The notes under the pieces: generated by a model
What the model saw: only the letters and a program-made list of their open reading frames with translations
Told to the model about the DNA's origin: nothing
The model's database searches: none
Shown here: positions 1-64,000 of the stretch, piece by piece
Layout of the letters: each line of letters opens with the position of its first letter
Numbering within the stretch: position 1 is the stretch's first letter
Program-made: the position numbers and the translations under genes
Origin: Selenomonas sp. TAMA-11512
Lineage (GTDB): Bacteria > Bacillota > Negativicutes > Selenomonadales > Selenomonadaceae
NCBI RefSeq assembly: GCF_037076525.1
Contig: NZ_AP029018.1
Span: 248,001 to 312,000, forward strand
Direction: 5' to 3'
DNA length: 64,000 bases

Positions 1-60
1 GTATTCAATGCCAATATAGTTGAGAATGTGTTTTAATAGGAAAAAAGATGCATTATTTTT

Positions 61-89
61 TTGAAGTGTGATAAATGTGCATGTACTTT
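61..89 (+). promoter_or_regulatory. Candidate sigma-A promoter upstream of fdhD
   Basis: TTGAAG at 61-66 and TACTTT at 84-89 are separated by 17 bases in an AT-rich stretch about 80 bases before the fdhD start. Both boxes are imperfect, so the call rests on spacing and position. The rest of 1-167 is AT-rich and holds no reading frame I would support. Confidence 0.4.
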
Positions 90-167
90 ATGGATGAAAT
101 CGTGTACAATAATATATATTAAACAATTTTAATCAGGGTATTTCGAGCTGGGGAGGCAGACTCATTT

Positions 168-971
168 ATGCAGGATCCGCGAGAAGAAGAAATTGTTTCT
201 TGCCCCGTTATCCGGTTCAATGCCGCCGACAGACGATTTGTTCCCGATATCCGACAAACGTCCGTTGAGTGCGCGCTGGACATCTGCGTCAACGGCAAGT
301 ACCACAGCACGTCGCTCTGCTCGCCCGGCCGGTATGAAGATCTCGTTGCGGGCATCCTTGCGCAGTGCGGTCTCGTGGCGGCAAAGAAGGACATCCTATC
401 GATGAAGATCGACGAGGAAAAACACCGCGCGGATGTCATTGTTGTCGATGGGCAGTCGGCGTATGTCACGCAGAAGGGGCGCCATCTGACGCATGAGATC
501 GTGGAGGAACTCCTGCACGCGGAGCCGCCGCTCTTCGCGTCGGAGGGAAGAGATCTCCGGATCCGCGGAACAAAGCTCCTTGCGGTCGTCGATCACCTCC
601 TGTCGGAGCTCGCGGTGACGCATGAGGTCACGAACGGCGTCCACAGCGGGATCCTCTACGACCCGACGAAAGATGAGATTCTCACGTTTTGCGAGGACAT
701 CGGGCGTCATAATGTCTTTGACAAGCTCTACGGCTGGGCGATTTTGAACGATATCAGCGTAGCGGACAAGATGATCGTGTTCTCCGGCCGGTGCTCGACA
801 GAGATGATGATGAAGCTGGGCCGCATGGGGATCCCCGCGGTTGCGGCAAAATCGGTGCCGACGACGCTCTCCATCCGATTCGCCGAGAAGTTCGGCATCA
901 CGCTCTGTGCCCGCATGCGGCCGGGAAGCGTCTGCGTTTACACGCATCCCTTCCGCGTTGTCGCGGACTGA
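168..971 (+). CDS. fdhD: Formate dehydrogenase accessory sulfurtransferase FdhD
   Basis: FdhD moves sulfur from a cysteine desulfurase to the molybdenum cofactor of formate dehydrogenase in the cytoplasm. The 267-residue protein is of normal length and shows the family core: the VNG segment near residue 41, NGVHSG near 156, EDIGRHNVFDKL near 176 and the C-terminal block with GIPAVAAKS and YTHPFR. The start is the ATG after GGGAGG at 151-156. It lies just upstream of the catalytic subunit it would mature. The oddity is that the paired cysteines (CxxC, near residue 121 in E. coli FdhD) are absent: no cysteine occurs between residues 67 and 175. The protein may use another cysteine or be an atypical family member. 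Family assignment is secure; normal catalysis is not. Confidence 0.93.
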   Translation: MQDPREEEIVSCPVIRFNAADRRFVPDIRQTSVECALDICVNGKYHSTSLCSPGRYEDLVAGILAQCGLVAAKKDILSMKIDEEKHRADVIVVDGQSAYVTQKGRHLTHEIVEELLHAEPPLFASEGRDLRIRGTKLLAVVDHLLSELAVTHEVTNGVHSGILYDPTKDEILTFCEDIGRHNVFDKLYGWAILNDISVADKMIVFSGRCSTEMMMKLGRMGIPAVAAKSVPTTLSIRFAEKFGITLCARMRPGSVCVYTHPFRVVAD

Positions 972-1011
972 CGACCGCATTTGAACGGAATCGGCACGAA
1001 AGTCCCCTTGT

Positions 1012-1101
1012 CGGCTGCGCAGCCGTTCCCCGAGGTCGGGGAACGAGATCTCCTGCGGGGGCGCACATTACATTGAATAGAAGGCATCCCTGCCTTTCTA
1101 T
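1012..1101 (+). other. Palindrome-rich spacer between fdhD and the catalytic subunit gene
   Basis: Three foldable elements follow one another. CGGCTGCGCAGCCG (1012-1025) is a perfect palindrome. GTTCCCCGA at 1025-1033 pairs perfectly with TCGGGGAAC at 1036-1044, sharing one base with the first. ATAGAAGGCA at about 1076 pairs with TGCCTTTCTAT, ending near 1101, with one bulge. No T-run follows, so these are not classical terminators. They could form an attenuator, RNA-stability element or protein site in the leader of the 1159 gene; I assign no function. Confidence 0.45.
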
Positions 1102-1158
1102 ATACATAGGGCGGGCAATTACCGCCATCCTTCTCTTTCTGTTAAAGGAGGAAATCTC

Positions 1159-4100
1159 ATGGATATGACGAGACGTGACTTTATCAAGGTCACAGGACTC
1201 GGCACGGTCGGCGCGGCTCTCGCAAGCTTCGGCGTCGATATGAAGCCTGCGAAGGCGGCTCTTCGCGAGTTCAAGCTGACGGGCGCGAAGGAGTTCACGA
1301 CGGTTTGTCATTTCTGCGCCTGCGGCTGCGGCCAGATCGGCTACGTTAAGAACGGTAAGCTCATCCAGCTGGAAGGCGCCGTCGACAACCCCGTCAACCG
1401 CGGCGGACTCTGTCCAAAGGGGCTCGGCTACGCGACGGTTCCGAATTCCGATCAGCGTCCGATGAAGCCACTCTATCGCGCTCCTTACTCCGACAAGTGG
1501 GAAGAAATCAGTTGGGAAGAGGCCATCGACAAGGCTGCCCGCGCTATGAAAAGAGCGCGCGACGAAGGCTGGAAGCAGACCGAGATGATCAACGGCGAGA
1601 CCGTCACTGTCAACCGCACCGACGCGCTCGGACTTCTCGGCGGTTCGCAGATCAACAACGAGGAGCTTTACCAGCTCGTCAAGATCGCTCGCGCCATGGG
1701 CATGTCCTACATCGACAACCAGACCCGTGTCTGTCATTCCTCGACGCCGCCGGCGCTCTCGGGGGCTTTCGGCCGCGGTGCCATGACGCACCATTTTGGC
1801 AGCTTCCACGACGCGAAGCTCATCTGGATTGAAGGCTCCAACATGGCGGAGTGTCATCCGCTCGGCATCAAGAATGTCATGGAGGCAAAGAAGAAGGGCG
1901 CCGTCATCGTCAACGTTGATATTCGCTTCACGCGCACGTCTAAGATTGCCGACCACTTTTTCCAGGTTCGTCCGGGCACGGATATCGCCTTCCTCGGCGG
2001 CATTATCAATTACATTATCCAAAACAACCTGTACGACGCGGACTATGTCCGTAAGAACACGAACGCTTACTGTCTGCTGCGCGACGACTTCGCCTTTGAC
2101 GACGGTATTTTCTCCGGCTACGATGAGAAAAAGCGCAAGTACAGCATGGAGACGTGGGGTTATGCCCTTGGTCCCGACGGCAAGCCGCTTAAGGCGATGC
2201 AGATCGATGCGCCCAACACGGTCTTCAGCCGCTTGAAGGAGCACTTCTCCAAGTACACGCTCGAGAAGGCAGCGGAGATTTCGGGCTGTCCGGCAGAGCA
2301 AATCAAGCAGGCGGCGGAGATTTTTGCGGCGAATCGTCCGGGCATGATGGCGTACGCGCTCGGCATGACGCAGCACACGATCGGAGCGCAGAACATCCGC
2401 TGCTTCACCATTGTGCAGCTGCTCCTCGGCAACATCGGCGTACAGGGCGGCGGCATCGCAGCGCTTCGCGGTCAGCCGAACGTGCAGGCGTCGACGGACT
2501 ACGGCATCATGTTCCAGTATATGCCGTCGTATCTTGGCATGCCGACAGAGAAGACGAACACGCTTGCGAAGTGGACGAACTACTACGGCACTTTCCGCGC
2601 GAAGTTCATGAAGAACCTGCTGAAGGCATGGTTCGGCGCCGCGGCGACGCCGGAGAACGACTATCGCTTCGATCTCCTGACCATCCGCAATACGACCATC
2701 CCGCCGCATTCCATTTACGCGATGTTCGACGCGGCTGTCCGCGATGAGATCAAGACATTCTTCTGCATCGGACAGAACCCGCTCGTCACGCTGGCGAACC
2801 TCAACCACGTCTACGACGGGCTCACGCATATCGACACGGTCATCGGCGAGGACATCTTCCTCAACGAGACATATTGCTTCTGGCAGAAGCCGGGCGTCGA
2901 TCCGAAGACGATCAAGACCGAGGTCGTATTCCTCCCCGCGGCTTCCTATCTCGAACGCGAGGGCTCGCTCAACAACTCCATGCGCATGATGCAGTGGCGT
3001 ATGAAGGGACCGGACCCGGTCGGCGACTCCAAGCCCGACTACGAGATCCTCGATATGCTCTGGCGCCGCATCCGCGAGCTCTACGCCGACTCGACGGAGA
3101 AGAAGGACGAGGTCATCAAGCTTCTCACATGGAATTACGGACAGGGGCCGGAGATGGTGCAGAATCTCCTCAAGGAGTGCAACGGCTACGACGTCGCGAC
3201 AGGGCGTATGCTCAAGGGCATCGGCGAGATCAAAGACGACGGCTCGACCGCGTGCGGCATGTGGATCTTCGCCGGCGTCTACGGCGACGGCAACCGTACG
3301 ATGCGCCGCGGACAGAAGGACGAAGGCGGCCGCGGGATCTATCCGGAGTATGCGTGGGTATGGCCGGACAACATCCACGTTCTCTACAACACAGCATCCT
3401 GCGATGAGATGGGACAGCCGCGCGACAAGGATCGCTCGCTGGTCTGGTGGGATGCGGTGAAAGGGCGCTGGGAAGGCTACGATGTCCCCGACGTTTGGAG
3501 CCGCACGCTCGGCCCCGATACGCCGCAGGGACAGCAGCCGTTCCGCATGAATGCGGAAGGCATCGGCCGCCTCTTCTGCGCCGACTACACGGACAAGGTC
3601 AACGGCGTCTCCCGCGATCATTCGGGCACACCGGTCGACGGCCCGCTGCCGGCGCACTACGAGCCGGTGGAGAGCCCCATTAAGAACCCGATGTACAGCG
3701 AGCATACGAAGGCGCAGTTCAACCCGTGCGTCATCTATCCGCGCGTCGAGAGCGCGCATCCGATCGGAACGAAGGACAAGTTCCCCTACGTGCTCTCTTC
3801 CTCCGGCATCTGCGAGCACTGGTGCTCGGGCACCGTCACGCGCAACGTGCCGTGGCTCAACGAGCTCGTTAAGGAGCCGTTCGTCGAGATCAGCGCCGAG
3901 CTGGCGAAAGAACTCGGCATCAGCCCGGGACAGATGGTCAAGGTGTCCTCCGCGCGCGGCTCCGTCAAGGTGAAGGTAATGGTCACAGGCCGCGCAAGAC
4001 CGCTCAAGTCCGCCGGAGAGACCGTCCATACCGTATGGATGCCGTACTCGTGGGGCTTCATCGGGCTTTCCAAGGGCGAGTCGACGAACTATCTCACGAT

Positions 4101-4170
4101 CGATGCCCTGGAGCCGAACGTGCAGATACAGGAATTCAAAGCCTGCCTCGTCAATATCGAGAAGGTATAG
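1159..4170 (+). CDS. fdnG: Formate dehydrogenase catalytic (alpha) subunit, cysteine type, Tat-exported
   Basis: Oxidises formate to CO2 with a bis-MGD molybdenum or tungsten centre, passing electrons to the iron-sulfur subunit. The 1003-residue length matches FdnG-type enzymes. The N-terminus has a twin-arginine signal (RRDFIK, residues 5-10), so the enzyme likely faces the periplasm. A [4Fe-4S] site follows with C50, C53, C57 and C84. At the catalytic position E. coli FdnG has selenocysteine before histidine; here the codon at 1732-1734 is TGT, giving R-V-C192-H193. The start ATG follows AAAGGAGG at 1144-1151. The stop TAG overlaps the end of a short repeat element. The fdhE, beta and gamma genes follow, forming one operon. 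The family is certain; the preferred metal cannot be read from the sequence. Confidence 0.96.
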   Translation: MDMTRRDFIKVTGLGTVGAALASFGVDMKPAKAALREFKLTGAKEFTTVCHFCACGCGQIGYVKNGKLIQLEGAVDNPVNRGGLCPKGLGYATVPNSDQRPMKPLYRAPYSDKWEEISWEEAIDKAARAMKRARDEGWKQTEMINGETVTVNRTDALGLLGGSQINNEELYQLVKIARAMGMSYIDNQTRVCHSSTPPALSGAFGRGAMTHHFGSFHDAKLIWIEGSNMAECHPLGIKNVMEAKKKGAVIVNVDIRFTRTSKIADHFFQVRPGTDIAFLGGIINYIIQNNLYDADYVRKNTNAYCLLRDDFAFDDGIFSGYDEKKRKYSMETWGYALGPDGKPLKAMQIDAPNTVFSRLKEHFSKYTLEKAAEISGCPAEQIKQAAEIFAANRPGMMAYALGMTQHTIGAQNIRCFTIVQLLLGNIGVQGGGIAALRGQPNVQASTDYGIMFQYMPSYLGMPTEKTNTLAKWTNYYGTFRAKFMKNLLKAWFGAAATPENDYRFDLLTIRNTTIPPHSIYAMFDAAVRDEIKTFFCIGQNPLVTLANLNHVYDGLTHIDTVIGEDIFLNETYCFWQKPGVDPKTIKTEVVFLPAASYLEREGSLNNSMRMMQWRMKGPDPVGDSKPDYEILDMLWRRIRELYADSTEKKDEVIKLLTWNYGQGPEMVQNLLKECNGYDVATGRMLKGIGEIKDDGSTACGMWIFAGVYGDGNRTMRRGQKDEGGRGIYPEYAWVWPDNIHVLYNTASCDEMGQPRDKDRSLVWWDAVKGRWEGYDVPDVWSRTLGPDTPQGQQPFRMNAEGIGRLFCADYTDKVNGVSRDHSGTPVDGPLPAHYEPVESPIKNPMYSEHTKAQFNPCVIYPRVESAHPIGTKDKFPYVLSSSGICEHWCSGTVTRNVPWLNELVKEPFVEISAELAKELGISPGQMVKVSSARGSVKVKVMVTGRARPLKSAGETVHTVWMPYSWGFIGLSKGESTNYLTIDALEPNVQIQEFKACLVNIEKV

Positions 4171-4198
4171 GAATCGCTGCATCTATCAGTGCTTCCTA
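4168..4198. repeat. Short form of the dispersed MITE-like repeat
   Basis: A near-palindrome reading GGAATCGCTG, CATCTAT, CAGTGCTTCC is flanked by TA on both sides. It matches one terminal hairpin of the long copies at 38384-38550 and 47780-47945. The left TA is part of the TAG stop codon of the formate dehydrogenase gene. It may be a solo end left by deletion or a minimal element. Confidence 0.6.
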
Positions 4199-4258
4199 TA
4201 ATCCCTCTGCATCACGCGTGATGTGACGCAGGAGGCATACGTATAAAGGAGATCCGGT

Positions 4259-5134
4259 ATGAAGAGAAGAATTGTCGATCCTCAAGTCAAGCTGAACGAA
4301 TACCTGGAGCAACACCCCTTCTTGGCGGAGACGGCAGCTCTTCATCAGTCCATGCAGGAGGTCGCAGCGAAAACGGTCAAGCCCGTCGACCTTCCCGAAA
4401 ACAAAGAGGATACGAAGCTGGGGATTCCCCTGCTGCAGCAGACGGCGGCAAAGACCGCTCTGCTGGAGGCCGCGCCGACAGCGTACCTCCATCTTCTGAC
4501 GGGACTGTCGAAAGTCGAGAGCTTTCCGAAGCGGCTGCAGGAGACACTCAGAGGCTTCCGAGCATATATGCAGAAGGCGCGCGTTGACAGACGCCGCCGC
4601 ATTCTCCGCATGCTCTTGGAGCAGCTCGATGAAGATATCAGGCTTTGGGCCTTGCAGGAGGGTCAGGAAGAGACAATCCTGCGCATGACCGGCTGGCTGC
4701 TCATCGATCATCTTGTCCCCGACGTCTATCGGGATGCGGAGCGCTATGAAGAGGAAGGCGTGTGGCAGAAGCCATACTGCCCCGTCTGCGGGCGATTGCC
4801 CGTCCTCTCCCAGCTTGCCAAGCAGGCGGAGGGACGCAAGCGCTACCTCGTCTGCGACGGCTGCCGCACGAAGTGGGTCTACAAGCGCGTCGGCTGCGTC
4901 TACTGCGGCAACGACGACCTCCAAAAGATGCACATCCTGGACACCGAGAAAGAACCGATGGTGCGCCTCGATGTCTGCGATGCGTGCAAGAGCTATCTCA
5001 AGACGATCAATCGGGAAGATGATCCCTTCATCTACCTGCAGGACTGGACGACACTCCACATGGATCTCCTGGCGGAAAATGAAGGCTTCACGAAACGGGG
5101 AAGCATCATGGCAGGAAATCCTGCGAACGAATAA
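4259..5134 (+). CDS. fdhE: Formate dehydrogenase accessory protein FdhE
   Basis: FdhE is a cytoplasmic rubredoxin-like protein needed for assembly of respiratory formate dehydrogenases. The 291-residue product carries four cysteine pairs of the family: C174/C177 (CPVC), C199/C202 (CDGC), C213/C216 (CVYC) and C240/C243 (CDAC), which would bind iron or zinc. The N-terminal half is helical and poorly conserved, as usual. A strong site, AAAGGAG, precedes the ATG. Placement between the alpha and beta subunit genes differs from E. coli, where fdhE lies after the gamma gene, but fits an assembly factor made together with its client. Confidence 0.92.
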   Translation: MKRRIVDPQVKLNEYLEQHPFLAETAALHQSMQEVAAKTVKPVDLPENKEDTKLGIPLLQQTAAKTALLEAAPTAYLHLLTGLSKVESFPKRLQETLRGFRAYMQKARVDRRRRILRMLLEQLDEDIRLWALQEGQEETILRMTGWLLIDHLVPDVYRDAERYEEEGVWQKPYCPVCGRLPVLSQLAKQAEGRKRYLVCDGCRTKWVYKRVGCVYCGNDDLQKMHILDTEKEPMVRLDVCDACKSYLKTINREDDPFIYLQDWTTLHMDLLAENEGFTKRGSIMAGNPANE

Positions 5135-5160
5135 CAGTACTCCGGAAAGGAGCATGAAAA

Positions 5161-5979
5161 ATGCCAATGGAGCAGAAAGAAATGGCGATGTTCTACGACA
5201 TCGAACGCTGCAGCGGCTGCCGTGCCTGCATGGTCGCATGCAAGCAATGGCACGACAACGAGGCCGACTTCTCCACCCCCTTTGAGGGGCAGTTCCAGTC
5301 ACACGCGGACTTTACACCTTCGACCTACACCGTTGTCCGCTTCAACGAGCGGACCGACAAAGAGGGCAAGTTCCACTGGGATATCTGGAAGACCCAGTGC
5401 ATGCACTGTCAGGATCCGGCATGCCTGAAAGGCTGCCCGGAGGATGCCATCGTGCGTCGTGAGACAGGCGCCGTCGTCATCGACCACGATAAGTGCGTCG
5501 GCTGCGGCTATTGCAACACCAACTGTCCGTGGGGCGTCCCGCGCGTCGACCCCAAGACGAACAAATCCCACAAGTGCGATCTCTGCTTTGACCGCATGGA
5601 AAACGGCATGGAGCCCTCCTGCTCCAAGACGTGTACGGCACAGGCGCTCGTGTGGGGACCGATCCACAAGATGCGCGAGCTCGCGCACAAGCGCCTCGAT
5701 GAGATAAAGGAAAAGTATCCGGACGCAAACCTCTACGGCGTTGAGCCGAACGGCGTCGGCGGTACGCACATGATGTATCTGCTCCCCGAGAGACCCTCCG
5801 TCTACGGCTTCCCTGAGGATCCGAAGACACCGGCATCCGTCGATCTTTACAAGACGATCGTCAAGCCGGCGGGACAGGCGGTCGTCGCGGCTGCCGCAGT
5901 CGGCGTCGCCGGATTGTGGGGACTTACGAGCCTCATCAAGAAGCGCGCGGATGAAAACGCGAAGAAAGGGGATGAGTAA
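5161..5979 (+). CDS. fdnH: Formate dehydrogenase iron-sulfur (beta) subunit
   Basis: Ferredoxin-like electron-transfer subunit linking the molybdenum subunit to the membrane cytochrome. The 272-residue protein has four [4Fe-4S] cysteine groups: C17/C20/C23/C27 (CSGCRACMVAC), the CMHCQDPACLKGC group near residue 81, CVGCGYCNTNC near 112, and CDLC plus CSKTC near 140-155. A hydrophobic helix at about residues 236-256 matches the single C-terminal membrane anchor of FdnH. It lacks its own Tat signal, as expected for a subunit exported with the alpha chain. It follows fdhE by 26 bases and precedes the cytochrome gene by 2 bases. Confidence 0.95.
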   Translation: MPMEQKEMAMFYDIERCSGCRACMVACKQWHDNEADFSTPFEGQFQSHADFTPSTYTVVRFNERTDKEGKFHWDIWKTQCMHCQDPACLKGCPEDAIVRRETGAVVIDHDKCVGCGYCNTNCPWGVPRVDPKTNKSHKCDLCFDRMENGMEPSCSKTCTAQALVWGPIHKMRELAHKRLDEIKEKYPDANLYGVEPNGVGGTHMMYLLPERPSVYGFPEDPKTPASVDLYKTIVKPAGQAVVAAAAVGVAGLWGLTSLIKKRADENAKKGDE

Positions 5980-5981
5980 TC

Positions 5982-6677
5982 ATGAGCATGGTCGTCAATA
6001 AAAGCTACGTCAAGAGACACACGATGTCTTTCGTTGTCGCTCACTGGGTCAACGCGATCAGCTTTTTTGTCCTCTTCATCACGGGGTTGCCGCTGTTCTC
6101 CCCGTCCTTCCACTTCCTCTATGAAATCTTCGGCGATGCGAACTTTCAGATCATCCATCGCGTCTTTGCCGTCATCTTCATCGTGAACCCGATCATCGGC
6201 ATCTTCCTGGCAAGGAAAGGCTATTGGATCATGATGACAGAGCCGCTGAAATTCGGCAAGCGCGACATGGACTTCCTGGCGAAGTTCCCGCTCGACCTCC
6301 TCGGCATGAACCCGAAGGTCGAGAAGCAGACCTACTACAACGGCGGTGAGAAGCTGAACATCGCTCTCCAGATCATCTTCTGGGGCGTGCTCGTCGTCTC
6401 CGGCGCGATTCTTTGGTTCGGCGCCGGCGTCATTGACAATTCCATCCGCACGTGGTTCATCCCCATTCACGCCTGCGCGGCCGCCTTGGGCATGGCGATG
6501 GCGCTGGGGCACATCTACCTCGCTGTCGGCGTCAACCCCGATTCCGTCCACGGCATGGTCGACGGTACAATCAAGGCGAAGTATGCCGAGCATCACCACG
6601 GCAAGTGGATCGAAGACTGCATCGAAAGCGGCGAAGTCTCCGAGGAAGAGATGGAAGAAGCCGTCAAAAATTATTGA
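5982..6677 (+). CDS. fdnI: Formate dehydrogenase cytochrome b (gamma) subunit
   Basis: Membrane-bound di-haem cytochrome b that takes electrons from the beta subunit and passes them to quinone. The 231-residue protein has four hydrophobic segments, at about residues 20-40, 58-76, 126-147 and 157-178. Histidines in or beside them (HWVN, IIHRVF, PIHA, GHIY) are suitable axial ligands. The acidic C-terminal tail is cytoplasmic in this family. It starts two bases after the beta subunit stop, so the two are translationally coupled. A strong terminator ends the operon just downstream. Confidence 0.92.
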   Translation: MSMVVNKSYVKRHTMSFVVAHWVNAISFFVLFITGLPLFSPSFHFLYEIFGDANFQIIHRVFAVIFIVNPIIGIFLARKGYWIMMTEPLKFGKRDMDFLAKFPLDLLGMNPKVEKQTYYNGGEKLNIALQIIFWGVLVVSGAILWFGAGVIDNSIRTWFIPIHACAAALGMAMALGHIYLAVGVNPDSVHGMVDGTIKAKYAEHHHGKWIEDCIESGEVSEEEMEEAVKNY

Positions 6678-6685
6678 GATATATG

Positions 6686-6718
6686 AAAAAGACGTTCGCG
6701 CTTTGCGGACGTCTTTTT
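6686..6718 (+). terminator. Rho-independent terminator of the formate dehydrogenase operon
   Basis: AAAAAGACGTTCGC pairs with GCGGACGTCTTTTT (one wobble) around a 5-base loop and ends in a T-run, 9 bases after the gamma subunit stop. Confidence 0.9.
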
Positions 6719-6776
6719 CCGTGTATGATGTATGCACGAATACATATATATATTTTGTTATAGTAGCAATAATATA

Positions 6777-6806
6777 TTTGCATAATGCAAAAACATATGG
6801 TATGAT
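6777..6806 (+). promoter_or_regulatory. Promoter of citrate synthase with an overlapping inverted repeat
   Basis: TTGCAT (6778-6783) and TATGAT (6801-6806) are 17 bases apart, 39 bases before the citrate synthase start. The -35 box lies inside the inverted repeat TTTGCAT-A-ATGCAAA (6777-6791), where a repressor could block polymerase. The operator idea is inference. Confidence 0.6.
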
Positions 6807-6844
6807 AAGTGACGTTAAGTCATCGGAAAGAAGGTATATGCATT

Positions 6845-8182
6845 ATGGATCATGATATCAACCTTGCCCAATTTTACGGAAAATCCCTGAACTTCACGAA
6901 CATCCCGCGCGAGTGGTACCCTAAGTACAACGTTAAGCGCGGACTTCGAAACGAAGACAAGACGGGCGTCCTCATCGGACTCACCCGCATAGCGGACGTT
7001 GTCGGCTATAAGCTCGATGAAGAGGGAAAGAAGGTTGACGCGGAGGGCGAGCTCTACTACCGCGGCGTCAACATCATGGACATGGCATCGCAGGGAGACG
7101 GCGGATATCTCTACGAAGAGGCGAGCTTTCTGCTGCTCTTCGGATATCTTCCGCGTAGGGAGACGCTGGAGAAGTACTGTCAGGGTCTGAAGGACGATTA
7201 TGAGCTGCCGGACGGCTTCATCGAGACACATCTCCTTGACCATCCGAGTAAGAATCTGATGAACCAGCTCCAACGCCTGATCCTTGCCCTTTACAACTAC
7301 GATGAAGATCCGGATGCAACCGACCCTTACAGGACGCTCCTCAAGGGCATCAACATCATGGCAAAACTCCCTTCGCTTGCTTGCTACGCGCTGACGGCAA
7401 AGAACCACTACTACGGGCGTGACAGCCTTGTGCTCCACTATCCGAGCCCGTCGTATTCGACGGCGGAGAACATCCTGTCCATGCTTCGCCTCGACGGAAA
7501 GTTCACGAAGGAAGAGGCCCATTTGCTGGATGTCATGCTGTTCCTGCATGCCGATCATGGCGGCGGTACGAACTCGACATTCGCGAATGTCGTCGTCTCC
7601 TCGACGGATACGGATATCTACTCGGCGCTCGCGAGTTCGATCGGATCTCTGAAGGGCCCGCGTCATGGCGGCGCGAACGTCCGCGTTGCGCAGATGATGA
7701 AGAAGGTCATTGACCGCATCGGCATTGACGCCGAGGAAAAGGAGATTGAGAGCGCCATTGAAGAGCTCCTGCGCGGCGGCCTTGATAACCCGTCGAAGCT
7801 CGTCTACGGCATCGGACACGCTGTCTACACGATCTCCGATCCGCGTGCGGAGATCATACGCCGCGAGGTCGGTGCGCTTGCCCGCGAGAAGGGCGAGGGC
7901 AGGAAGTTCGATTTCTACGTGCGCTTTGAGGATACGGCAAAGCGGTATCTGTCGAAAAAGAAGGGCATCAACATGTCCTCAAACGTCGACTTCTATTCGG
8001 GCTTCGCCTATGAACTTCTCGGCATTCCGCAGGATTTTTACACGCCGCTCTTCGTGCTTGCGCGCACGGTCGGCTGGATTGCGCATAATGTCGAGCACAA
8101 GCTCTACGACAACCGCATCGTCCGCCCCGCGTCGAAGTACGTCGGCGAGCTCAATGATTACGTGCCGCGCTCGCTGCGATGA
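6845..8182 (+). CDS. gltA: Citrate synthase
   Basis: Condenses oxaloacetate and acetyl-CoA to citrate in the cytoplasm. The 445-residue protein has the family's catalytic landmarks: the first histidine in HADHGGGTNS, the second in GPRHGGAN, the YGIGHAVY segment and the aspartate region NVDFYSGFAYELLGI. The N-terminal extension before the first catalytic block is long, as in the larger bacterial and archaeal forms. I chose ATG 6845 because GAAAGAAGG (6826-6834) lies 10 bases upstream; an in-frame ATG at 6809 has no such site. Isocitrate dehydrogenase follows after 48 bases. The pair probably supplies 2-oxoglutarate for glutamate rather than a full cycle; no aconitase is in the window. Confidence 0.93.
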   Translation: MDHDINLAQFYGKSLNFTNIPREWYPKYNVKRGLRNEDKTGVLIGLTRIADVVGYKLDEEGKKVDAEGELYYRGVNIMDMASQGDGGYLYEEASFLLLFGYLPRRETLEKYCQGLKDDYELPDGFIETHLLDHPSKNLMNQLQRLILALYNYDEDPDATDPYRTLLKGINIMAKLPSLACYALTAKNHYYGRDSLVLHYPSPSYSTAENILSMLRLDGKFTKEEAHLLDVMLFLHADHGGGTNSTFANVVVSSTDTDIYSALASSIGSLKGPRHGGANVRVAQMMKKVIDRIGIDAEEKEIESAIEELLRGGLDNPSKLVYGIGHAVYTISDPRAEIIRREVGALAREKGEGRKFDFYVRFEDTAKRYLSKKKGINMSSNVDFYSGFAYELLGIPQDFYTPLFVLARTVGWIAHNVEHKLYDNRIVRPASKYVGELNDYVPRSLR

Positions 8183-8230
8183 AAGACTTCATCAAAGACT
8201 GTCTACATAAGGAAAGAAGACGATAAATGT

Positions 8231-9238
8231 ATGTCTGTTAAAACGAAAACAATCACTGTGTTTCGCGGTGACGGCATAGGGCCCGAGATTACTGCTGCCG
8301 TTCTCCGGATACTGCAAGCCGCCAAGGCGCCTTTGGACTATGAGGTGTTCGATGTCGGGGCGGCGGTGTACGAGAAGAGCGGTGCATTTATACCGGACGA
8401 CGCGTTCGCCTCGTTTGAGAAGAACAAGGTCATGCTCAAGTCGCCCATCACGACACCGATTGGCGGCGGCTTCCGCAGCCTGAATGTCACGCTGCGAACG
8501 AAGTACGATCTCTATGCGAATATCCGTCCGGCGAAATCCAATGCCGCTGTCCGGACGCCGTTCCCCAACGTCGATATCGTGACGTTCCGTGAGAATACGG
8601 AAGACCTTTACATCGGCGAAGAGGAGAAGATCGACGACGACACCGTACACGCCGTCAAGCGCATCACGCGCAGGGCGTCGCGACGCATCATCCGCGACGC
8701 GTTCGAGTACGCGAAGGTGCACGGGCGCAGGAAAGTCACCTGCGTGCACAAGGCGAATATCCTGAAGCAGAGCGACGGGCTTTTTCTCTCCGTCTTCCAT
8801 GAGATCGCGGGGGAATATCCCGGCATCGAGGCGGATGATAAGATTGTCGACGCTGTATGCATGCACCTCGTCATGCATCCGGAGACATTTGATGTGCTCG
8901 TCATGCCGAACCTCTACGGCGACATCGTCTCCGATCTCACGAGCGGCCTCATCGGCGGACTCGGCCTCCTGCCCTCCGCGAACATCGGCGACGGATATGC
9001 GATGTTTGAGGCGGTACACGGCTCTGCCCCCGATATCGCGGGCAAGGGGATCGCCAATCCGACCGCCTTCCTCTGGTCGGCATGCATGATGCTCGAGTAT
9101 ATCGAGGAGAATGAGATCGCGGCGAAGATTCGAAAAGCCGTCGACGAGACGCTCCCGAATACGAGTGTCCTGACCCCGGACCTCGGGGGCAAGGGGACGA
9201 CGGAGACATATGTGAATGAAGTCATAGCGAAGCTTTGA
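8231..9238 (+). CDS. icd: Isocitrate dehydrogenase, NAD-dependent type
   Basis: Oxidative decarboxylation of isocitrate to 2-oxoglutarate. The 335-residue protein belongs to the isocitrate/isopropylmalate dehydrogenase family: GDGIGPEI at residues 13-20, [14 protein letters not shown] (the substrate loop typical of isocitrate enzymes), the lysine in [18 protein letters not shown] and the C-terminal [17 protein letters not shown]. The short length and TFRENTED loop favour the NAD-type isocitrate enzyme over isopropylmalate dehydrogenase, whose loop differs. Coenzyme choice is inference. It lies directly after citrate synthase and is probably co-transcribed; the ribosome site (AAGGAAAG) is only moderate. 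Confidence 0.88.
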
Positions 9239-9249
9239 TGACAGAAAAA

Positions 9250-9294
9250 AGGTCTGTGACAAAATGAGAAATCATTCTGCCGCAGACCTGTTTT
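9250..9294 (+). terminator. Possible terminator after isocitrate dehydrogenase
   Basis: AGGTCTG (9250-9256) pairs with CAGACCT (9283-9289), followed by GTTTTC. The loop is long (26 bases) and only partly self-complementary, so this is a weak call. Confidence 0.4.
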
Positions 9295-9330
9295 CGCGTG
9301 CGTGCGCACTGTGCAATGTTTTTCGTACCG

Positions 9331-9376
9331 TAAAAGCGCGGTCGGCGGTGACACTTGCTCTCCGACGGCCGCGCTT
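9331..9376 (-). terminator. Terminator of the 1-phosphofructokinase gene
   Basis: On the minus strand AAGCGCGG (9376-9369) pairs with CCGCGCTT (9341-9334) and is followed by TTTTAC. It lies just past the stop of the minus-strand fruK gene. Confidence 0.55.
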
Positions 9377-9392
9377 ATTTCGTATGCGGATG

Positions 9393-10304
9393 CTATCTTC
9401 CAAGCTGCCGCAGGAGGGCGTCCACTTCTTTTTTTGTGGCGAGATCTTCCGAGAAGGCGGATGCGGATCCCGTGGCGACGCCCGTGAAGAATGCCACTTC
9501 AAAGTCCCCCTTCGAGTCCGCGTGGCCGGCGATGAATCCGGCGACCATCGAATCGCCGGCGCCGACGGAATTGACGAGTACGCCCTTCGGCGCGGGGCTC
9601 TTGTACGTCGTGCCGTCCGCCCCCAGGAAGAGCGCGCCCTCGCCCGCCATAGAGATCAGGATATTCTGTGCTCCCATCTCCTGGAGCTTTTTCGCGTGGT
9701 TGATGATGTCCGCATCGCTTTCAAGCGTGGTGTGGAACATCTCTCCGAGCTCGTGATTATTGGGCTTTATGAGCCACGGGCGATAGGGGAGGACGTTGAG
9801 GAGGAGCTTCTTTGTAGCGTCGACAATGATGCGGATATTACGTCCCGCAAGATGCTCCATGATGCGTTCGTAGATGTCGTCGGGAAGCGTGTTCGGTATG
9901 GAGCCGGCAAGCACGAGCGTGTCGCCGGATTGCAGTGCGTCCAGCTTGGCAAAGAGCGCGTCCTGCGCCGCCCTGTCGATGACGGGGCCCTGTCCGTTGA
10001 GCTCCGTCTCCTCCTTTGCCTTGATTTTAACATTGATGCGGGAGAAGCCGTCCGACAGGCGGATGAAGTCCGTTCTGACGCCGTGGGAGCCCGCGAGTTT
10101 TTCGAGAGCCTCGCCCGTAAAGCCCGCAATAAAGCCGAGAGCACGGCTCTCATGTCCGAGGTTGCCCAGGACGATAGAGACATTGATGCCCTTGCCGCCC
10201 GGCAGGATGTTCTCGTAGACGGCGCGGTTGATCTCGCCGGCGTTGAGCGCGTCGAGGCGCAGGATGTAGTCCAGTGAAGGATTGAAGGTCACGGTATATA
10301 TCAT
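9393..10304 (-). CDS. fruK: 1-phosphofructokinase (PfkB family)
   Basis: Phosphorylates fructose 1-phosphate to fructose 1,6-bisphosphate, the step after PTS fructose import. The 303-residue protein begins [12 protein letters not shown], typical of FruK and LacC-type kinases. It has the PfkB signatures GGKGINVS near residue 36 and [13 protein letters not shown] near 245, which holds the catalytic aspartate. No fructose PTS or DeoR-type regulator lies beside it, which is unusual because fruK is normally in a fru operon; tagatose-6-phosphate kinase is therefore an alternative. It stands alone on the minus strand between two plus-strand genes. Confidence 0.85.
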
Positions 10305-10586
10305 GTGTGGTCACGCCCTTTCCGACAAATTGCATATATCCACAGTATAGCACAAAAGAAAAGAGCGGAAAAGACTGCGACGGATTGCGGAAGCGATTTA
10401 CCGCCGCCTTATGCTTAAAAGTGCATTATAAAAGTCGGATGAATTTCCTAATTTTTTTCTAAAAAAGCAGGAGTCTGCTGTATTTTGAAGAAGAAATAAA
10501 AAGATTATACTCTATAAAGACCACAGGTCACAGCCATCCGTCGGGATGGAAGATATATTTATATTTATCAGGGAGGCGTACACTTT
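10305..10586. other. Divergent intergenic region between fruK and the chemoreceptor gene
   Basis: About 280 bases carrying the 5' regions of two divergent genes. It turns AT-rich from about 10420. I see no convincing paired -35/-10 boxes and no flagellar-type (sigma-28) promoter. GGGAGG at 10571-10576 is the ribosome site for the chemoreceptor. Confidence 0.5.
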
Positions 10587-12557
10587 ATGAATCTGAAACC
10601 GAAAATGATGCTCGGCATCGGCGTGCCGCTCGTCATCGTCTTCATCATCATGGGCATCGTCATCGACCGCTTGGCGACGGACGGGCTCAGCAGCGCGGCG
10701 GAAACGAGCGTATACGAGACGAGTGAGCACTATGCAAACGCAATCAATACCATGATTCGTTCCAGCCGCATGGCTGTCCGCGGCGTGGCGGTCAACTGGA
10801 ATGAAGAGATGCCGGAAGGCGATGCGCTGCATCGCCAGCTTGTCGAGCTGGCAAAGCTGGACGGCGTTTCGGGCGTCTACATCGGCAGACCGGACGGCAC
10901 ATACGACGCGAGTATGGAGCTGCCCGCCGGATGGGATCCGCGGACACGCGGCTGGTACAAGGATGCTGCTGCCGACCCGTCGAAAGAAGTCATTTCGGAC
11001 GCTTATCTCTCGGCCGCGAAAGGCGAGCCTGTCATCACGATCAGCCGCGCCATTCAAAAGGACGGTGAGCTCGTCGCGGTCATGGGTGTCAATATTTCCC
11101 TTTCGGCTGTCCATGATATGCTGAAGGATGTGAAGGTCGGCGAAACGGGCTCCATCTTCGTCCTCGGCGCCTCCTCGGAGTATATCTTCCATCAGAAGTA
11201 TACGTTGAAGGATGAGAGAGTTGCTGAGATGGAGGGCGGAAAGTACAAGGAGCTCGCGGGCAAGCTCATGCAGGGCAAGCCGGTCTCCTTTGTATATAAC
11301 TTTGAAGGGCTGGAGACATATTACGCAGCGGCGCCTGTCGGCAAGTCCGGATGGACGGCTGTCGTGCGCCTGCCGGTAGAGGAAGCCAACGCGGCGGCGA
11401 CGCACATGACGTACGCGCTGCTTGCCGTCTGCATCGTCGCGATCATCGTCCTCCTAGGCATCACCTACTACTTCCTGAACTCTGCGACGACGCCGATCTC
11501 CAAGCTGGCAGACGTCGCGGCGCGCGTCGCGGGCGGCGATCTCTCCACGAAGATACCGCAGAGCACGCGCACCGATGAAATCGGCGTCCTGCAGAACAAC
11601 AACGCGAAGATGCTGGAGACGATGCGCAGCATGGTCGAAAGCACCGCAAAGGCAGCGGAGCAAGTCTCCGCGTCATCGCAGGAGCTGACGGCGAGCGCGA
11701 ACCAGACGGCGCAGGCATCGCAGTCCGCCGCCGAAGCCGTCGTCAACATTGCGGAGCAGTGCGCGGACCAGATGCAGATCGTCGAGGGCGCGGAAGGAAT
11801 CGTCAGCAACATGAACGAGTCCATGCAGCGCGCATTGAAGGCCGCCGAGCATGCGACGGATGCGGCGAACAGCACGCAGGAGGCGACGCAGGACGGCATC
11901 CGTGTGCTGAACTCCGTCGTCGAGGGCGTCGAGAGTCTTGCACGCGGCGCAGTCAAGGTGGACGAGGCGGTGCAGATGCTCTACGACGGGTCGAAGAGCA
12001 TCGCCGATATCAACGAAGTCATCACAGATATCGCAGGACAGACGAAGCTCCTCGCGCTGAACGCAGCCATCGAGGCGGCGCGCGCCGGCGAGCAGGGCAG
12101 AGGCTTTGCCGTCGTGGCCGACGAAGTCCGCAAGCTCGCCGAGCAGTCCGAGAGTGCTGCGTCCGAGATCAGCGGCGTGATTCAGAAGAACAGCAGCGAG
12201 ATTCGTCAGGCGTTCGACCTGACGAAAGAGCAGCAGGCCGAGGTGGAGAAGAACGTCGCGCAGGTCAAGTCGGCGGGCGAGAAGTTCGATCGTATCGCCG
12301 AGCTTGTGACGAGTCTGTCGACCGAGATTCATACGCTCGGCGAGATCAGCGCGCAGGGACAGCAGGCGTGCGACGAAACCGTCGCCGAGGTCGGGAAGAT
12401 CAAAGACGTCTCGCACAGCGTCCAGCAGAGGGCGACCGACGTCAGCGCCGTCAGCGAAGAGCAGGCGGCGTCGACCGAGGAGATCGCGGCGGCGAGCCAT
12501 ACGCTTGCCGATCTCGCGCAGGGCCTCCAGGACGGCGTGCACAAGTTTAAGCTTTAA
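10587..12557 (+). CDS. Methyl-accepting chemotaxis protein with periplasmic Cache-type sensor
   Basis: Transmembrane chemoreceptor that signals to CheA/CheW. The 656-residue protein has a first membrane helix at about residues 8-28, a periplasmic dCache-like sensor at about 35-270 ([11 protein letters not shown] and the following block are typical), a second helix at about 275-298, a HAMP linker at about 300-352, and a long coiled-coil signalling domain. The signalling tip [20 protein letters not shown] and the downstream [17 protein letters not shown] are highly conserved. Cache sensors usually bind amino acids or organic acids; the ligand here is unknown. The organism is therefore probably motile. 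No che genes are adjacent. Confidence 0.95.
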
Positions 12558-12570
12558 GCAACTGTTGACA

Positions 12571-12608
12571 AAAAGAAGTCTTGCTCCATCCGGGGCAGGG
12601 CTTCTTTT
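12571..12608 (+). terminator. Terminator after the chemoreceptor gene
   Basis: AAAAGAAGTCTTGC pairs with GCAGGGCTTCTTTT with wobble pairs and a 10-base loop; the stem ends in TTTT. Confidence 0.8.
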
Positions 12609-12640
12609 CGTGATGCGCATTGCGCATATCCTTCGCCGAC

Positions 12641-12669
12641 TTGCAAGGATACATTCTATCCTATATAAT
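12641..12669 (+). promoter_or_regulatory. Sigma-A promoter of the YitT-family gene
   Basis: TTGCAA (12641-12646) and a perfect TATAAT (12664-12669) are 17 bases apart. The inferred leader of about 130 bases runs to the start at 12807. Confidence 0.75.
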
Positions 12670-12806
12670 AGACGTCGTGTATAAACACTTGCGGCTGTCG
12701 AACAACTGCCCGTTACGCGGCGCTTTCATCGGCGGCTGCCTTTCGGCTTGATTGCCCGGAATTTCAAAGTATGTGTATCTGAACCCTCCCCTGGAAAGGA
12801 GTTTTT

Positions 12807-13790
12807 ATGCCGGAAGACAAGAATGTAGAGAATGCGGCCGCTAAAGGAGCGCCGGACAATCCCGCCGCACTGCCGCCGATGGACGGGGCGGAGATCCGTG
12901 AACTCGTGAAGGAAGCGGCGGCACATCCCAAGGACAAGCATAAATACACACCGTTCATGCTGCTGAAGAAATTTATCTTCCTCAACATCGGCGCGATCAT
13001 CACCGCGATCGGCCTCGAGGTATTCCTGATACCGAACAACATCATCGACGGCGGCGTCGTCGGCCTTTCCATCATGGCGCACGCGATCACGTCACAGCCG
13101 TTGGGCGTGTTCCTCGTGCTCCTGAACATCCCGTTTGTCTACCTGGGAATGAAGCAGATCAACAAGGCTTTTGCCCTGAGAACCATCGTCGCCATCATCC
13201 TCCTGTCATTCTGGTCGGCGTACTTCGTCCCGTTCCAGGCGGTCACGGATGACCTGTTCCTGGACGCTATCTTCGGCGGCATCATCACGGGCTGCGGTGT
13301 CGGCGTCATCATGCGAAACGGCGCCTGCTTCGACGGCACGGAGATTGTCGCCATCATTCTCGACCGCCGCTCGGTGTTCTCCGTCGGCGAAGTCGTCATG
13401 TTCATCAATCTCTTCATTCTCTCGAGTGCGGGCCTTCTCTTCGGATGGGACCGCGCGATGTACTCGCTCGTCGCCTACTTCGTCATCGCCAAGATGATCG
13501 ATATCGTCGTCAAGGGGCTCGACGAGTCGTACGCCGTCATGATTGTCACGGCTGCGGCGGATGAGGTCAACAAAGCGCTGACGGAAGGGCTTGGCCGCGG
13601 CGTCACCATCATCTACGGCGCGGGCGGCTACACGGGAGCGGACCGCAAGATCCTCTACTCCGTCGTCACGCGTCTGGAGATCGACAAGATGAAAGAGATT
13701 ATCCTCGATATCGATGAAAACGCATTTATCACCGTCAATGCCGTCCACGATATCGTCGGCGGACGGCTGAAAAAGCGCAGCGGGCATTGA
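12807..13790 (+). CDS. YitT-family membrane protein with C-terminal DUF2179
   Basis: Member of the YitT/DUF161-DUF2179 family, integral membrane proteins common in Firmicutes with no settled transport function. Of its 327 residues, the first 50 or so are hydrophilic and charged. At least five hydrophobic segments follow, from about residue 52 to 240, with the family segment IPNNIIDGGVVGLSIM. A soluble domain at about 245-325 carries TIIYGAGGYTGADRKIL, the DUF2179 hallmark. The start ATG follows GGAAAGGAG. It has its own promoter. The next reading frame downstream is an antiporter remnant, so the gene probably stands alone. Confidence 0.88.
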   Translation: MPEDKNVENAAAKGAPDNPAALPPMDGAEIRELVKEAAAHPKDKHKYTPFMLLKKFIFLNIGAIITAIGLEVFLIPNNIIDGGVVGLSIMAHAITSQPLGVFLVLLNIPFVYLGMKQINKAFALRTIVAIILLSFWSAYFVPFQAVTDDLFLDAIFGGIITGCGVGVIMRNGACFDGTEIVAIILDRRSVFSVGEVVMFINLFILSSAGLLFGWDRAMYSLVAYFVIAKMIDIVVKGLDESYAVMIVTAAADEVNKALTEGLGRGVTIIYGAGGYTGADRKILYSVVTRLEIDKMKEIILDIDENAFITVNAVHDIVGGRLKKRSGH

Positions 13791-14010
13791 GAAGCGAACA
13801 TAGGGAATATATGCTGACGGTGGTCTTTGTCACCGCCATGCTCGGTTCGGATCTGTCCGTGCCGACGCTGCTTTTTCAGCAGGTTTTCTTCGGCGTCCTA
13901 TTCGGCGTCGCCATCGCCTATCTTACGATATTTCTCGTGCGCCGCGTGAAATTTACCGTTTCGCAGGGGGAAACGATTTTAATCTTCAGCGTAGCCTTAG
14001 CGCCGAATAG
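13787..14010 (+). pseudogene. Internal fragment of a K+/H+ antiporter (NhaP2/CvrA type)
   Basis: The frame from about 13799 reads EYMLTVVFVTAMLGSD, then SVPTLLFQQVFFGVLFG and FTVSQGETILIFSVAL. This resembles a mid-protein stretch of CPA1-family cation/proton antiporters (the region after the DPMAYMLT motif in NhaP2). Only about 70 residues remain of a protein normally near 500. The N-terminal part is gone, replaced by the end of the yitT gene, and the right side stops at the IS200/IS605 element. No continuation is seen beyond that element. The family call rests on recall of the motif and would need an alignment. Confidence 0.65.
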
Positions 14011-14022
14011 GCATGATAAAAA

Positions 14023-14041
14023 CCCCCAGTTCAACTGGGGG
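14023..14041 (+). repeat. Left-end hairpin of the IS200/IS605 element
   Basis: CCCCCAG, loop TTCAA, CTGGGGG. In this family subterminal hairpins are bound by TnpA and guide cleavage. Confidence 0.8.
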
Positions 14042-14068
14042 TAGATAAAAATCTTACAGAAAAGGGTA

Positions 14069-14127
14069 GCGCCTCCTATGCTAAACTATAAGTGGCCTGA
14101 CAACCACAAAGATAGCATAGGAGGCGC
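14069..14127 (+). promoter_or_regulatory. Long inverted repeat that buries the transposase ribosome site
   Basis: GCGCCTCCTATGCTA (14069-14083) is the exact reverse complement of TAGCATAGGAGGCGC (14113-14127). The second arm contains AGGAGG (14119-14124), the ribosome site of tnpA. If folded in the mRNA, the 15-bp stem would block translation initiation. A 5' stem-loop hiding the ribosome site is established for IS200 of enterobacteria; the same role here is inference. The loop holds a possible inner GTGG/CCAC pair. Confidence 0.8.
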
Positions 14128-14133
14128 TTGTCA

Positions 14134-14601
14134 ATGCAAGACGTAAAAAGTTTATCACATAGTAAATGGAGATGTAAATATCATATAGTATTTGCTCCCA
14201 AATATCGACGACAGGTGATATACAAACAGATTAAGACGGATGTAGGAAAAATTTTGAGGGATTTATGTGAACGTAAAGGAGTAGAAATTTTAGCCGCGGA
14301 GTGTTGCCCGGACCATATCCATATGCTGGTAAGTATACCACCCCATATGAGTGTGTCGAGCTTTATGGGATACTTGAAGAGCAGTTTGATGATTTTTGAT
14401 CGGCATGCGAATTTGAAGTATAAGTACGGGAATCGGCACTTTTGGTGTAGAGGGTACTATGTGGATACGGTAGGGAAATATGAAACTGCAATTAAAGAGT
14501 ATATAAAGAATCCGTTGCAGGAAGATATTATGGCAGATCAACTAAGTCTGAAGGAGTTTGTTGACCCGTTTACGGGCAGCAAGAGAGAGAAAGGCAAATA
14601 A
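14134..14601 (+). CDS. tnpA: IS200-type Y1 HUH transposase TnpA
   Basis: Single-strand DNA transposase that cuts and joins IS ends through a 5'-phosphotyrosine. The 155-residue protein has the family start KWRCKYHIVFAPKYR, the HUH metal motif with H61 and H63 (PDHIHML), and the RGYYVDTVG block. A tyrosine in the last long helix, about residue 123, is the likely nucleophile. ATG 14134 lies 9 bases after AGGAGG; a TTG at 14128 is also in frame but too close. The gene looks intact. Its ribosome site lies in a long inverted repeat, so expression is probably very low. Confidence 0.95.
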   Translation: MQDVKSLSHSKWRCKYHIVFAPKYRRQVIYKQIKTDVGKILRDLCERKGVEILAAECCPDHIHMLVSIPPHMSVSSFMGYLKSSLMIFDRHANLKYKYGNRHFWCRGYYVDTVGKYETAIKEYIKNPLQEDIMADQLSLKEFVDPFTGSKREKGK

Positions 14602-14712
14602 AAATGCCCCCGAGTAGGGGGCAGCCCGTGATAAAAGTGTGGTTGTCAGAACCATTCGATGCACCTTTTAAGGTGCTACCACAAGCAATTGGCCCTTATA
14701 GGGCCTGTTCAA

Positions 14713-14733
14713 ACCACCAGTTCAACTGGTGGT
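14713..14733 (+). repeat. Right-end hairpin of the IS200/IS605 element
   Basis: ACCACCAG, loop TTCAA, CTGGTGGT. It has the same loop and stem tip as the left-end hairpin. Confidence 0.8.
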
Positions 14734-14775
14734 TTTGATTCGTTGTATGGCTTCACAGCCGCGGTATTTCGTGGA

Positions 14776-15141
14776 TCAATGGTGCTCGTGCCCGTGGCCG
14801 TGCTTGTGCGTACAGCTGCCGGCAGTATCCGGATTCGTCTCGAGCGTGCCGGCGAGATAGGCGCGGACAGCCTCGTCGATGTCGCCCTTGGCGCCGTTGA
14901 CGACTTCGATGCCCTTCGCTTTGAGGGCGTCCGTGGCATGCTGTCCGATGCCGCCGCAGATGAGCAGGTCGACGGCGTTCGCGGACAGGAAGTCCGCGCG
15001 GGCGTCATGCCCCTCGGCGGCCGTATTGACGATCGAGTTCGAGCGGATGCTCCCGTCCTCGACCTCGTAGAAGCTGAACTGCGGAGCCTTGCCGAAGTGG
15101 CTGCAGATCGATGCGTTTTCATTGGGCAATGCGATTTTCAT
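14776..15141 (-). CDS. NifX/NafY-type dinitrogenase iron-molybdenum cofactor family protein
   Basis: Small ribonuclease H-like fold protein of the family that binds iron-molybdenum clusters or their precursors. The 121-residue protein starts MKIALPNENASICSHFGKAPQF, the usual opening, and has the core DLLICGGIGQHATDAL near residue 58. The C-terminus is histidine-rich with one cysteine (CTHKHGHGHEHH), a metal-binding tail. No nitrogenase genes are near, and such stand-alone proteins are common in anaerobes, so the name does not imply nitrogen fixation. It is followed on the same strand by no gene but shares direction with the upstream asparaginase, 13 bases away, and is probably co-transcribed with it. 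Confidence 0.85.
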   Translation of the reverse strand: MKIALPNENASICSHFGKAPQFSFYEVEDGSIRSNSIVNTAAEGHDARADFLSANAVDLLICGGIGQHATDALKAKGIEVVNGAKGDIDEAVRAYLAGTLETNPDTAGSCTHKHGHGHEHH

Positions 15142-15154
15142 GCGTACTCTCCTT

Positions 15155-16180
15155 TCATATTCCTAAAAATCTCTTCATATCTTCCCGCGTATAGTCCATC
15201 AGCGACGCCAGTGTGAGAAAGACGCGAAGCTGCGCGGGGGACCAGCTGATTCCGGGCAGCGTGCCGAGCCGTTCATCGAGGGCTCTCGGCGTGACGATGC
15301 CGGAGGACTCTCGCGTGGCTCGGAGGACGGGGATGCCCGCCCCGACAGCGCGGAGGACGGCCTTCTCTGCCGCAGCGGACAGTGCGCCATTGCCGAAGCC
15401 CGCATAGACGATGCCCTTTGCGCCCTGCGCGACGGCGGCATCGACGAGCGCGCCGTCATCGCCCTGGTACGCGTAGAGGATGGGGACGCGGGGGAGCCCC
15501 TTTTTCTCGAGGAGCAGCTTCAGCACAGCGGCATCGAAGACGGGCGGCGTTTCGTAATCGCGCTCAAACGCCCGATCGATGAAGACGTGCGGATCGATGA
15601 TCTCGCCGATTGCCTGCGTGGAAAATGCCGCCGTCGAAGTCGTCGCGCCCTTGCGCGCCTTTCCTGCCATCGAGATCTTGCCGTTCATGACGAGCAGCGG
15701 ACCGTAGGCGATCATATCCATGTTGTCCGCGAGGATGACCGCGTCGAGAAGATTGCGCACCCCGTCCGCGCTGTAAGCGGTCGAGGGGCGCATCGCGCCC
15801 GTGAGGATGACGGGCAGATGCGGCGATGTCGTAAGCGCGATGAGAAAAGCCGTCTCCTCCATCGTGTCCGTGCCGTGCGTGATGACGATGCCGACCGGCG
15901 CGTCGCTCTCCGCGTTCATGAAGGACTCGTCAAGCGCGCGGACGCGGCAGGCGAGGTCGAGCGCAAGAGGAAGCGTCATGTCCTTGCTGTCCGTCGCGGC
16001 GATCTCCTCGATCTCGAGCTCCGCGATATCATTGAGCGCGGGGCAGGCGGCGAGAAGGTCGGCGCCTGTGAGCGAGCCGGCGGTGTAGTTCGTCGAGTCG
16101 GAGGCATCGTTCGCGCGTCCCGCGATCGTCCCGCCTGTCGTGAGGACGCGGATGCGGGAGCGCAGTTTGCGTTCTGTCAA
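15155..16180 (-). CDS. ansA: L-asparaginase
   Basis: Hydrolyses asparagine to aspartate and ammonia. The 341-residue protein has both catalytic threonine motifs of the bacterial class: TTGGTIAGRA near residue 14 and HGTDTMEETAF near residue 100, plus the TGAMRPSTAYSADG block. There is no signal peptide, so a cytoplasmic enzyme is likely; the overall pattern is shared by type I and type II, and the subtype is uncertain. It is preceded by an unknown gene 12 bases upstream and followed by the NifX-like gene, all on the minus strand. Confidence 0.9.
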   Translation of the reverse strand: MTERKLRSRIRVLTTGGTIAGRANDASDSTNYTAGSLTGADLLAACPALNDIAELEIEEIAATDSKDMTLPLALDLACRVRALDESFMNAESDAPVGIVITHGTDTMEETAFLIALTTSPHLPVILTGAMRPSTAYSADGVRNLLDAVILADNMDMIAYGPLLVMNGKISMAGKARKGATTSTAAFSTQAIGEIIDPHVFIDRAFERDYETPPVFDAAVLKLLLEKKGLPRVPILYAYQGDDGALVDAAVAQGAKGIVYAGFGNGALSAAAEKAVLRAVGAGIPVLRATRESSGIVTPRALDERLGTLPGISWSPAQLRVFLTLASLMDYTREDMKRFLGI

Positions 16181-16192
16181 AGTAAAACCTCC

Positions 16193-16738
16193 TTATATAT
16201 TCATCTCCACACGCATGACCGCCGCGGCTTCCTCGCGCATCCGCGCCGAGGGGTAAGCGTCGTAGATGCGGGCTAGGCGAGCCATGTACGCGTGCGCGGT
16301 GAGAGGCGCGGCAAGCGATTTCTTCGTGTGCGCCCTGAGCACAGCGAGGAAGTCTTCAGGCATCCGCTCCGAGCGCAGCGCGAGCAGAATGTGGAGACGC
16401 GGGTCGACGAGATAGAGATGCAGCCTGCCCTCATCGAGACTTGTCGCACCGGGCAGGTGCTCGGGCGCAAGCGCATGAAACGAGAGAGGGGCGTCGCCCC
16501 AGCCGTCCTTGAAGATGCCGTCGATGCGGTAGGTGAGGAAGAGCAGCCCGTCCTTTTCAAAGAGGGCAAACTCCATCGCCCCCGTGCGAAACGCCTCGAC
16601 AGCGATGACATCTGCCGTCGAAAGCTGCAGGATGAACATGGCTCCGTTGACGTCAACTTGAAAGAGGGCGCCGTCGCCCTTTTGTGCAATCGGCAGAGGA
16701 AACGCTTCCCCTACGGTGAAATTTATGTGCTGCAGCAT
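16193..16738 (-). CDS. Conserved-looking protein of unknown function
   Basis: I do not recognise this 181-residue protein. It has no membrane segment or signal peptide. The first 90 residues are beta-rich with alternating hydrophobics (ALFQVDVNGAMFILQL), and the C-terminal half is helical with arginine and alanine repeats. Codon use matches its neighbours and AAGGAG lies 5 bases before the start, so it is probably real. It sits 12 bases upstream of asparaginase in the same direction. Its ribosome site lies next to the decayed left end of a dispersed repeat copy. Confidence 0.7.
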   Translation of the reverse strand: MLQHINFTVGEAFPLPIAQKGDGALFQVDVNGAMFILQLSTADVIAVEAFRTGAMEFALFEKDGLLFLTYRIDGIFKDGWGDAPLSFHALAPEHLPGATSLDEGRLHLYLVDPRLHILLALRSERMPEDFLAVLRAHTKKSLAAPLTAHAYMARLARIYDAYPSARMREEAAAVMRVEMNI

Positions 16739-16747
16739 GTGAACTCC

Positions 16748-16908
16748 TTGCTGGTGAATTCAGCCCGATCATCTTGGCACATTTTTTTTGCCCGTACTTC
16801 GGCGGCAAATCCTCCACAGAACACCGCTCCAGGTCCGGTTTTCTTACCTTGTTCGGACGAAAAAATCTGTACCAATCTGACAGATTTCATTTTATCAGTG
16901 CTTTCTTA
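16748..16908 (+). repeat. Long copy A of the dispersed MITE-like repeat
   Basis: It shares a long, nearly collinear stretch with the copies at 38384-38550 (opposite strand) and 47780-47945. Shared landmarks are CATCTTGGC, GGCAAATCCTCC, CAGA-CACC, GTCCGGTTT, GACGAAAAAATCT, CCAATCTGACAG and CATTTTATCAGTG. The right end is intact and runs into the stop codon of the minus-strand arsR gene. The left end is decayed near 16748. It lies between two divergent genes. Confidence 0.8.
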
Positions 16909-17307
16909 AGTGTCGCGGACGCTCGGCGGGCAGGAGACTTCGCCGACGGATTCTATGGCGTGGTGCAGGGAATCGACGAGCGCCGTGTCCGCCGCCCGAT
17001 AGTACATCTCCTTGCCCACGCGGCGGCTTGTGAGAAGACCGCTCTCTTTGAGGAGCCGCAGATGGTGACTGACGGCGGGCGAGGACATCTTCATATAGCC
17101 GGCGATGTTGATGACGCACTCCTCGTAGTGACAGAGAAGCCAGAAGATGTGCAGGCGGGTCGGATCGCCGAGCTGCTTCATCGCCGCCGATACGAGCTCG
17201 ATCGTCGTCTGATCGGGAAGCTCGGGGAGATTCGTCACATCGTGACTGTGCTCTTCACCGAGCGCTGCCGGCGTGTGAGAGCAAAAATGAGCATGCGTGC
17301 GTGTCAT
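16906..17307 (-). CDS. ArsR/SmtB-family metal-sensing repressor
   Basis: Winged-helix repressor expected to release DNA when it binds Cd, Zn or Pb. The 133-residue protein has the ArsR core: LGDPTRLHIFWLL near residue 45, the recognition helix SSPAVSHHLRLLKESG and the wing RRVGKEMYYRA. Likely metal ligands are the His/Cys-rich N-terminus (H5, H7, C9, H11) and the two cysteines of CHYEECV in the helix before the recognition helix, a CadC-like site. The two histidines of the alternative SmtB/CzrA alpha-5 site do not line up. ATG 17307 is preceded by GAGG; a longer upstream frame has no good site. It is divergent from the exporter genes and faces their operator region. Confidence 0.88.
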   Translation of the reverse strand: MTRTHAHFCSHTPAALGEEHSHDVTNLPELPDQTTIELVSAAMKQLGDPTRLHIFWLLCHYEECVINIAGYMKMSSPAVSHHLRLLKESGLLTSRRVGKEMYYRAADTALVDSLHHAIESVGEVSCPPSVRDT

Positions 17308-17401
17308 GAGGGTACCTCGTTTCCAAAAGGGTTCATATCCATTGTATGTAGGAAAATCGAAGAAGTCAAGCCGAAAGGCGGACATCATCGAAGGAAATAC
17401 A

Positions 17402-17477
17402 ATTAAATAATTATTTAATCTTGACAAAAGGAAAATTACGTCGTATAGTGTAGATGATGATTAAATAAATACTTAAT
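17402..17477 (+). promoter_or_regulatory. Metal-responsive promoter with two operator palindromes
   Basis: TTGACA (17421-17426) and TATAGT (17444-17449) are 17 bases apart, a near-consensus promoter for the HMA-ATPase operon. It is framed by a perfect 18-bp palindrome ATTAAATAATTATTTAAT (17402-17419) and a second imperfect copy ATTAAATAAATACTTAAT (17460-17477). AT-rich imperfect palindromes of this kind are typical ArsR/SmtB operators. The upstream copy is also placed to control the divergent repressor gene. Confidence 0.85.
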
Positions 17478-17529
17478 TGTTTTAAAGAAAGCACATAAGA
17501 AGTCATAATTAAGAAAGGAAGTCATAATC

Positions 17530-17748
17530 ATGAAGAAGACGTACAAGATCGAAGTTGACTGCGCGAACTGCGCAAGCCTCATGGAAGCGGCGACAAAGAA
17601 AGTCGAGGGCGTTGCCGACGCCTCCGTCAACTTCATGACGCTCAAGATGAAGGTCGAGTTCGCCGAGGGGCACACCCCCGATGAGGTCATGCCGGCCGTC
17701 CTCGCCGCCTGCAAGAAGGTCGAGCCCGACTGCGAGGTCTTTTTCTGA
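17530..17748 (+). CDS. Stand-alone HMA-domain metal chaperone
   Basis: A 72-residue ferredoxin-like heavy-metal-associated domain with the metal cysteines C11 and C14 (DCANC). It begins MKKTYKIEVDCANC, without the methionine of the copper-type GMxCxxC motif, which fits Cd/Zn/Pb rather than copper. It is followed after 11 bases by a P-type ATPase that lacks its own N-terminal HMA domain, so the chaperone probably feeds or regulates that pump. A strong ribosome site (AGAAAGGAAG) precedes it. It lies just downstream of the operator-flanked promoter. Confidence 0.9.
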   Translation: MKKTYKIEVDCANCASLMEAATKKVEGVADASVNFMTLKMKVEFAEGHTPDEVMPAVLAACKKVEPDCEVFF

Positions 17749-17759
17749 GGTGACGGGCC

Positions 17760-19694
17760 ATGAATAAAAAGCAAAAGAGGAACCTCGTTCGCATCCTTGC
17801 CGCGGCCGTCCTCATGGTCATCCTGTCCCGCGTTGAGGCGCCGCCGCTCGTCCGCATGGCGCTCTATTTCATCCCGTATCTCATCGTCGGCTACGACATC
17901 CTCTGGAAGGCAGTGATGGGCATCAAGAATCGGCGTCCCTTTGACGAGTCGCTCCTCATGTCGATTGCGACCATCGGCGCGATGACGATTGCCATTTACG
18001 AAAACGGCGACTACACGGAAGGCATCGCCGTCATGCTCTTCTACCAGATCGGCGAGTGGTTCCAGTCGTATGCTGTCGGCAAGAGCCGCCGCGACATCTC
18101 CGACCTCATGGACATTCGCCCCGACTACGCGAACATCGAAGTCAGCGACACGCTCGAACGGGTTGATCCCGATGAGGTCGAGATCGGCTCCGTCATCGTT
18201 GTGCAGCCCGGGGAGAAGATCCCCATCGACGGCATCGTCATCGGCGGCGCATCGACACTCAACGTCTCCGCGCTCACCGGGGAAAGCCTCCCGCGCGAGA
18301 TTGCGGAAGGCGATGAGGCGCTCTCCGGCTGCATCAATATGACCGGCGTCCTGCGCATACGGACGACGAAGGAATTTGACGAGTCCACCGCATCCAAGAT
18401 CCTCGAACTCGTCGAGGAGGCGAGCAGCCGCAAGGCGAAAGCGGAGAACTTCATCACGCGCTTTGCCCGCGTCTACACCCCGATCGTCGTATGGCTCGCG
18501 ATATTCCTCGCGACACTGCCGCCGCTTGTCAACATGTTCGTCTACCATGCGGCGGCGGAGTGGGGCACGTGGGTGTATCGCGCACTCGTATTCCTCGTCA
18601 TCAGCTGCCCCTGCGCGCTCGTCGTCAGCGTTCCGCTTTCGTTCTTCGCGGGGTTGGGCGGCGCGAGCCGCGCAGGCGTCCTCATCAAAGGCGCGAACTA
18701 CCTCGAGGCGCTCGCCGAAGTCAAGACCGTCGTGTTCGACAAGACCGGCACGCTTACGCGCGGCGTCTTTGAAGTCAACGACATCCACCACTGCACGATG
18801 GAGAAGAAAAAGCTCATCGAATACGCCGCGCTGGCGGAGTCCGCGTCCTCGCATCCCATCAGCCGGAGCCTGCAGGAGGCTTACGACGGCATCATCGATC
18901 GGCGCCGGGTCACCGATATCGAAGAGATCGGCGGACAGGGCATCGTGGCAACCGTTGACGGCACGCGCGTTGCCGCGGGCAACGGCAAGCTCATGGACGC
19001 GCTCGGTGTACCCTATCACGAGTGCTCAAGTATCGGCACCATCATCCACATGGCGCTTGACGGCAAATACGCGGGGCACATCGTCATCGCCGACATGCTG
19101 AAGGATACGGCGAAAGCCGGCATCACCGCGCTGCACAGAGCCGGCGTCGAGCGAGCCGTCATGCTGACAGGTGACCTCCGCGCCGTCGCCGAAGTCGTAG
19201 CCGCGGAAGTCGGCGTCGATGAAGTCAAGAGCGAGCTTCTGCCCGACGGGAAGGTCACCGAAGTCGAGCGCATTCTCGAGATGCCCCACCGCGGCAAAGT
19301 CGCCTTTGTCGGCGACGGCATCAACGACGCGCCCGTGCTCTCCCGTGCCGATGTCGGCATCGCCATGGGGGCGATGGGCTCCGACGCGGCGATTGAGGCG
19401 GCCGACGTCGTCCTGATGGACGATTCGCCGCTGACGCTTGCGAGAGCCGTCCGCATCAGTCAGAAGACGATGGCCATCGTCAAGCAGAACATTTGGGGCG
19501 CGATCGGCGTCAAGGTCATTGTACTCCTGCTCGGCGCGCTCGGCATCGCGAATATGTGGTTCGCGATCTTCGCCGACGTCGGCGTCATGATTCTCGCCGT
19601 GCTGAACGCTCTGCGCGCGCTCCTGGTTTCGAAGAACAGGAGCGTTCTCAAAAAAGAAGACACACAGGCTGTTGCGGCGCAATCCGCGGCATGA
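17760..19694 (+). CDS. cadA: P1B-type Cd/Zn/Pb-exporting ATPase
   Basis: ATP-driven heavy-metal exporter of the inner membrane. The 644-residue protein has the core of the family: TGES in the actuator domain, the transmembrane metal site S282-C283-P284-C285, the phosphorylated aspartate D327 in DKTGTLT, HP in SASSHPIS, and [10 protein letters not shown]. The last membrane pair has DVGVMI, whose aspartate is typical of the Zn/Cd/Pb subgroup (P1B-2). The N-terminal HMA domain normally fused to CadA/ZntA is missing and is encoded separately just upstream. The protein begins directly with the membrane region. A terminator follows the stop at once. Confidence 0.94.
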
Positions 19695-19727
19695 AAAAAA
19701 GGCTGTCCGCTTTTGGGCAGCCTTTTT
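19695..19727 (+). terminator. Terminator of the metal-export operon
   Basis: AAAAAAAGGCTG pairs with CAGCCTTTTT around a short loop, immediately after the ATPase stop codon. It could also serve the minus-strand transporter gene on the right. Confidence 0.88.
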
Positions 19728-19766
19728 CCGTGCGGTCAATATGCTGTTGCCGAATGGATTTTTCCC

Positions 19767-20723
19767 TTACAGGAGATGTACGAGAGCGAAGAGCACCGGG
19801 AAGAAGACCAATATGTAGATCACCGTCGTCGAGAGGAAGCTCGCCACCGAGAGATCGACCGTCAGGCGGAAGAGCCTCGACGTGACGACCGCGTTGATGG
19901 CTGTCGGAGCCGCCGCCTCCAGCAGGATGACGCCCTGGATGACGGGATCGTCAAAGAGGAAGAGCGACGGCACGTAGAAGATGATCGGGATGATGACGAA
20001 GTGCAGCGGGATGAGGTCGAGCGTTCGGACGAGATACGGCTTGACGTGGTCAAAATTCACGAGGCAGCCGACCGGCAGGAGACCGAACCAAGCCCCGATA
20101 TGGACAAACGACGAGAAGAGCGAAGAGAAGAACGTTGGCCTTTCGATCCCGAGGACGTTGAGCAGCAGTCCGAGGAACATGCCGAGGATCGGCAGCTGAT
20201 TGCGCGTCAGCAGCATGGGGAGAAGCGGGGGACGACGAGCCGCTTTTGAGCGGTTTTCCGCATACTGCTGGAAGATCGCCGCGAGAGGAAAGCAGACGAG
20301 AATGACCATCACCAGCTGGAATGTGCCGATGAGCTGCGTGTACGCAAAGCCGTCCGGGCCGTAGATGATGAAGGCGCAGAGACCGCCGAGCGTGCTGAGG
20401 TTCGTCATCATGGCACTCATGTACCAGGCGCCGCGGCTTCGAGGCGAGTGGTAGCGCTCCGCAAACGTGAAGAAGCCGATGACGCCGGGCACGAGGACGA
20501 GGAGGCAGCCGAGGATCGGGAGCGTTATGAGGCTCCACGAGAGCGGAATCGACCAGAACGAGAGCGCGGCGAGGAGCGTGTAGATGAAGCAGATGTTGAT
20601 CGTGATGAGCTTCGAGCAGAGCCGGTCGCTGATGATCTTCTTTTGGTAGAGGATATAGCCGGCCGTCATCGGCATGATGAGATCCGTAAAGAGGAACAGA
20701 ATGCGATACAGCGAATCATCCAT
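19767..20723 (-). CDS. AEC-family (auxin efflux carrier-like) transporter
   Basis: Secondary transporter family; bacterial members move malate, malonate or other organic acids, and the substrate cannot be read here. The 318-residue protein has about ten hydrophobic segments in two groups of five with a central charged loop (ENRSKAARRPP, near residue 160), the usual AEC plan. Typical segments are MTNLSTLGG in the first half and EAAAPTAINAVV in the second. I chose the ATG at 20723 because AAAGGA lies 10 bases upstream; an in-frame ATG at 20759 has no site. It stands alone on the minus strand. Confidence 0.82.
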   Translation of the reverse strand: MDDSLYRILFLFTDLIMPMTAGYILYQKKIISDRLCSKLITINICFIYTLLAALSFWSIPLSWSLITLPILGCLLVLVPGVIGFFTFAERYHSPRSRGAWYMSAMMTNLSTLGGLCAFIIYGPDGFAYTQLIGTFQLVMVILVCFPLAAIFQQYAENRSKAARRPPLLPMLLTRNQLPILGMFLGLLLNVLGIERPTFFSSLFSSFVHIGAWFGLLPVGCLVNFDHVKPYLVRTLDLIPLHFVIIPIIFYVPSLFLFDDPVIQGVILLEAAAPTAINAVVTSRLFRLTVDLSVASFLSTTVIYILVFFPVLFALVHLL

Positions 20724-20896
20724 AGAGGAAAAAGTCCTTTCAGGCAGAATGTATTCCATATAGAATGTAACAGCATCTGCTTGCCGCGAAGCGCCAAGGG
20801 GCAGATCATGACGACAGCGAAGGCGTTTCGCGAAGGGCGGCGCACAGCGGCCGCGAGCGGATGCTTATCGCGCAGTTTATGACTGCACTGCAAAAT

Positions 20897-20930
20897 ATAA
20901 AGAGAAGTATACGCCTATACTTCTCTTTAT
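20897..20930. terminator. Bidirectional hairpin after the 20975-22045 gene
   Basis: A perfect 15-bp stem, ATAAAGAGAAGTATA and TATACTTCTCTTTAT, with loop CGCC. T-rich arms on both strands make it a likely terminator for the minus-strand gene at 20975-22045. The rest of 20724-20974 shows no supported gene. Confidence 0.75.
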
Positions 20931-20974
20931 GCAAGAACAATTTTCAGCTTTCGATTACGCTGCTGCAGGGGCCG

Positions 20975-22045
20975 CTATGTGGCGCTCTTCTTGACCTCCT
21001 CAATCCGCAGCTCCGCGTCGAGCGCCTGCTTGTGCAGCGTCTCTGCGCGGTCGAACGCCGCCGGATCGTCGCTCTGCAGACCCTCCATGAAGGCCTCCCA
21101 CGCCGCGACCGACTTCTCCGTTGACGTCACGCGCAGCTTCCGGACGAGTGCCGCTCCCGCAGGGACATCAACGAGGGAGAGCTGCTGCTGGCGCTCCTTG
21201 AGGAGCGGGATGATGCGGAGCCTGATGAGCCGTGTGAGCTCCTCGCGCTGTGCGGGGGAGAGCGTACCGCCGCCCGTCGTGATGGCGGCGAAGCGGTCGT
21301 GGAGCGCGGCGAGCTTCGTGTTGTACTGATTGACGAGCGCCTGCGTCGACGCGAGATATGCTTTCGTATCGCGGCGATAGACGGGCCGCGCCGCGTCGAG
21401 ATAGCTCCTGTAGTTGCGGATGGAGATGACCTGCCAATGCCCCTCGGCAGCCTGCTCAAGGCCGACGATGAGCGTATACGTGATGCCCGTCGTCTCCTCG
21501 CGGACGAGGACGCTCGCCGTGCCCGTCGTGCCGTCGCGGTCGATGGAGTCGATGGAGAGCGGCGTCGTCGTGGCGAGCAGTGATTTGTCGAGGAGCAGGT
21601 CGAAGTCAAAGCCGAGCTGGCGGCCGAGTACGATGCCGCCGGGATTCTCCCAGGCCCCTGTCTTGGCATAGCGCTTTGCCGCCGCCGTCAGCCCCTCGAT
21701 GACCTGCGGCCGGATGAGGAGATAGTAGTTCGTGAACATCTCCCGCGTTCGGGGCGAGAGCGATTTGTCCCCGGAGAAGGCATCCGCCGTCAGATCGTCG
21801 TAAAGACCGCCGCCGACCGATACGAGGTCGACATACTTCGCGAAGGTCTCGCTGTCCCTGTCCTCAATCGCATCCTGAATGGCTTCCAGCGCGTACTGCG
21901 GGCTGCGTATGTGGAGGAAGAAGTACCAGAGAGCTGTGCCGAGAGCGAGCGCGACGAGGAGGATGCAGATCGTCGTCAGCCCGCGTCTGCCGGCGCGTAT
22001 CCGACGCGCCTCCAGCCGCTCGCGTAAGAAATCTTCATCCTGCAT
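20975..22045 (-). CDS. Single-pass membrane protein of unknown function
   Basis: I do not recognise the family with confidence. The 356-residue protein has a basic N-terminus and one membrane helix at about residues 24-44 (LTTICILLVALALGTALWYF). A large extracytoplasmic part begins SPQYALEAIQDAIEDRDSETFAKYVDL, resembling the opening of DUF2939-type proteins (weak inference). The centre is beta-rich and the C-terminal 120 residues are strongly helical, perhaps coiled coil. ATG 22045 follows GGAGG at 7 bases; an in-frame ATG at 22075 lacks a site. It is divergent from the DUF457-like gene on its other side and may have an envelope role. Confidence 0.75.
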   Translation of the reverse strand: MQDEDFLRERLEARRIRAGRRGLTTICILLVALALGTALWYFFLHIRSPQYALEAIQDAIEDRDSETFAKYVDLVSVGGGLYDDLTADAFSGDKSLSPRTREMFTNYYLLIRPQVIEGLTAAAKRYAKTGAWENPGGIVLGRQLGFDFDLLLDKSLLATTTPLSIDSIDRDGTTGTASVLVREETTGITYTLIVGLEQAAEGHWQVISIRNYRSYLDAARPVYRRDTKAYLASTQALVNQYNTKLAALHDRFAAITTGGGTLSPAQREELTRLIRLRIIPLLKERQQQLSLVDVPAGAALVRKLRVTSTEKSVAAWEAFMEGLQSDDPAAFDRAETLHKQALDAELRIEEVKKSAT

Positions 22046-22136
22046 GGTATATCCTCCTCTCCGCGCTTCCGACATCTTCTCGCCATGGAAAGAAGCGGCG
22101 CGCGAAGCGTGCCGGAGGAAGACGTCTCATCTCTTG

Positions 22137-22177
22137 AGGAATCATTGATAAAATGAAATAAGTATCAGTGATTTCTC
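22137..22177 (-). repeat. Short decayed copy of the dispersed MITE-like repeat
   Basis: On the minus strand the segment TTTCATTTTATCAATGATTC matches the right end of the long copies at all but one position, and the other side, GAAATCACTGATA, matches a left end. The interior is deleted. It lies in the divergent region between two genes. Confidence 0.55.
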
Positions 22178-22230
22178 GTTTCCCAACATATATTATAGCA
22201 AATTCTGTCAAATGTGAAAGGAGGACACGG

Positions 22231-22695
22231 ATGAAGTGGCTCAATCATCAAATCGTCACAGGCGTCGCCGTCTACAGCTTCACCGATGACCTCCTTCTGA
22301 CCGCCGTCTCCATGGCGGGCGCCGTCCTCCCCGATTGGCTCGAGGGCAAGCCCGGAGAGGGACGATCCTATATGAAGTGGCGCAGCCGCCACCGCGGCTG
22401 GTCGCATTGGGCGCTCCTCTACGTCTTTCTCTACATCGTCCTGACATCCTATGCGGAGACGGGCGGCGCGGGAGGCGTGCCGGGCGAGCTTGATATCTTC
22501 CTGCTGCTGCGATTCTTCCTGTTCGGCGCGCTCCTCCACATAGCGGAGGATGCCCTCTGCGGCAAGGTTCCGCTCCTTCGTCCGCAGGACAAGGTCGGGC
22601 TGCGGCTCTTTCGCGTCGGCAGCGTCAGGGAATACCTCGTGAGCCTCGCCATCGTCCTCGGATGCTTCCTCGCCGGGATGATGCTCCGGGGATGA
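22231..22695 (+). CDS. YdjM-like membrane-bound metal-dependent hydrolase family protein (DUF457)
   Basis: A 154-residue membrane protein of the YdjM/DUF457 type. The family is often called metal-dependent hydrolase because of conserved histidines and acidic residues, though few members have been tested. Visible features are NHQIVTGVAVYSFTDD at the start, the LPDWLEG motif near residue 37, HRGWSHWALLY near 56, and HIAEDALCGKVPLLRP near 110, where aspartate and histidine could bind metal. Three to four hydrophobic segments are present. ATG 22231 follows AAAGGAGG (22217-22224). No neighbour suggests a pathway. Confidence 0.8.
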   Translation: MKWLNHQIVTGVAVYSFTDDLLLTAVSMAGAVLPDWLEGKPGEGRSYMKWRSRHRGWSHWALLYVFLYIVLTSYAETGGAGGVPGELDIFLLLRFFLFGALLHIAEDALCGKVPLLRPQDKVGLRLFRVGSVREYLVSLAIVLGCFLAGMMLRG

Positions 22696-22819
22696 AAAAG
22701 GCATACATATCATATTATATGTAAGTATATAAGGAAAAGAACCGACGGATCCGGTTCTATCGACGGATGTAAGGACGTGCCGATGCACTCGGCACTTTCT
22801 TGGAAAGGAGCACACAATC

Positions 22820-24700
22820 ATGACGACAAAGGAACTCCCCGCGAAATACCTTCGCCTCCTCGCCGAAAAATACCCCACGCTCGCGAGCGTTGCCGAGCGC
22901 ATCATCTGCCTCGAGTCCCAGCTCGCGCTTCCGAAGGGCTCCGAGCACTTCCTGTCCGACCTCCACGGCGAGTACGAATCCTTCTATCACATTTTGAACA
23001 ATTCCTCCGGCGTCATCGCCGAGAAGGTCGAGTACGTGTTCGGCGAGTTCATGACCGAGAGCGAAAAGGCGGAGTTCTGCACGCTCATCTACTACCCGCG
23101 CGAGAAGATCGAAGAGCTGCATAAGAAGGGGCTCGACACTCCCGAGTGGTACCGGGAGACCATCGCGCACCTGCTCGAGGTCGCGAAGCTCATGACTTAC
23201 AAGTATCCGGCGCGAAAGGTCAAGGGCTTCATCCAGAAGGACTACGCCGACGTCCTCACCGAGCTCCTCTACTCGCGCCCCGAGCAGGACAGCGCGCAGG
23301 CGCGCTACGTCGCGAGCACGATGGCGATGATCGTTCAAATCGACTGCGGCGCGCTCTTCGTCGAGGCGTTTTCCAACCTCATCAAGCGCCTCGCCTGCGC
23401 CACCATCCACATCGTCGGCGACTTCTTCGATCGCGGCGCGCGCCCCGACGCCATCATCGACAACCTCATCGCCTACCACGACATCGACATCCAGTGGGGC
23501 AACCACGACGTCCTCTGGATGGGCGCGGGACTGGGGAGCCGCGTCGCCATCGCCGCGGTCATTCGGAACTCCCTGCGCTACAACAACACCGACGTCCTGG
23601 AGCGCGGCTACGGCATCAGCCTCCGTGCGCTCACGACATTTGCCCGCCGCGCCTATCCGGATGAGAGCCCCGTCAAGGCGTGCGAAAAGGCGGTCAACAT
23701 GATCATGCTGAAGCTGGAAGGCGCCCTCATCGACCGCAATCCCGATTTTCAAATGCAGAGCCGTCACCTCCTCGAGACCATCGACTACAATTCCTGCTAC
23801 TGCCGGATGAACGGCAGGCGCTACGAGCTCGAGAGCGCCTACTTCCCCACGATCGACCCGAAGGATCCCTACCGCCTGACAGAGGAAGAAAATGCCATCA
23901 TCGACGACCTCGTCACGTACTTCACGGAGAGCGCGAGACTGCAGCAGCACCTCGACTTCCTGTATAAGAAGGGCAGCCTGTACAAGACGTGCAACGGCAA
24001 TCTGCTCTTCCACGGCTGCGTCCCGCTGGAGAAGGACGGCTCGTTTGCCGCCGTCACGATGGAAGGGAGAACGTATCACGGACGCGCCTACTTCGACTAC
24101 TGCGAGCAGCGCACGAGGAGAGCGTATCTGCAGAGAAGGGAAGAAGACCTAGACTTCCTGTGGTTCCTCTGGTGCGGCAGACTCTCCCCGTGCTCCGGGC
24201 GTGAGGTCAAGACATTCGAGCGCTCCCTGCTGACGGATGAATCGACGTGGAAAGAGCCCTCCGACCCGTACTTCAAGCTCATCGACAGACCCGAGATCTG
24301 CAGCGCCATCCTCGCCGAGTTCGGACTCAAGGAGACGGGGCACATCATCAACGGACACGTCCCCGTCAAGGTGAAGAAGGGGGAGAGCCCGATCAAGGCG
24401 GGCGGCAAGGCCATCGTCGTCGACGGAGGCTTCGCCAAAGCCTACCACAAGAAGACGGGCATCGCCGGCTATACGCTCATCTCGAACTCCCGTGGTCTGC
24501 GCCTTCTCGCGCACAGCAAGGTGGCGGACGTCAAGGCGGCGCTCGCAGGGAACCAGGACATCGAGTCCGTCTCCGAGACGATCGAGATACAGAGTCGCCG
24601 GCAGACCGTCGGCGACACCGACGAGGGCAGGATCATGCGGGAGGAGATCAACGACCTCCACGCGCTGCTTCGTGCGTATCAAAACGGTATTCTGACGTGA
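22820..24700 (+). CDS. fbp: Fructose-1,6-bisphosphatase, class III
   Basis: Hydrolyses fructose 1,6-bisphosphate to fructose 6-phosphate in gluconeogenesis. The 626-residue length and metallophosphatase-like motifs are those of the Firmicute class III enzyme: LSDLHGEYESF near residue 46, GDFFDRGARPD near 200, WGNHDVLWMGA near 225, and the late INGHVPVK and GESPIKAGGK blocks. It is soluble. A ribosome site GGAAAGGAG precedes the ATG. It appears monocistronic. The reaction opposes the one fed by the fruK gene at 9.4 kb, but the two are not linked. Confidence 0.95.
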   Translation: MTTKELPAKYLRLLAEKYPTLASVAERIICLESQLALPKGSEHFLSDLHGEYESFYHILNNSSGVIAEKVEYVFGEFMTESEKAEFCTLIYYPREKIEELHKKGLDTPEWYRETIAHLLEVAKLMTYKYPARKVKGFIQKDYADVLTELLYSRPEQDSAQARYVASTMAMIVQIDCGALFVEAFSNLIKRLACATIHIVGDFFDRGARPDAIIDNLIAYHDIDIQWGNHDVLWMGAGLGSRVAIAAVIRNSLRYNNTDVLERGYGISLRALTTFARRAYPDESPVKACEKAVNMIMLKLEGALIDRNPDFQMQSRHLLETIDYNSCYCRMNGRRYELESAYFPTIDPKDPYRLTEEENAIIDDLVTYFTESARLQQHLDFLYKKGSLYKTCNGNLLFHGCVPLEKDGSFAAVTMEGRTYHGRAYFDYCEQRTRRAYLQRREEDLDFLWFLWCGRLSPCSGREVKTFERSLLTDESTWKEPSDPYFKLIDRPEICSAILAEFGLKETGHIINGHVPVKVKKGESPIKAGGKAIVVDGGFAKAYHKKTGIAGYTLISNSRGLRLLAHSKVADVKAALAGNQDIESVSETIEIQSRRQTVGDTDEGRIMREEINDLHALLRAYQNGILT

Positions 24701-24791
24701 TTTCATCGCGGGTGGAAGGCGGATTCTATTGTTTTGTTATGCTGACAATAGGTCTTTTTGCTCATTTGTGTTTATTTAAGTAATTTATAAC

Positions 24792-24820
24792 TTGCAATGT
24801 GTTTCAAAACGTGCTACTCT
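24792..24820 (+). promoter_or_regulatory. Promoter of the first ompM gene
   Basis: TTGCAA (24792-24797) and TACTCT (24815-24820) are 17 bases apart. The inferred leader is about 150 bases, long for a structural gene and a possible site of RNA-level control. The rest of 24701-24978 shows no gene. Confidence 0.6.
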
Positions 24821-24978
24821 TACAATGCATCGTTTGAGAGCGACTTGCAGTAAGACAGAGAGGAAACATGGACACTCCGGTCGAACGCGGGAACTCCGGA
24901 CGATGCGGTCGCGCACTTTGTTCTCCGTCAAGGAGAAGGCAAGGTGTGATTTCACCGTTTTTTTAAGGAGGAAGTCTC

Positions 24979-26457
24979 ATGAAGAAGACTCTAGTTTCCG
25001 CACTGACGACAGCACTCGTCGTCGGCGCAGCCAGCACGACGTTTGCGGCTGCAAATCCGTTCTCGGATGTCCCGGCAGATCACTGGGCATACGACGCCGT
25101 TTCCGAGCTCGCATCGGACGGCATCATCGAGGGGTATGGCGACGGCACGTACCGCGGCCAGCGCCAGATTACGCGCTATGAGATGGCACAGATGGTTGCA
25201 AAGGCAATGGCTAAGAGCGACCAGGCAGATGCGCAGACACGCGCTCTCATCGACCGCCTTGCCGCTGAGTTCTCCGATGAGCTCAACAACCTCGGTGTTC
25301 GCGTTGCTACGCTTGAGAGCAAGGTCGACAACGTCATCTGGACCGGTAAACTCCAGTACACGTATGACAGATTCAACCGTGAGACGCAGAGCCGTCACAC
25401 GGGTTGGACGCAGGCCGGCGGTGTGCCCGGTGCAGGATCCAGCGACGCGCAGACCCATGAGATCCTGCTCCGTCTTGAGCCTACGATGACAGTCAACGAG
25501 CACTGGAAGGTCAAGGCTCGTCTCGACGCAACGAAGGACTGGAGAGACGATAACGCTCCCGGCAACTCGGATCATGTCAAGCTCCAGAGAGCTTATGCGG
25601 AGGGCACGTACGGCACGTCCAAGGCGACGGTCATCGACTTCGGTGTCATGCCTGTATTCTCGACGCAGGGCGTTATCGTTGATGACAACTTCAGCGGCGC
25701 GTCCGTCACGTTCGGCAAGGACCAGCACCTTGAGGGCACGCTCCTCGGTGGTCGTATCGATCTTGACGATACGAAGTGGGACAGAAACCGCATCACGCTG
25801 CCGGCCGGAGCACCGGTTCCCCCGCCTGTAATCGTCAACGACGCATCGGCGGATCTCTTCGGCGGCATGATGACATGGAGACCGAACGATACGTTCACGC
25901 TTTCCGGCGAGTTCTTCCACGTACAGGACAACAAGCTCATCGAGTATCTTACATGGAACAACAACGGTGCCCTCAACCGCAAGAGTGACGGGCAGAACAT
26001 CTGGGGTCTTGCCGCAACGTACAAGATCAACAAGGACTGGGTGTTTGATGCAGGCTATTGGAGAAATGCAACGTCGGATGACTTCTACGGCTCCGACAAG
26101 AATGGCGTGATATACGGCAACGCATCGGCCGCCGGCTGGAATGCCGGCCGCTACTACAACGATTCCAACGACCACAGCTACAACTTCGAGCTTCGCTTCA
26201 AGGAGGCAAAGCCTGAGGATCGCGGCTCCTTCGGCGTCTGGACGGCATACCGTCACCTCGGCGTATTCACCTCCATCGCTCCGACGTTCGACGGCATCGG
26301 CTTCGGTCAGAAGGGCTGGGAGATCGGCGGTCAGTACACGTTCGACACGAATGTCGTCGGTACTCTGCTCTACGCTCGCGGCCGTGAGCTCACCGAGTCC
26401 AACACGCAGGACAAGGATACGACGAAGCTCTTCGGTCGTCTCGAGTTCTTCTTCTAA
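24979..26457 (+). CDS. ompM: SLH-domain outer-membrane porin, OmpM type (copy 1)
   Basis: Abundant Negativicutes outer-membrane protein: its N-terminal SLH domain binds the cell wall and its C-terminal barrel forms a pore, tying the outer membrane to peptidoglycan. The 492-residue protein has a signal peptide (cleavage near residue 24, AFA/AN), one SLH domain at about 26-80 (NPFSDVPADHWAYDAV, GIIEGYGDGTYRGQ, TRYEMAQMVAKAM), a helical linker at about 85-125, then alternating beta strands to a terminal phenylalanine, as for barrel proteins. The start follows AAGGAGG. It is one of two close tandem copies. The second terminator hairpin and flanks are also duplicated. Confidence 0.95.
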   Translation: MKKTLVSALTTALVVGAASTTFAAANPFSDVPADHWAYDAVSELASDGIIEGYGDGTYRGQRQITRYEMAQMVAKAMAKSDQADAQTRALIDRLAAEFSDELNNLGVRVATLESKVDNVIWTGKLQYTYDRFNRETQSRHTGWTQAGGVPGAGSSDAQTHEILLRLEPTMTVNEHWKVKARLDATKDWRDDNAPGNSDHVKLQRAYAEGTYGTSKATVIDFGVMPVFSTQGVIVDDNFSGASVTFGKDQHLEGTLLGGRIDLDDTKWDRNRITLPAGAPVPPPVIVNDASADLFGGMMTWRPNDTFTLSGEFFHVQDNKLIEYLTWNNNGALNRKSDGQNIWGLAATYKINKDWVFDAGYWRNATSDDFYGSDKNGVIYGNASAAGWNAGRYYNDSNDHSYNFELRFKEAKPEDRGSFGVWTAYRHLGVFTSIAPTFDGIGFGQKGWEIGGQYTFDTNVVGTLLYARGRELTESNTQDKDTTKLFGRLEFFF

Positions 26458-26485
26458 GCAAGAGAAGGCTTAAAGCTTCAAAATC

Positions 26486-26514
26486 AAAAGACCTCGCTTC
26501 GGCGGGGTCTTTTT
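26486..26514 (+). terminator. Terminator of ompM copy 1
   Basis: AAAAGACCTCGC, loop TTCG, GCGGGGTCTTTT, then more T. The same hairpin recurs after copy 2 at 28277. Confidence 0.92.
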
Positions 26515-26765
26515 GTATTGATAACTGTAAGAGCGCGCCGCCCGGATTCCATGGAAGTATCCCATATCGCGCAGTTGACATAGGAAAAAAGATTTATTTA
26601 TTAAGCAAAATTTAAAAAAAGCTTGCGTTTTTATCTTGACCTGTGGTATTTTCGTAATGCCTGTTGGAGTTGGCTCATACATCTGTGAGGAAACATGGAT
26701 ACTCGGGACGGATGAGCTCCTTCCGGCAGTGCGCCGTGTATGTATGTACAAAAGGAGGAAGTCTT
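26515..26765 (+). promoter_or_regulatory. Spacer and candidate promoter before ompM copy 2
   Basis: TTGCGT (26623-26628) and TATTTT (26647-26652) are 18 bases apart within an AT-rich stretch, a plausible but imperfect promoter. The leader differs from that of copy 1 until about 20 bases before the start, where the GGAGGAAGTC segment is shared. No gene is seen in this spacer. Confidence 0.4.
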
Positions 26766-28247
26766 ATGAAGAAGACTCTAGTTTCCGCACTGACGACGGC
26801 ACTCGTCGTCGGCGCAGCCAGCACGACGTTTGCGGCTGCAAATCCGTTCTCGGATGTCCCGGCAGATCACTGGGCATACGACGCCGTTTCCGAGCTCGCA
26901 GCGGACGGCATCATCGAGGGCTATGGCGACGGCACGTACCGCGGCCAGCGACAGATCACGCGGTATGAGATGGCGCAGATGGTTGCCAAGGCAATGGCGA
27001 AGAGCGACCAGGCGGATGCGCAGATTCGTGCGCTCATCGACCGCCTTGCCGCCGAGTTCTCCGATGAGCTCAACAACCTCGGCGTCCGCGTCTCCACGCT
27101 TGAGAGCAAGGTTGACAACGTCATCTGGAAGGGGCAGCTCCGCTACACGTACACCAATTTCAACCGTGAGACGCAGAGCCGTCATACCGGCTGGTCGCCG
27201 ACCGGCGGTGTGCCCAACCCGAGATCCACGGACAGGCAGAAGCATGAGATTATGCTCCGTCTCGATCCTACGATGACGATCAACGAGCACTGGAAGGTCA
27301 AGGCTCGTCTCGACGCTTCGAAGGACTGGAGAGAAGACAACGGTGGTGCCGGCAACTCGGATCATGTCAAGCTCAAGAGAGCTTATGCGGAGGGCACGTA
27401 CGGCACGTCCAAGGCGACAGTCATCGACTTCGGTCTCATGCCTGTCTTCTCGACGCAGGGCGTCTTTGTGGATGATGCCTTCTCCGGCGCATCCGTTACG
27501 TTCGGCAAGAAGCAGCACCTCGAGGGCACGCTCCTCGGCGGTCGTATCGATCTTGACGACACGAAGTTGAATAGAGCCCGCATTGTGCTGCCGGCCGGAG
27601 CACCGGTTCCCCCGCCTGTAATCGTCAACGACGCATCGGCGGATCTCTTCGGCGGCATGATGACGTGGAGACCGAACGATACGTTCACGCTTTCCGGCGA
27701 GTTCTTCCACGTACAGGACAACAAGCTCATCGAGGCTCTTACATGGAACAACAACGGTGCCCTCAACCGCAAGAGTGACGCGCAGAACATCTGGGGTCTT
27801 GCCGCAACGTACAAGATCAACAAGGACTGGGTCTTTGACGCCGGTTACTGGAAGAATGTGACGTCGGATGACTTCTACGGCTCCGACAAGAATGGCGTGA
27901 TATACGGCAACGCAACACCCGGCGGCTGGAATGCCGGTCGGTTCTACAACGATTCCAACGACCACAGCTACAACTTCGAGCTTCGCTTCAAGGGAGTTAA
28001 GCCTGAGGATCGCGGGTCCTTCGGCGTCTTCGCGGCATACCGTCACCTCGGCGCATTTGCCTCCATCGCTCCGACGTTCAACGGCATTGAGTGGGGACAG
28101 AAGGGCTGGGAGATCGGCGGTCAGTATGCATTCGACACGAACGTTGTCGGCTCGCTCGTCTACGCTCGCGGCCGTGAGCTCACCGAGTCCAACACGCAGG
28201 ACAAGGATATCACAAAAGTCTTCGGTCGTGTTCAGTTCTTCTTCTAA
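26766..28247 (+). CDS. ompM: SLH-domain outer-membrane porin, OmpM type (copy 2)
   Basis: Paralogue of the preceding gene with the same plan: signal peptide, single SLH domain, helical linker, beta-barrel and final phenylalanine, 493 residues. The first 110 or so residues and a central block (VLPAGAPVPPPVIVNDASAD onward) are almost identical at the DNA level to copy 1, while patches between them differ. That pattern suggests duplication with later gene conversion. The ATG follows AAAGGAGGAAGTC; frames reaching further upstream lack the signal-peptide start. Having its own promoter region and terminator, it can be expressed separately, perhaps as an alternative porin. Confidence 0.95.
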   Translation: MKKTLVSALTTALVVGAASTTFAAANPFSDVPADHWAYDAVSELAADGIIEGYGDGTYRGQRQITRYEMAQMVAKAMAKSDQADAQIRALIDRLAAEFSDELNNLGVRVSTLESKVDNVIWKGQLRYTYTNFNRETQSRHTGWSPTGGVPNPRSTDRQKHEIMLRLDPTMTINEHWKVKARLDASKDWREDNGGAGNSDHVKLKRAYAEGTYGTSKATVIDFGLMPVFSTQGVFVDDAFSGASVTFGKKQHLEGTLLGGRIDLDDTKLNRARIVLPAGAPVPPPVIVNDASADLFGGMMTWRPNDTFTLSGEFFHVQDNKLIEALTWNNNGALNRKSDAQNIWGLAATYKINKDWVFDAGYWKNVTSDDFYGSDKNGVIYGNATPGGWNAGRFYNDSNDHSYNFELRFKGVKPEDRGSFGVFAAYRHLGAFASIAPTFNGIEWGQKGWEIGGQYAFDTNVVGSLVYARGRELTESNTQDKDITKVFGRVQFFF

Positions 28248-28276
28248 GCAAGAGAAGGCTCAAAGCTTCACAAATC

Positions 28277-28307
28277 AAAAGACCTCGCTTCGGCGGGGTC
28301 TTTTTTT
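28277..28307 (+). terminator. Terminator of ompM copy 2
   Basis: AAAAGACCTCGC, loop TTCG, GCGGGGTCTTTT and a T-run; same hairpin as after copy 1. Confidence 0.92.
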
Positions 28308-28317
28308 CAGTCAGTGT

Positions 28318-29904
28318 GCTTTGTCAAGTAAGTGTAAAATAGTTCTCGGAGGGGGTTGCAAAAAGAGAAAGAGACCAGTACCCTAAAGTGTATGCTAACG
28401 AGGCGAATACACAAGAAGGAAGGTCTCTTATGGAAACCATTGTAACAGAAATCCTGGAAATAATAAAGGGTACAAAAGACAATATCTCACAAGAAGAACA
28501 ACTGCGCAGTTACTTTGAGATCCTGATATGCCGTGCAGTTAGTGAGGCATTCGAACGAATTGACAAAGAACTGGCAAAGCGATACGCAGCCAAAGGCTGG
28601 CACGTGGAACGGCTTGATGCACGGTGCGTGCAAGCAAGCTACGGAACGATTCAAATCCGTCGCAGGCGCATGAAAAAAGAAGGAGAAGCCAGTATATACC
28701 CCTTGGACAAAGAAGTGGGTATTCGCCCTTACCGGAGATACACCGCCTATTTGGAATACGTTATTGCCTGTATTGCAGCCAAGAGCGTCTACCGTGATAC
28801 AGCCGCTGTCGTCAACCTGCTGAGTCCCGTCACGATAAGCCACCAACAAGTTGCACATGTCGTGAGACGAGTAGGAGAAACCTATGGTGCTTGGGAGAAA
28901 TTGCAGGAAAGCACCGATCCCATGGAAGAGACAGAACTGCGCCGACCGGAAGTTCTCTACATCGAAGGGGATGGACTCATGCTGCACGGGCAGAATAAGA
29001 AACAGCTCGAGCTCCATCGATTCCAAATCGCCGAAGGCGTGCAAGAAAACGGCAACCGTCGTACCCTTATTGGCACCCACTATGTAGCGAATCTCGATCA
29101 CGAGAAAGCCAAAGAGAGTCTGCTGCACTATCTGGGGAGCCACTATGATCTAACCCATACCCTGGTTCTGAGCAACAGTGATGGAGGTGCCGGTTACACC
29201 TGCGGCGTCTTTGAAGAAATCCTTGGAAGCGTCGGCCGGCATGAGCACTTTCTGGATTGGTACCACGTACAAAGAAAATGCAGAGAACGCCTTTTATGGG
29301 CGAATTCGACCCTGTGTAAGAAACTACACAAAGCGCTGTATATACATGAGCGTGAGGAAGTGGGCCTAGTATTGGATACCGTGGAATCTATGTCCCAAGA
29401 TGAGCGACAAACGGAACAAGTGGAGCTTCTTCGAAAGTACATAGAAAGAAACTGGATATACCTTGCCGGCTTGGAAGAACGAGGGATCGGGGAATACAGG
29501 AAGCTTTTGGGGACGTGTGAAAGCAACCATAGGCTCTATAGCTACCGGATGAAGAAGCAAGGCAGACGATGGAGTCGAGCCGGTGGCGAAGCGATGGTAA
29601 AGATCATCACTGGATTGAAGAATGGTGATCTGCGAGAGGCCATGGCGGCGAAGGCGAAATTGTTCAATGAGAAGGTAGGAAGAGACTTCCGCGGAGCCGT
29701 GCGAGAGGCATTGAAAAGAAGCAAGAGCACGACGTATGACGGGATCCGACACGGGAGGATTACAGTAAGTGCGCCGATGAGCAGTGGGATTGGACATTTG
29801 TCCAAATGCTTTGCTTAGAGGCAAAAAAGGCTATACCACGAAGGCAGACACATCAAGGGTGAAAACTCACCACCGAGAAAATCTTGACACATACTTGTCA
29901 AAGC
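28318..29904 (+). mobile_element. ISLre2-family insertion sequence
   Basis: One long transposase gene lies between imperfect inverted repeats of about 31 bases. The left repeat (28318-28349) begins GCTTTGTCAAGTAAGTGT, and the right repeat read on the minus strand (29904-29873) begins GCTTTGACAAGTATGTGT; both end in TTCTCGG. No matching target duplication is visible at the edges, so it may be old or have suffered recombination. It landed between the ompM pair and the small toxin-like locus. Confidence 0.88.
28430..29818 (+). CDS. ISLre2-family transposase
   Basis: DDE-type transposase of the ISLre2 family (older name UPF0236). The 462-residue protein has the usual landmarks: ASYGTIQIRRRRM near residue 75, EVLYIEGDGLMLH with a likely catalytic aspartate near 182, LSNSDGGAGY near 247, the FLDWYHVQRKCRERL block near 272 and CESNHRLYSYRMKKQGRRWS near 367. 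The frame is uninterrupted, so the element could be active. ATG 28430 follows GGAAGG; an in-frame ATG at 28388 is poorly placed. Codon use is less GC-rich than the flanking porin genes, as expected for a mobile gene. Confidence 0.93.
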   Translation: METIVTEILEIIKGTKDNISQEEQLRSYFEILICRAVSEAFERIDKELAKRYAAKGWHVERLDARCVQASYGTIQIRRRRMKKEGEASIYPLDKEVGIRPYRRYTAYLEYVIACIAAKSVYRDTAAVVNLLSPVTISHQQVAHVVRRVGETYGAWEKLQESTDPMEETELRRPEVLYIEGDGLMLHGQNKKQLELHRFQIAEGVQENGNRRTLIGTHYVANLDHEKAKESLLHYLGSHYDLTHTLVLSNSDGGAGYTCGVFEEILGSVGRHEHFLDWYHVQRKCRERLLWANSTLCKKLHKALYIHEREEVGLVLDTVESMSQDERQTEQVELLRKYIERNWIYLAGLEERGIGEYRKLLGTCESNHRLYSYRMKKQGRRWSRAGGEAMVKIITGLKNGDLREAMAAKAKLFNEKVGRDFRGAVREALKRSKSTTYDGIRHGRITVSAPMSSGIGHLSKCFA

Positions 29905-29908
29905 GGAC

Positions 29909-29937
29909 TTTCTATGTATCCGCTTTTCTGCTATACT
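29909..29937 (+). promoter_or_regulatory. Promoter of the toxin-like transcript
   Basis: TATACT (29932-29937), preceded by TGC, is an extended -10 box. The -35 position (29909-29914, TTTCTA) is poor. It lies only a few bases beyond the right end of the ISLre2 element. Confidence 0.55.
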
Positions 29938-29978
29938 ATGAGTGTTGCTGCCCGCCAATCTGGCAACAGATAGGGGGT

Positions 29979-30006
29979 GAGAGCAATAGATATACTTTCC
30001 ACGTTT
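29979..30006 (+). repeat. Direct repeat 1 of the type I toxin-antitoxin-like locus
   Basis: GAGAGCAATAGATA followed by CTTTCCACGTTT overlaps the expected start region of the toxin frame. It recurs with small changes at 30154-30179, inside the antisense RNA unit, so the antisense RNA could pair here. Confidence 0.75.
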
Positions 30007-30017
30007 TTGTTTCTGTC

Positions 30018-30068
30018 ATGGCAAGTGTAGTTAGCTACTGCATCTGCAAATGGCTGGACAGAAACTAG
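30018..30068 (+). CDS. Tiny hydrophobic toxin-like peptide (start uncertain)
   Basis: The frame from ATG 30018 encodes 16 residues, MASVVSYCICKWLDRN, a short hydrophobic stretch ending in a charged tail, as in small membrane toxins. The same frame reads upstream through hydrophobic residues (YTFHVFVSV) but has no usual start codon there. A GTG at 29977 after a GGGGG site begins an overlapping frame that stops at 30030. A one-base shift between the two would give a toxin of about 30 residues, so the gene may be frameshifted or use an unusual start. It lies between a promoter and a bidirectional terminator facing an antisense promoter, as in par/fst loci. Function is inference. Confidence 0.45.
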   Translation: MASVVSYCICKWLDRN

Positions 30069-30112
30069 CGCAGCAACCGGCCTCGGCTAGCTCTTTGCCG
30101 TAAAAAGAGAAG

Positions 30113-30153
30113 AACCCTCGAAGAGATCGCAACTCTTCGAGGGTTCGCTTTTT
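30113..30153. terminator. Bidirectional terminator shared by the convergent transcripts
   Basis: AACCCTCGAAGAG (30113-30125) pairs perfectly with CTCTTCGAGGGTT (30133-30145). CGCTTTTT follows on the plus strand and TTCTTCTCTTTTT on the minus strand. Confidence 0.88.
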
Positions 30154-30179
30154 GAGAGCAATAGATACTCTCCACGTTT
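30154..30179 (+). repeat. Direct repeat 2 of the type I toxin-antitoxin-like locus
   Basis: GAGAGCAATAGATACTC then TCCACGTTT, the second copy of the repeat at 29979, placed between the shared terminator and the minus-strand promoter. Confidence 0.75.
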
Positions 30180-30189
30180 AGCTATACTC

Positions 30190-30218
30190 AGTGTAGCACG
30201 GGTGGAGTTCTTTGTCAA
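30190..30218 (-). promoter_or_regulatory. Strong minus-strand promoter for the antisense RNA
   Basis: On the minus strand TTGACA (30218-30213) and TACACT (30195-30190) are 17 bases apart. No protein-coding frame lies downstream, so a short RNA is the expected product. Confidence 0.8.
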
Positions 30219-30274
30219 ATCGTATTTTTTCCTTCATCGTCTGCGAGTGGGATAGCAAAGCCGGCTCTTTTCAC

Positions 30275-30304
30275 TTGTCATAGGTGCCCATCCTGTGTTA
30301 TACT
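30275..30304 (+). promoter_or_regulatory. Promoter of the binding-lipoprotein gene, with a nearby inverted repeat
   Basis: TTGTCA (30275-30280) and TATACT (30299-30304) are 18 bases apart. Downstream, TTTAGTG (30318-30324) and CACTAAA (30333-30339) form an inverted repeat that could be an operator or a leader hairpin. Confidence 0.65.
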
Positions 30305-30358
30305 GTAACAGGATTACTTTAGTGCAGTAAAACACTAAACAAAAGGAGTGCTGTGTAC

Positions 30359-31171
30359 ATGAATGTCAACATGAAGAAGGTATTGGCGGGGCTTCTGTCG
30401 CTTGCTTTCGCGGGCGTCATCGCGGGCTGCGGGGGAAGCGGAGACAAGGCGGCGGATAAGCCGGCGGAGAAAAAGGCGGAGGAGAAGATTGTCATCGGTC
30501 TCGATGACAACTTCCCGCCGATGGGCTTCCACGATGAGAGCAATGAGATCGTCGGCTTTGATATCGATCTCGCGAAGGAGCTCTCGAAGCGTCTCGGCAC
30601 GCCGGTCGAGTTCAAGGCGATTGACTGGGCGAGCAAGGAAGCGGAGATTGCTTCGGGGCGCATCGACGCGATATGGAACGGCCTTGAGATCACGGAGGAG
30701 CGCAAAAAGAACCTTCTCTTCTCGGAGCCCTATATGAATAACCGGCTGCTCATCTTCCGCCGCGCGAAGGATGACAGCATCCGCTCGGAGGCGGATCTCG
30801 CCGGCAAGGCGGTCGCGACGCAGAGCGGCAGCAGCACGGCGGAGGACTATGTCGACGGCAACGCCTCGAAGTTCTCATCGACGAAGAAGTATCCGGAGTA
30901 TCTCTCCGCGTTCATGGATCTCGAGGCGGGACGCATCGACGCGGTCATCTGCGATGAGATCATCGGCCGCTACTATATGTCGAAGCATCCGGACACGATG
31001 GAGGCGGTTGACGGCAATGTCGGTCCCGTGACGCAGTACGGGGTCGCGTATAAGAAGGAAAACAAGGAGCTGCGCGATAAGTTCCAGAAGGTGCTCGATG
31101 AGATGCGCGCTGACGGAACGATGGCGAAGATTTCGGAGAAGTGGTTCGGCAAGGATATCACGAAGCTGTAA
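30359..31171 (+). CDS. Amino-acid ABC transporter substrate-binding lipoprotein
   Basis: Periplasmic binding protein of the polar amino acid family (SBP family 3), anchored by lipid. The 270-residue protein has a lipobox with C24 (VIAGC), a lysine-rich linker, then the fold's landmarks: VIGLDDNFPPMGF, EIVGFDIDLAKELSKRLG, DAIWNGLEITEERK, FSEPYM and GRIDAVICDE. The ligand is not readable. No permease or ATPase gene lies alongside, so it is an orphan that must work with a transporter elsewhere. ATG 30359 follows AAAAGGAG at 10 bases; GTG 30353 is too close to that site. A terminator ends the gene. Confidence 0.9.
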   Translation: MNVNMKKVLAGLLSLAFAGVIAGCGGSGDKAADKPAEKKAEEKIVIGLDDNFPPMGFHDESNEIVGFDIDLAKELSKRLGTPVEFKAIDWASKEAEIASGRIDAIWNGLEITEERKKNLLFSEPYMNNRLLIFRRAKDDSIRSEADLAGKAVATQSGSSTAEDYVDGNASKFSSTKKYPEYLSAFMDLEAGRIDAVICDEIIGRYYMSKHPDTMEAVDGNVGPVTQYGVAYKKENKELRDKFQKVLDEMRADGTMAKISEKWFGKDITKL

Positions 31172-31248
31172 TCCGCGTTCGGGCAACGCAGCCGAGACAA
31201 GTCCGCACGGATGGCAAGGATGGTGTAGTTTCCCCTTGTGCAGACGAC

Positions 31249-31285
31249 AGAAGACCGCAGTGCGAGGCTGCGGTCTTCTTCTTTG
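31249..31285 (+). terminator. Terminator after the binding-lipoprotein gene
   Basis: AGAAGACCGCAG (31249-31260) pairs perfectly with CTGCGGTCTTCT (31268-31279), followed by TCTTT. Confidence 0.88.
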
Positions 31286-31434
31286 CACCGACGCATGACA
31301 GCGTCGCCGTACACCCTTTAATGATTCTTTAATCTGAAAATGCTACGATCAGAAGCGTAAGTAAGAGGGAATGCTCGCCCGACGCGCAAGTCTTCTGCAG
31401 GGCGAACAATTTGAGTGATAAGGAGCATATGGCT

Positions 31435-32517
31435 ATGGATAGAGTACGGAGGATTCTCATCATCCTTCTCGCGCTGCTCTCTCTCGTCCTCGTCGGCTGC
31501 GGGAATGAGCAGGAGGGCACGCGGCTTCCGCCGAAGGTGCGCACGATGACGGTCGGGCAGGGTGCCGGCGCGGCGGAGCTCACGTATACGGGGACGGTGC
31601 GCGCCCGCTTCGAGCAGCCGCTCGCCTTCCAGGTCTCGGGGCAGGTGCTGGAGCGTCTCGTCAATGTCGGTGACCGCGTGTCACAGGGGCAGGTGCTCGC
31701 CCGCATCGATCCGCGCGATGTCCGCGAGCAGGCGAACATGGGGGATGCGCAGGTCGCGGCGGCAAAGGCGCAGCTCGATCTCGCCGCCGTCAATCTCGAG
31801 AGGTACAGGCAGCTCTATGCGGCGGATGCGGTCGCAAAGGCGGTGCTCGATCAGTATCAGACATCGTATGACTCCGCACGGGCGGCGTACAACAGCGCGC
31901 TTGCGCAGGCGGCGACGGGGCATCACGCGCTCGGCTATACTGCGCTCGTCGCACCTTCCGACGGCGTCATCTCCGCGATTTCCGTCGAGGCGGGACAGAT
32001 CGCCGCGGCGGGGCGGACAGCGATGACCATCGTGCAGGAGGGGGAGCTTGAGGCCGAGGTGAGCGTCCCCGAGAATCAGCTCCGGGAGGTTGCTGTCGGG
32101 CAGGAGGTCACGCTCTCCTTCTGGGCGCTGGATCGGGAGGTGCGCGGTATCGTCCGCGAGATCGCACCGATGGCGGATGACGCCTCGCGCACGTATCGGG
32201 TGCGGATTTCGATTCCGGGCGCGCCGGAGGGATTGGCTCTCGGCATGACGGTCAGCGCCCGCCGCGCGGCCGCATCGGAGGACGCGGAGGTATTCGTCCT
32301 CCCGCTGGCGGCCGTCTACCAGCCGCTCGATCAGCCGCTCGTCTGGCTATGTCAGCCGGATGATACGGTCAGGACGGTGCCTGTCACGATCGAGGGCTAC
32401 GAGGGGAAAAACGCCGTCCGTATCCGAGGCCTTCAAAGGGGTGATGAGGTCGTCACAGCCGGCGTGCACAACCTCACCGAGGGGCAGGCTGTACGCCCGG
32501 ATGGTAACGCGTCATGA
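31435..32517 (+). CDS. RND efflux pump periplasmic adaptor (membrane fusion) lipoprotein
   Basis: Links an RND inner-membrane pump to an outer-membrane channel. The 360-residue protein has a lipobox with C22 (LVLVGC), a lipoyl/barrel-sandwich half motif FQVSGQVLERLVNVGDRVSQGQ, a helical hairpin at about residues 95-150, then the second lipoyl half (ALVAPSDGVISAI) and a beta-barrel domain. ATG 31435 follows AAGGAG at 9 bases; ATG 31429 is closer than ideal. Its stop overlaps the start of the pump gene by four bases, so they are coupled. No regulator or outer-membrane factor gene is adjacent. Confidence 0.9.
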   Translation: MDRVRRILIILLALLSLVLVGCGNEQEGTRLPPKVRTMTVGQGAGAAELTYTGTVRARFEQPLAFQVSGQVLERLVNVGDRVSQGQVLARIDPRDVREQANMGDAQVAAAKAQLDLAAVNLERYRQLYAADAVAKAVLDQYQTSYDSARAAYNSALAQAATGHHALGYTALVAPSDGVISAISVEAGQIAAAGRTAMTIVQEGELEAEVSVPENQLREVAVGQEVTLSFWALDREVRGIVREIAPMADDASRTYRVRISIPGAPEGLALGMTVSARRAAASEDAEVFVLPLAAVYQPLDQPLVWLCQPDDTVRTVPVTIEGYEGKNAVRIRGLQRGDEVVTAGVHNLTEGQAVRPDGNAS

Positions 32518-35500
32518 GAAATCTCACGGAAATCGCTCTCAAGAATGCGTCGCTTGTCATCTACTTCGTCCTCGTCATCGCTGTCGGCGGCATCTTTTCC
32601 TACGTCAAGCTCGGCCGCATGGAGGATCCGGACTTCACCATCCGGCAGATGATCGTCACGGCTTACTGGCCGGGCGCCTCGGCGGAGGAGATCGAGCGGC
32701 AGGTCACGGACAAGCTGGAAAAGAAGATACAGGACATCCCCGGGCTTGACAATGTCAAGAGCTGCACCATGGCGGGCCGCACGTACATATACGTCTCCCT
32801 CGATCAGACGCTGCCGACGGAAAGCATACATCCGACGTGGCGCGATGTGCGCAATTTCTGCGAGGATATCCGGCACGAGCTGCCGGACGGCGTCATGGGG
32901 CCCTATTACAACGACCGTTTTGACGATGTCTACGGCAATATCTACGCGCTGACGGGGGACGGCTACACGTACGAGGATATGCGCGCGGAGGCGGAGCGGA
33001 TCCGCCGCACGCTCGTGCAGGTGCCGGACGTCCGCAAGGTGTCGCTCATCGGCGAGCAGACGGAGAAGATCTACGTCGAAATCAAGCGCGAAAAGCTGGA
33101 GACGATGGGCATCGATCCGGCATCGTTTATCGAGCTCCTCAAGGCGCAGAATGCGATGATGCCCGCGGGCGCCATCGATACGGAGACGGATGACGTCTAT
33201 CTCCGCGTCACGGGCGACTTTGCAGACGTCGAGGCGATAAAGAATCTTCCGCTCAATGTCGGCGGAAAAGTCTATCGCGTCGGGGATGTCGCCGCTGTCG
33301 AGCGCCGCTTCGTCGAGCCGTCGGATCCGAAGATGTACTATCGCGGCGAGCCTGCCGTCGGCATTGCGGTGTCGATGGAGCCGGGCGGCAATATCCTGCG
33401 TCTCGGAGACAGTCTCCGCAAGGTTGTCGATGAAGAGGTTGCGCCGGAGCTTCCCGCAGGGCTCGTCATCCATCGCGTATCGGATCAGCCGCAGGTCGTC
33501 GAGGATTCCATCGACGACTTCGTGAGCACGCTGCGCGAGGCGATCATCATCGTGCTCTTTGTGAGCTTCCTCTCGCTCGGACTGCGCACGGGCATGGTCG
33601 TGGCGGTGTGCATCCCGCTCGTGCTGCTCGCGACGTTCCTCTTCATGTATATCGGCGGAATCGATCTCCACAAGGTCTCGCTCGGCTCGCTCATCATCGC
33701 GCTCGGACTCCTCGTCGATGACGAGATCATCGCTGTCGAGATGATGAGCGTCAAGCTCGAGGAGGGCATGGATCGCTTCGGGGCGGCGTGCCACGCGTTT
33801 CGCGCGACGGCGATGCCGATGCTGACGGGCACGCTCGTCACGTGCGCCGGATTCATTCCCGTGGCGTTCTCGAAGGGTGTCGCCGCGGAGTTCTGCTCCG
33901 CGCTCTTCCCCGTCATCAGCATCGCCCTGCTCATCAGCTGGATCGTCGCTGTCATGGTCGCGCCGCTCCTCGGCTATCACGTCATCCGGCCGAAGGTCGC
34001 GCGCAACGAGGCGGGAGAGCCTGTGCTCTATCAGGGACGCTTCTATGACGGCTTCCGGCGCGTGCTGGACTGGTTCCTGACACATTACCGGATCGCCCTC
34101 GTCGGGACGCTGGCGCTCTTCATCGTGTCCGCGTTTCTGATGCGCTTCGTGCCGAACAGCTTCTTCCCGCCGTCGCTGCGCCCGGAGATCCTCGTTACGA
34201 TGCATCTTCCCGCCGGTGCATCGCTGCGGGGCATGGACGACGAAGTGCGGCGGTTCAGCGAATTCCTCGAGACAAAGAGCGGCCTCTTTACGAACTACAC
34301 GTCCTATGTGGGTACGGGAGCTCCGCGTTTCGTGCTGACGGTCGACCCGCATCTCCCGGCGAACAACTACGCGCAGACCGTCCTCGTGGCGAAGGGTACG
34401 GATGCGCGCAGGGAGCTGTCCGCCGCCATCGAAGAGGAGCTGCGGGAGCGCTTCCCGGAGCTTCGCACGACGATCCGCTACGTGCAGACGGGGCCGCCGG
34501 CGGAGTATCCCGTCATGTTCCGCGTCTCGGGACCGGATAAGGAAAAGGCGCGCGAGATTGCGCTCGACGTCTCGGCAAAAATCGCCGAGGATGCGGACGC
34601 GTATGAACCGCATCTCGACTGGAATGAAAAGAGCAAGGTGCTCCGCGTCGAGCTCGATGAGGCGAAGCTTCGCTCGCTGGGCTCCTCCGCGTATCACGTC
34701 AAGCGCGCTCTCTATGCGGATATCACGGGTATCAAGGCAAGCCAGCTCTACATCGGGGACCGCACGATCGACATTGAGTTCCGCATGCCGGAGGCCGATC
34801 GGGATGAGCTCTCCGCAGTCGGCGAGCTGCCGGTCTATCTCAACGCGCAGGCGGGCTATGTGCCGCTCAATCAAATCGCGAAGCTCTCGTATCGCGCGGA
34901 AAATGGTGTGATCTGGCGGCGCGATCTCCTGCCGACGTACACCGTCGGCGCGGAGGTGCGGGAAGGTGCGGACGGCACGTCGGTCTCCGGGCGCATCTAT
35001 GAGCGGATGGAGACCCTGCGGGAGAGCCTGCCGGCGGGATATGCCGTCGAGCCGGCCGGATCGATGGAGGACAGCGCCCGATCGCTCAGCTACCTCCTCG
35101 TGCCTGTCCCGTTCATGGTCGTTGTGCTCATGACGCTCCTGATGTTCCAGCTGCGGAAGATCCGGCTCATGATCATCACGCTGCTCACGGCGCCCTTGGG
35201 TCTCATCGGCGTGGTGTTCGGCATGCTGCTGTCGGGCGAGGCGATGGGCTTCGTCGCGCAGCTCGGATTCCTGGCGCTTTCGGGCATGATCATACGCAAT
35301 TCGGTCATCCTGATCGACCAGATTGAAAAGCATATAGCCGCCGGAGAATCGCCGTACGAGGCGATCATCGATTCCGCGGTGCTGCGCTTCCGTCCGATCA
35401 TGCTCACGGCGGCCGCCGCCATACTCGGCATGGTGCCCCTCATGACGAATCCGTTCTGGGCGCCGATGGCGGTCACGATCGCGAGCGGACTCTTCATAGC

Positions 35501-35567
35501 GACCATCCTGACGCTCCTGGTGCTCCCGGCGATGTATGCGGCCGTATACCGCGTGCGAAAAGCGTAA
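32514..35567 (+). CDS. RND-family efflux pump, inner-membrane transporter
   Basis: Proton-driven exporter of the AcrB/MexB superfamily. The 1017-residue length, the N-terminal helix (ASLVIYFVLVIAVGG), the first large periplasmic domain with EEIERQVTDKLEKKIQ, and the paired aspartates in LGLLVDDEII (TM4 relay) are family hallmarks. The second half repeats the plan and ends with a helix cluster (LLMFQLRKIRLMIITLLTAPLG). The start GRMEDPDFTIRQM, lacking the usual IPTA of AcrB, is seen in a divergent drug-efflux branch; heavy-metal CusA motifs are not evident. Substrates are unknown. Overlaps the adaptor gene by four bases. Confidence 0.93.
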   Translation: MRNLTEIALKNASLVIYFVLVIAVGGIFSYVKLGRMEDPDFTIRQMIVTAYWPGASAEEIERQVTDKLEKKIQDIPGLDNVKSCTMAGRTYIYVSLDQTLPTESIHPTWRDVRNFCEDIRHELPDGVMGPYYNDRFDDVYGNIYALTGDGYTYEDMRAEAERIRRTLVQVPDVRKVSLIGEQTEKIYVEIKREKLETMGIDPASFIELLKAQNAMMPAGAIDTETDDVYLRVTGDFADVEAIKNLPLNVGGKVYRVGDVAAVERRFVEPSDPKMYYRGEPAVGIAVSMEPGGNILRLGDSLRKVVDEEVAPELPAGLVIHRVSDQPQVVEDSIDDFVSTLREAIIIVLFVSFLSLGLRTGMVVAVCIPLVLLATFLFMYIGGIDLHKVSLGSLIIALGLLVDDEIIAVEMMSVKLEEGMDRFGAACHAFRATAMPMLTGTLVTCAGFIPVAFSKGVAAEFCSALFPVISIALLISWIVAVMVAPLLGYHVIRPKVARNEAGEPVLYQGRFYDGFRRVLDWFLTHYRIALVGTLALFIVSAFLMRFVPNSFFPPSLRPEILVTMHLPAGASLRGMDDEVRRFSEFLETKSGLFTNYTSYVGTGAPRFVLTVDPHLPANNYAQTVLVAKGTDARRELSAAIEEELRERFPELRTTIRYVQTGPPAEYPVMFRVSGPDKEKAREIALDVSAKIAEDADAYEPHLDWNEKSKVLRVELDEAKLRSLGSSAYHVKRALYADITGIKASQLYIGDRTIDIEFRMPEADRDELSAVGELPVYLNAQAGYVPLNQIAKLSYRAENGVIWRRDLLPTYTVGAEVREGADGTSVSGRIYERMETLRESLPAGYAVEPAGSMEDSARSLSYLLVPVPFMVVVLMTLLMFQLRKIRLMIITLLTAPLGLIGVVFGMLLSGEAMGFVAQLGFLALSGMIIRNSVILIDQIEKHIAAGESPYEAIIDSAVLRFRPIMLTAAAAILGMVPLMTNPFWAPMAVTIASGLFIATILTLLVLPAMYAAVYRVRKA

Positions 35568-35645
35568 GCAGGGGGTGCAGACAGGATCACTCCATATATG
35601 ACCGACAGTCGGAAGACGTCGGATCGACAGAAAGGAAAAGTAAAT

Positions 35646-35918
35646 ATGAAAACAAAGGGATACCTCTCCCAAATCAAGAAAGAGGCGGCAGCCACGGGCG
35701 CCGCACTCCTCGTGCTCATCTTATATTGGCTTGCCGCGGGCTTCGGTCTCAGCGATGTCGATATCCGCGTCTTCCGTCTCCCGCTCTGGGCGGTGGCGGG
35801 CACCGTCGGAACGTGGATCTTTGCCATGGCTCTTGTCGCGGCGCTTTTGAAATTCGTCTTCCGCGACATGCCTCTCGAGGACGAGACCCCTGAAGAAGAG
35901 GAGAATCGTCATGCGTGA
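35646..35918 (+). CDS. yhdT: YhdT-family small membrane protein
   Basis: A 90-residue membrane protein with two helices, at about residues 15-33 and 46-69, and an acidic C-terminal tail (EDETPEEEEN). It overlaps the start of the Na+/pantothenate symporter gene by eight bases. The same pair, yhdT-panF, is known from enterobacteria, and YhdT (DUF997) is assumed to assist or accompany PanF; its exact role is not established. ATG 35646 follows AAAGGAAAAG; an in-frame ATG at 35598 is poorly placed. Confidence 0.85.
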   Translation: MKTKGYLSQIKKEAAATGAALLVLILYWLAAGFGLSDVDIRVFRLPLWAVAGTVGTWIFAMALVAALLKFVFRDMPLEDETPEEEENRHA

Positions 35919-37389
35919 GGCGGCGGCGCTTATGCCGCTCCTTCTCTTCATGGCGCTCATGGTGGGCATCGGCTTCCTCGTCCGCGCGAATGCGGATAAG
36001 GGCTTTGTCCGGCACTACTTCGTCGGCAGCCGGAACCTCGGCGGATTTGTGCTCGCCATGACGACGGTCGCCACGTACAGCTCGGTTTCGTCCTTTGTGG
36101 GAGGGCCCGGCATGGCATGGCAGGTCGGCTTCGGCTGGATCTACATGGCGGTCGTGCAGGTCACGGCGATCTTTCTCGTGCTCGGCATCTTCGGCAAGCG
36201 GGTGGCACGTCTTTCGAGACGGCTGCACGCCGTCACGATCGTCGATCTCATCCGCGCCCGTTTCGGCTCGGACGCGCTCGCAACCGTTTCGGCGTTTGTC
36301 ATCGTGCTCTTTTTCCTCGGAACGATGACGGCGCAGTTCGTCGGCGGAGCGAAGCTCTTCGAGGCGGTCACGGGGCGCAGCTACATGGAGGGGCTCCTCC
36401 TCTTCGGCATGGTCGTCGTCGTCTATACGGCGATCGGCGGCTTCCGCGCGGTCGCGCTGACGGATACGCTCTGCGCCATTGTCATGATGGCGGGCATCGT
36501 GCTGCTGCTTTACTATGTGCTGGACGCCGGCGGCGGCTATGCCGCCATCATGACGCGCATCGAGGCGGAGCATCCGGAGATGCTCACGCCGTTTGCCGGA
36601 GGCAAGATGCCGTGGACGATCTACTTCACGCAGTGGCTTCTCGTCGGCATCTGCACGATCGCGCTCCCGCAGTCGGTCGTGCGGGGCATCAGCTACCGTG
36701 ATACCGAAGGTCTCCACAAGGCTATGCTCATAGGGACATTTGTGATCGGGTTCATGAATATCGGTATCAATTTTACGGGCATCCTGTCGCACGGCGTGCT
36801 GACGGAGCCGATCAAGGCATACGGCACGGTGGACTCCATCATCCCGCAGGCAATCGCCCGCGCCGTGCCCGCGGAGCTCGTCGGATTTGCCATCATCGGG
36901 CCTCTTGCCGCCTCGATATCGACGATCTCGGGGCTGCTCATTGTCGCCGCGTCCGCGGTCATAAAGGATGTATTTCTACACAATCGGGAGAAGGCGGACA
37001 AGACGATTGATCCGCGGACGATCCGACGCTTTTCCATGGCGACGACGACGATTCTGGGCGTGCTCGTATTCGCGCTTGCCGCCTCGCCTCCGACGCTCAT
37101 TTGGCTCATCAACATGTTCGCGTTCGGCGGCCTGGAGACGGCGTTCTTCTGGGTGATGCTCCTCGGACTCTACTGGAAGGGCGCCAACCTCGCGGGGGCG
37201 GCGGCTTCGATGATCGGGGGCACCGCCATTTACTGCGTCCTGCAGGCGTTCCCCGAGCTGCGTCCGCTCTCGCTGCACCCCATTGCCGTCGGGATCCCGT
37301 CGTCGCTTCTGCTCTTCCTGCTGGGCTGCCGCTTCGGCAAGCGGACAGAGGAAGAGAGACTGCGCGTGTTCTTCGAAGACGAAAGATGA
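35911..37389 (+). CDS. panF: Sodium/pantothenate symporter
   Basis: Na+-coupled uptake of pantothenate, the precursor of coenzyme A, in the inner membrane. The 492-residue protein has about 12-13 hydrophobic segments in the SSS (LeuT-fold) pattern. Matching PanF features are FVRHYFVGSRNLGGFVLAMT near residue 31, YSSVSSFVGGPGMAWQVG near 51, and GLLIVAASAVIKDVF near 340. The segment SQPS/LPQSVVRGISYRD near 252 is typical. Direct overlap with yhdT supports PanF over proline or sugar symporters of the same family. Confidence 0.9.
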   Translation: MREAAALMPLLLFMALMVGIGFLVRANADKGFVRHYFVGSRNLGGFVLAMTTVATYSSVSSFVGGPGMAWQVGFGWIYMAVVQVTAIFLVLGIFGKRVARLSRRLHAVTIVDLIRARFGSDALATVSAFVIVLFFLGTMTAQFVGGAKLFEAVTGRSYMEGLLLFGMVVVVYTAIGGFRAVALTDTLCAIVMMAGIVLLLYYVLDAGGGYAAIMTRIEAEHPEMLTPFAGGKMPWTIYFTQWLLVGICTIALPQSVVRGISYRDTEGLHKAMLIGTFVIGFMNIGINFTGILSHGVLTEPIKAYGTVDSIIPQAIARAVPAELVGFAIIGPLAASISTISGLLIVAASAVIKDVFLHNREKADKTIDPRTIRRFSMATTTILGVLVFALAASPPTLIWLINMFAFGGLETAFFWVMLLGLYWKGANLAGAAASMIGGTAIYCVLQAFPELRPLSLHPIAVGIPSSLLLFLLGCRFGKRTEEERLRVFFEDER

Positions 37390-37455
37390 AGGGGCAGCCG
37401 GTGTATTAAAATGTGTGTTCCGAAAAATAAGTGCCGGCGAGTTCAAAAAAACAGC

Positions 37456-37484
37456 TTGCGGTGCGCAGCCTTTTTTGCTATACT
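37456..37484 (+). promoter_or_regulatory. Promoter of the rpsF operon
   Basis: TTGCGG (37456-37461) and TATACT (37479-37484) are 17 bases apart, with TGC before the -10 box (extended -10). The leader to rpsF is about 115 bases. Confidence 0.7.
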
Positions 37485-37558
37485 GTATTAGCCTGTGCAT
37501 GCGCAGGCAGATGACGGGTTCAGTTTTGTAGAAAAAGATACAATACTTGACCTTCCCT

Positions 37559-37578
37559 GCTCCTTTTTCGTGAGGAGC
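37559..37578 (+). promoter_or_regulatory. Leader hairpin before rpsF
   Basis: GCTCCT (37559-37564) pairs with AGGAGC (37573-37578) in the rpsF leader. S6:S18 feedback binding sites occur in this leader in many bacteria. The position fits, but I could not confirm the conserved internal loop. Confidence 0.35.
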
Positions 37579-37606
37579 CATTAAGACCACAGAGGGAGGT
37601 GATTTC

Positions 37607-37939
37607 GTGAGAAAGTACGAAGTCATATTTATCGTGAAGCCGATGGAGGAAGAGGCAACGGTCTCGGTCATCGAGAAGTTCAAGGCTCTCATCCAGAACA
37701 ACGGCGGTACGATTGACAAGGAAGACCGTTGGGGCAAGAAGCGTCTTGCCTACGAGATCAAAGACTATACGGACGGCTACTACTGCCTGTTCCAGGTCAG
37801 CGCGACGCCCGCGTGCGTTGCGGAATGCGACCGTATCATGAAGATTACGGACGATCTTCTGAAGCACATGATTGTGCGCGGTGAGGAGCTTTTCGCTGCG
37901 GAGGCCAAGAAGGCCGAGGATGCAAAGAAGGCAGAGTGA
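37607..37939 (+). CDS. rpsF: 30S ribosomal protein S6
   Basis: Small-subunit ribosomal protein that binds S18 on the platform. The 110-residue protein starts MRKYEVIFIVKP and has GGTIDKEDRWGKKRLAYEIKDYTDGYY and DDLLKHMIVR, the family core, with a lysine/alanine-rich tail. The start codon is GTG at 37607, placed after GGGAGGTG. It leads the conserved rpsF-ssb-rpsR operon. Confidence 0.97.
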   Translation: MRKYEVIFIVKPMEEEATVSVIEKFKALIQNNGGTIDKEDRWGKKRLAYEIKDYTDGYYCLFQVSATPACVAECDRIMKITDDLLKHMIVRGEELFAAEAKKAEDAKKAE

Positions 37940-37954
37940 TCGGGAGGGAATGCC

Positions 37955-38386
37955 ATGAACAAGGTCATCCTGGCAGGGCGTCTCGCCCGTGACCCGGAGA
38001 TACGCTACACGCAGAGCGGTAAGGCGATTGCGTCGTTTGCCCTGGCTGTCAACCGCCGCTTTTCGCGGCAGGCGCAGGAGGCAGGTCAGCCGACCGCTGA
38101 TTTTATTCCTGTCGTCGCATGGGACAAGCTCGCTGAAATCTGCGGCAACCACCTCGTCAAGGGCAGCCAGATTGTCGTCGAGGGTCGTATGCAGGTTCGA
38201 AGCTACGACGCGCAGGACGGCACGAAGCGCTATGTCACTGAGGTTGTCGCCAATGAGATTGAGTTCATGGGAGCGCGCCCGGAAGGAGCCGGCGGCAGTG
38301 ATTTCAGCCGGCCGGCAGCACCTGCCGCACCGAGCGGACAGGAATCCTTCGGACCGCCCATTCCTGACGAAGAGATCCCATTCTAG
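37955..38386 (+). CDS. ssb: Single-stranded DNA-binding protein
   Basis: Coats single-stranded DNA in replication and repair. The 143-residue protein has the OB-fold core (MNKVILAGRLARDPEIRYTQSGKAIASFALAVNR and the VEGRMQVRSYD block), a short disordered linker and the acidic tail DEEIPF that binds partner proteins. It starts 15 bases after rpsF. The TAG stop (38384-38386) coincides with the terminal TAG of an inserted repeat element, so the tail has been kept exactly while the spacer to rpsR has been replaced. Confidence 0.97.
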   Translation: MNKVILAGRLARDPEIRYTQSGKAIASFALAVNRRFSRQAQEAGQPTADFIPVVAWDKLAEICGNHLVKGSQIVVEGRMQVRSYDAQDGTKRYVTEVVANEIEFMGARPEGAGGSDFSRPAAPAAPSGQESFGPPIPDEEIPF

Positions 38387-38550
38387 GGAAACGCTGATAA
38401 AAGGAAGGCTGTCAGATTGGCGTAGATTTTTTCGTCCGAACAAGGTGGCAAACCGGACGCAGAGTGGTGCTCTGTGGAGGATTTGACGCCGAAGTGCGGG
38501 CAAAAAAGATGCGTCAAGATGGAAGTGCTGCATTTATCAGCGCTTCCCTA
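38384..38550 (-). repeat. Long copy B of the dispersed MITE-like repeat, inside a ribosomal operon
   Basis: A 167-base non-coding element flanked by TA at both ends. Ends are imperfect inverted repeats: TAGGGAAACGCTGATAAA on the left and TTTATCAGCGCTTCCCTA on the right. Read on the minus strand it is nearly collinear with copies A and C. It fills the ssb-rpsR spacer. The right end forms its own small hairpin (GGAAGTGCTG / CAGCGCTTCC). Confidence 0.88.
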
Positions 38551-38569
38551 AGGTAAGGAGGGTATCGAA

Positions 38570-38803
38570 TTGGTCAGACGAGACAGAAGCAGACGTCCAC
38601 GCCGTAAGGTTTGCACATTCTGCGTAGATAAGGTCGAGGTCATCGACTACAAGGACGTGGCGAAGCTTCGCCGCTTCATCACGGAGCGCGGCAAGATTCT
38701 GCCGCGCCGCATCAGCGGTAACTGTGCGAAGCATCAGCGTCAGGTAACGGTCGCTGTCAAGCGTGCGCGCAATATCGCGCTGTTGCCGTTTACGGCCGAG
38801 TAA
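38570..38803 (+). CDS. rpsR: 30S ribosomal protein S18
   Basis: Small-subunit protein partner of S6. The 77-residue protein has KVCTFCVDK near residue 14, [22 protein letters not shown] and [10 protein letters not shown]. The cysteines in CTFC and NC mark the zinc-ligand form. The start is TTG at 38570, eight bases after AAGGAGG; no ATG is available nearby. It must be read through the repeat element at 38384-38550 unless a promoter lies within that element. Confidence 0.95.
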
Positions 38804-38834
38804 GGTCAAGGAATCACGTATTCGTGATTTCGCA

Positions 38835-38862
38835 AACTCCCCGCAAGGGGAGTTTTTTTTGT
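38835..38862 (+). terminator. Terminator of the rpsF operon
   Basis: AACTCCCC, loop GCAA, GGGGAGTT, then a long T-run. A second small hairpin, AATCACG / CGTGATT, precedes it at about 38812-38829. Confidence 0.92.
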
Positions 38863-39094
38863 GAAAATTTAAGAGGGAGCGCGTATCGACAAGGATTTTT
38901 GCCAAAAATGGAAAAATAACGTAAAATAGACGAAACAATATGCGGAAAAGATGTCAGCGCGGAGCAAAGACGCTTGCGGCGAAGAGCATGTGCGGAGCCA
39001 AACCGCTTGGTGCACATGACACGCGGCAGAGAGGGCGCGGCGGTCCGGCGATGACGCATGGAGAAAAGATGGATGTCGGGGAGAGGAAATACAC

Positions 39095-40447
39095 ATGAAG
39101 GTAGTAATAGTCGGCGCGGGAAAGATGGGGTATACGATTGCCTCCCTGCTCTCCAACGAGGACTTCGATGTCATCCTCGTCGATATGGATGCCGATCGCC
39201 TCGAGGCGGCGAAGCATACGCTCGACGTTCTCACGATCACGGCGAGCGGGACGAACCCGGGGCTCTTTGAGGACCCCGACATCAAGGGCGCGGATCTTCT
39301 CATCGCCTCGACGCTGAGCGATGAGACGAATATGGTCATCTGCACGTTTGCGAAGAAGTCCGGCATCACGCATACGATCGCCCGCATTCGCGACATCGAG
39401 TTCGTCACGGAGGGCGGCGTGTTCGTCAAGGAGATGTTCGGCATCGACCAGATGCTCAATCCGGAGCTCATAACGGCGCAGGAGGCGTATCGCATCCTGA
39501 TGACGCCTGCCGCGCTCGATGTCGAGGACTTCGCTGACGGCAAGGTGAGACTCTATGAGACGCGCGTCAAGAAGGAATCCCCCTATATCGGCATTCCGTT
39601 TAAGGATCTGCGCCTGCCGGAGGGCGTGCTCGCGGGCATTATCTTTCGCGATCACCGCCTCATCATCCCGCACGGCAGTGACAGCCTTCAGCATCGTGAT
39701 AATGCCTACTTCATCGGCACGTCCGAGGCGATCAAGTCGTTTTCCTCAAACTTCGTTCAGAGGAACGCGCGCAAGCTCAAGCGCGTCATGATCATCGGCG
39801 CGGGCCGCACGGGGCGTGCGCTGGCAAAGATGCTGGACATGGCGGGCGTGGAGGTCAAGATCTTCGATACGGACCGCGACCGCTGCCGTGCCGTCTCGGA
39901 AAAGCTGACGCACGGCATGGCGATCTGCGGCGACGGGACGGATATGGATCTCCTCACGGAAGAGGGCATCGAGGCGGCGGACGTCGTCGTCGCGCTTACG
40001 GATGACGACAAGCTCAACCTCATGCTTGCGCTTCTCTCCAAGCATCTCGGCGCGGATAAGACGGCTGTGCGCGTCACGCGCAGCGAGTACGTCGAGCTGA
40101 TGAAGAAGGTCGGCGTCGATATCGTGCTCTCATCGCGTCTCCTGGCGGCGTCGGAGGCGCTTGCCTTCGCTCGCCGCGGAGGCGTCGTACAGGTCTCGTT
40201 CCTCGAGGGCGCGAAGGCGGAAGCGGTCGAGGTCATCGTCGGGGAGGGGGCGCCTGTCGCGGGCGTGCCTCTCATGGCGGCAAGGCTCCCGAAGGAGTGC
40301 CTCGTCTGCGCCTACGTGCGCGGCGCAGAGGTGACGATTCCGAACGGTGCCACGGTGCTCATCCCCGGCGACCGCGCCGTTCTCTTTATCGATACGAAGT
40401 GTTCGCAGCAGGTCATGAAGTATTTCAAGGGCAGGGAATCTGCATGA
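39095..40447 (+). CDS. trkA: Trk potassium uptake regulatory subunit TrkA
   Basis: Cytoplasmic NAD-binding gating subunit of the Trk K+ channel. The 450-residue protein has two RCK_N domains, each starting with a dinucleotide motif (VIVGAGKMG at residue 4; IIGAGRTG near 232), and two RCK_C domains ending FIDTKCSQQVMKYF. The tandem arrangement is the classical TrkA, not the single-domain KtrA. It overlaps the channel gene by four bases. Regulation is post-translational through nucleotide binding; no special promoter is visible in 38863-39094. Confidence 0.95.
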   Translation: MKVVIVGAGKMGYTIASLLSNEDFDVILVDMDADRLEAAKHTLDVLTITASGTNPGLFEDPDIKGADLLIASTLSDETNMVICTFAKKSGITHTIARIRDIEFVTEGGVFVKEMFGIDQMLNPELITAQEAYRILMTPAALDVEDFADGKVRLYETRVKKESPYIGIPFKDLRLPEGVLAGIIFRDHRLIIPHGSDSLQHRDNAYFIGTSEAIKSFSSNFVQRNARKLKRVMIIGAGRTGRALAKMLDMAGVEVKIFDTDRDRCRAVSEKLTHGMAICGDGTDMDLLTEEGIEAADVVVALTDDDKLNLMLALLSKHLGADKTAVRVTRSEYVELMKKVGVDIVLSSRLLAASEALAFARRGGVVQVSFLEGAKAEAVEVIVGEGAPVAGVPLMAARLPKECLVCAYVRGAEVTIPNGATVLIPGDRAVLFIDTKCSQQVMKYFKGRESA

Positions 40448-41880
40448 TTGTCAATCTCTTTTTGCTGGCATGCCTATCGCTGACGTTCGGATTCTTCCTT
40501 CTCGGCGGGGCTGTCTATGCGGATCTTTCGGGCATGCCGAGGGCGCCGTATCTCATTCCCGCCGTGCTTGCGCTCGCCGTCGCACTGCCTCTGCCTCTGC
40601 TGCGGCGGCGTGTCCGGCGCAATGTCTCGCTCGTCGAGGGCGCGTTTTTCCTGCCCTTTTCGTGGCTGTATCTGACGGTGATCGGGCTGCTGCCCTTTTA
40701 TCTGACGGGGGTGGCGGATCCGACGGACGCCTTTCTCGCCGCCGCCTCCGCGCTCTCTACGACGATGCCGCTCTACGCGCACGAGGAGATCGATGCGCTG
40801 CTCTTCTCCTATCAGGTGTTTCTCGGCTGGTTCGGCGGGCTGCACTTCCTCGTGCTTCTCTTTACCATACTCCCTGTCGTCGGCGGCTGCTTCGGCGTCT
40901 CGCTGACGGCGGGAGGAGAAGAGACGTACAGTCCGCTCCTTACGAGAATGCGGACGAAGGGGCTCAATGCCATGGTTCTGTATACGCTGTGGACGGTCAT
41001 ATCAATTCTCGCTTACGCGGCGGCGGGCGCTTCACCGGAGGATGCCGTCGCTGCGGGGCTCTCGACGGTCTCGACGCTCGGCTTCGGGACGGACGGAGGC
41101 TATGCGGCGTCCGTGGTCGGCATGCCTTTCATCATGCTTCTGTCGATTCTGTCGGGCACGTCCAACCTCCTCTGGCAGCGGGCACTGGAAAAACGCTCCT
41201 GGCGCATGGTGGTGGGGGACGGCGAGTTTCTCTACTATCTGCGTGTCGCGAGTATCAGCGCGGCTCTGATGGCATTTGCCTTTTGGCTGCGGGGGGGAGA
41301 AGCGCCGCTTGAAGCGATGGGCTCGGGCGCGTTCTACGCGGTCTCGTTTCTGACGACGTCGGGCAGTCTTCTCGAGTCTTCGCCGAACTTCGCCTCGACG
41401 ATCAATTTCGGGCTCCTGCTGCTCACGTTTATCGGCTGCTCGATCGGCTCGGCGGGCGGTGGCTTTTCGCCGATCCGCCTCCGCATCCTGCTGCGGGCGG
41501 TGCGCGCGGAGGTGCGGCGAACGCTGCATCCGCGCATGGTTGTGACGATCTCGGCAGGCGACTATGACGTGCCGAACCGCATCCTCGGGCGCATCCTGAT
41601 ATTCTTCTTTCTCTATTTCGGCACGTTCGCGCTCGGCGCTGTCGTGCTGTCGCTGGCAGGGCTGGGTGCGATGCCGGCGATTGCCCTGACGGCGGGATGT
41701 CTGACTTCGACAGGGACGCTCTATACGCTCTTTGCGGGATCGTCCTTCTTTACGCTGCCGCTCTGGACGAAGATGACCGCCTGCCTGCTGATGCTTCTGG
41801 GGCGGCTCGAGATATTCGCCTGCCTCGTGCTCGTGGGAGCCTCCGTAGGCCGCGCCGCGACGGGGAAGTGGAAGGACTGA
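40444..41880 (+). CDS. trkH: TrkH-family potassium channel subunit
   Basis: Membrane K+-translocating partner of TrkA. The 478-residue protein has about ten hydrophobic helices and four pore loops: ALSTTMPLYA, GLSTVSTLGFGT, SFLTTSGSLLES and CLTSTGTLYT. In Trk channels each loop has a glycine in the filter. The second to fourth have one, but the first reads TTMP, where a glycine is expected after TT, so ion selectivity may differ. The start ATG overlaps the trkA stop (ATGA); upstream in-frame sequence belongs to the overlapping trkA frame. Family is clear from context and pore loops. Confidence 0.9.
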   Translation: MIVNLFLLACLSLTFGFFLLGGAVYADLSGMPRAPYLIPAVLALAVALPLPLLRRRVRRNVSLVEGAFFLPFSWLYLTVIGLLPFYLTGVADPTDAFLAAASALSTTMPLYAHEEIDALLFSYQVFLGWFGGLHFLVLLFTILPVVGGCFGVSLTAGGEETYSPLLTRMRTKGLNAMVLYTLWTVISILAYAAAGASPEDAVAAGLSTVSTLGFGTDGGYAASVVGMPFIMLLSILSGTSNLLWQRALEKRSWRMVVGDGEFLYYLRVASISAALMAFAFWLRGGEAPLEAMGSGAFYAVSFLTTSGSLLESSPNFASTINFGLLLLTFIGCSIGSAGGGFSPIRLRILLRAVRAEVRRTLHPRMVVTISAGDYDVPNRILGRILIFFFLYFGTFALGAVVLSLAGLGAMPAIALTAGCLTSTGTLYTLFAGSSFFTLPLWTKMTACLLMLLGRLEIFACLVLVGASVGRAATGKWKD

Positions 41881-41983
41881 CATAAAAGACGGCGTACGCT
41901 TTTAATCATGACGGATGCAGAGTGCGTGGATATGTGTGCGGTACCGATTCCTTGCACGCCTTTTTCGTCCGCTGCCTTAAATT

Positions 41984-42026
41984 GGATGAAAAATCTGTCA
42001 AAATCATTTTATCGGTGAATCCTTTA
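41984..42026 (+). repeat. Decayed right end of the dispersed MITE-like repeat
   Basis: GGATGAAAAATCTGTC and TCATTTTATCGGTGAATCC match the right third of copies A and C with an internal deletion. Weaker similarity may extend left to about 41950. It lies just before the -10-like TATAAT at 42030-42035 and may have contributed part of the dihydroxyacetone kinase promoter. Confidence 0.55.
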
Positions 42027-42082
42027 TGATATAATAAATCTGTCGTGTATATGTGTTTTTTCGAAGAGGAGGCGCGCAGAAT

Positions 42083-43837
42083 ATGCGTAAGATCATCAAC
42101 GCGAAGGAAGACGTTGTCAGCGAGATGCTGGAGGGCTTTGTCGGTGCCTACAGCCGCTTCTACAGGAAGCACCCGGAGGTCAACGGCGTCATCTTGAAGT
42201 CTCATCGCAAGGGAAAGGTTGCCGTCGTCGTCGGAGGAGGCAGCGGCCACGAGCCTCTCTTTGCCGGGTTTCTCGGCGCGGGTCTCGGGGACGCTGCGGC
42301 GTGCGGCAATATCTTCGCTTCGCCTGATCCGCAGACGGTCGCGCTGACGGCAAAGGCTGTCGAGAGCGGCAAGGGCGTCCTCTTCATCTACGGAAATTAT
42401 GCGGGGGATAATCTGAACTTTGACATGGGAGAAGAATTCCTCGCCGAGGAGGGCATCCGCTCGGCGCATGTCCGCGTCATGGACGATGTCGTCTCGGCGC
42501 CGAAGGAGCGCCGCACGGATCGCCGCGGCATTGCGGGCGATGTCTTTGTCGTCAAGATTGCCGGCGCGGCGGCGGATACGGGAGCGCCGCTTGAAAGCGT
42601 TTTGAAGATCACGGAAAAAGCGCGTGACAATACGTTTTCCGTCGGTGTGGCGACAGCGCCTGCGCAGCTGCCGAATGCGGATGAGCCTGTCTTTACGCTG
42701 CCGGAGGGCGAGATCGAGTACGGTATGGGTCTCCACGGAGAGAAGGGCGTCGAGCGGACGACATGGCAGACGGCGGACGCTCTGGCGGAGCGGATGTACG
42801 GAGACCTGAAGGCGGAGGCGGGGCTGAAAGAGGGCGATACGGTCTGCGTGCTCGTCAACAGCCTGGGCTCGACGACGATCCTCGAGCTGTCGATCGTCTA
42901 CCGCAAGGTGCGTGAGCTGCTACGCGCGGACGGCATCGGGATACACGATGTCGATCTCAACGGTTACTGCACGAGCCAGGAGATGGGCGGGTTTTCGATT
43001 ACCTTCCTGAAGCTCGATGAGGAGCTGAAGACGTATTACGATATGCCCTGCTATTCGCCGTACTATGCCAAAGGATCGGTAGAGGGAGCTTCGGCCGGCG
43101 TCGAGGAGGACGACGACAAGATGGGGACATCTTCCGCAGTGAGCAAGGACAAGGAGCCGATCATAATCACGCGCAGCCGCGCGGGCGTGCTCAATGCGCT
43201 GTCGGCCGCCGATGCGAAGAACATGCTGCTCTACATTGCGCAGAAGATCATCAAGGCAAAGCCGTATCTGACGGAGATCGACAGTGCGATCGGCGACGGC
43301 GATCACGGCATCGGAATGGCGGGCGGCATGCAGAAGGTGCTCGCGCAGCTCCCTGACATGGAGAGCGCGAATGCCTACAGCTACTTCGAGACGGCGGGCA
43401 AGGCGATGCTGCTCTCGATGGGCGGCGCGTCCGGTGTCATATTCGGAAGCCTCTACCTTGCCGGTGCAAAGGGCATGGAGCCCAAAGAGACGCTCGACGC
43501 GGCCGATCTGGCAAGGATGGAGAGGAAAAGTCTCGCCGCGATTCAGGAGCGGGGCAATGCGAAGGTCGGCGACAAGACGATGGTAGATGCGCTCGAGCCG
43601 GCGGTCATCGCCATGGAGCGCACGGCAGGAGAGGGACTCCTGCCCATGCTGCGCGCGGCGGAGGAAGCCGCGAAAGAGGGCGTGGAAAACACGAAGAAGT
43701 ACACGGCGAAGTTTGGCCGCGCCAAGAGCCTGATGGAGCGGGCTGTCGGCTACCAGGACGCGGGCGCCACGTCAACATATCTCATTTTCCGGGGGATGCG
43801 TGAATTTGTCGAAGATTTGATGGAAAAAAATGTATGA
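42083..43837 (+). CDS. dhaK: Dihydroxyacetone kinase, fused DhaK-DhaL (ATP type)
   Basis: Phosphorylates dihydroxyacetone to the glycolytic triose phosphate. The 584-residue chain joins a DhaK domain (about 1-330, with GGGSGHEPLFAGFLG near 48 and the substrate-binding histidine H218 in GMGLHGEKG) to a DhaL nucleotide domain (about 370-584, with AIGDGDHGIGMAGGM and the late GYQDAGATSTYLI). Fusion in one chain marks the ATP-dependent form rather than the PTS-dependent three-protein form. Related triose or erythrulose kinases share the plan. ATG 42083 follows AGGAGG at 10 bases. No glycerol dehydrogenase gene is adjacent. Confidence 0.9.
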   Translation: MRKIINAKEDVVSEMLEGFVGAYSRFYRKHPEVNGVILKSHRKGKVAVVVGGGSGHEPLFAGFLGAGLGDAAACGNIFASPDPQTVALTAKAVESGKGVLFIYGNYAGDNLNFDMGEEFLAEEGIRSAHVRVMDDVVSAPKERRTDRRGIAGDVFVVKIAGAAADTGAPLESVLKITEKARDNTFSVGVATAPAQLPNADEPVFTLPEGEIEYGMGLHGEKGVERTTWQTADALAERMYGDLKAEAGLKEGDTVCVLVNSLGSTTILELSIVYRKVRELLRADGIGIHDVDLNGYCTSQEMGGFSITFLKLDEELKTYYDMPCYSPYYAKGSVEGASAGVEEDDDKMGTSSAVSKDKEPIIITRSRAGVLNALSAADAKNMLLYIAQKIIKAKPYLTEIDSAIGDGDHGIGMAGGMQKVLAQLPDMESANAYSYFETAGKAMLLSMGGASGVIFGSLYLAGAKGMEPKETLDAADLARMERKSLAAIQERGNAKVGDKTMVDALEPAVIAMERTAGEGLLPMLRAAEEAAKEGVENTKKYTAKFGRAKSLMERAVGYQDAGATSTYLIFRGMREFVEDLMEKNV

Positions 43838-43861
43838 AAAATGATATCGTTGTGCTATAAT
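43833..43861 (+). promoter_or_regulatory. Promoter of the NRAMP-family gene
   Basis: TATAAT (43856-43861) preceded by TGC is an extended -10 box; the -35 position (43833-43838, TATGAA) is poor and lies in the dhaK stop region. Confidence 0.5.
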
Positions 43862-43907
43862 AACTTTTTGTCTGATATAAGCAGTAAGAGAAAGGAATTA
43901 TAGCATC

Positions 43908-45188
43908 ATGGCAGACGCATCAAAGGTAAATGCAGCAGAGGATGAAGACCGGTCCACCTGGCATTCGAAGGTAAAGGCGCTGGGCCCCGGCATCCTCATG
44001 GCGACGGCAGCGGTCGGGGGATCGCATATCGTCGCTTCGACGCAGGCGGGTGCTATCTACGGATGGCAGCTCGCGGTACTCATTCTGTTGATCAATGTGT
44101 TCAAGTATCCGTTTTTCCGCTTCGGTTCGGAGTATACGGCGACGACGGGGCAGAATCTTATCGAGGGTTATGCGAAGCGCGGACGCTCGTATCTCTGGGT
44201 GTATTTCATCCTGAATGTCTTCTCGGCGATGGTCAATACGGCGGGCGTCGGGATGATCTGCGCCGCCATATTGGCGAACTTCTTCCCGGGCGGTCTCGGC
44301 ATGGACGCCTCGCAGTGGACGGTCATCATCATCGTCGGCATCTGGGGGATGCTGCTCATCGGCGGCTATCGTTTCCTTGACGGTCTGTCGAAGTGGATCA
44401 TGATCGTACTCACGATAGCGACGGTTGCCGCGGCAATCATCGCGCTCTTCCATCATCGGGAATACGCGCCGGACTTCGTCGTGACATCGCCCTGGCAGCT
44501 CTCCGCACTGCCGTTTTTGATCGCCCTCATGGGGTGGATGCCGGCGCCGATCGAGATCTCCTCGATCACGTCGCTCTGGTCGGCGGAAAAGAAAGCTACA
44601 GTGAACTTCAATCGTGACGACGCGATATTCGACTTCAATGTCGGCTATATCGGGACGGCTATTCTGGCGTTCGTCTTCCTCGCGCTGGGTGCGCTCATTC
44701 AGTACGGCAATGGCGAGGAGGTCAAGGCGGCTTCCATCGCCTACATCGCGCAGCTCGTGCAGATGTATGCCGCGTCCCTTGGCGCATGGTCGATACCGCT
44801 CATCACGACGATTGCCTTCCTCTGCATGTTCGGGACGGTCATCACGGTCATCGACGGCTACTCGAGAGCCAATAACGAGGCGCTTCGACTGATTCTGGGG
44901 AAGGAGTCGGCGAGCAGGAAAAGCCTTTCCGTATGGGTGACGGTGACGTCCATACTTGGCATCGTCATCGCGATGGCGTTTGTCGGCAATCTCGGAACGA
45001 TGCTGCGCTTCGCCATGATCGCGTCCTTCATCACGACGCCGTTCTTCGCTTACCTCAACTACTCGCTTGTGAACAACAAAGAGCATCAGCTCGAGGGACA
45101 GCTGAAGCATCTGTCGTGGGCGGGTCTTGCCTACCTCTTCGGCTTCGCGCTCTTCTTCGTCACCGCTATGGCTGCGGGCGCAATTTGA
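43908..45188 (+). CDS. Divergent NRAMP-family transporter
   Basis: Membrane protein with the LeuT-like NRAMP plan: 426 residues and about 11 helices, opening GPGILMATAAVGGSHIVASTQAG. In classical Mn/Fe NRAMPs the first helix carries DPGN and the sixth MPH. Here the matching places read AVGGSHI and GWMPAPIEISS, so the metal-binding aspartate, asparagine and histidine are not present. Related clades with altered sites include the NRMT magnesium transporters and proteins that carry other cargo; which applies is unknown. It is probably monocistronic, ending at a strong terminator shared with the convergent mgtC gene. Confidence 0.82.
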   Translation: MADASKVNAAEDEDRSTWHSKVKALGPGILMATAAVGGSHIVASTQAGAIYGWQLAVLILLINVFKYPFFRFGSEYTATTGQNLIEGYAKRGRSYLWVYFILNVFSAMVNTAGVGMICAAILANFFPGGLGMDASQWTVIIIVGIWGMLLIGGYRFLDGLSKWIMIVLTIATVAAAIIALFHHREYAPDFVVTSPWQLSALPFLIALMGWMPAPIEISSITSLWSAEKKATVNFNRDDAIFDFNVGYIGTAILAFVFLALGALIQYGNGEEVKAASIAYIAQLVQMYAASLGAWSIPLITTIAFLCMFGTVITVIDGYSRANNEALRLILGKESASRKSLSVWVTVTSILGIVIAMAFVGNLGTMLRFAMIASFITTPFFAYLNYSLVNNKEHQLEGQLKHLSWAGLAYLFGFALFFVTAMAAGAI

Positions 45189-45208
45189 TCGTTTAAAAAA
45201 TCACATAC

Positions 45209-45253
45209 AAAAAGCATGACCGCCTGCCGAGGGAGCAGGCGGTCATGCTTTTT
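45209..45253. terminator. Bidirectional terminator between the NRAMP-family gene and mgtC
   Basis: AAAAAGCATGACCGCCTGC pairs perfectly with GCAGGCGGTCATGCTTTTT around a short loop. A- and T-runs flank it so it can stop transcription from both sides. Confidence 0.93.
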
Positions 45254-45285
45254 GCTGTGCGCAATAGAGAAAACAACGTGCCAGG

Positions 45286-45978
45286 CTATCCCGCCTGTAC
45301 GTCGTCAATCCCTTCAATTTTCCGTATCGCCTCAACGACCTCACTGCGCTTCACGGCGGAAGGATTTTTGATGTTGAGCTCGATGATGATCCGCTGCGTG
45401 TCCTCCACGTCGTGGTACTCGTCCTCCGCTTCCTTTACCTTGAACGTGCGGATGGCGAGGTGCATCGCCGTCAGGGCGTCCTGAATCTTGATGATCTGTC
45501 CGGGGACATCCTCGGTGTGGATCGTCATTGAGAAGTCCCGATCATGCGCGATGAGCATGAGGTCGAGGCGCGAGAGCACGGAGAGCGTCAGAAAGGCGAA
45601 AAGCGTCGCCGAAAAGGCGCCGAGGTAGTAGCCTGCGCCCGTGGCAAGTCCCACGCCCGCGACGACCCAGAGGCACGCAGCCGTCGTAAGACCGACGACG
45701 GAGAGACCTTCCTTCATGATGGCGCCCGCGCCCAGGAAGCCGATGCCCGAGACGACCTGCGCCGCGAGTCTAGCAGGGTCGGCGTTTGTCTTGCCTTCGA
45801 CCTCCATGTAGAGGTGCTGCGAGAGGATCATGATGAGGCAGGAGCCGAGGCAGACGAGGACGTTGGTGCGGAGCCCCGCGGACTTCCTGCGCGACTGCCG
45901 CTCATAGCCGATGATGCCGCCGAGGACGCAGGAGAGCGCGAGCCTTGCGATGAGTTCCCATTCCACACCCGTTACCAT
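45286..45978 (-). CDS. mgtC: MgtC/SapB-family membrane protein
   Basis: Inner-membrane protein of the MgtC family, linked in other bacteria to low-Mg survival and control of the F-ATPase. The 230-residue protein has the signature [21 protein letters not shown], four to five helices, [14 protein letters not shown] and [11 protein letters not shown], and a C-terminal soluble ACT-like domain from about residue 150. Its ATG lies inside the end of a small frame that is a deoB fragment, so its original upstream region has been replaced. Expression may now depend on the deoB promoter. It converges on the NRAMP-family gene. Confidence 0.92.
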
Positions 45979-46112
45979 ACGACCGCCTCCGCAAAACTCT
46001 TTCCGTGTCCTTCAAAGCGCGCGCCCTCGTCGCCGAACTTCGCCGCGTCGGGCGCGGCGCCGATTCCGAAAGAGTCGAGGACAATGGTGAATACGCGATG
46101 TATATCCTTCAT
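45972..46112 (-). pseudogene. deoB: 5' fragment of phosphopentomutase gene (deoB)
   Basis: The 46-codon frame begins [20 protein letters not shown] and [10 protein letters not shown], the N-terminus of phosphopentomutase, including the metal-binding DSFGIG site. Intact DeoB has about 390 residues. After about 30 codons the match ends and the frame runs to a stop within the first codons of mgtC. A ribosome site (GGAGAGATTTCC before the ATG) is intact, so a short peptide could still be made and could couple translation into mgtC. It is a deletion scar joining deoB to mgtC. Confidence 0.8.
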
Positions 46113-46263
46113 GGAAATCTCTCCTTACAGTCGATGATATTCTATATCATACCTTAGTTTCAGAGTTTTTTCAATATTTCCCGATCTGGGCTCACGGGGG
46201 AATGTCAGCTTGTCTGACAAGGGGGGCTTTAGCTTACATTATTCAGCCTGCCATGAAAATATA

Positions 46264-46295
46264 AAAGCCTGCAATCGCATCGGATTGCAGGCTTT
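46264..46295 (-). terminator. Terminator of the tRNA-Gln gene
   Basis: AAAGCCTGCAATC (46264-46276) pairs with GATTGCAGGCTTT (46283-46295). On the minus strand the stem is followed by a short T-containing run. It lies just past the tRNA 3' end. Confidence 0.7.
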
Positions 46296-46304
46296 ATATT
46301 TGCA

Positions 46305-46380
46305 TGGCAGGGGTAGCTGGACTCGAACCAACGCATGCGGGATTCAGAATCCCGTGCCTTACCAACTTGGCGATACCCCT
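46305..46380 (-). tRNA. tRNA-Gln (anticodon CTG)
   Basis: Cloverleaf on the minus strand with acceptor AGGGGTA/TACCCCT, discriminator G and an encoded CCA. The anticodon stem CGGGA/TCCCG holds the loop TTCTGAA with CTG, reading CAG codons. The T arm has GGTTCGAGTCC. Promoter and terminator flank it. Confidence 0.95.
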
Positions 46381-46449
46381 ATAATGTCTGATCGTCAACT
46401 ACAACAGCGAATCGCTGTGCGTCATGAGCAGTTGACGCCGACGAATGAT

Positions 46450-46478
46450 ATTATAGCGCAGAGCCCGATGCGTGTCAA
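46450..46478 (-). promoter_or_regulatory. Consensus promoter of the tRNA-Gln gene
   Basis: On the minus strand TTGACA (46478-46473) and TATAAT (46455-46450) are separated by 17 bases, a perfect sigma-A promoter. The rest of 46381-46698 holds no gene; TACAAT at 46637-46642 with TGT before it is the likely -10 of the plus-strand PTS gene. Confidence 0.9.
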
Positions 46479-46698
46479 CAACTTTTTTCATTCAGTCAAA
46501 TTCTCGGGATTCCCGCCGGATGTGCGTGCTGACAGAACCGAACAAGCAAGGTAAAATCGGGGAGGAGAGAAATATCCCGGAAAAATTATGATATAAAAGA
46601 GGAAAAAGGAAATTTTAGTCGTACTTAAAAATATGTTACAATACAATTGGTTTAGTCAGCGTATCATTTTTACAGACATATAAGGAGTTAAACGTATC

Positions 46699-47049
46699 AT
46701 GAAGTATGAAGCAACCATCACGGCCATCGGATCTCTCGCAGGAGAGCTTCTAGAGAACAGCAACAGCATCATCATGCTCGATGAGGGAGCGAGACCGAGC
46801 CTCTCGGAGATGGTCGTCGAGCATACGCAGACGGATCTCAAAGAGGACATCAAGGTGGGCGACACACTTCACATGGGCAACAAGAAGTTCAAGGTTGTCA
46901 CCGTCGGCGACATGGCGAACGAAAACATCCGCAAGGAAGGACATTGCACACTCGTATTCAACGATGAGGGCTCCATGCCGGGACAGATCGTCGTGAAGGG
47001 CACCGGAGCGCCGAGATTGCTAGTCGGCGACACCATCACATTTGAATAA
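46699..47049 (+). CDS. PTS glucitol/sorbitol-type IIA component
   Basis: Resembles the IIA protein of the glucitol phosphotransferase system (SrlB/GutB family), which accepts phosphate from HPr on a histidine. The 116-residue protein has the family opening KYEATITAIGSLAGELLE, the VVEHTQTD segment with a candidate phospho-histidine near residue 42, and a C-terminal beta barrel (GQIVVKGTGAP). No glucitol IIB, IIC or dehydrogenase gene is adjacent, so this orphan may regulate or serve a distant system. It has its own promoter with an extended -10. Confidence 0.82.
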   Translation: MKYEATITAIGSLAGELLENSNSIIMLDEGARPSLSEMVVEHTQTDLKEDIKVGDTLHMGNKKFKVVTVGDMANENIRKEGHCTLVFNDEGSMPGQIVVKGTGAPRLLVGDTITFE

Positions 47050-47081
47050 AGGACATAAAGGGTGACGGAGCATTATCCTTT

Positions 47082-47750
47082 TCACAGTCTCCAGTCAATC
47101 TCCCGCTCGCCGATGCCCTTTAAGAAAGAGTTGACTTTCGAGAAGGGGCGTGAACCGAAGAATCCGCGATTCGCGGAGAGCGGTGACGGGTGCGCCGATT
47201 CGACGATGAAGTGCGGCGGTACGGGGATCATGGCTTTCTTATCCCTCGCGTTGCGTCCCCACAGGATGAAGGCGAGCGGTTTTTCGCGCGCGGCCAAGAG
47301 GCGGATGATCGCGTCCGTGAACGTCTCCCAGCCTTGCCCGCGATGTGAAAACGCCGCTCCGTCGCGCACGGTGAGAACCGTGTTCAGAAGCAGCACGCCC
47401 TGCTCCGCCCACGGAATGAGGCAGCCCGTCGAAGGTGCCGTGAAGCCCTCTATATCCGTCTCGAGCTCCTTGTAGATGTTGAGGAGCGACGGCGGAGGCG
47501 GCACGCCCTCCTGCACGGAGAACGACAGCCCGTGCGCCTGCCCTCGGCCGTGATAGGGATCCTGCCCCAGCAGGACGACCCTCGTCTCGGCGAAGCTCGT
47601 ATAGTGAAGCGCGTTGAAGATCTCGTACATGCCCGGGTGGATGTCGCGCGTCCGATACTCCCGGATCAAAAATGAGCGCAGCTCCCGATAATAGGGCTTT
47701 TGCATTTCACCCTCCAGGAGTTCTCCCCAATCGTTCTTGAAAATCTGCAT
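47082..47750 (-). CDS. ung: Uracil-DNA glycosylase
   Basis: Removes uracil from DNA in base-excision repair. The 222-residue protein has the family 1 motifs [18 protein letters not shown] (catalytic D64, H67), [12 protein letters not shown] and the C-terminal loop HPSPLS with H187. The length is normal. Its 5' region, including the space where a promoter would lie, abuts a long MITE-like repeat copy, so the promoter may have been altered by or supplied by that element. It converges with the PTS IIA gene. Confidence 0.97.
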
Positions 47751-47779
47751 AGAGCCGCTCCTTTCCAGTGTTACCTATA

Positions 47780-47945
47780 TATGGAAGCACTGATAAATGC
47801 AGCACAGCCATCTTGGCGTATCTTTTCCGCTCTCTCTGCGTCGGCAAATCCTCCGCAGAGCACCACTCTGCGTCCGGTTTTCCTCCTTGATAGAACGAAA
47901 AATCTACCCCAATCTGACAGACTTCATTTTATCAGTGATTCCATA
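47780..47945 (+). repeat. Long copy C of the dispersed MITE-like repeat
   Basis: A 166-base element flanked by TA. Ends are inverted: TATGGAAGCACTGATAAA on the left and TTTATCAGTGATTCCATA on the right, 17 of 18 complementary. Orientation matches copy A and is opposite to copy B. It fills most of the spacer between ung and the tRNA pair; nothing else is seen in 47946-48008. Confidence 0.88.
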
Positions 47946-48008
47946 GTAATAAAAAGCGCTGTGCGTGGCAAGCGTTTTCTTCTCAGACAACTGCAGTTTT
48001 AAGGCATG

Positions 48009-48043
48009 AAAAAGAGGGTCACGACAATGTGAACCCTCTTTTT
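48009..48043 (-). terminator. Terminator of the tRNA-Pro-tRNA-Arg unit
   Basis: AAAAAGAGGGT (48009-48019) pairs with ACCCTCTTTTT (48033-48043). The symmetric T-run makes it useful on either strand, but the tRNA transcript comes from the right. Confidence 0.85.
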
Positions 48044-48079
48044 CGTATATGTTGTATCTTAATGCGACTGTATTCAAAG

Positions 48080-48156
<77 letters not shown>

Positions 48157-48164
48157 AGATAAAA

Positions 48165-48241
48165 TGGTCGGAGCAGCAGGATTTGAACCTGCGACCCCCT
48201 GGTCCCAAGCCAGGTGCTCTACCAAACTGAGCCATGCCCCG
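48165..48241 (-). tRNA. tRNA-Pro (anticodon TGG)
   Basis: Minus-strand cloverleaf with encoded CCA. Acceptor CGGGGCA/TGCTCCG has a G-U pair; the anticodon stem CCTGG/CCAGG holds loop CTTGGGA; the T arm is GCAGGTTCAAATCCTGC. It is first in the tRNA-Pro-tRNA-Arg transcript. Confidence 0.95.
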
Positions 48242-48273
48242 ATCTACAGGCGCATGCGCCCGTAACAGTAGAT

Positions 48274-48302
48274 ACTATAGCGGATAAGGCGGGGCTTGTC
48301 AA
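48274..48302 (-). promoter_or_regulatory. Promoter of the tRNA-Pro-tRNA-Arg unit
   Basis: On the minus strand TTGACA (48302-48297) and TATAGT (48279-48274) are 17 bases apart. The spacer 48303-48518 to the glycan cluster has no supported gene. Confidence 0.9.
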
Positions 48303-48518
48303 CCCCTCTTTTTTAGGAAATCCGCGCCGGCAACCCTCGTCATGCCTTCCGACCGAAAGATTCTCCTATCCGTTGGGAAAAGACATGAATCTTCATTGTG
48401 AGTTCCTTTGCAGAGCCACGGCTCATCCATCGATGCTCCCGAAGGAAACATGCCTTGTCATGCATAGGCCTTTCTGATATAATTGTTCACGATATATACA
48501 TATTATGAGGGGGATGGC

Positions 48519-49907
48519 ATGCCCATTCGACAGTTTTGGTTTCTGCGCAAGCTTCTGCTCTTTGCCGCGGACGGAGTACTGATACTTATCCTTGGAAATT
48601 ATACCATATACCACGCGTTCCCCTCGATTGGTTTTCGGGAGGACAGTGTGCTCCTGCCGCTGGTACTGATTACCACGTGGCTTGTTTTGCGTTCCCATGA
48701 ATTGTACAATGTGATTGAGCGGTCCTTCGACGAGATCTTCCGCTCGATGATCGCGGCTTACGTATCTATCGGCTGCATCCTGTTTGCGTTCAGTTTTTTC
48801 AGCGTTGAAATGGATAAAATCCGATTGCCGATGCTTTGGATGCTCACCTGCCAGTTCATTGCGCTCAGTCTGCTCAGGCTGCTGCTGTGGAAGGTGGAAA
48901 AAAGCCTTCATGAGGCTCGCAAAGTGCTTCTCATCGCCCCCAAGGAAGAGTGCCGGAAGATATACCATCGCCTTCGCTCTCAGCCGAAGAACCTCCTCAA
49001 ACTTTGCTATATCTCCATGGACGTTGAGAATGACGACTGGAAATCCAAGGTCGCCGAAGTCGATCTCCTCGTTCTGGGCGCGAATCTTCGCCATCACCAG
49101 AAGGTCGCCATCATGAACTACGCGACGCGTCATGGGAAACAGGTGCGAATCATTCCGAACACATACGAGGTCTTTTGCAGTCATGCCGCTCTGACGCAGA
49201 TCGATGATATACCCGTTTTTCAGCCGCAGGGCTTTTACCTGCGGCGCGAGCTGCGCATCATCAAGCGCGTGATGGACATCGCGCTCTCCCTTGCGGGACT
49301 CATCTGCACGCTGCCATTTATGCTTTTCGCCGTGATCGGCATTAAGCTCGATGACGGCGGGCCGCTCTTCTACAGTCAGATTCGCGTGGGACGCGGCGGC
49401 AGGGAGTTTCGCATCTACAAGTTTCGCTCCATGCGCATCGACGCCGAGAGCAAAAGCGGCCCAATGCTGGCGCAGGAGGGGGATGCGCGCATCACGAAGA
49501 TGGGGAACTTCCTCCGCATGACGCGCATTGACGAGCTGCCGCAGATATGGAATGTCTTCGTGGGGGACATGAGCATCGTCGGGCCTCGCCCGGAGCGCCC
49601 CTTTTTCGTCGAGCAGTTCACGAAGGAACACGAAGAGTACGCGTACCGCCACAACGTCAAGCCCGGCATCACGGGATTCGCGCAGATTTACGGCAAGTAC
49701 AACACGACCGCGTTTGACAAGCTCGTCTACGACCTTCTCTACATCCAGCAGTGCAGCTTCCTTCTCGATGTCGTGCTGATCCTGAAGACCATACGCGTCC
49801 TCTTTACGAAGAGCGCGACCGAAGGCGTGCAGACGGGGAAGGACTTCGAGGACATGAAGAAATACGTCATCGGCGCGAAGAGCGGAGATGTGTATGGAGA
49901 TTATTGA
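48519..49907 (+). CDS. Polyprenyl-phosphate sugar-1-phosphate transferase (initiating enzyme)
   Basis: Starts surface-polysaccharide assembly by linking a sugar phosphate to undecaprenyl phosphate. The 462-residue protein has four N-terminal helices (about 7-120), a cytoplasmic nucleotide-sugar-fold middle and the conserved catalytic domain from about residue 255: RELRIIKRVMDIALSLAG, the FRIYKFRSMRID block, ITKMGNFLRMTRIDELPQ, VGDMSIVGPRPERPFF and KPGITGFAQI. This is the WbaP/CpsE type. Sugar specificity is unknown. ATG 48519 follows GAGGGGG. It opens the glycan gene cluster, and all later genes run the same way. Confidence 0.92.
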   Translation: MPIRQFWFLRKLLLFAADGVLILILGNYTIYHAFPSIGFREDSVLLPLVLITTWLVLRSHELYNVIERSFDEIFRSMIAAYVSIGCILFAFSFFSVEMDKIRLPMLWMLTCQFIALSLLRLLLWKVEKSLHEARKVLLIAPKEECRKIYHRLRSQPKNLLKLCYISMDVENDDWKSKVAEVDLLVLGANLRHHQKVAIMNYATRHGKQVRIIPNTYEVFCSHAALTQIDDIPVFQPQGFYLRRELRIIKRVMDIALSLAGLICTLPFMLFAVIGIKLDDGGPLFYSQIRVGRGGREFRIYKFRSMRIDAESKSGPMLAQEGDARITKMGNFLRMTRIDELPQIWNVFVGDMSIVGPRPERPFFVEQFTKEHEEYAYRHNVKPGITGFAQIYGKYNTTAFDKLVYDLLYIQQCSFLLDVVLILKTIRVLFTKSATEGVQTGKDFEDMKKYVIGAKSGDVYGDY

Positions 49908-49958
49908 CGGGATACATACGCGTTTTTGTGTGAAGTGAGGGGAACGGGTAATGAGCGC

Positions 49959-51098
49959 ATGAAAGTCCTATACATCATCACACAAGCGCAGCTGGGAGGG
50001 GCCCAGACACATGTGCATACCATCTTAAAAAACGCCCCCCAATACGGCATCGAGCCCGTCCTCGCCGTCGGAAAAGAAGGCTGGCTGACGGATGAGGCGC
50101 AAAAGCTCCGCATACCGGTGCATCTCCTGCCTGACCTCGTGCGGGAGATATCGCCCGGGAAGGATAAAAAGGCTCTGCGGGAGATAGATGCGCTTCTGCG
50201 CGAGGAGAAGCCGGAGCTGGTGCACTGCCATTCCTCCAAGGCGGGTATCCTGGGGAGACTGGCTGCCTGTCGACTCGGTATTCCGGCGGTGTTCACGGCG
50301 CACGGATGGGCGTTCACGGAAGGCGTGTCGCCTGTCAAACGCCGGCTCTATCAGGGGATTGAAGCCCTCGCGGGCTACTGGGCGAAAAAGATCATCTGCG
50401 TCTCCGACTACGATAAGCGTCTTGCCGAGCGATGCCTCTCCATGCATCGTCATAAACTCGTGACGGTGCACAACGGAATCGAGATGACGGAAGGGGCGGG
50501 GGATTCGCCGCAAGGTGCGCGTACGGATGATTCGAGCCGCCTTCATTTCGTCATGGTGGCGAGATTTTCTCCGCCTAAGCGGCAGGATCTCATCGTGCGC
50601 GCTCTCAGAGAGCTGCGAGCACAAGGCTATGGAGACGCGCTGCGCGTCGACTTTGTCGGCGACGGCGAGCTGTTGGAAGGTGTCAGACGGCTTGCGAAGG
50701 AGCTGGAGGTCGAGGATGACGTCTCCTTCCTCGGCAATCGTACGGATGTAGATGCGCTTTTGCCTGCCTATGACGCGTTTCTTCTCATCAGTGATTTTGA
50801 GGGATTTCCCATCAGTATTCTGGAAGCTATGCGCACCGGTCTTCCCGTTATCGCCTCCGATGTTGGCGGCGTCAAGGAAGAAGTGATCGATGGCGAGACC
50901 GGACGGCTCGTGCCTCGTGGGGATGCTGCCGGCTTAGCCTCCGTGCTGCGCACATGTGTTTCGGACAGAAAGGTGTTGCATTTCCAAGGTAAGCGGGGAT
51001 ATGAATACGCTGTATCTCGTTTTGCGGCGGAAGAGATGATGGAAAAGATTGTCTGTGTATATTCGGACGCAATGCATGAGCCGGCAGAGTCGAGGTGA
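49959..51098 (+). CDS. Glycosyltransferase family 4 protein
   Basis: GT-B fold sugar transferase probably adding an early sugar to the lipid carrier. The 379-residue protein opens MKVLYIITQAQLGGAQTHV, has the acceptor-side segment VHCHSSKAGILGRLAA, FTAHGWAFTEG, and the nucleotide-sugar motif DFEGFPISILEAMRTGLPVIASDVGG near residue 280. This pattern resembles PglA/CapM-type enzymes. The start is uncertain: a GAGGGG site lies at 49937, the ATG at 49959 is 16 bases away, and an in-frame GTG at 49935 precedes it. Codon use is somewhat less GC-rich towards the end. Confidence 0.9.
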   Translation: MKVLYIITQAQLGGAQTHVHTILKNAPQYGIEPVLAVGKEGWLTDEAQKLRIPVHLLPDLVREISPGKDKKALREIDALLREEKPELVHCHSSKAGILGRLAACRLGIPAVFTAHGWAFTEGVSPVKRRLYQGIEALAGYWAKKIICVSDYDKRLAERCLSMHRHKLVTVHNGIEMTEGAGDSPQGARTDDSSRLHFVMVARFSPPKRQDLIVRALRELRAQGYGDALRVDFVGDGELLEGVRRLAKELEVEDDVSFLGNRTDVDALLPAYDAFLLISDFEGFPISILEAMRTGLPVIASDVGGVKEEVIDGETGRLVPRGDAAGLASVLRTCVSDRKVLHFQGKRGYEYAVSRFAAEEMMEKIVCVYSDAMHEPAESR

Positions 51099-51104
51099 AG
51101 CGGA

Positions 51105-52010
51105 TTGTATCGTGTAGTCGTGTTGATGAGTGTGTATAATGGAAGCCGTTATCTGCGTGAGCAGATAGACTCCGTTTTATCGCAGACCGTGAGCGATATC
51201 CTCATTTACATCCACGATGATGGATCGGTTGACGGGAGTCTCGAAATACTGCGGGAATACGCATCACGCTATGATAATATAAAGATTCACAGCGATGTGC
51301 ACCTCGGTTATCCGCAGTGCTTCTTTTATCTCTTAAAGGAAGCTCCGGAAGCGTCGTATTATGCTTTTTCCGATCAGGACGACGTGTGGCTTCCGGAAAA
51401 GCTGGAACGCGCATTGGAGAAGCTGCGTAATAGAGAAGCGCCTGCGCTCTACGGATGCCCTCAGCAGCTTGCGGATGAGGATCTGCAGCCGGGAAGAATC
51501 AATCAGTCGAAGGCTAGATACTCGCTGGGGGATGCCCTGTTTACAGGGAACTATATTGCAGGGTGTACGATGGTGATGAATGCTGCTATGAGGGACCTTT
51601 TCTTAAGGAATCCCGTACCGCAAGTGGCCTACCATGATGAGTATATGTATATTCTGGCAACGCTCTTCGGTGATGTGATTTATGATGGACATCCGTATAT
51701 CCTCTATCGGCAGCACAGTGCGAATACGATAGGAGCCGGAAGCGGCGGCATAACTCGATATATACATCGTCTGAGGCATATGCCGGAAATTCGCGGAAGG
51801 CGCAACCAAAACAGGTTGCAGTATGTACATACGATTTTGGGGAACTACGATGAGCTACTGCCCGAGAGAGAACAAAACCTGCTGCAGGACGTACTGCGGA
51901 TGTCAGAGAGCTATCACAGTCGCTGGAGATTATTTCGGCGTTTGAAGTTTGATTGCAGTGATATTACGGAAACTTGTTATAAGAAGCTTGCGCTGTTGTT
52001 TTTTTGGTAA
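51105..52010 (+). CDS. Glycosyltransferase family 2 protein
   Basis: GT-A fold transferase related to rhamnosyl/galactosyl transferases of O-antigen and capsule synthesis. The 301-residue protein has MSVYNGSRYLREQIDSVLSQ near residue 8, HDDGSVDGS near 37 and the metal-binding SDQDDVWLPEK near 88. The start is TTG at 51105 after GAGGTGA, six bases after the previous gene; there is no ATG nearby. Base composition is lower in GC than the chromosome genes to the left, which suggests acquisition by transfer. Confidence 0.88.
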   Translation: MYRVVVLMSVYNGSRYLREQIDSVLSQTVSDILIYIHDDGSVDGSLEILREYASRYDNIKIHSDVHLGYPQCFFYLLKEAPEASYYAFSDQDDVWLPEKLERALEKLRNREAPALYGCPQQLADEDLQPGRINQSKARYSLGDALFTGNYIAGCTMVMNAAMRDLFLRNPVPQVAYHDEYMYILATLFGDVIYDGHPYILYRQHSANTIGAGSGGITRYIHRLRHMPEIRGRRNQNRLQYVHTILGNYDELLPEREQNLLQDVLRMSESYHSRWRLFRRLKFDCSDITETCYKKLALLFFW

Positions 52011-52035
52011 TATATAGAATAAAGGGAGTTATAGG

Positions 52036-52887
52036 ATGGAACAGGTGGGACCTAAAATATCCATTGTGACAGTCACCTATAACAGTGTAAAAACGCTGGA
52101 GCAGACCATTGTCAGTGTCAGCCGGCAAACCTATAAGAATCTTGAATACATCATCGTGGACGGAGGTTCGACGGACGGTACATTGAACCTTATCGAGAAA
52201 TATAAGAGCTGCATTACACGAGCTGTCAGTGAGCCGGATCGGGGAATCTATGACGCTATGAATAAAGGCGTTGCCTTGGCGACAGGAGACTATGTAGAGT
52301 TCATCGGATCAGACGACGCTCTGGCGGAAAGAGATGTAATCGAGAAAGTTGTAGGACAGATGTATTCTGATGTGGATATACTCAGCGGTAATGCGTATTT
52401 TGTGGATGAGGCATCGAGACGGGAATATCTTTATACGAATGATTTCGCGCGGGACAAGAAGGCTTACAGGGGGGGCATGGTGCCCCATGCGGCGGTCTTT
52501 GCCAGACGAGACTTGTTGAAGAAATACCCTTTTTCCATAGAATATCGCATGTTGGCGGATTACCGGTTTTTTCTGCAATGCTATTTCGATGATGCGATTC
52601 GTATTCAGTACGTAGATACGCCGGTTCTCTACTATAGTCTTGCAGGTATCAGCTCGACCGCCACGGCAGATGCGGCGGGCGAGGAGAAGCTTTCCATCTA
52701 TCGAGAACTGGGGTTGTGTGATACGCTTTATCAGACAGAGTATATCCGTTATCGAAAGAAAAAAAAGCTGCAGGCAATAGGTGCCTTTTCGCTGATCAAA
52801 AAGATCAGAGACTATGCCAGAATCATGCTTCGCGGCAAAAAGCACGTTTGTGATAATCCTATATGCCGCTGGTGCGGAAGAGGATAA
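52036..52887 (+). CDS. Glycosyltransferase family 2 protein
   Basis: A second GT-A transferase, 283 residues. It has ISIVTVTYNSVKTLEQTI near residue 8, IIVDGGSTDGTLNLIEKY near 38, the SEPDRGIYDAMNKGV segment and EFIGSDDAL near 90, typical of WcaA/colanic-acid-like glycosyltransferases. The start follows AAAGGGAG. It abuts the ABC exporter gene. GC content is low relative to the window. Confidence 0.88.
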   Translation: MEQVGPKISIVTVTYNSVKTLEQTIVSVSRQTYKNLEYIIVDGGSTDGTLNLIEKYKSCITRAVSEPDRGIYDAMNKGVALATGDYVEFIGSDDALAERDVIEKVVGQMYSDVDILSGNAYFVDEASRREYLYTNDFARDKKAYRGGMVPHAAVFARRDLLKKYPFSIEYRMLADYRFFLQCYFDDAIRIQYVDTPVLYYSLAGISSTATADAAGEEKLSIYRELGLCDTLYQTEYIRYRKKKKLQAIGAFSLIKKIRDYARIMLRGKKHVCDNPICRWCGRG

Positions 52888-52896
52888 GTGAGAACC

Positions 52897-54633
52897 ATGC
52901 AAACCATAAAAAAGATATTTTCCATATTTACAAGAGAGCAGCTGTGGCAATGCGCAGGCATTTTCGTTGCCATGCTGATAGGCGGGGCACTTGAAGCTGT
53001 CGGTATTGGTGCAATTTTGCCTTTAATTGCCGTTATGGGACAGACAGATTTTCTTCTGCAGCATCCGGAGCTGACATCGTATCTTTCGAGGATGGGCATT
53101 TATACACATACAGAAACGATATTCTTTATGTGTATGGGATTACTTCTTGTGTACCTCGCTAAAAATTTATATATTGCTTGGGAATCCAGATTGCAGATAG
53201 GATTTGCATTACGAAATCAGGTGTATTTTTCTGAAAAACTTCTGGAGGTATATCTGGCGAAGCCATATCTGTTTCATGTCGGGCATAATACAGCGACACT
53301 TCTTCGCAATGTGACAAGTGCCGGAACGATTATATTTACATCTATATTGTTGTATATTTTCTTGGTATTTACGGAATTGATTACAGCGGTTGCTATCTGG
53401 GTGATGCTTTTCATGACGGATCCTTTTACGGCAGTTGTTGTGGCCGGTGCACTGGGCGGACTGCTCTACTATATATTGCTGTTTTTTCGAAAGACAATAG
53501 CGGCACAGGGTCAGATACAAACCGATAGTCAGGGAAAATATGTAAAATATGTTAATCAGGCATTGGGCGGAATTAAAGAAACAAAGGTTCTGAGAAAAGA
53601 AAACTTTTTTTTAAACGCATTTAAAGAGGCCTATGAGGATTATGGTGAAGCGCAACGACGATATCAGGTAATCAATCAACTGCCTCGACTGATGATAGAG
53701 ACGGTCGTAGTATTCGGCTTGATATTATTAATCCTGATAAAGCTTCTTATGGGCAATATGCCAATGGAGATTGTACCTATCTTAGGCGTGCTCGCATTGG
53801 CTGCGTTTCGGCTGATGCCCAGTGCATCCCGTATTATCAACTATACAAATCAAATCAAATTCAATATACCGTTATTTCATGAGCTGTATGATGAGCTAAT
53901 GGAGATAAAAAATTGTGCAGATAAGGAGATCCTCACGGGAGAGGATGCCGAAAAGCTTCCTTTTTCAAGAGAAATAAGGATACAGGGAGTGTCTTTTACA
54001 TACCCGGGAGGGCAAAAAGCCATTCTGAAAGATGTTTCCTTTTCGATACCGAAGGGGAAGTTCGTAGGAATCGTCGGACCGTCGGGCGCGGGAAAGACGA
54101 CGTTTGTTGATATCCTCTTGGGATTGCTTACACCGGCACAAGGAGCGATTACGGTTGATGGAGTCGATATACAGGGTCATATGGCAGAATGGAGGGCAAA
54201 TCTGTCCTATGTGCCGCAAAGCGTATATCTCATCGATGCATCCATCCGTGAAAATATAGCGATGGGGGTTGCCCTCGAGCAGATTGATGATGTGCGCATA
54301 GAGAGGTCGCTTTATCAGGCAGAGCTATATGATTTTGTATCGGAGCTTGCTGATGGTACGGAGACCATGGTCGGTGAGCGCGGCGTCAAGCTGTCCGGCG
54401 GACAGCGGCAGCGCATTGGCATAGCAAGGGCGCTCTATCAGGAGCCGGATGTCCTCATCCTCGATGAGGCGACGTCGGCGCTTGATAATGAAACGGAGAA
54501 GACCATCACCGATACGATTTTGAAGCTCAAAGGAGGCATCACGATCATTGCTATTGCCCATCGCCTGACGACGCTGGAAAATTGTGATTTCAAGGTGGAA
54601 TTTGACAAAGGACGGGCAAGGGTTATAGACTAG
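52897..54633 (+). CDS. ABC-type lipid-linked glycan flippase/exporter
   Basis: Half-transporter with a membrane domain fused to an ATPase, like MsbA or PglK, which flips lipid-linked oligosaccharides. The 578-residue protein has six membrane segments in residues 15-310. The ATPase domain has Walker A GPSGAGKTT near 386, signature LSGGQRQRIGIARAL near 497, Walker B VLILDEATSALD and the H-loop AIAHRLTTL. Context in a glycan cluster supports oligosaccharide export. ATG 52897 is preferred over GTG 52888, which lies too close to the ribosome site. The first 1,400 bases are AT-rich but the last 300 are GC-rich, as if the gene is a mosaic. Confidence 0.9.
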   Translation: MQTIKKIFSIFTREQLWQCAGIFVAMLIGGALEAVGIGAILPLIAVMGQTDFLLQHPELTSYLSRMGIYTHTETIFFMCMGLLLVYLAKNLYIAWESRLQIGFALRNQVYFSEKLLEVYLAKPYLFHVGHNTATLLRNVTSAGTIIFTSILLYIFLVFTELITAVAIWVMLFMTDPFTAVVVAGALGGLLYYILLFFRKTIAAQGQIQTDSQGKYVKYVNQALGGIKETKVLRKENFFLNAFKEAYEDYGEAQRRYQVINQLPRLMIETVVVFGLILLILIKLLMGNMPMEIVPILGVLALAAFRLMPSASRIINYTNQIKFNIPLFHELYDELMEIKNCADKEILTGEDAEKLPFSREIRIQGVSFTYPGGQKAILKDVSFSIPKGKFVGIVGPSGAGKTTFVDILLGLLTPAQGAITVDGVDIQGHMAEWRANLSYVPQSVYLIDASIRENIAMGVALEQIDDVRIERSLYQAELYDFVSELADGTETMVGERGVKLSGGQRQRIGIARALYQEPDVLILDEATSALDNETEKTITDTILKLKGGITIIAIAHRLTTLENCDFKVEFDKGRARVID

Positions 54634-54650
54634 AAGAGTACAATACATAG

Positions 54651-56806
<2,156 letters not shown>

Positions 56807-56821
56807 CAGAGGAGTTCAGAC

Positions 56822-57724
56822 GTGGGAAAGAAGGGGCTGTTTGTGCGAGATTTGACTGCCAAACTCTGTCTCGGAACGGTACAGTTCGGCATGCGGTATG
56901 GCGTCAACAATGTGCTTGGGCGGCAGCCGACGGATGAGGAGGTGTTCGATGTACTGGAGGCGGCTCTCTCCGCAGGGGTCACGACTTTCGATACAGCGCG
57001 CGCCTATGGCACGGCAGAAGAGCTTTTAGGGCGCTTCGGCTTGGCTGCTAGACAGGTGCGCATAGTTTCCAAACTTCATCCCGATATAGCCGAGTCGGAG
57101 GAGACTGTTCTAGCAGAACTCCATAAATCTTTGAATTGTTTGAATACGGATAAGATATTCTGCTATATGCTGCATCGTGCAGATGATCTGAAACGCGGCG
57201 GTATCATGACGGGGATGATAAAGGCCAAAGAAATGGGACTGGCAGATAAGATCGGTGTGAGCGTCTATGAGCCATCAGAAGCTATGGAGGCGGTCATGCA
57301 CCCCTTGATTGACCTGATCCAGGTTCCCTACAATATATTGGATCATAGGCTGGATGTGTGTGGTTTTTTTGAGCAAGCGAAAAAAAATGGTAAAATGATT
57401 TATGCGCGCAGCGCTTTTTTGCAGGGATTGTTGCTCATGGACCCATCGGCTGCGGAAAAGCGTGTTTCGGGGAGCAGTGTATATGTTTCGCGGTTTCAAG
57501 AAGCTGTCCAAAGAGAGGGATATACGAGTATTGAGGCGGCAATGCTCTATGTACTATTACATCCGCACATAGATGGTGTTGTTTTCGGGGTTGATACGGC
57601 TGAACAGCTGTGGGAGAATGTGAGATTACTGCAGCGTGCCGAACAATTTTTAAGCTGTTATAAGCACCTTGCAGGGATGTTTAGCGATGTCCCTCGCGAT
57701 ATTGTTGTTCCGAGTTTGTGGTGA
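56822..57724 (+). CDS. Aldo/keto reductase family protein
   Basis: TIM-barrel oxidoreductase of the aldo/keto reductase family. The 300-residue protein has KLCLGTVQFGMRYGV at the start, TTFDTARAYGTAEELLG near residue 59 with aspartate and tyrosine of the catalytic set, and GVSVYEPSEA near 142. The lysine position reads SKLHPD near 87. Similar reductases occur in nonulosonic acid and other sugar clusters, where they reduce keto-sugars; the substrate here is unknown. The start is GTG 56822, close after pseC. Confidence 0.85.
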   Translation: MGKKGLFVRDLTAKLCLGTVQFGMRYGVNNVLGRQPTDEEVFDVLEAALSAGVTTFDTARAYGTAEELLGRFGLAARQVRIVSKLHPDIAESEETVLAELHKSLNCLNTDKIFCYMLHRADDLKRGGIMTGMIKAKEMGLADKIGVSVYEPSEAMEAVMHPLIDLIQVPYNILDHRLDVCGFFEQAKKNGKMIYARSAFLQGLLLMDPSAAEKRVSGSSVYVSRFQEAVQREGYTSIEAAMLYVLLHPHIDGVVFGVDTAEQLWENVRLLQRAEQFLSCYKHLAGMFSDVPRDIVVPSLW

Positions 57725-57737
57725 GGAGGTGCTGACC

Positions 57738-58811
57738 TTGGATTTTGATGCGTTGAGGGAGATCTTTCGACAAAGTTTTTTGTCATCCTCCGTGAAGGTT
57801 GTGTTCTTGGAGAATGGAGAGGAGCTTTGGAAGAGCGTCTTGGAGAGATTGCCCTATGTGCCAACGAACTATATGCTAAGTATGCTGTCATACCAGGCCT
57901 CCTATATGAGATGCTTCTTGCAGGAACTCCAGAATTTCTCTGTTGTCCTTTTTGATAAGGATACTGCGATCGGTATATTTCCTTTGACACTCAACCGGAA
58001 GGAAGATGGGGGTGTCAAACTTTGTACCAATGAAGGGGCGGTTTATGCGCCCCTCTATATCGCGTCCACACCTGAAAAAATTATTCGACGATATGATTTG
58101 GCGTGTCTGGCTGCCGTTGATGCGTTGCGTTCCCATTTGCAGGGGCAGGATGAAGGCGGACTGTTGCCTTGGCAAGGGCAGATTAGTTTCTTGGAGAGCG
58201 AACTGTATGATCAGATGATGATATGGTATCGAATCTTATTAGAACGTGGTGGAGTGTCAAGCCTGTCGCATGAACTGTATGTGAATCTTTCTTTACCCTT
58301 TGATGAAATCCATAAGGGAATTCGCAGGCGCTATCGTACGCTCATCCATAAGGGGGATAAACTTTGGGATGTTAAGGTTCATACTGCCGTCACGCATGAT
58401 CTCTTTAACGAATTTCGATTATTGCATCATCGTGTGGCGGGACGTGTGACACGTTCTCTGGAGACTTGGAATGAGCAGGAGAAGGCGATTCAACGCGGAG
58501 AGAGCTTTTTGGTTACACTGTGCGATGCTTCGCAAGAGTTGATTGGCGGGGCATTGTATGCTATTTCCCGGGATGAGGGAACCTATGCTGTTGGTGCGTA
58601 CCGACGTGATCTCTTCGAACAGCCGGTTAGTCATGTTGCGCATTGGCGTGCGATTCGCTATATGAAGGAAAACGGGCTGAAGTGGTATCATATCGGCACA
58701 CGCTTCTATCCCAGTGACCTGTGCCGCCCAACCGAAAAAGAGCTGTCGATTGCGTATTTTAAAGAAGGCTTTGCGACAAATATGGTTTTTCATGTTTTTA
58801 TGAATCAGTAA
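57738..58811 (+). CDS. FemAB/GNAT-like acyltransferase
   Basis: A 357-residue protein resembling the FemAB or BioF2-like acetyltransferases, which move an acyl or aminoacyl group to a sugar or peptide. The middle reads ELYVNLSLPFDEIHKGIRRRYRTLIHKG, and the second half has RVAGRVTRSLETWN, then ELIGGALYAISRDEGTYAVGAYRR, the fold typical of lipid II:glycine transferases and related enzymes. In this cluster it may N-acylate the amino sugar in place of PseH, which is not seen. The start is TTG 57738 after GAGGAGGT; upstream in-frame ATGs overlap the previous gene. Function is inference. Confidence 0.7.
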   Translation: MDFDALREIFRQSFLSSSVKVVFLENGEELWKSVLERLPYVPTNYMLSMLSYQASYMRCFLQELQNFSVVLFDKDTAIGIFPLTLNRKEDGGVKLCTNEGAVYAPLYIASTPEKIIRRYDLACLAAVDALRSHLQGQDEGGLLPWQGQISFLESELYDQMMIWYRILLERGGVSSLSHELYVNLSLPFDEIHKGIRRRYRTLIHKGDKLWDVKVHTAVTHDLFNEFRLLHHRVAGRVTRSLETWNEQEKAIQRGESFLVTLCDASQELIGGALYAISRDEGTYAVGAYRRDLFEQPVSHVAHWRAIRYMKENGLKWYHIGTRFYPSDLCRPTEKELSIAYFKEGFATNMVFHVFMNQ

Positions 58812-58826
58812 TAGGAGATGATTGTT

Positions 58827-59537
58827 ATGTCGAGAGAAAAAGAAGTTGTGAAAATCTACTCGCGCCAATATGAAAAAAGAGGAATCGGTGCGCAGCGCTG
58901 GTATCCGAATACGGAACTGCTGTCGTTCTTAGGCAGTCATGGGTTTATGGGTAATCCCGAGGGAAATCGTGGCAAGAAAATTCTGGAGGTCGGCTGCGGC
59001 AGCGGGGCGAATCTTTGGATGCTCGCGAAAGAAGGCTTTGACGCTTACGGCGTGGACGGCAGCGAGGAAGCGATAAAACTTGCGGATAAACATCTGAGAG
59101 AAAAATGGAATGTGGAAGCGAACCTGTCGACGGGTTTCTTTCATGAATTGCCATATGAGAGTGAAACATTTGACATCGTTGTAGATGTGGTTAGCTTGAT
59201 GTGTCTCGATCTTGAAATGTCACGGCGTGTTTTGAGGGAAATTACAAGAGTATTAGCGGATGGGGGACTCTTCTATAGCTACCGTTTGTCCGACCGCAGC
59301 GCGATGTATATGAACAGCGGCGGACAGTTCGTTGACAGTGCAACCGTCAGTGACATTACGCGGGACGGAATGCCGCTCGCGCATAATGGTGCGATGAGCT
59401 TTTGGAGTCCTAACCGTGTTATGGAAGAGTATGGCGCATGCGGACTTTGCGTAGAGTCGATAGAGCGGTGTACAAGGACGTATCAAAATGGTCTGTTGGC
59501 GGTAGAATATCTTTCTATTGCAGCGAAGAAGGGCTGA
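58827..59537 (+). CDS. Class I SAM-dependent methyltransferase
   Basis: A 236-residue cytoplasmic methyltransferase with the SAM-binding motif ILEVGCGSGANLWML near residue 52, an acidic residue after strand two (YGVDGSEEA), and the LPYESETFDIVVDVVSLMC segment near 108. The substrate is probably a sugar or a small intermediate of the glycan, judging by position. ATG 58827 lies 10 bases after AGGAG; ATG 58818 touches that site. It is followed after 5 bases by the cytidylyltransferase gene. Confidence 0.87.
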   Translation: MSREKEVVKIYSRQYEKRGIGAQRWYPNTELLSFLGSHGFMGNPEGNRGKKILEVGCGSGANLWMLAKEGFDAYGVDGSEEAIKLADKHLREKWNVEANLSTGFFHELPYESETFDIVVDVVSLMCLDLEMSRRVLREITRVLADGGLFYSYRLSDRSAMYMNSGGQFVDSATVSDITRDGMPLAHNGAMSFWSPNRVMEEYGACGLCVESIERCTRTYQNGLLAVEYLSIAAKKG

Positions 59538-59542
59538 TATAG

Positions 59543-60295
59543 TTGGTGCTTGCCATATTACAAGCGCGGTGCTCCTCGCGCCGCTTGCCGAACAAGGCTT
59601 TAAAATCTCTGCTTGGCCGTCCGATGGTGCTGCGAGAGATGGAACGTCTCGCGCAAAGCCGACACATTGACAGGATTGTTCTCGCTACGAGCACAGATGA
59701 AAGCGATGATAATCTTGCCTCGACGGTCGAGTCTGCGGGGTATGCAATTTATCGCGGCAGCCTCGATGATGTTTTGAAGCGGTATTACACCTGTGCCGAG
59801 ACGTATGGTGCAGATCATATTGTTCGCGTGACGGGGGACTGCCCCTTGATTGACTGGTGCGTTGTTGATGATGTGATTGTACGGCACCTTGCCGAACAAA
59901 ATGACTATACGTATACGACAGAGCGATTTCCCGACGGTCTCGACACCGAAGTCATGACCTTTGCAGCACTTAAGCAAGCATATCGGGAGGCAAAATTGCC
60001 TTCTGAGCGGGAGCATGTTACGCTCTATTTTCGAAATAATCCGGAGTGTTTTCGTATTGGCAGTTTCGACAGCACGGAGGACTATGGGGATTTGCGCTGG
60101 ACAGTGGATGAGCCGCGCGACTTTGCCTTTGTTAAAGCCGTTTATGAACAACTTTATCCGGCGAATCATGATTTTACCATGCAGGACATTCTTGCGCTGC
60201 TGGATGAAAAGCCCGAGTTGCTGGAGATCAATCAGGGCATTTCTCGTAATGAAGGGCTGCAAAAATCGCTGGCGGAGGATGCGGCACTGTCATAA
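59543..60295 (+). CDS. spsF: Cytidylyltransferase of the SpsF/PseF type
   Basis: Expected to activate a nonulosonic acid with CMP. The 250-residue protein opens LAILQARCSSRRLPNKALKS, the pyrophosphorylase-like signature of the SpsF group (acylneuraminate cytidylyltransferase family). It also has RIVLATSTDESD near 44, RVTGDCPLID near 94 and DEPRDFAFV near 190. Bacillus SpsF belongs to an operon equivalent to PseF-PseG-PseI. The start is TTG 59543, five bases after the methyltransferase stop, with a weak ribosome site, so translation is probably coupled. Confidence 0.85.
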   Translation: MVLAILQARCSSRRLPNKALKSLLGRPMVLREMERLAQSRHIDRIVLATSTDESDDNLASTVESAGYAIYRGSLDDVLKRYYTCAETYGADHIVRVTGDCPLIDWCVVDDVIVRHLAEQNDYTYTTERFPDGLDTEVMTFAALKQAYREAKLPSEREHVTLYFRNNPECFRIGSFDSTEDYGDLRWTVDEPRDFAFVKAVYEQLYPANHDFTMQDILALLDEKPELLEINQGISRNEGLQKSLAEDAALS

Positions 60296-60333
60296 CGCAT
60301 TTGGGGCTTGGAGTGCTGAGGAGGATAAGCAAT

Positions 60334-61626
60334 ATGAATATACAAGAGAGAAGTCTTAAAAAGTCGGACGAGCTGTGGGAACGGGCGCAGGATACTATTC
60401 TCTCGGGCTGCCAGCTCTACAGCAAGGGACCGGAGACGCATATCAAGGGCGTGTCCCCTATCTACATCGATCACGGTAAGGATGGACACGTTTGGGATCC
60501 GGACGGAAACGAATATATTGACTATGACATGGGGCTTGGTCCCATTCTGCTCGGCTATCAGTACAAAGCGGTGGATGATGCCGTTATGGCGCAGCTGCGC
60601 CGCGGTATGGGGTATTCCCTTGTCGCACCGGAGGAAGTGGAGTATGCCGAACTATGTGTAAAGCACATCCCCAGCGCGGGAAAAGTGCGCTTCCTCAAGA
60701 CGGGATCCTCGGCGACGGAGGCGGCTGTCCGCATTGCGCGCTGCTATACGGGGCGCAAACACATCGTGCGCGGAGAGTATCACGGCTGGCATGAATGGAC
60801 GACGGCGGCGGAGAACGTCCGTCAGGGCGGCATCCTTCCCGAGGTGCGTCAGTTCGTCCATAAATTTGATTATAATGACCTAGCGAAAGTCGAAGAGTAT
60901 TTTGAAACCTATCCGGGGGAAATCGCCGCTGTCATTACCGAGGCGGTTGAGGTCGAGCCGCCGAAAGAAGGCTTTCTCGATCAGTTGAAAGAACTCTGCC
61001 ATCGGAATGGGGCGCTGCTGATTTTCGATGAGGTTGTCAACGGCTTCCGCTTCTCGATCGGCGGGGCGCAGGCGTATTTTGGGGTGACCCCTGACCTCTC
61101 GACCTTTGGCAAGGCTGCAGCGAACGGAATGCCGCTCTCCATCGTCGCGGGACGCAAGGACATCATGGAGGAAGTGGATAAAAAGATCTTCATATCGACG
61201 ACCTTCGGCGGCGACTGCCTGTCTCTTGCTGCCGGTATTGCTGTGATGAAGGAACTCGAATCCGGTGAGGTCACAAAGGCAATCTGGGAGAAGGGGAAAT
61301 ACCTTCAGGATAATTTCCGCCGTCTTGCCAAGGACATTGACGTGCCGATTGATCTCAGCGGCTATCCTTGCCGCTTGAATCTGGAATACACGGACTATGA
61401 GGGCAAGAAGGACTGGCTCTACAACTCCATCTTCATGCAGGAAAGCGTCAAGCGAGGTGTCCTCCTCGGCTGGCACATCTTCCCCTGCTACTCGCATACG
61501 CAGGAAGATTTGGACTTTACGCTCAATGTATTCGAGGACGCGATGAAGGTCTATCGCGAAGCGTTGAAGAGCGGGCATCCAGAGACCTATATGGAAGGAC
61601 AGCCGCTGAAGATTGTTCTTGGGTGA
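60334..61626 (+). CDS. Class III aminotransferase (glutamate-1-semialdehyde aminomutase-like)
   Basis: PLP-dependent enzyme of 430 residues. It has the GSA-type motifs FLKTGSSATEAAVRIAR near residue 113, EYHGWHEW near 150, LIFDEVVNGFRF near 230 and the PLP lysine K260 in STFGKAAANG. True HemL would sit with haem genes; here the place in a sugar cluster suggests it acts on a keto-sugar or modifies the nonulosonic acid side chain. Class III enzymes of this sort recur next to SpsF and PseG homologues. ATG 60334 follows GAGGAGG. Confidence 0.85.
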   Translation: MNIQERSLKKSDELWERAQDTILSGCQLYSKGPETHIKGVSPIYIDHGKDGHVWDPDGNEYIDYDMGLGPILLGYQYKAVDDAVMAQLRRGMGYSLVAPEEVEYAELCVKHIPSAGKVRFLKTGSSATEAAVRIARCYTGRKHIVRGEYHGWHEWTTAAENVRQGGILPEVRQFVHKFDYNDLAKVEEYFETYPGEIAAVITEAVEVEPPKEGFLDQLKELCHRNGALLIFDEVVNGFRFSIGGAQAYFGVTPDLSTFGKAAANGMPLSIVAGRKDIMEEVDKKIFISTTFGGDCLSLAAGIAVMKELESGEVTKAIWEKGKYLQDNFRRLAKDIDVPIDLSGYPCRLNLEYTDYEGKKDWLYNSIFMQESVKRGVLLGWHIFPCYSHTQEDLDFTLNVFEDAMKVYREALKSGHPETYMEGQPLKIVLG

Positions 61627-62693
61627 TGCTGCGTATGGGAGAGGATCGGACGGACAAGAAGAACTACGTTGTTGCGATTCGCGTGGACTCGTCCGAGCAG
61701 ATAGGGAGCGGGCATCTGATGCGATGCCTGACATTGGCACAGAGACTTCGGAAAGACGGCGCGGACGTTCACTTCATTAGTCGTGATCTCGCGGGCAGCC
61801 TGCACCGACTTGTAACGGAGAGGGGCTTTTCCCTTCACCTTCTGCCGTGTCATGAGATAAATCCCGACCTTACGGGCTATGCGGCATGGCTTACCGTGCC
61901 GCAGGCAGTGGATGCAGAGGAAACAGGTGCGATTCTGGTCCGGATGCAGACTGTCGATCGTCTCATTGTGGACAGCTATGCGCTGGATGCTTCGTGGGAG
62001 CAGTTCATGCGCCCGCTCGTTCGTGAAATCTTTGTAATCGACGACCTTGCGAACCGGCTGCATGACTGTGATATCTTGCTTGACCAAAACTTCTATCGGA
62101 AGATGCAGCACCGCTATGACGGGCTTGTGCCAAAAAACTGCAGACTCCTGCTCGGCCCGCGCCATGCGCTTCTGCGTGAGGAGTTCTATACGGCGAGGGA
62201 AAAGATCGGTGCACGGGACGGAATCCTGCGCCGTATTCTTGTATTCTACGGTGGAAGTGACGCGACGCGCGAGACGGAGAAGGCGATTCACGCCCTTTTA
62301 CAGATTCAGCTGAACTCTGTCCATGTGGATGTCGTTGTCGGCGGGAACAATCCGCGGCGTGTGAAAATCGAAGCACTGTGTGTACAGCATGATTTTCTCC
62401 ACTATCATTGTCAAGTTTCCAATATGGCGGAATTGATGGCAAATGCTGACCTCTGCCTCGGCGCCGGCGGGACGACTACATGGGAGAGGTGCTTCCTCGG
62501 TCTGCCCGCTATTGTAACGGCTATTGCTGAGAATCAATTTGAGGTTTGTCGAGACTGTGCAGAGGTTAGGCTTATTTATTATATGGGTAGATGGGATAAC
62601 GTGACAGAGGAAAATATTGTACAAGCAGTGTCTAAGTTCTTGGATCCCGAAACACTCAAGGAGTTTCAACAGACTTGTAGTATCTCTGTATAA
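61626..62693 (+). CDS. pseG: PseG-type UDP-sugar hydrolase
   Basis: Removes UDP from UDP-2,4-diacetamido-2,4,6-trideoxy-beta-L-altropyranose in pseudaminic acid synthesis. The 355-residue GT-B fold protein has IRVDSSEQIGSGHLMRCL with the catalytic-type histidine H30, VIDDLANR near 138, YGGSDATRETEKA near 205 and CLGAGGTTTWERCFLGLPA near 277. It overlaps the aminotransferase stop by one base (TGATG); GTG 61623 and ATG 61635 are alternative starts. PseI, the condensing enzyme, is expected beyond the right edge. Confidence 0.92.
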   Translation: MLRMGEDRTDKKNYVVAIRVDSSEQIGSGHLMRCLTLAQRLRKDGADVHFISRDLAGSLHRLVTERGFSLHLLPCHEINPDLTGYAAWLTVPQAVDAEETGAILVRMQTVDRLIVDSYALDASWEQFMRPLVREIFVIDDLANRLHDCDILLDQNFYRKMQHRYDGLVPKNCRLLLGPRHALLREEFYTAREKIGARDGILRRILVFYGGSDATRETEKAIHALLQIQLNSVHVDVVVGGNNPRRVKIEALCVQHDFLHYHCQVSNMAELMANADLCLGAGGTTTWERCFLGLPAIVTAIAENQFEVCRDCAEVRLIYYMGRWDNVTEENIVQAVSKFLDPETLKEFQQTCSISV

Positions 62694-62717
62694 AAATTCA
62701 CAGCAGGAGGACGCGTT

Positions 62718-63605
62718 ATGTGGGAAAATGTCAGCGGCATTAAAAAGAATGAATATGGTTTTTTTCAACTTGACCCTATCCCTAAAGAGGAAGAATTGGA
62801 AAAACATTATAGGGAAAAATATTATCAAGAAACCAGATCCAATACATACGAACAGGAATATGATGCGGAAGAGTTGGAATATATTCGTGGAAATCTGAAA
62901 GAAACAGAGTATCTCCTAGAGCGTTTTGTACATGGGGGGGCAAAGACTTTTCTTGATATAGGTTGCGGTGAGGGATGGGCACTCGCCTATTTTCATGAGC
63001 ATGGATGGCTCGTGGAAGGCTGTGACTTTTCCTGTTATGGAATTCAAAAGCATAATAAGAGTATGCAGAAGTTCTTTGAGCAGGGAGACATTGAGTCATC
63101 TTGCGATAACCGTATTGCAGCGGGCAAGACGTATACGGTGGTTCATATGAACAATGTTCTTGAACATGTTATTGACCCGAAAACTGTTTTGCAAAAATGC
63201 GCGCAGCTTTTAGAGGAGGCTGGGATACTCTATATCGATGTGCCGAATGACTTCAATCCGCTGCAGGGATATCTTTATGAAGGTGGACTCATCAAAAAGG
63301 CAAAATGGATTGCTGAGATGGAGCACATTTCGTATTTTAATAAAGACGGTTTGGTGAATTTGGCAAGAACATGCGGTTTAGAGCCTAAGATTATTTTGGG
63401 AACAGAAATCATAGAGTTTTTTGGATTGAACCCGGATACAAATTATTATGACCATCCGGAAGTTGGGCGCAATTGTCACGTAGCAAGAAGACATTGGGAA
63501 AAGCTTCTACGAAACATTTCTTTGGATAAAAAGATTGCGCTTTCCAAAGCCTTGGGTGATATGGGGCTGGGTCGCGATTTAATTGCCGTATTTGGGAAAA
63601 GGTAA
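62718..63605 (+). CDS. Class I SAM-dependent methyltransferase
   Basis: A 295-residue methyltransferase with FLDIGCGEGWALAYF near residue 78, the following acidic GCDFS, and MNNVLEHVIDPKTVL near 144. The N-terminal 60 residues are charged and helical. Proteins of this type (methyltransf_23-like) are common in surface-sugar clusters and often modify a sugar at the chain end. The gene is AT-rich compared with the pseB-pseC region. AGGAGG precedes the ATG. Confidence 0.87.
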   Translation: MWENVSGIKKNEYGFFQLDPIPKEEELEKHYREKYYQETRSNTYEQEYDAEELEYIRGNLKETEYLLERFVHGGAKTFLDIGCGEGWALAYFHEHGWLVEGCDFSCYGIQKHNKSMQKFFEQGDIESSCDNRIAAGKTYTVVHMNNVLEHVIDPKTVLQKCAQLLEEAGILYIDVPNDFNPLQGYLYEGGLIKKAKWIAEMEHISYFNKDGLVNLARTCGLEPKIILGTEIIEFFGLNPDTNYYDHPEVGRNCHVARRHWEKLLRNISLDKKIALSKALGDMGLGRDLIAVFGKR

Positions 63606-63610
63606 ATGTA

Positions 63611-64000
63611 ATGAAAGATATTATTTTGACAGGAATTTCACGGGGACTGGGAAGACATTTATTCCTATCGCTGAACCGTCAAGAGGACATTCGTTTATTT
63701 TGCGTTGGAAGAAAGTTTTCTGATGAAAAAGAACATGGGGTGCAGTCTCTTATAGCATGGGATTTATCAGCGCCGGATACTATGCCGTCTGTGGATCGCC
63801 TGTTGTCGGCTGAAGCGGAATCGCTGATCTTTATCAATAATGCTGGCACAGTTGAGCCCATTGGAGAAATAGGCATGCTTTCTAATCAGCGGATCCAAGA
63901 GGCTGCGCAAATCAACTTTGTTTCGCCAATGCTCTTCTGCAATCAGCTTGTTGAGATTTGCCGGAGGCATCAGAAGAAGCTCAAGATTATCAATATATCC
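63611..64000 (+). CDS. Short-chain dehydrogenase/reductase, truncated by window edge
   Basis: The visible 130 codons start MKDIILTGISRGLGRHLFLSL, the Rossmann dinucleotide motif (TGxxxGxG), and reach FINNAGTVEPIGE, the NNAG motif of SDR enzymes near residue 76. The active-site YxxxK lies beyond the edge. It follows the methyltransferase by five bases, so it belongs to the cluster and probably reduces a keto intermediate of the sugar pathway. Confidence 0.88.
   Translation, partial: MKDIILTGISRGLGRHLFLSLNRQEDIRLFCVGRKFSDEKEHGVQSLIAWDLSAPDTMPSVDRLLSAEAESLIFINNAGTVEPIGEIGMLSNQRIQEAAQINFVSPMLFCNQLVEICRRHQKKLKIINIS

What the first reader, a model, noticed from the sequence alone, without database searches (positions are those of the whole stretch)
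57738..58811. FemAB-like acyltransferase as a candidate replacement for PseH
It lies between pseC and the cytidylyltransferase, where N-acetylation of the 4-amino group is needed. The fold family transfers acyl or aminoacyl groups to amines, so the sugar could carry an amino-acid or other acyl group instead of acetyl.
Basis: inference. Interest (0 to 1): 0.5.

Follow-up and report, generated by a model that had tools for sequence, protein, structure and literature searches.

The report
FemX-like transferase in pseudaminic-acid operon
A gene in a bacterial sugar-making operon encodes an enzyme built like those that move amino acids from transfer RNA, but comparison with related bacteria suggests it adds an extra decoration rather than replacing the missing acetylation enzyme.

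Summary
The gene is real: window 57738-58811 (+) encodes a 357-aa member of NCBIfam TIGR04421 (FemAB_IMCC1989), inside a tight pseudaminic-acid (Pse) operon running from pseB to pseI beyond the window end. No protein reaches the PseH cut-off anywhere in the genome. The inference 'it replaces PseH' is weakened by relatives. Three of the five FemAB-bearing clusters that could be read also carry a PseH-like GNAT. The cluster closest in gene content (L055: 11 shared proteins, 61-96% identical, also without PseH) has no FemAB at all. What the window and L055 share is a methyltransferase / short-chain dehydrogenase / metallophosphoesterase / ATP-grasp cassette, a better candidate for filling the PseH step. 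The predicted fold is a double GNAT closest to FemX, FemA and the aminoacyl-tRNA-dependent streptothricin synthases, with FemX's Phe-Lys motif conserved. Best reading: an accessory FemX-type aminoacyl/acyl transferase that decorates an amine of a Pse-like sugar. The amine and the donor are inferred. It is a new variant of a known kind.

The parts
57738..58811 (+). FemAB-like protein, TIGR04421 (357 aa); predicted double GNAT with F341-K342-E-G-F345 motif
54672..55655 (+). pseB, UDP-GlcNAc 4,6-dehydratase (inverting)
   Evidence: TIGR03589 551.8 bits
55652..56806 (+). pseC, aminotransferase that makes the 4-amino group
   Evidence: TIGR03588 552.5 bits
56822..57724 (+). aldo/keto reductase (AKR)
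   Evidence: PF00248; in L058 one 985-aa frame covers AKR, cytidylyltransferase and GSA-type aminotransferase
58818..59537 (+). SAM methyltransferase (MT1)
59543..60295 (+). cytidylyltransferase, CTP_transf_3, far from PseF
60334..61626 (+). class-III aminotransferase, glutamate-1-semialdehyde aminomutase-like (GSAAT), FGK lysine motif present
61623..62693 (+). pseG, UDP-sugar hydrolase, no C-terminal GNAT
   Evidence: TIGR03590 305.4 bits
62718..63605 (+). SAM methyltransferase (MT2), first gene of the cassette that sits in the place of the GNAT
63611..64000 (+). short-chain dehydrogenase (SDR), runs 288 bases past the window end; followed outside the window by metallophosphoesterase, ATP-grasp with PylC-like N-terminal domain, and pseI (L004 285-986, 1005-1940, 1994-3019)

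Best explanation
The protein is a FemX-type transferase (two GNAT-fold domains) that serves a variant Pse pathway as an optional decorating enzyme. It most likely takes an aminoacyl group from an aminoacyl-tRNA (inferred) and forms an amide with a free amine of the sugar or of its precursor (inferred), with Lys342 playing the part of FemX Lys305 (alignment shown, role inferred). It is not the general substitute for PseH. In this strain the step after PseC is more likely filled by the MT2-SDR-metallophosphoesterase-ATP-grasp cassette, whose ATP-grasp ligase could join a methylated acid to the 4-amino group (inferred). The FemAB acceptor could be a further amine, for instance one made by the GSAAT (present in all five readable FemAB clusters) together with AKR (present in four of them; in L082 the stretch read begins after that place), or an amine on the added acid.
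For: Fold: AlphaFold model pLDDT 84.0, pTM 0.84. Best matches by VIA-align are FemX and FemA (Z 18.0-20.4) and the aminoacyl-tRNA-dependent synthases Sba18/Sbb17, solved with streptothrisamine (Z 18.5-18.8). MprF/L-PGS follow at 15.4-16.9, while tandem GNATs described as acetyltransferases or AcCoA-bound come at 14.9 or less. Motif: F341-K342-E-G-F345 is invariant in 7 of 7 TIGR04421-type proteins and aligns with FK.GF of PF02388 proteins, where F, K, G and F are kept in 19 of 19 aligned (of 20 loci one, L099, did not pass my filter). The [QR]xxGx[GA] pattern of CoA-binding GNATs is absent from the window protein and from 5 of 7 FemAB proteins, and present in 13 of 14 cluster GNATs. Accessory role: GNAT present in 3 of 5 FemAB clusters and in 8 of 11 without FemAB (Fisher p 1.0). 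L055 lacks both FemAB and GNAT but keeps MT2-SDR-MPE-ATP-grasp. In L017 FemAB lies next to a Maf flagellin glycosyltransferase, in L082 one gene away from one. ATP-grasp has a PylC-like N-terminal domain. Shewanella sfmC, D and E encode a predicted 3-oxoacyl-ACP reductase, a methyltransferase and an ATP-grasp protein, and its flagellar sugar has one N-acetyl plus a 236-264 Da moiety that can be methylated (PMC3765264, passages).
Against: No reaction, donor or product was tested. By Foldseek E-value, tandem GNATs (7q3a 7.0e-11, 2wpw 7.8e-11) interleave with FemX (7.0e-12 to 1.1e-10) and rank above Sbb17 (3.6e-10), although their TM-scores are lower (0.42-0.48 against 0.54-0.61). L082 has FemAB and no GNAT, as a replacement would have it. 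L059 carries SDR-MPE-ATP-grasp together with a GNAT, so that cassette, without MT2, does not exclude PseH. The sequence alignment to FemABX is weak (probability 71%, pairwise E 3.7e-5), and phmmer and hmmsearch against the PDB found no FemX. Residues 340-342, which include Lys342, have pLDDT under 50 in the model. Readable FemAB clusters are few (5), and L017 and L082 were chosen because they carry FemAB. The CoA-loop pattern does occur, once and twice, in the FemAB of L017 and L082.
Confidence: 0.5

Rival explanations
1. One reading: in this strain the FemAB-like protein itself acylates the 4-amino group after PseC, in place of PseH, with acetyl, an amino acid or another acyl group.
For: No PseH above cut-off in the genome, no GNAT in the operon, and FemAB stands near pseC. 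The two PF13302 GNATs of the genome have counterparts in number in the other PseH-less genomes G431 and G532 (two each), so they look like housekeeping proteins. L082 also has FemAB without a GNAT, and its genome has no PseH match above 29.3 bits.
Against: L055 and L060 lack GNAT and FemAB, and their genomes have no PseH match above 25.6 and 30.1 bits. L051 lacks both too, but its genome has a 53.5-bit match on another contig, so it counts less. FemAB coexists with a PseH-like GNAT in L012, L013 and L017. Its place in the cluster is not fixed.
Confidence: 0.22
2. It is a FemAB-fold acyltransferase that uses acyl-CoA or acyl carrier protein, not aminoacyl-tRNA.
For: The nearest Pfam model is named Acetyltransf_6 (PF13480); tandem AcCoA GNATs share the fold at Z up to 14.9 and interleave with FemX in Foldseek E-value.
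Against: Aminoacyl-tRNA users score higher by Z and TM-score, the CoA-loop pattern is absent from the window protein, and the FemX Phe-Lys motif is kept.
Confidence: 0.25
3. It acts on another glycan or precursor made nearby and only shares the operon.
For: IMCC1989 (L016) carries the family without visible Pse pathway genes in the 11.5 kb read, in the company of a methyltransferase-like and an FAD-type protein.
Against: Five of the seven FemAB loci read lie inside a Pse- or nonulosonic-type cluster; in L016 FemAB is near a contig end and in L011 at one.
Confidence: 0.1

Closest known systems
TIGR04421 FemAB_IMCC1989 (NCBIfam hypothetical equivalog)
   Same: Near full-length match (residues 20-352) at the family cut-off
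   Different: The model carries no function; relatives elsewhere sit in other gene orders (L016, L017, L082), and L017 and L082 score 204.5 and 200.1, below the cut-off
FemX / FemA peptidoglycan aminoacyltransferases (PF02388)
   Same: Double GNAT fold (Z up to 20.4) and FK.GF motif
   Different: 11-13% identity, no PF02388 match in the genome, sugar-operon context instead of cell wall
Sbb17, Sba18 and BD-12 Orf11 (aminoacyl-tRNA-dependent, act on streptothrisamine)
   Same: Fold at Z 18.5-18.8 for Sbb17 and Sba18; [quoted passage not shown]
   Different: Antibiotic pathways; substrate of the window protein unknown
PseH (TIGR03585), UDP-4-amino-4,6-dideoxy-AltNAc N-acetyltransferase
   Same: Pathway context after PseC; GNAT superfamily
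   Different: Single GNAT of 156 model positions; no TIGR03585 match for the window protein at E 0.01
Clostridioides difficile type B flagellin genes CDR20291_0244-0245 (FemAB-like and ATP-grasp)
   Same: FemAB-like and ATP-grasp genes side by side in a locus for a peptidylamido-sugar on flagellin (PMC5207246, passages)
   Different: PF02388-type FemAB; the 0244 mutant could not be made; no Pse pathway is described for the locus in the passages seen
Shewanella oneidensis sfmABCDE
   Same: NeuB-type synthase gene with reductase, methyltransferase and ATP-grasp genes; mono-N-acetyl Pse-like sugar plus extra moiety (PMC3765264, passages)
   Different: Encodes a TPP enzyme; no FemAB in the operon as described

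Membership tests
TIGR04421 FemAB_IMCC1989 | Whole-protein score at or above the curated cut-off of 250 bits | tested here: met
   251 bits in hmmscan; 250.8 bits in the six-frame search; only just over
FemABX aminoacyltransferases | Two GNAT domains in FemX arrangement | tested here: met
   Z 18.0-20.4 to FemX/FemA over 288-303 residues, Foldseek probability 1.00
FemABX aminoacyltransferases | Active-site Phe-Lys (FemX Lys305) | tested here: met
   F341-K342 aligned to FK.GF of 19 PF02388 proteins, invariant in 7 of 7; alignment weak and local model confidence under 50 there
FemABX aminoacyltransferases | Sequence match to PF02388 | tested here: not met
   No PF02388 match at E 1 for the window protein and none in the genome at E 0.001
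FemABX aminoacyltransferases | Use of aminoacyl-tRNA as donor | not testable with these tools
   needs enzyme assay
PseH (TIGR03585) | Score above 93.1 bits | tested here: not met
   TIGR03585 not among matches of the window protein at E 0.01
PseH function (N4 acylation) | Replaces the GNAT across clusters (mutual exclusion) | tested here: not met
   GNAT also in 3 of 5 FemAB clusters; FemAB in 2 of 5 clusters without GNAT; 16 clusters complete among 34 targets searched
PseH function (N4 acylation) | Acylates UDP-4-amino-4,6-dideoxy-AltNAc | not testable with these tools
   needs enzyme assay

The most novel reading that the evidence does not exclude
The operon makes a nonulosonic acid with a third nitrogen: AKR and the aminomutase-like aminotransferase, coupled to the cytidylyltransferase (all three in one frame in L058, two of them in L049), put an amine on a former hydroxyl. 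The FemX-like enzyme then loads it with an amino acid from tRNA, linking the translation machinery's charged tRNA pool to surface sugar decoration, while the N7 position carries a methylated acid joined by the ATP-grasp ligase.
Probability: 0.13. Interest if true: 0.72.

Novelty: new variant of a known kind. Interest (0 to 1): 0.42.

Why it matters
Bacterial sialic-acid-like sugars vary largely in the groups hung on their amines (general knowledge), and the enzyme behind many of those groups is not established. A FemX-type enzyme in such an operon is a concrete, testable candidate for aminoacyl-substituted sugars. A clostridial flagellar legionaminic acid named Leg5GluNMe7Ac is mentioned in PMC13317340 (passage); I recall that it bears an N-methyl-glutamyl group. 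The comparison also suggests that the PseH step in this bacterial family is filled in several ways (GNAT, formyltransferase-like with LmbE-like genes, ATP-grasp cassette), so pathway predictions from gene names alone can mislead.

Tried and rejected
PseH elsewhere in the genome: two weak GNATs only (23.1 and 19.4 bits). PF13302 finds the same two places. They were set aside as likely housekeeping because G431 and G532 also show two such GNATs each (G439 shows three); orthology was not tested by a tree.

A solved relative by sequence: phmmer and a profile of six proteins against the PDB gave nothing meaningful. Plasmids and phages: no match at E 1e-5. The first scan of genome contigs with the single protein gave no relative; the second, with an alignment, gave five loci.

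A link to flagellin in this strain: no Maf (PF01973) match in the own genome, so attachment by Maf, as the neighbourhoods of L017 and L082 suggest for them, is not supported here; the carrier remains unknown.

Dropped rows: L011 (FemAB at a contig end) and L016 (no Pse genes in the stretch read) were left out of the cluster count. L058 (GSAAT, GNAT, PseI but no PseG match) was set aside; adding it would make GNAT 12 of 17. Of 40 PseC matches in the family search, only the 32 over the cut-off were read; the 8 below it were not fetched. Several of the fetched stretches end at contig ends (L061, L065, L067, L071, L072, L075 among them), so a missing gene there may be a cut. My GNAT profile contained most of the cluster GNATs as seeds, L017's among them, so those matches are partly by construction; TIGR03585 gives L017's domain 38.6 bits and L012's and L013's 51.0 and 43.1.

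L082 as a Pse cluster: its PseG is over the cut-off (253.5), but its synthase scores 344.2 to NeuB and 248.2 to PseI, both below their cut-offs, and PseC was not seen in the stretch, so its sugar may be another nonulosonic acid.

Literature: searches for FemAB with pseudaminic acid (2 papers, neither on this enzyme in the passages seen), TIGR04421 (none) and FemX with pseudaminic (1 review). They cover only open-licence PMC papers. The 450.2 Da Treponema denticola flagellin glycan is confirmed only as existing (PMC9481697, passage); that it bears a long N7 acyl group is recalled, not read.

Full report
What is there. The window ORF 57738-58811 is intact, starts at a TTG with an AGGAGGTG sequence just upstream, and matches TIGR04421 FemAB_IMCC1989 at its cut-off (251 against 250 bits) and PF13480. 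The operon reads pseB, pseC, AKR, FemAB, MT1, cytidylyltransferase, GSAAT, pseG, MT2, SDR, metallophosphoesterase, ATP-grasp, pseI, with gaps of -4 to 53 bases. An MBOAT gene follows 100 bases after pseI, then a GDSL/SGNH-like gene (PF13472, 30.7 bits, just below its cut-off of 32.9).

Is pseH missing? By the curated model, yes: the best TIGR03585 match in the genome is 23.1 bits, cut-off 93.1. But TIGR03585 is a strict yardstick in this family of bacteria. In L076 a textbook set (PseB, PseC, PseF at 306.2 bits, PseG, PseI) comes with a GNAT of only 52.7 bits, so a GNAT at about 39-58 bits in such a cluster is most likely the local PseH. The window operon has no such GNAT.

The comparison. TIGR04421 is rare: 1 of 398 genomes across the phylum, 4 of 189 in the family, 3 of 274 with any match in the class of IMCC1989, one of them with stops inside. 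I read 34 targets with profiles built here: the own cluster, three other FemAB clusters (L012, L013, L017), one more from the class of IMCC1989 (L082), and 29 PseC loci of the family. In 16 of 34 GSAAT, PseG and PseI were all found. A PseH-like GNAT is in 11 of 16 (not in OWN, L051, L055, L060, L082). FemAB is in 5 of 16 (OWN, L012, L013, L017, L082), and a GNAT accompanies it in 3 of these 5. FemAB is thus not needed when the GNAT is gone (L055, L060; L051 is less clean, as its genome has a 53.5-bit PseH match on another contig) and not excluded when it is there. Fisher p is 1.0, on few and not independent clusters, and two clusters (L017, L082) were picked for carrying FemAB.

The best natural control is L055 (genome G431), the cluster closest in gene content. 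Eleven shared proteins are 61-96% identical to the window's, the MT2-SDR-metallophosphoesterase-ATP-grasp-PseI tail is the same, no FemAB or trace of one is found (tblastn at E 10 gives only matches of 38 residues or fewer with E 4 or more), and the only PseH matches in the genome are two weak ones elsewhere (25.6 and 21.3 bits). In L055 and L053 the slot after AKR holds another methyltransferase. So the absence of PseH goes with the tail cassette here, not with FemAB. In L051 and L060 two formyltransferase-like genes and an LmbE-type gene fill that place. L059 has SDR-MPE-ATP-grasp together with a GNAT, which speaks against a simple swap, though it lacks MT2.

A precedent for the tail cassette is Shewanella oneidensis: sfmC-E encode a predicted 3-oxoacyl-ACP reductase, a methyltransferase and an ATP-grasp protein in one operon with a NeuB-type synthase. 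The flagellar sugar there has a single N-acetyl and a further 236, 250 or 264 Da moiety with extra methyls (PMC3765264, abstract and passages). The window ATP-grasp has a PylC-like N-terminal domain. That such ligases join a carboxylic acid to an amine is general knowledge; the link to the 4-amino group here is inference.

What the protein is like. The AlphaFold model from a six-sequence alignment has pLDDT 84.0. Against solved structures, VIA-align matches FemX and FemA best (Z 18.0-20.4, 288-303 residues, rmsd 4.0-4.6 A), together with the aminoacyl-tRNA-dependent synthases Sba18 and Sbb17 (Z 18.5-18.8), then an uncharacterised protein (2hqy, 17.2) and MprF/L-PGS (15.4-16.9). Tandem GNATs described as acetyltransferases or AcCoA-bound come at 14.9 or less. 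Foldseek separates them less: by E-value two tandem GNATs fall among the FemX entries, though with lower TM-scores. A shared fold does not prove a donor. Seven homologues share 38 invariant residues, among them F341, K342, E343, G344 and F345. A profile alignment with 19 PF02388 proteins lays this on their FK.GF (probability 71%). [quoted passage not shown] It also describes Orf11, which converts streptothrisamine to glycylthricin with Gly-tRNA; [quoted passage not shown] The CoA-loop pattern [QR]xxGx[GA] is missing from the window protein and 4 of the 6 other FemAB proteins, while 13 of 14 cluster GNATs have it.

What it may act on. FemAB sits after AKR (window, L013), between GSAAT and pseG (L012), after pseI (L017) or at the end of the cluster (L082). 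In L017 it lies beside a Maf glycosyltransferase and in L082 one gene away from one, with fliD further on, so the decorated sugar there probably ends on flagellin; the window's own genome has no PF01973 match. GSAAT is present in all five readable clusters with FemAB, AKR in four (the stretch of L082 starts inside the cytidylyltransferase). AKR, cytidylyltransferase and GSAAT lie in one 985-aa frame in L058, and the last two in one 707-aa frame in L049. This suggests a functional unit that could add another amine, a natural target for a FemX-like enzyme; it is inference.

Known comparisons. The C. difficile type B locus has a FemAB-like gene next to an ATP-grasp gene. The ATP-grasp mutant lacks the terminal peptidylamido-sugar, and the FemAB-like mutant could not be made (PMC5207246, passages). 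A clostridial legionaminic acid named Leg5GluNMe7Ac is mentioned in PMC13317340 (passage); that it bears an N-methyl-glutamyl group is recalled. If so, aminoacylated sugars of this class are not new in themselves; the enzyme for them would be.

Verdict. I file it as a new variant of a known kind, with interest 0.42.

Noticed in passing
L058 8884-11841 (-); L049 5034-7157 (+): AKR, cytidylyltransferase and aminomutase-like aminotransferase lie in one 985-aa frame in L058, and the last two in one 707-aa frame in L049, which suggests one functional module of unknown product.
   Followed up: partly
window 62718-64000 and on to L004 1940; L055 8922-12144; L059 8230-10688: Cassette of methyltransferase, short-chain dehydrogenase, metallophosphoesterase and ATP-grasp with PylC-like N-terminal domain between pseG and pseI, resembling Shewanella sfm genes; L059 lacks the methyltransferase but has a GNAT.
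   Followed up: partly
L051 9517-11513; L060 8548-10567; also L013, L054, L071, L073: Formyltransferase-like and LmbE-type deacetylase-like genes recur near pseI; in L051 and L060 they stand where the PseH-like GNAT is in other clusters.
   Followed up: no
L004 3120-5728: MBOAT O-acyltransferase (PF03062) and a GDSL/SGNH-like gene (PF13472, just below cut-off) directly after pseI, a possible O-acylation pair.
   Followed up: no
L013 9422-10589: PseG is split into two overlapping frames in this metagenome-assembled genome, either a frameshift in the assembly or a broken gene.
   Followed up: no
L013 7859-9316 and 13547-13978: A B12-binding radical SAM-type protein inside the cluster and a partial second copy (78% identical) after pseI.
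   Followed up: no
L082 4554-10564 and L016 6867-9957: In IMCC1989 and a genome of its class the FemAB gene comes after an FAD-type protein, a methyltransferase-like protein (34% identical between the two) and a protein of 314-326 aa (no Pfam match in L082); L082 also has a fliD gene and a Maf protein nearby.
   Followed up: partly
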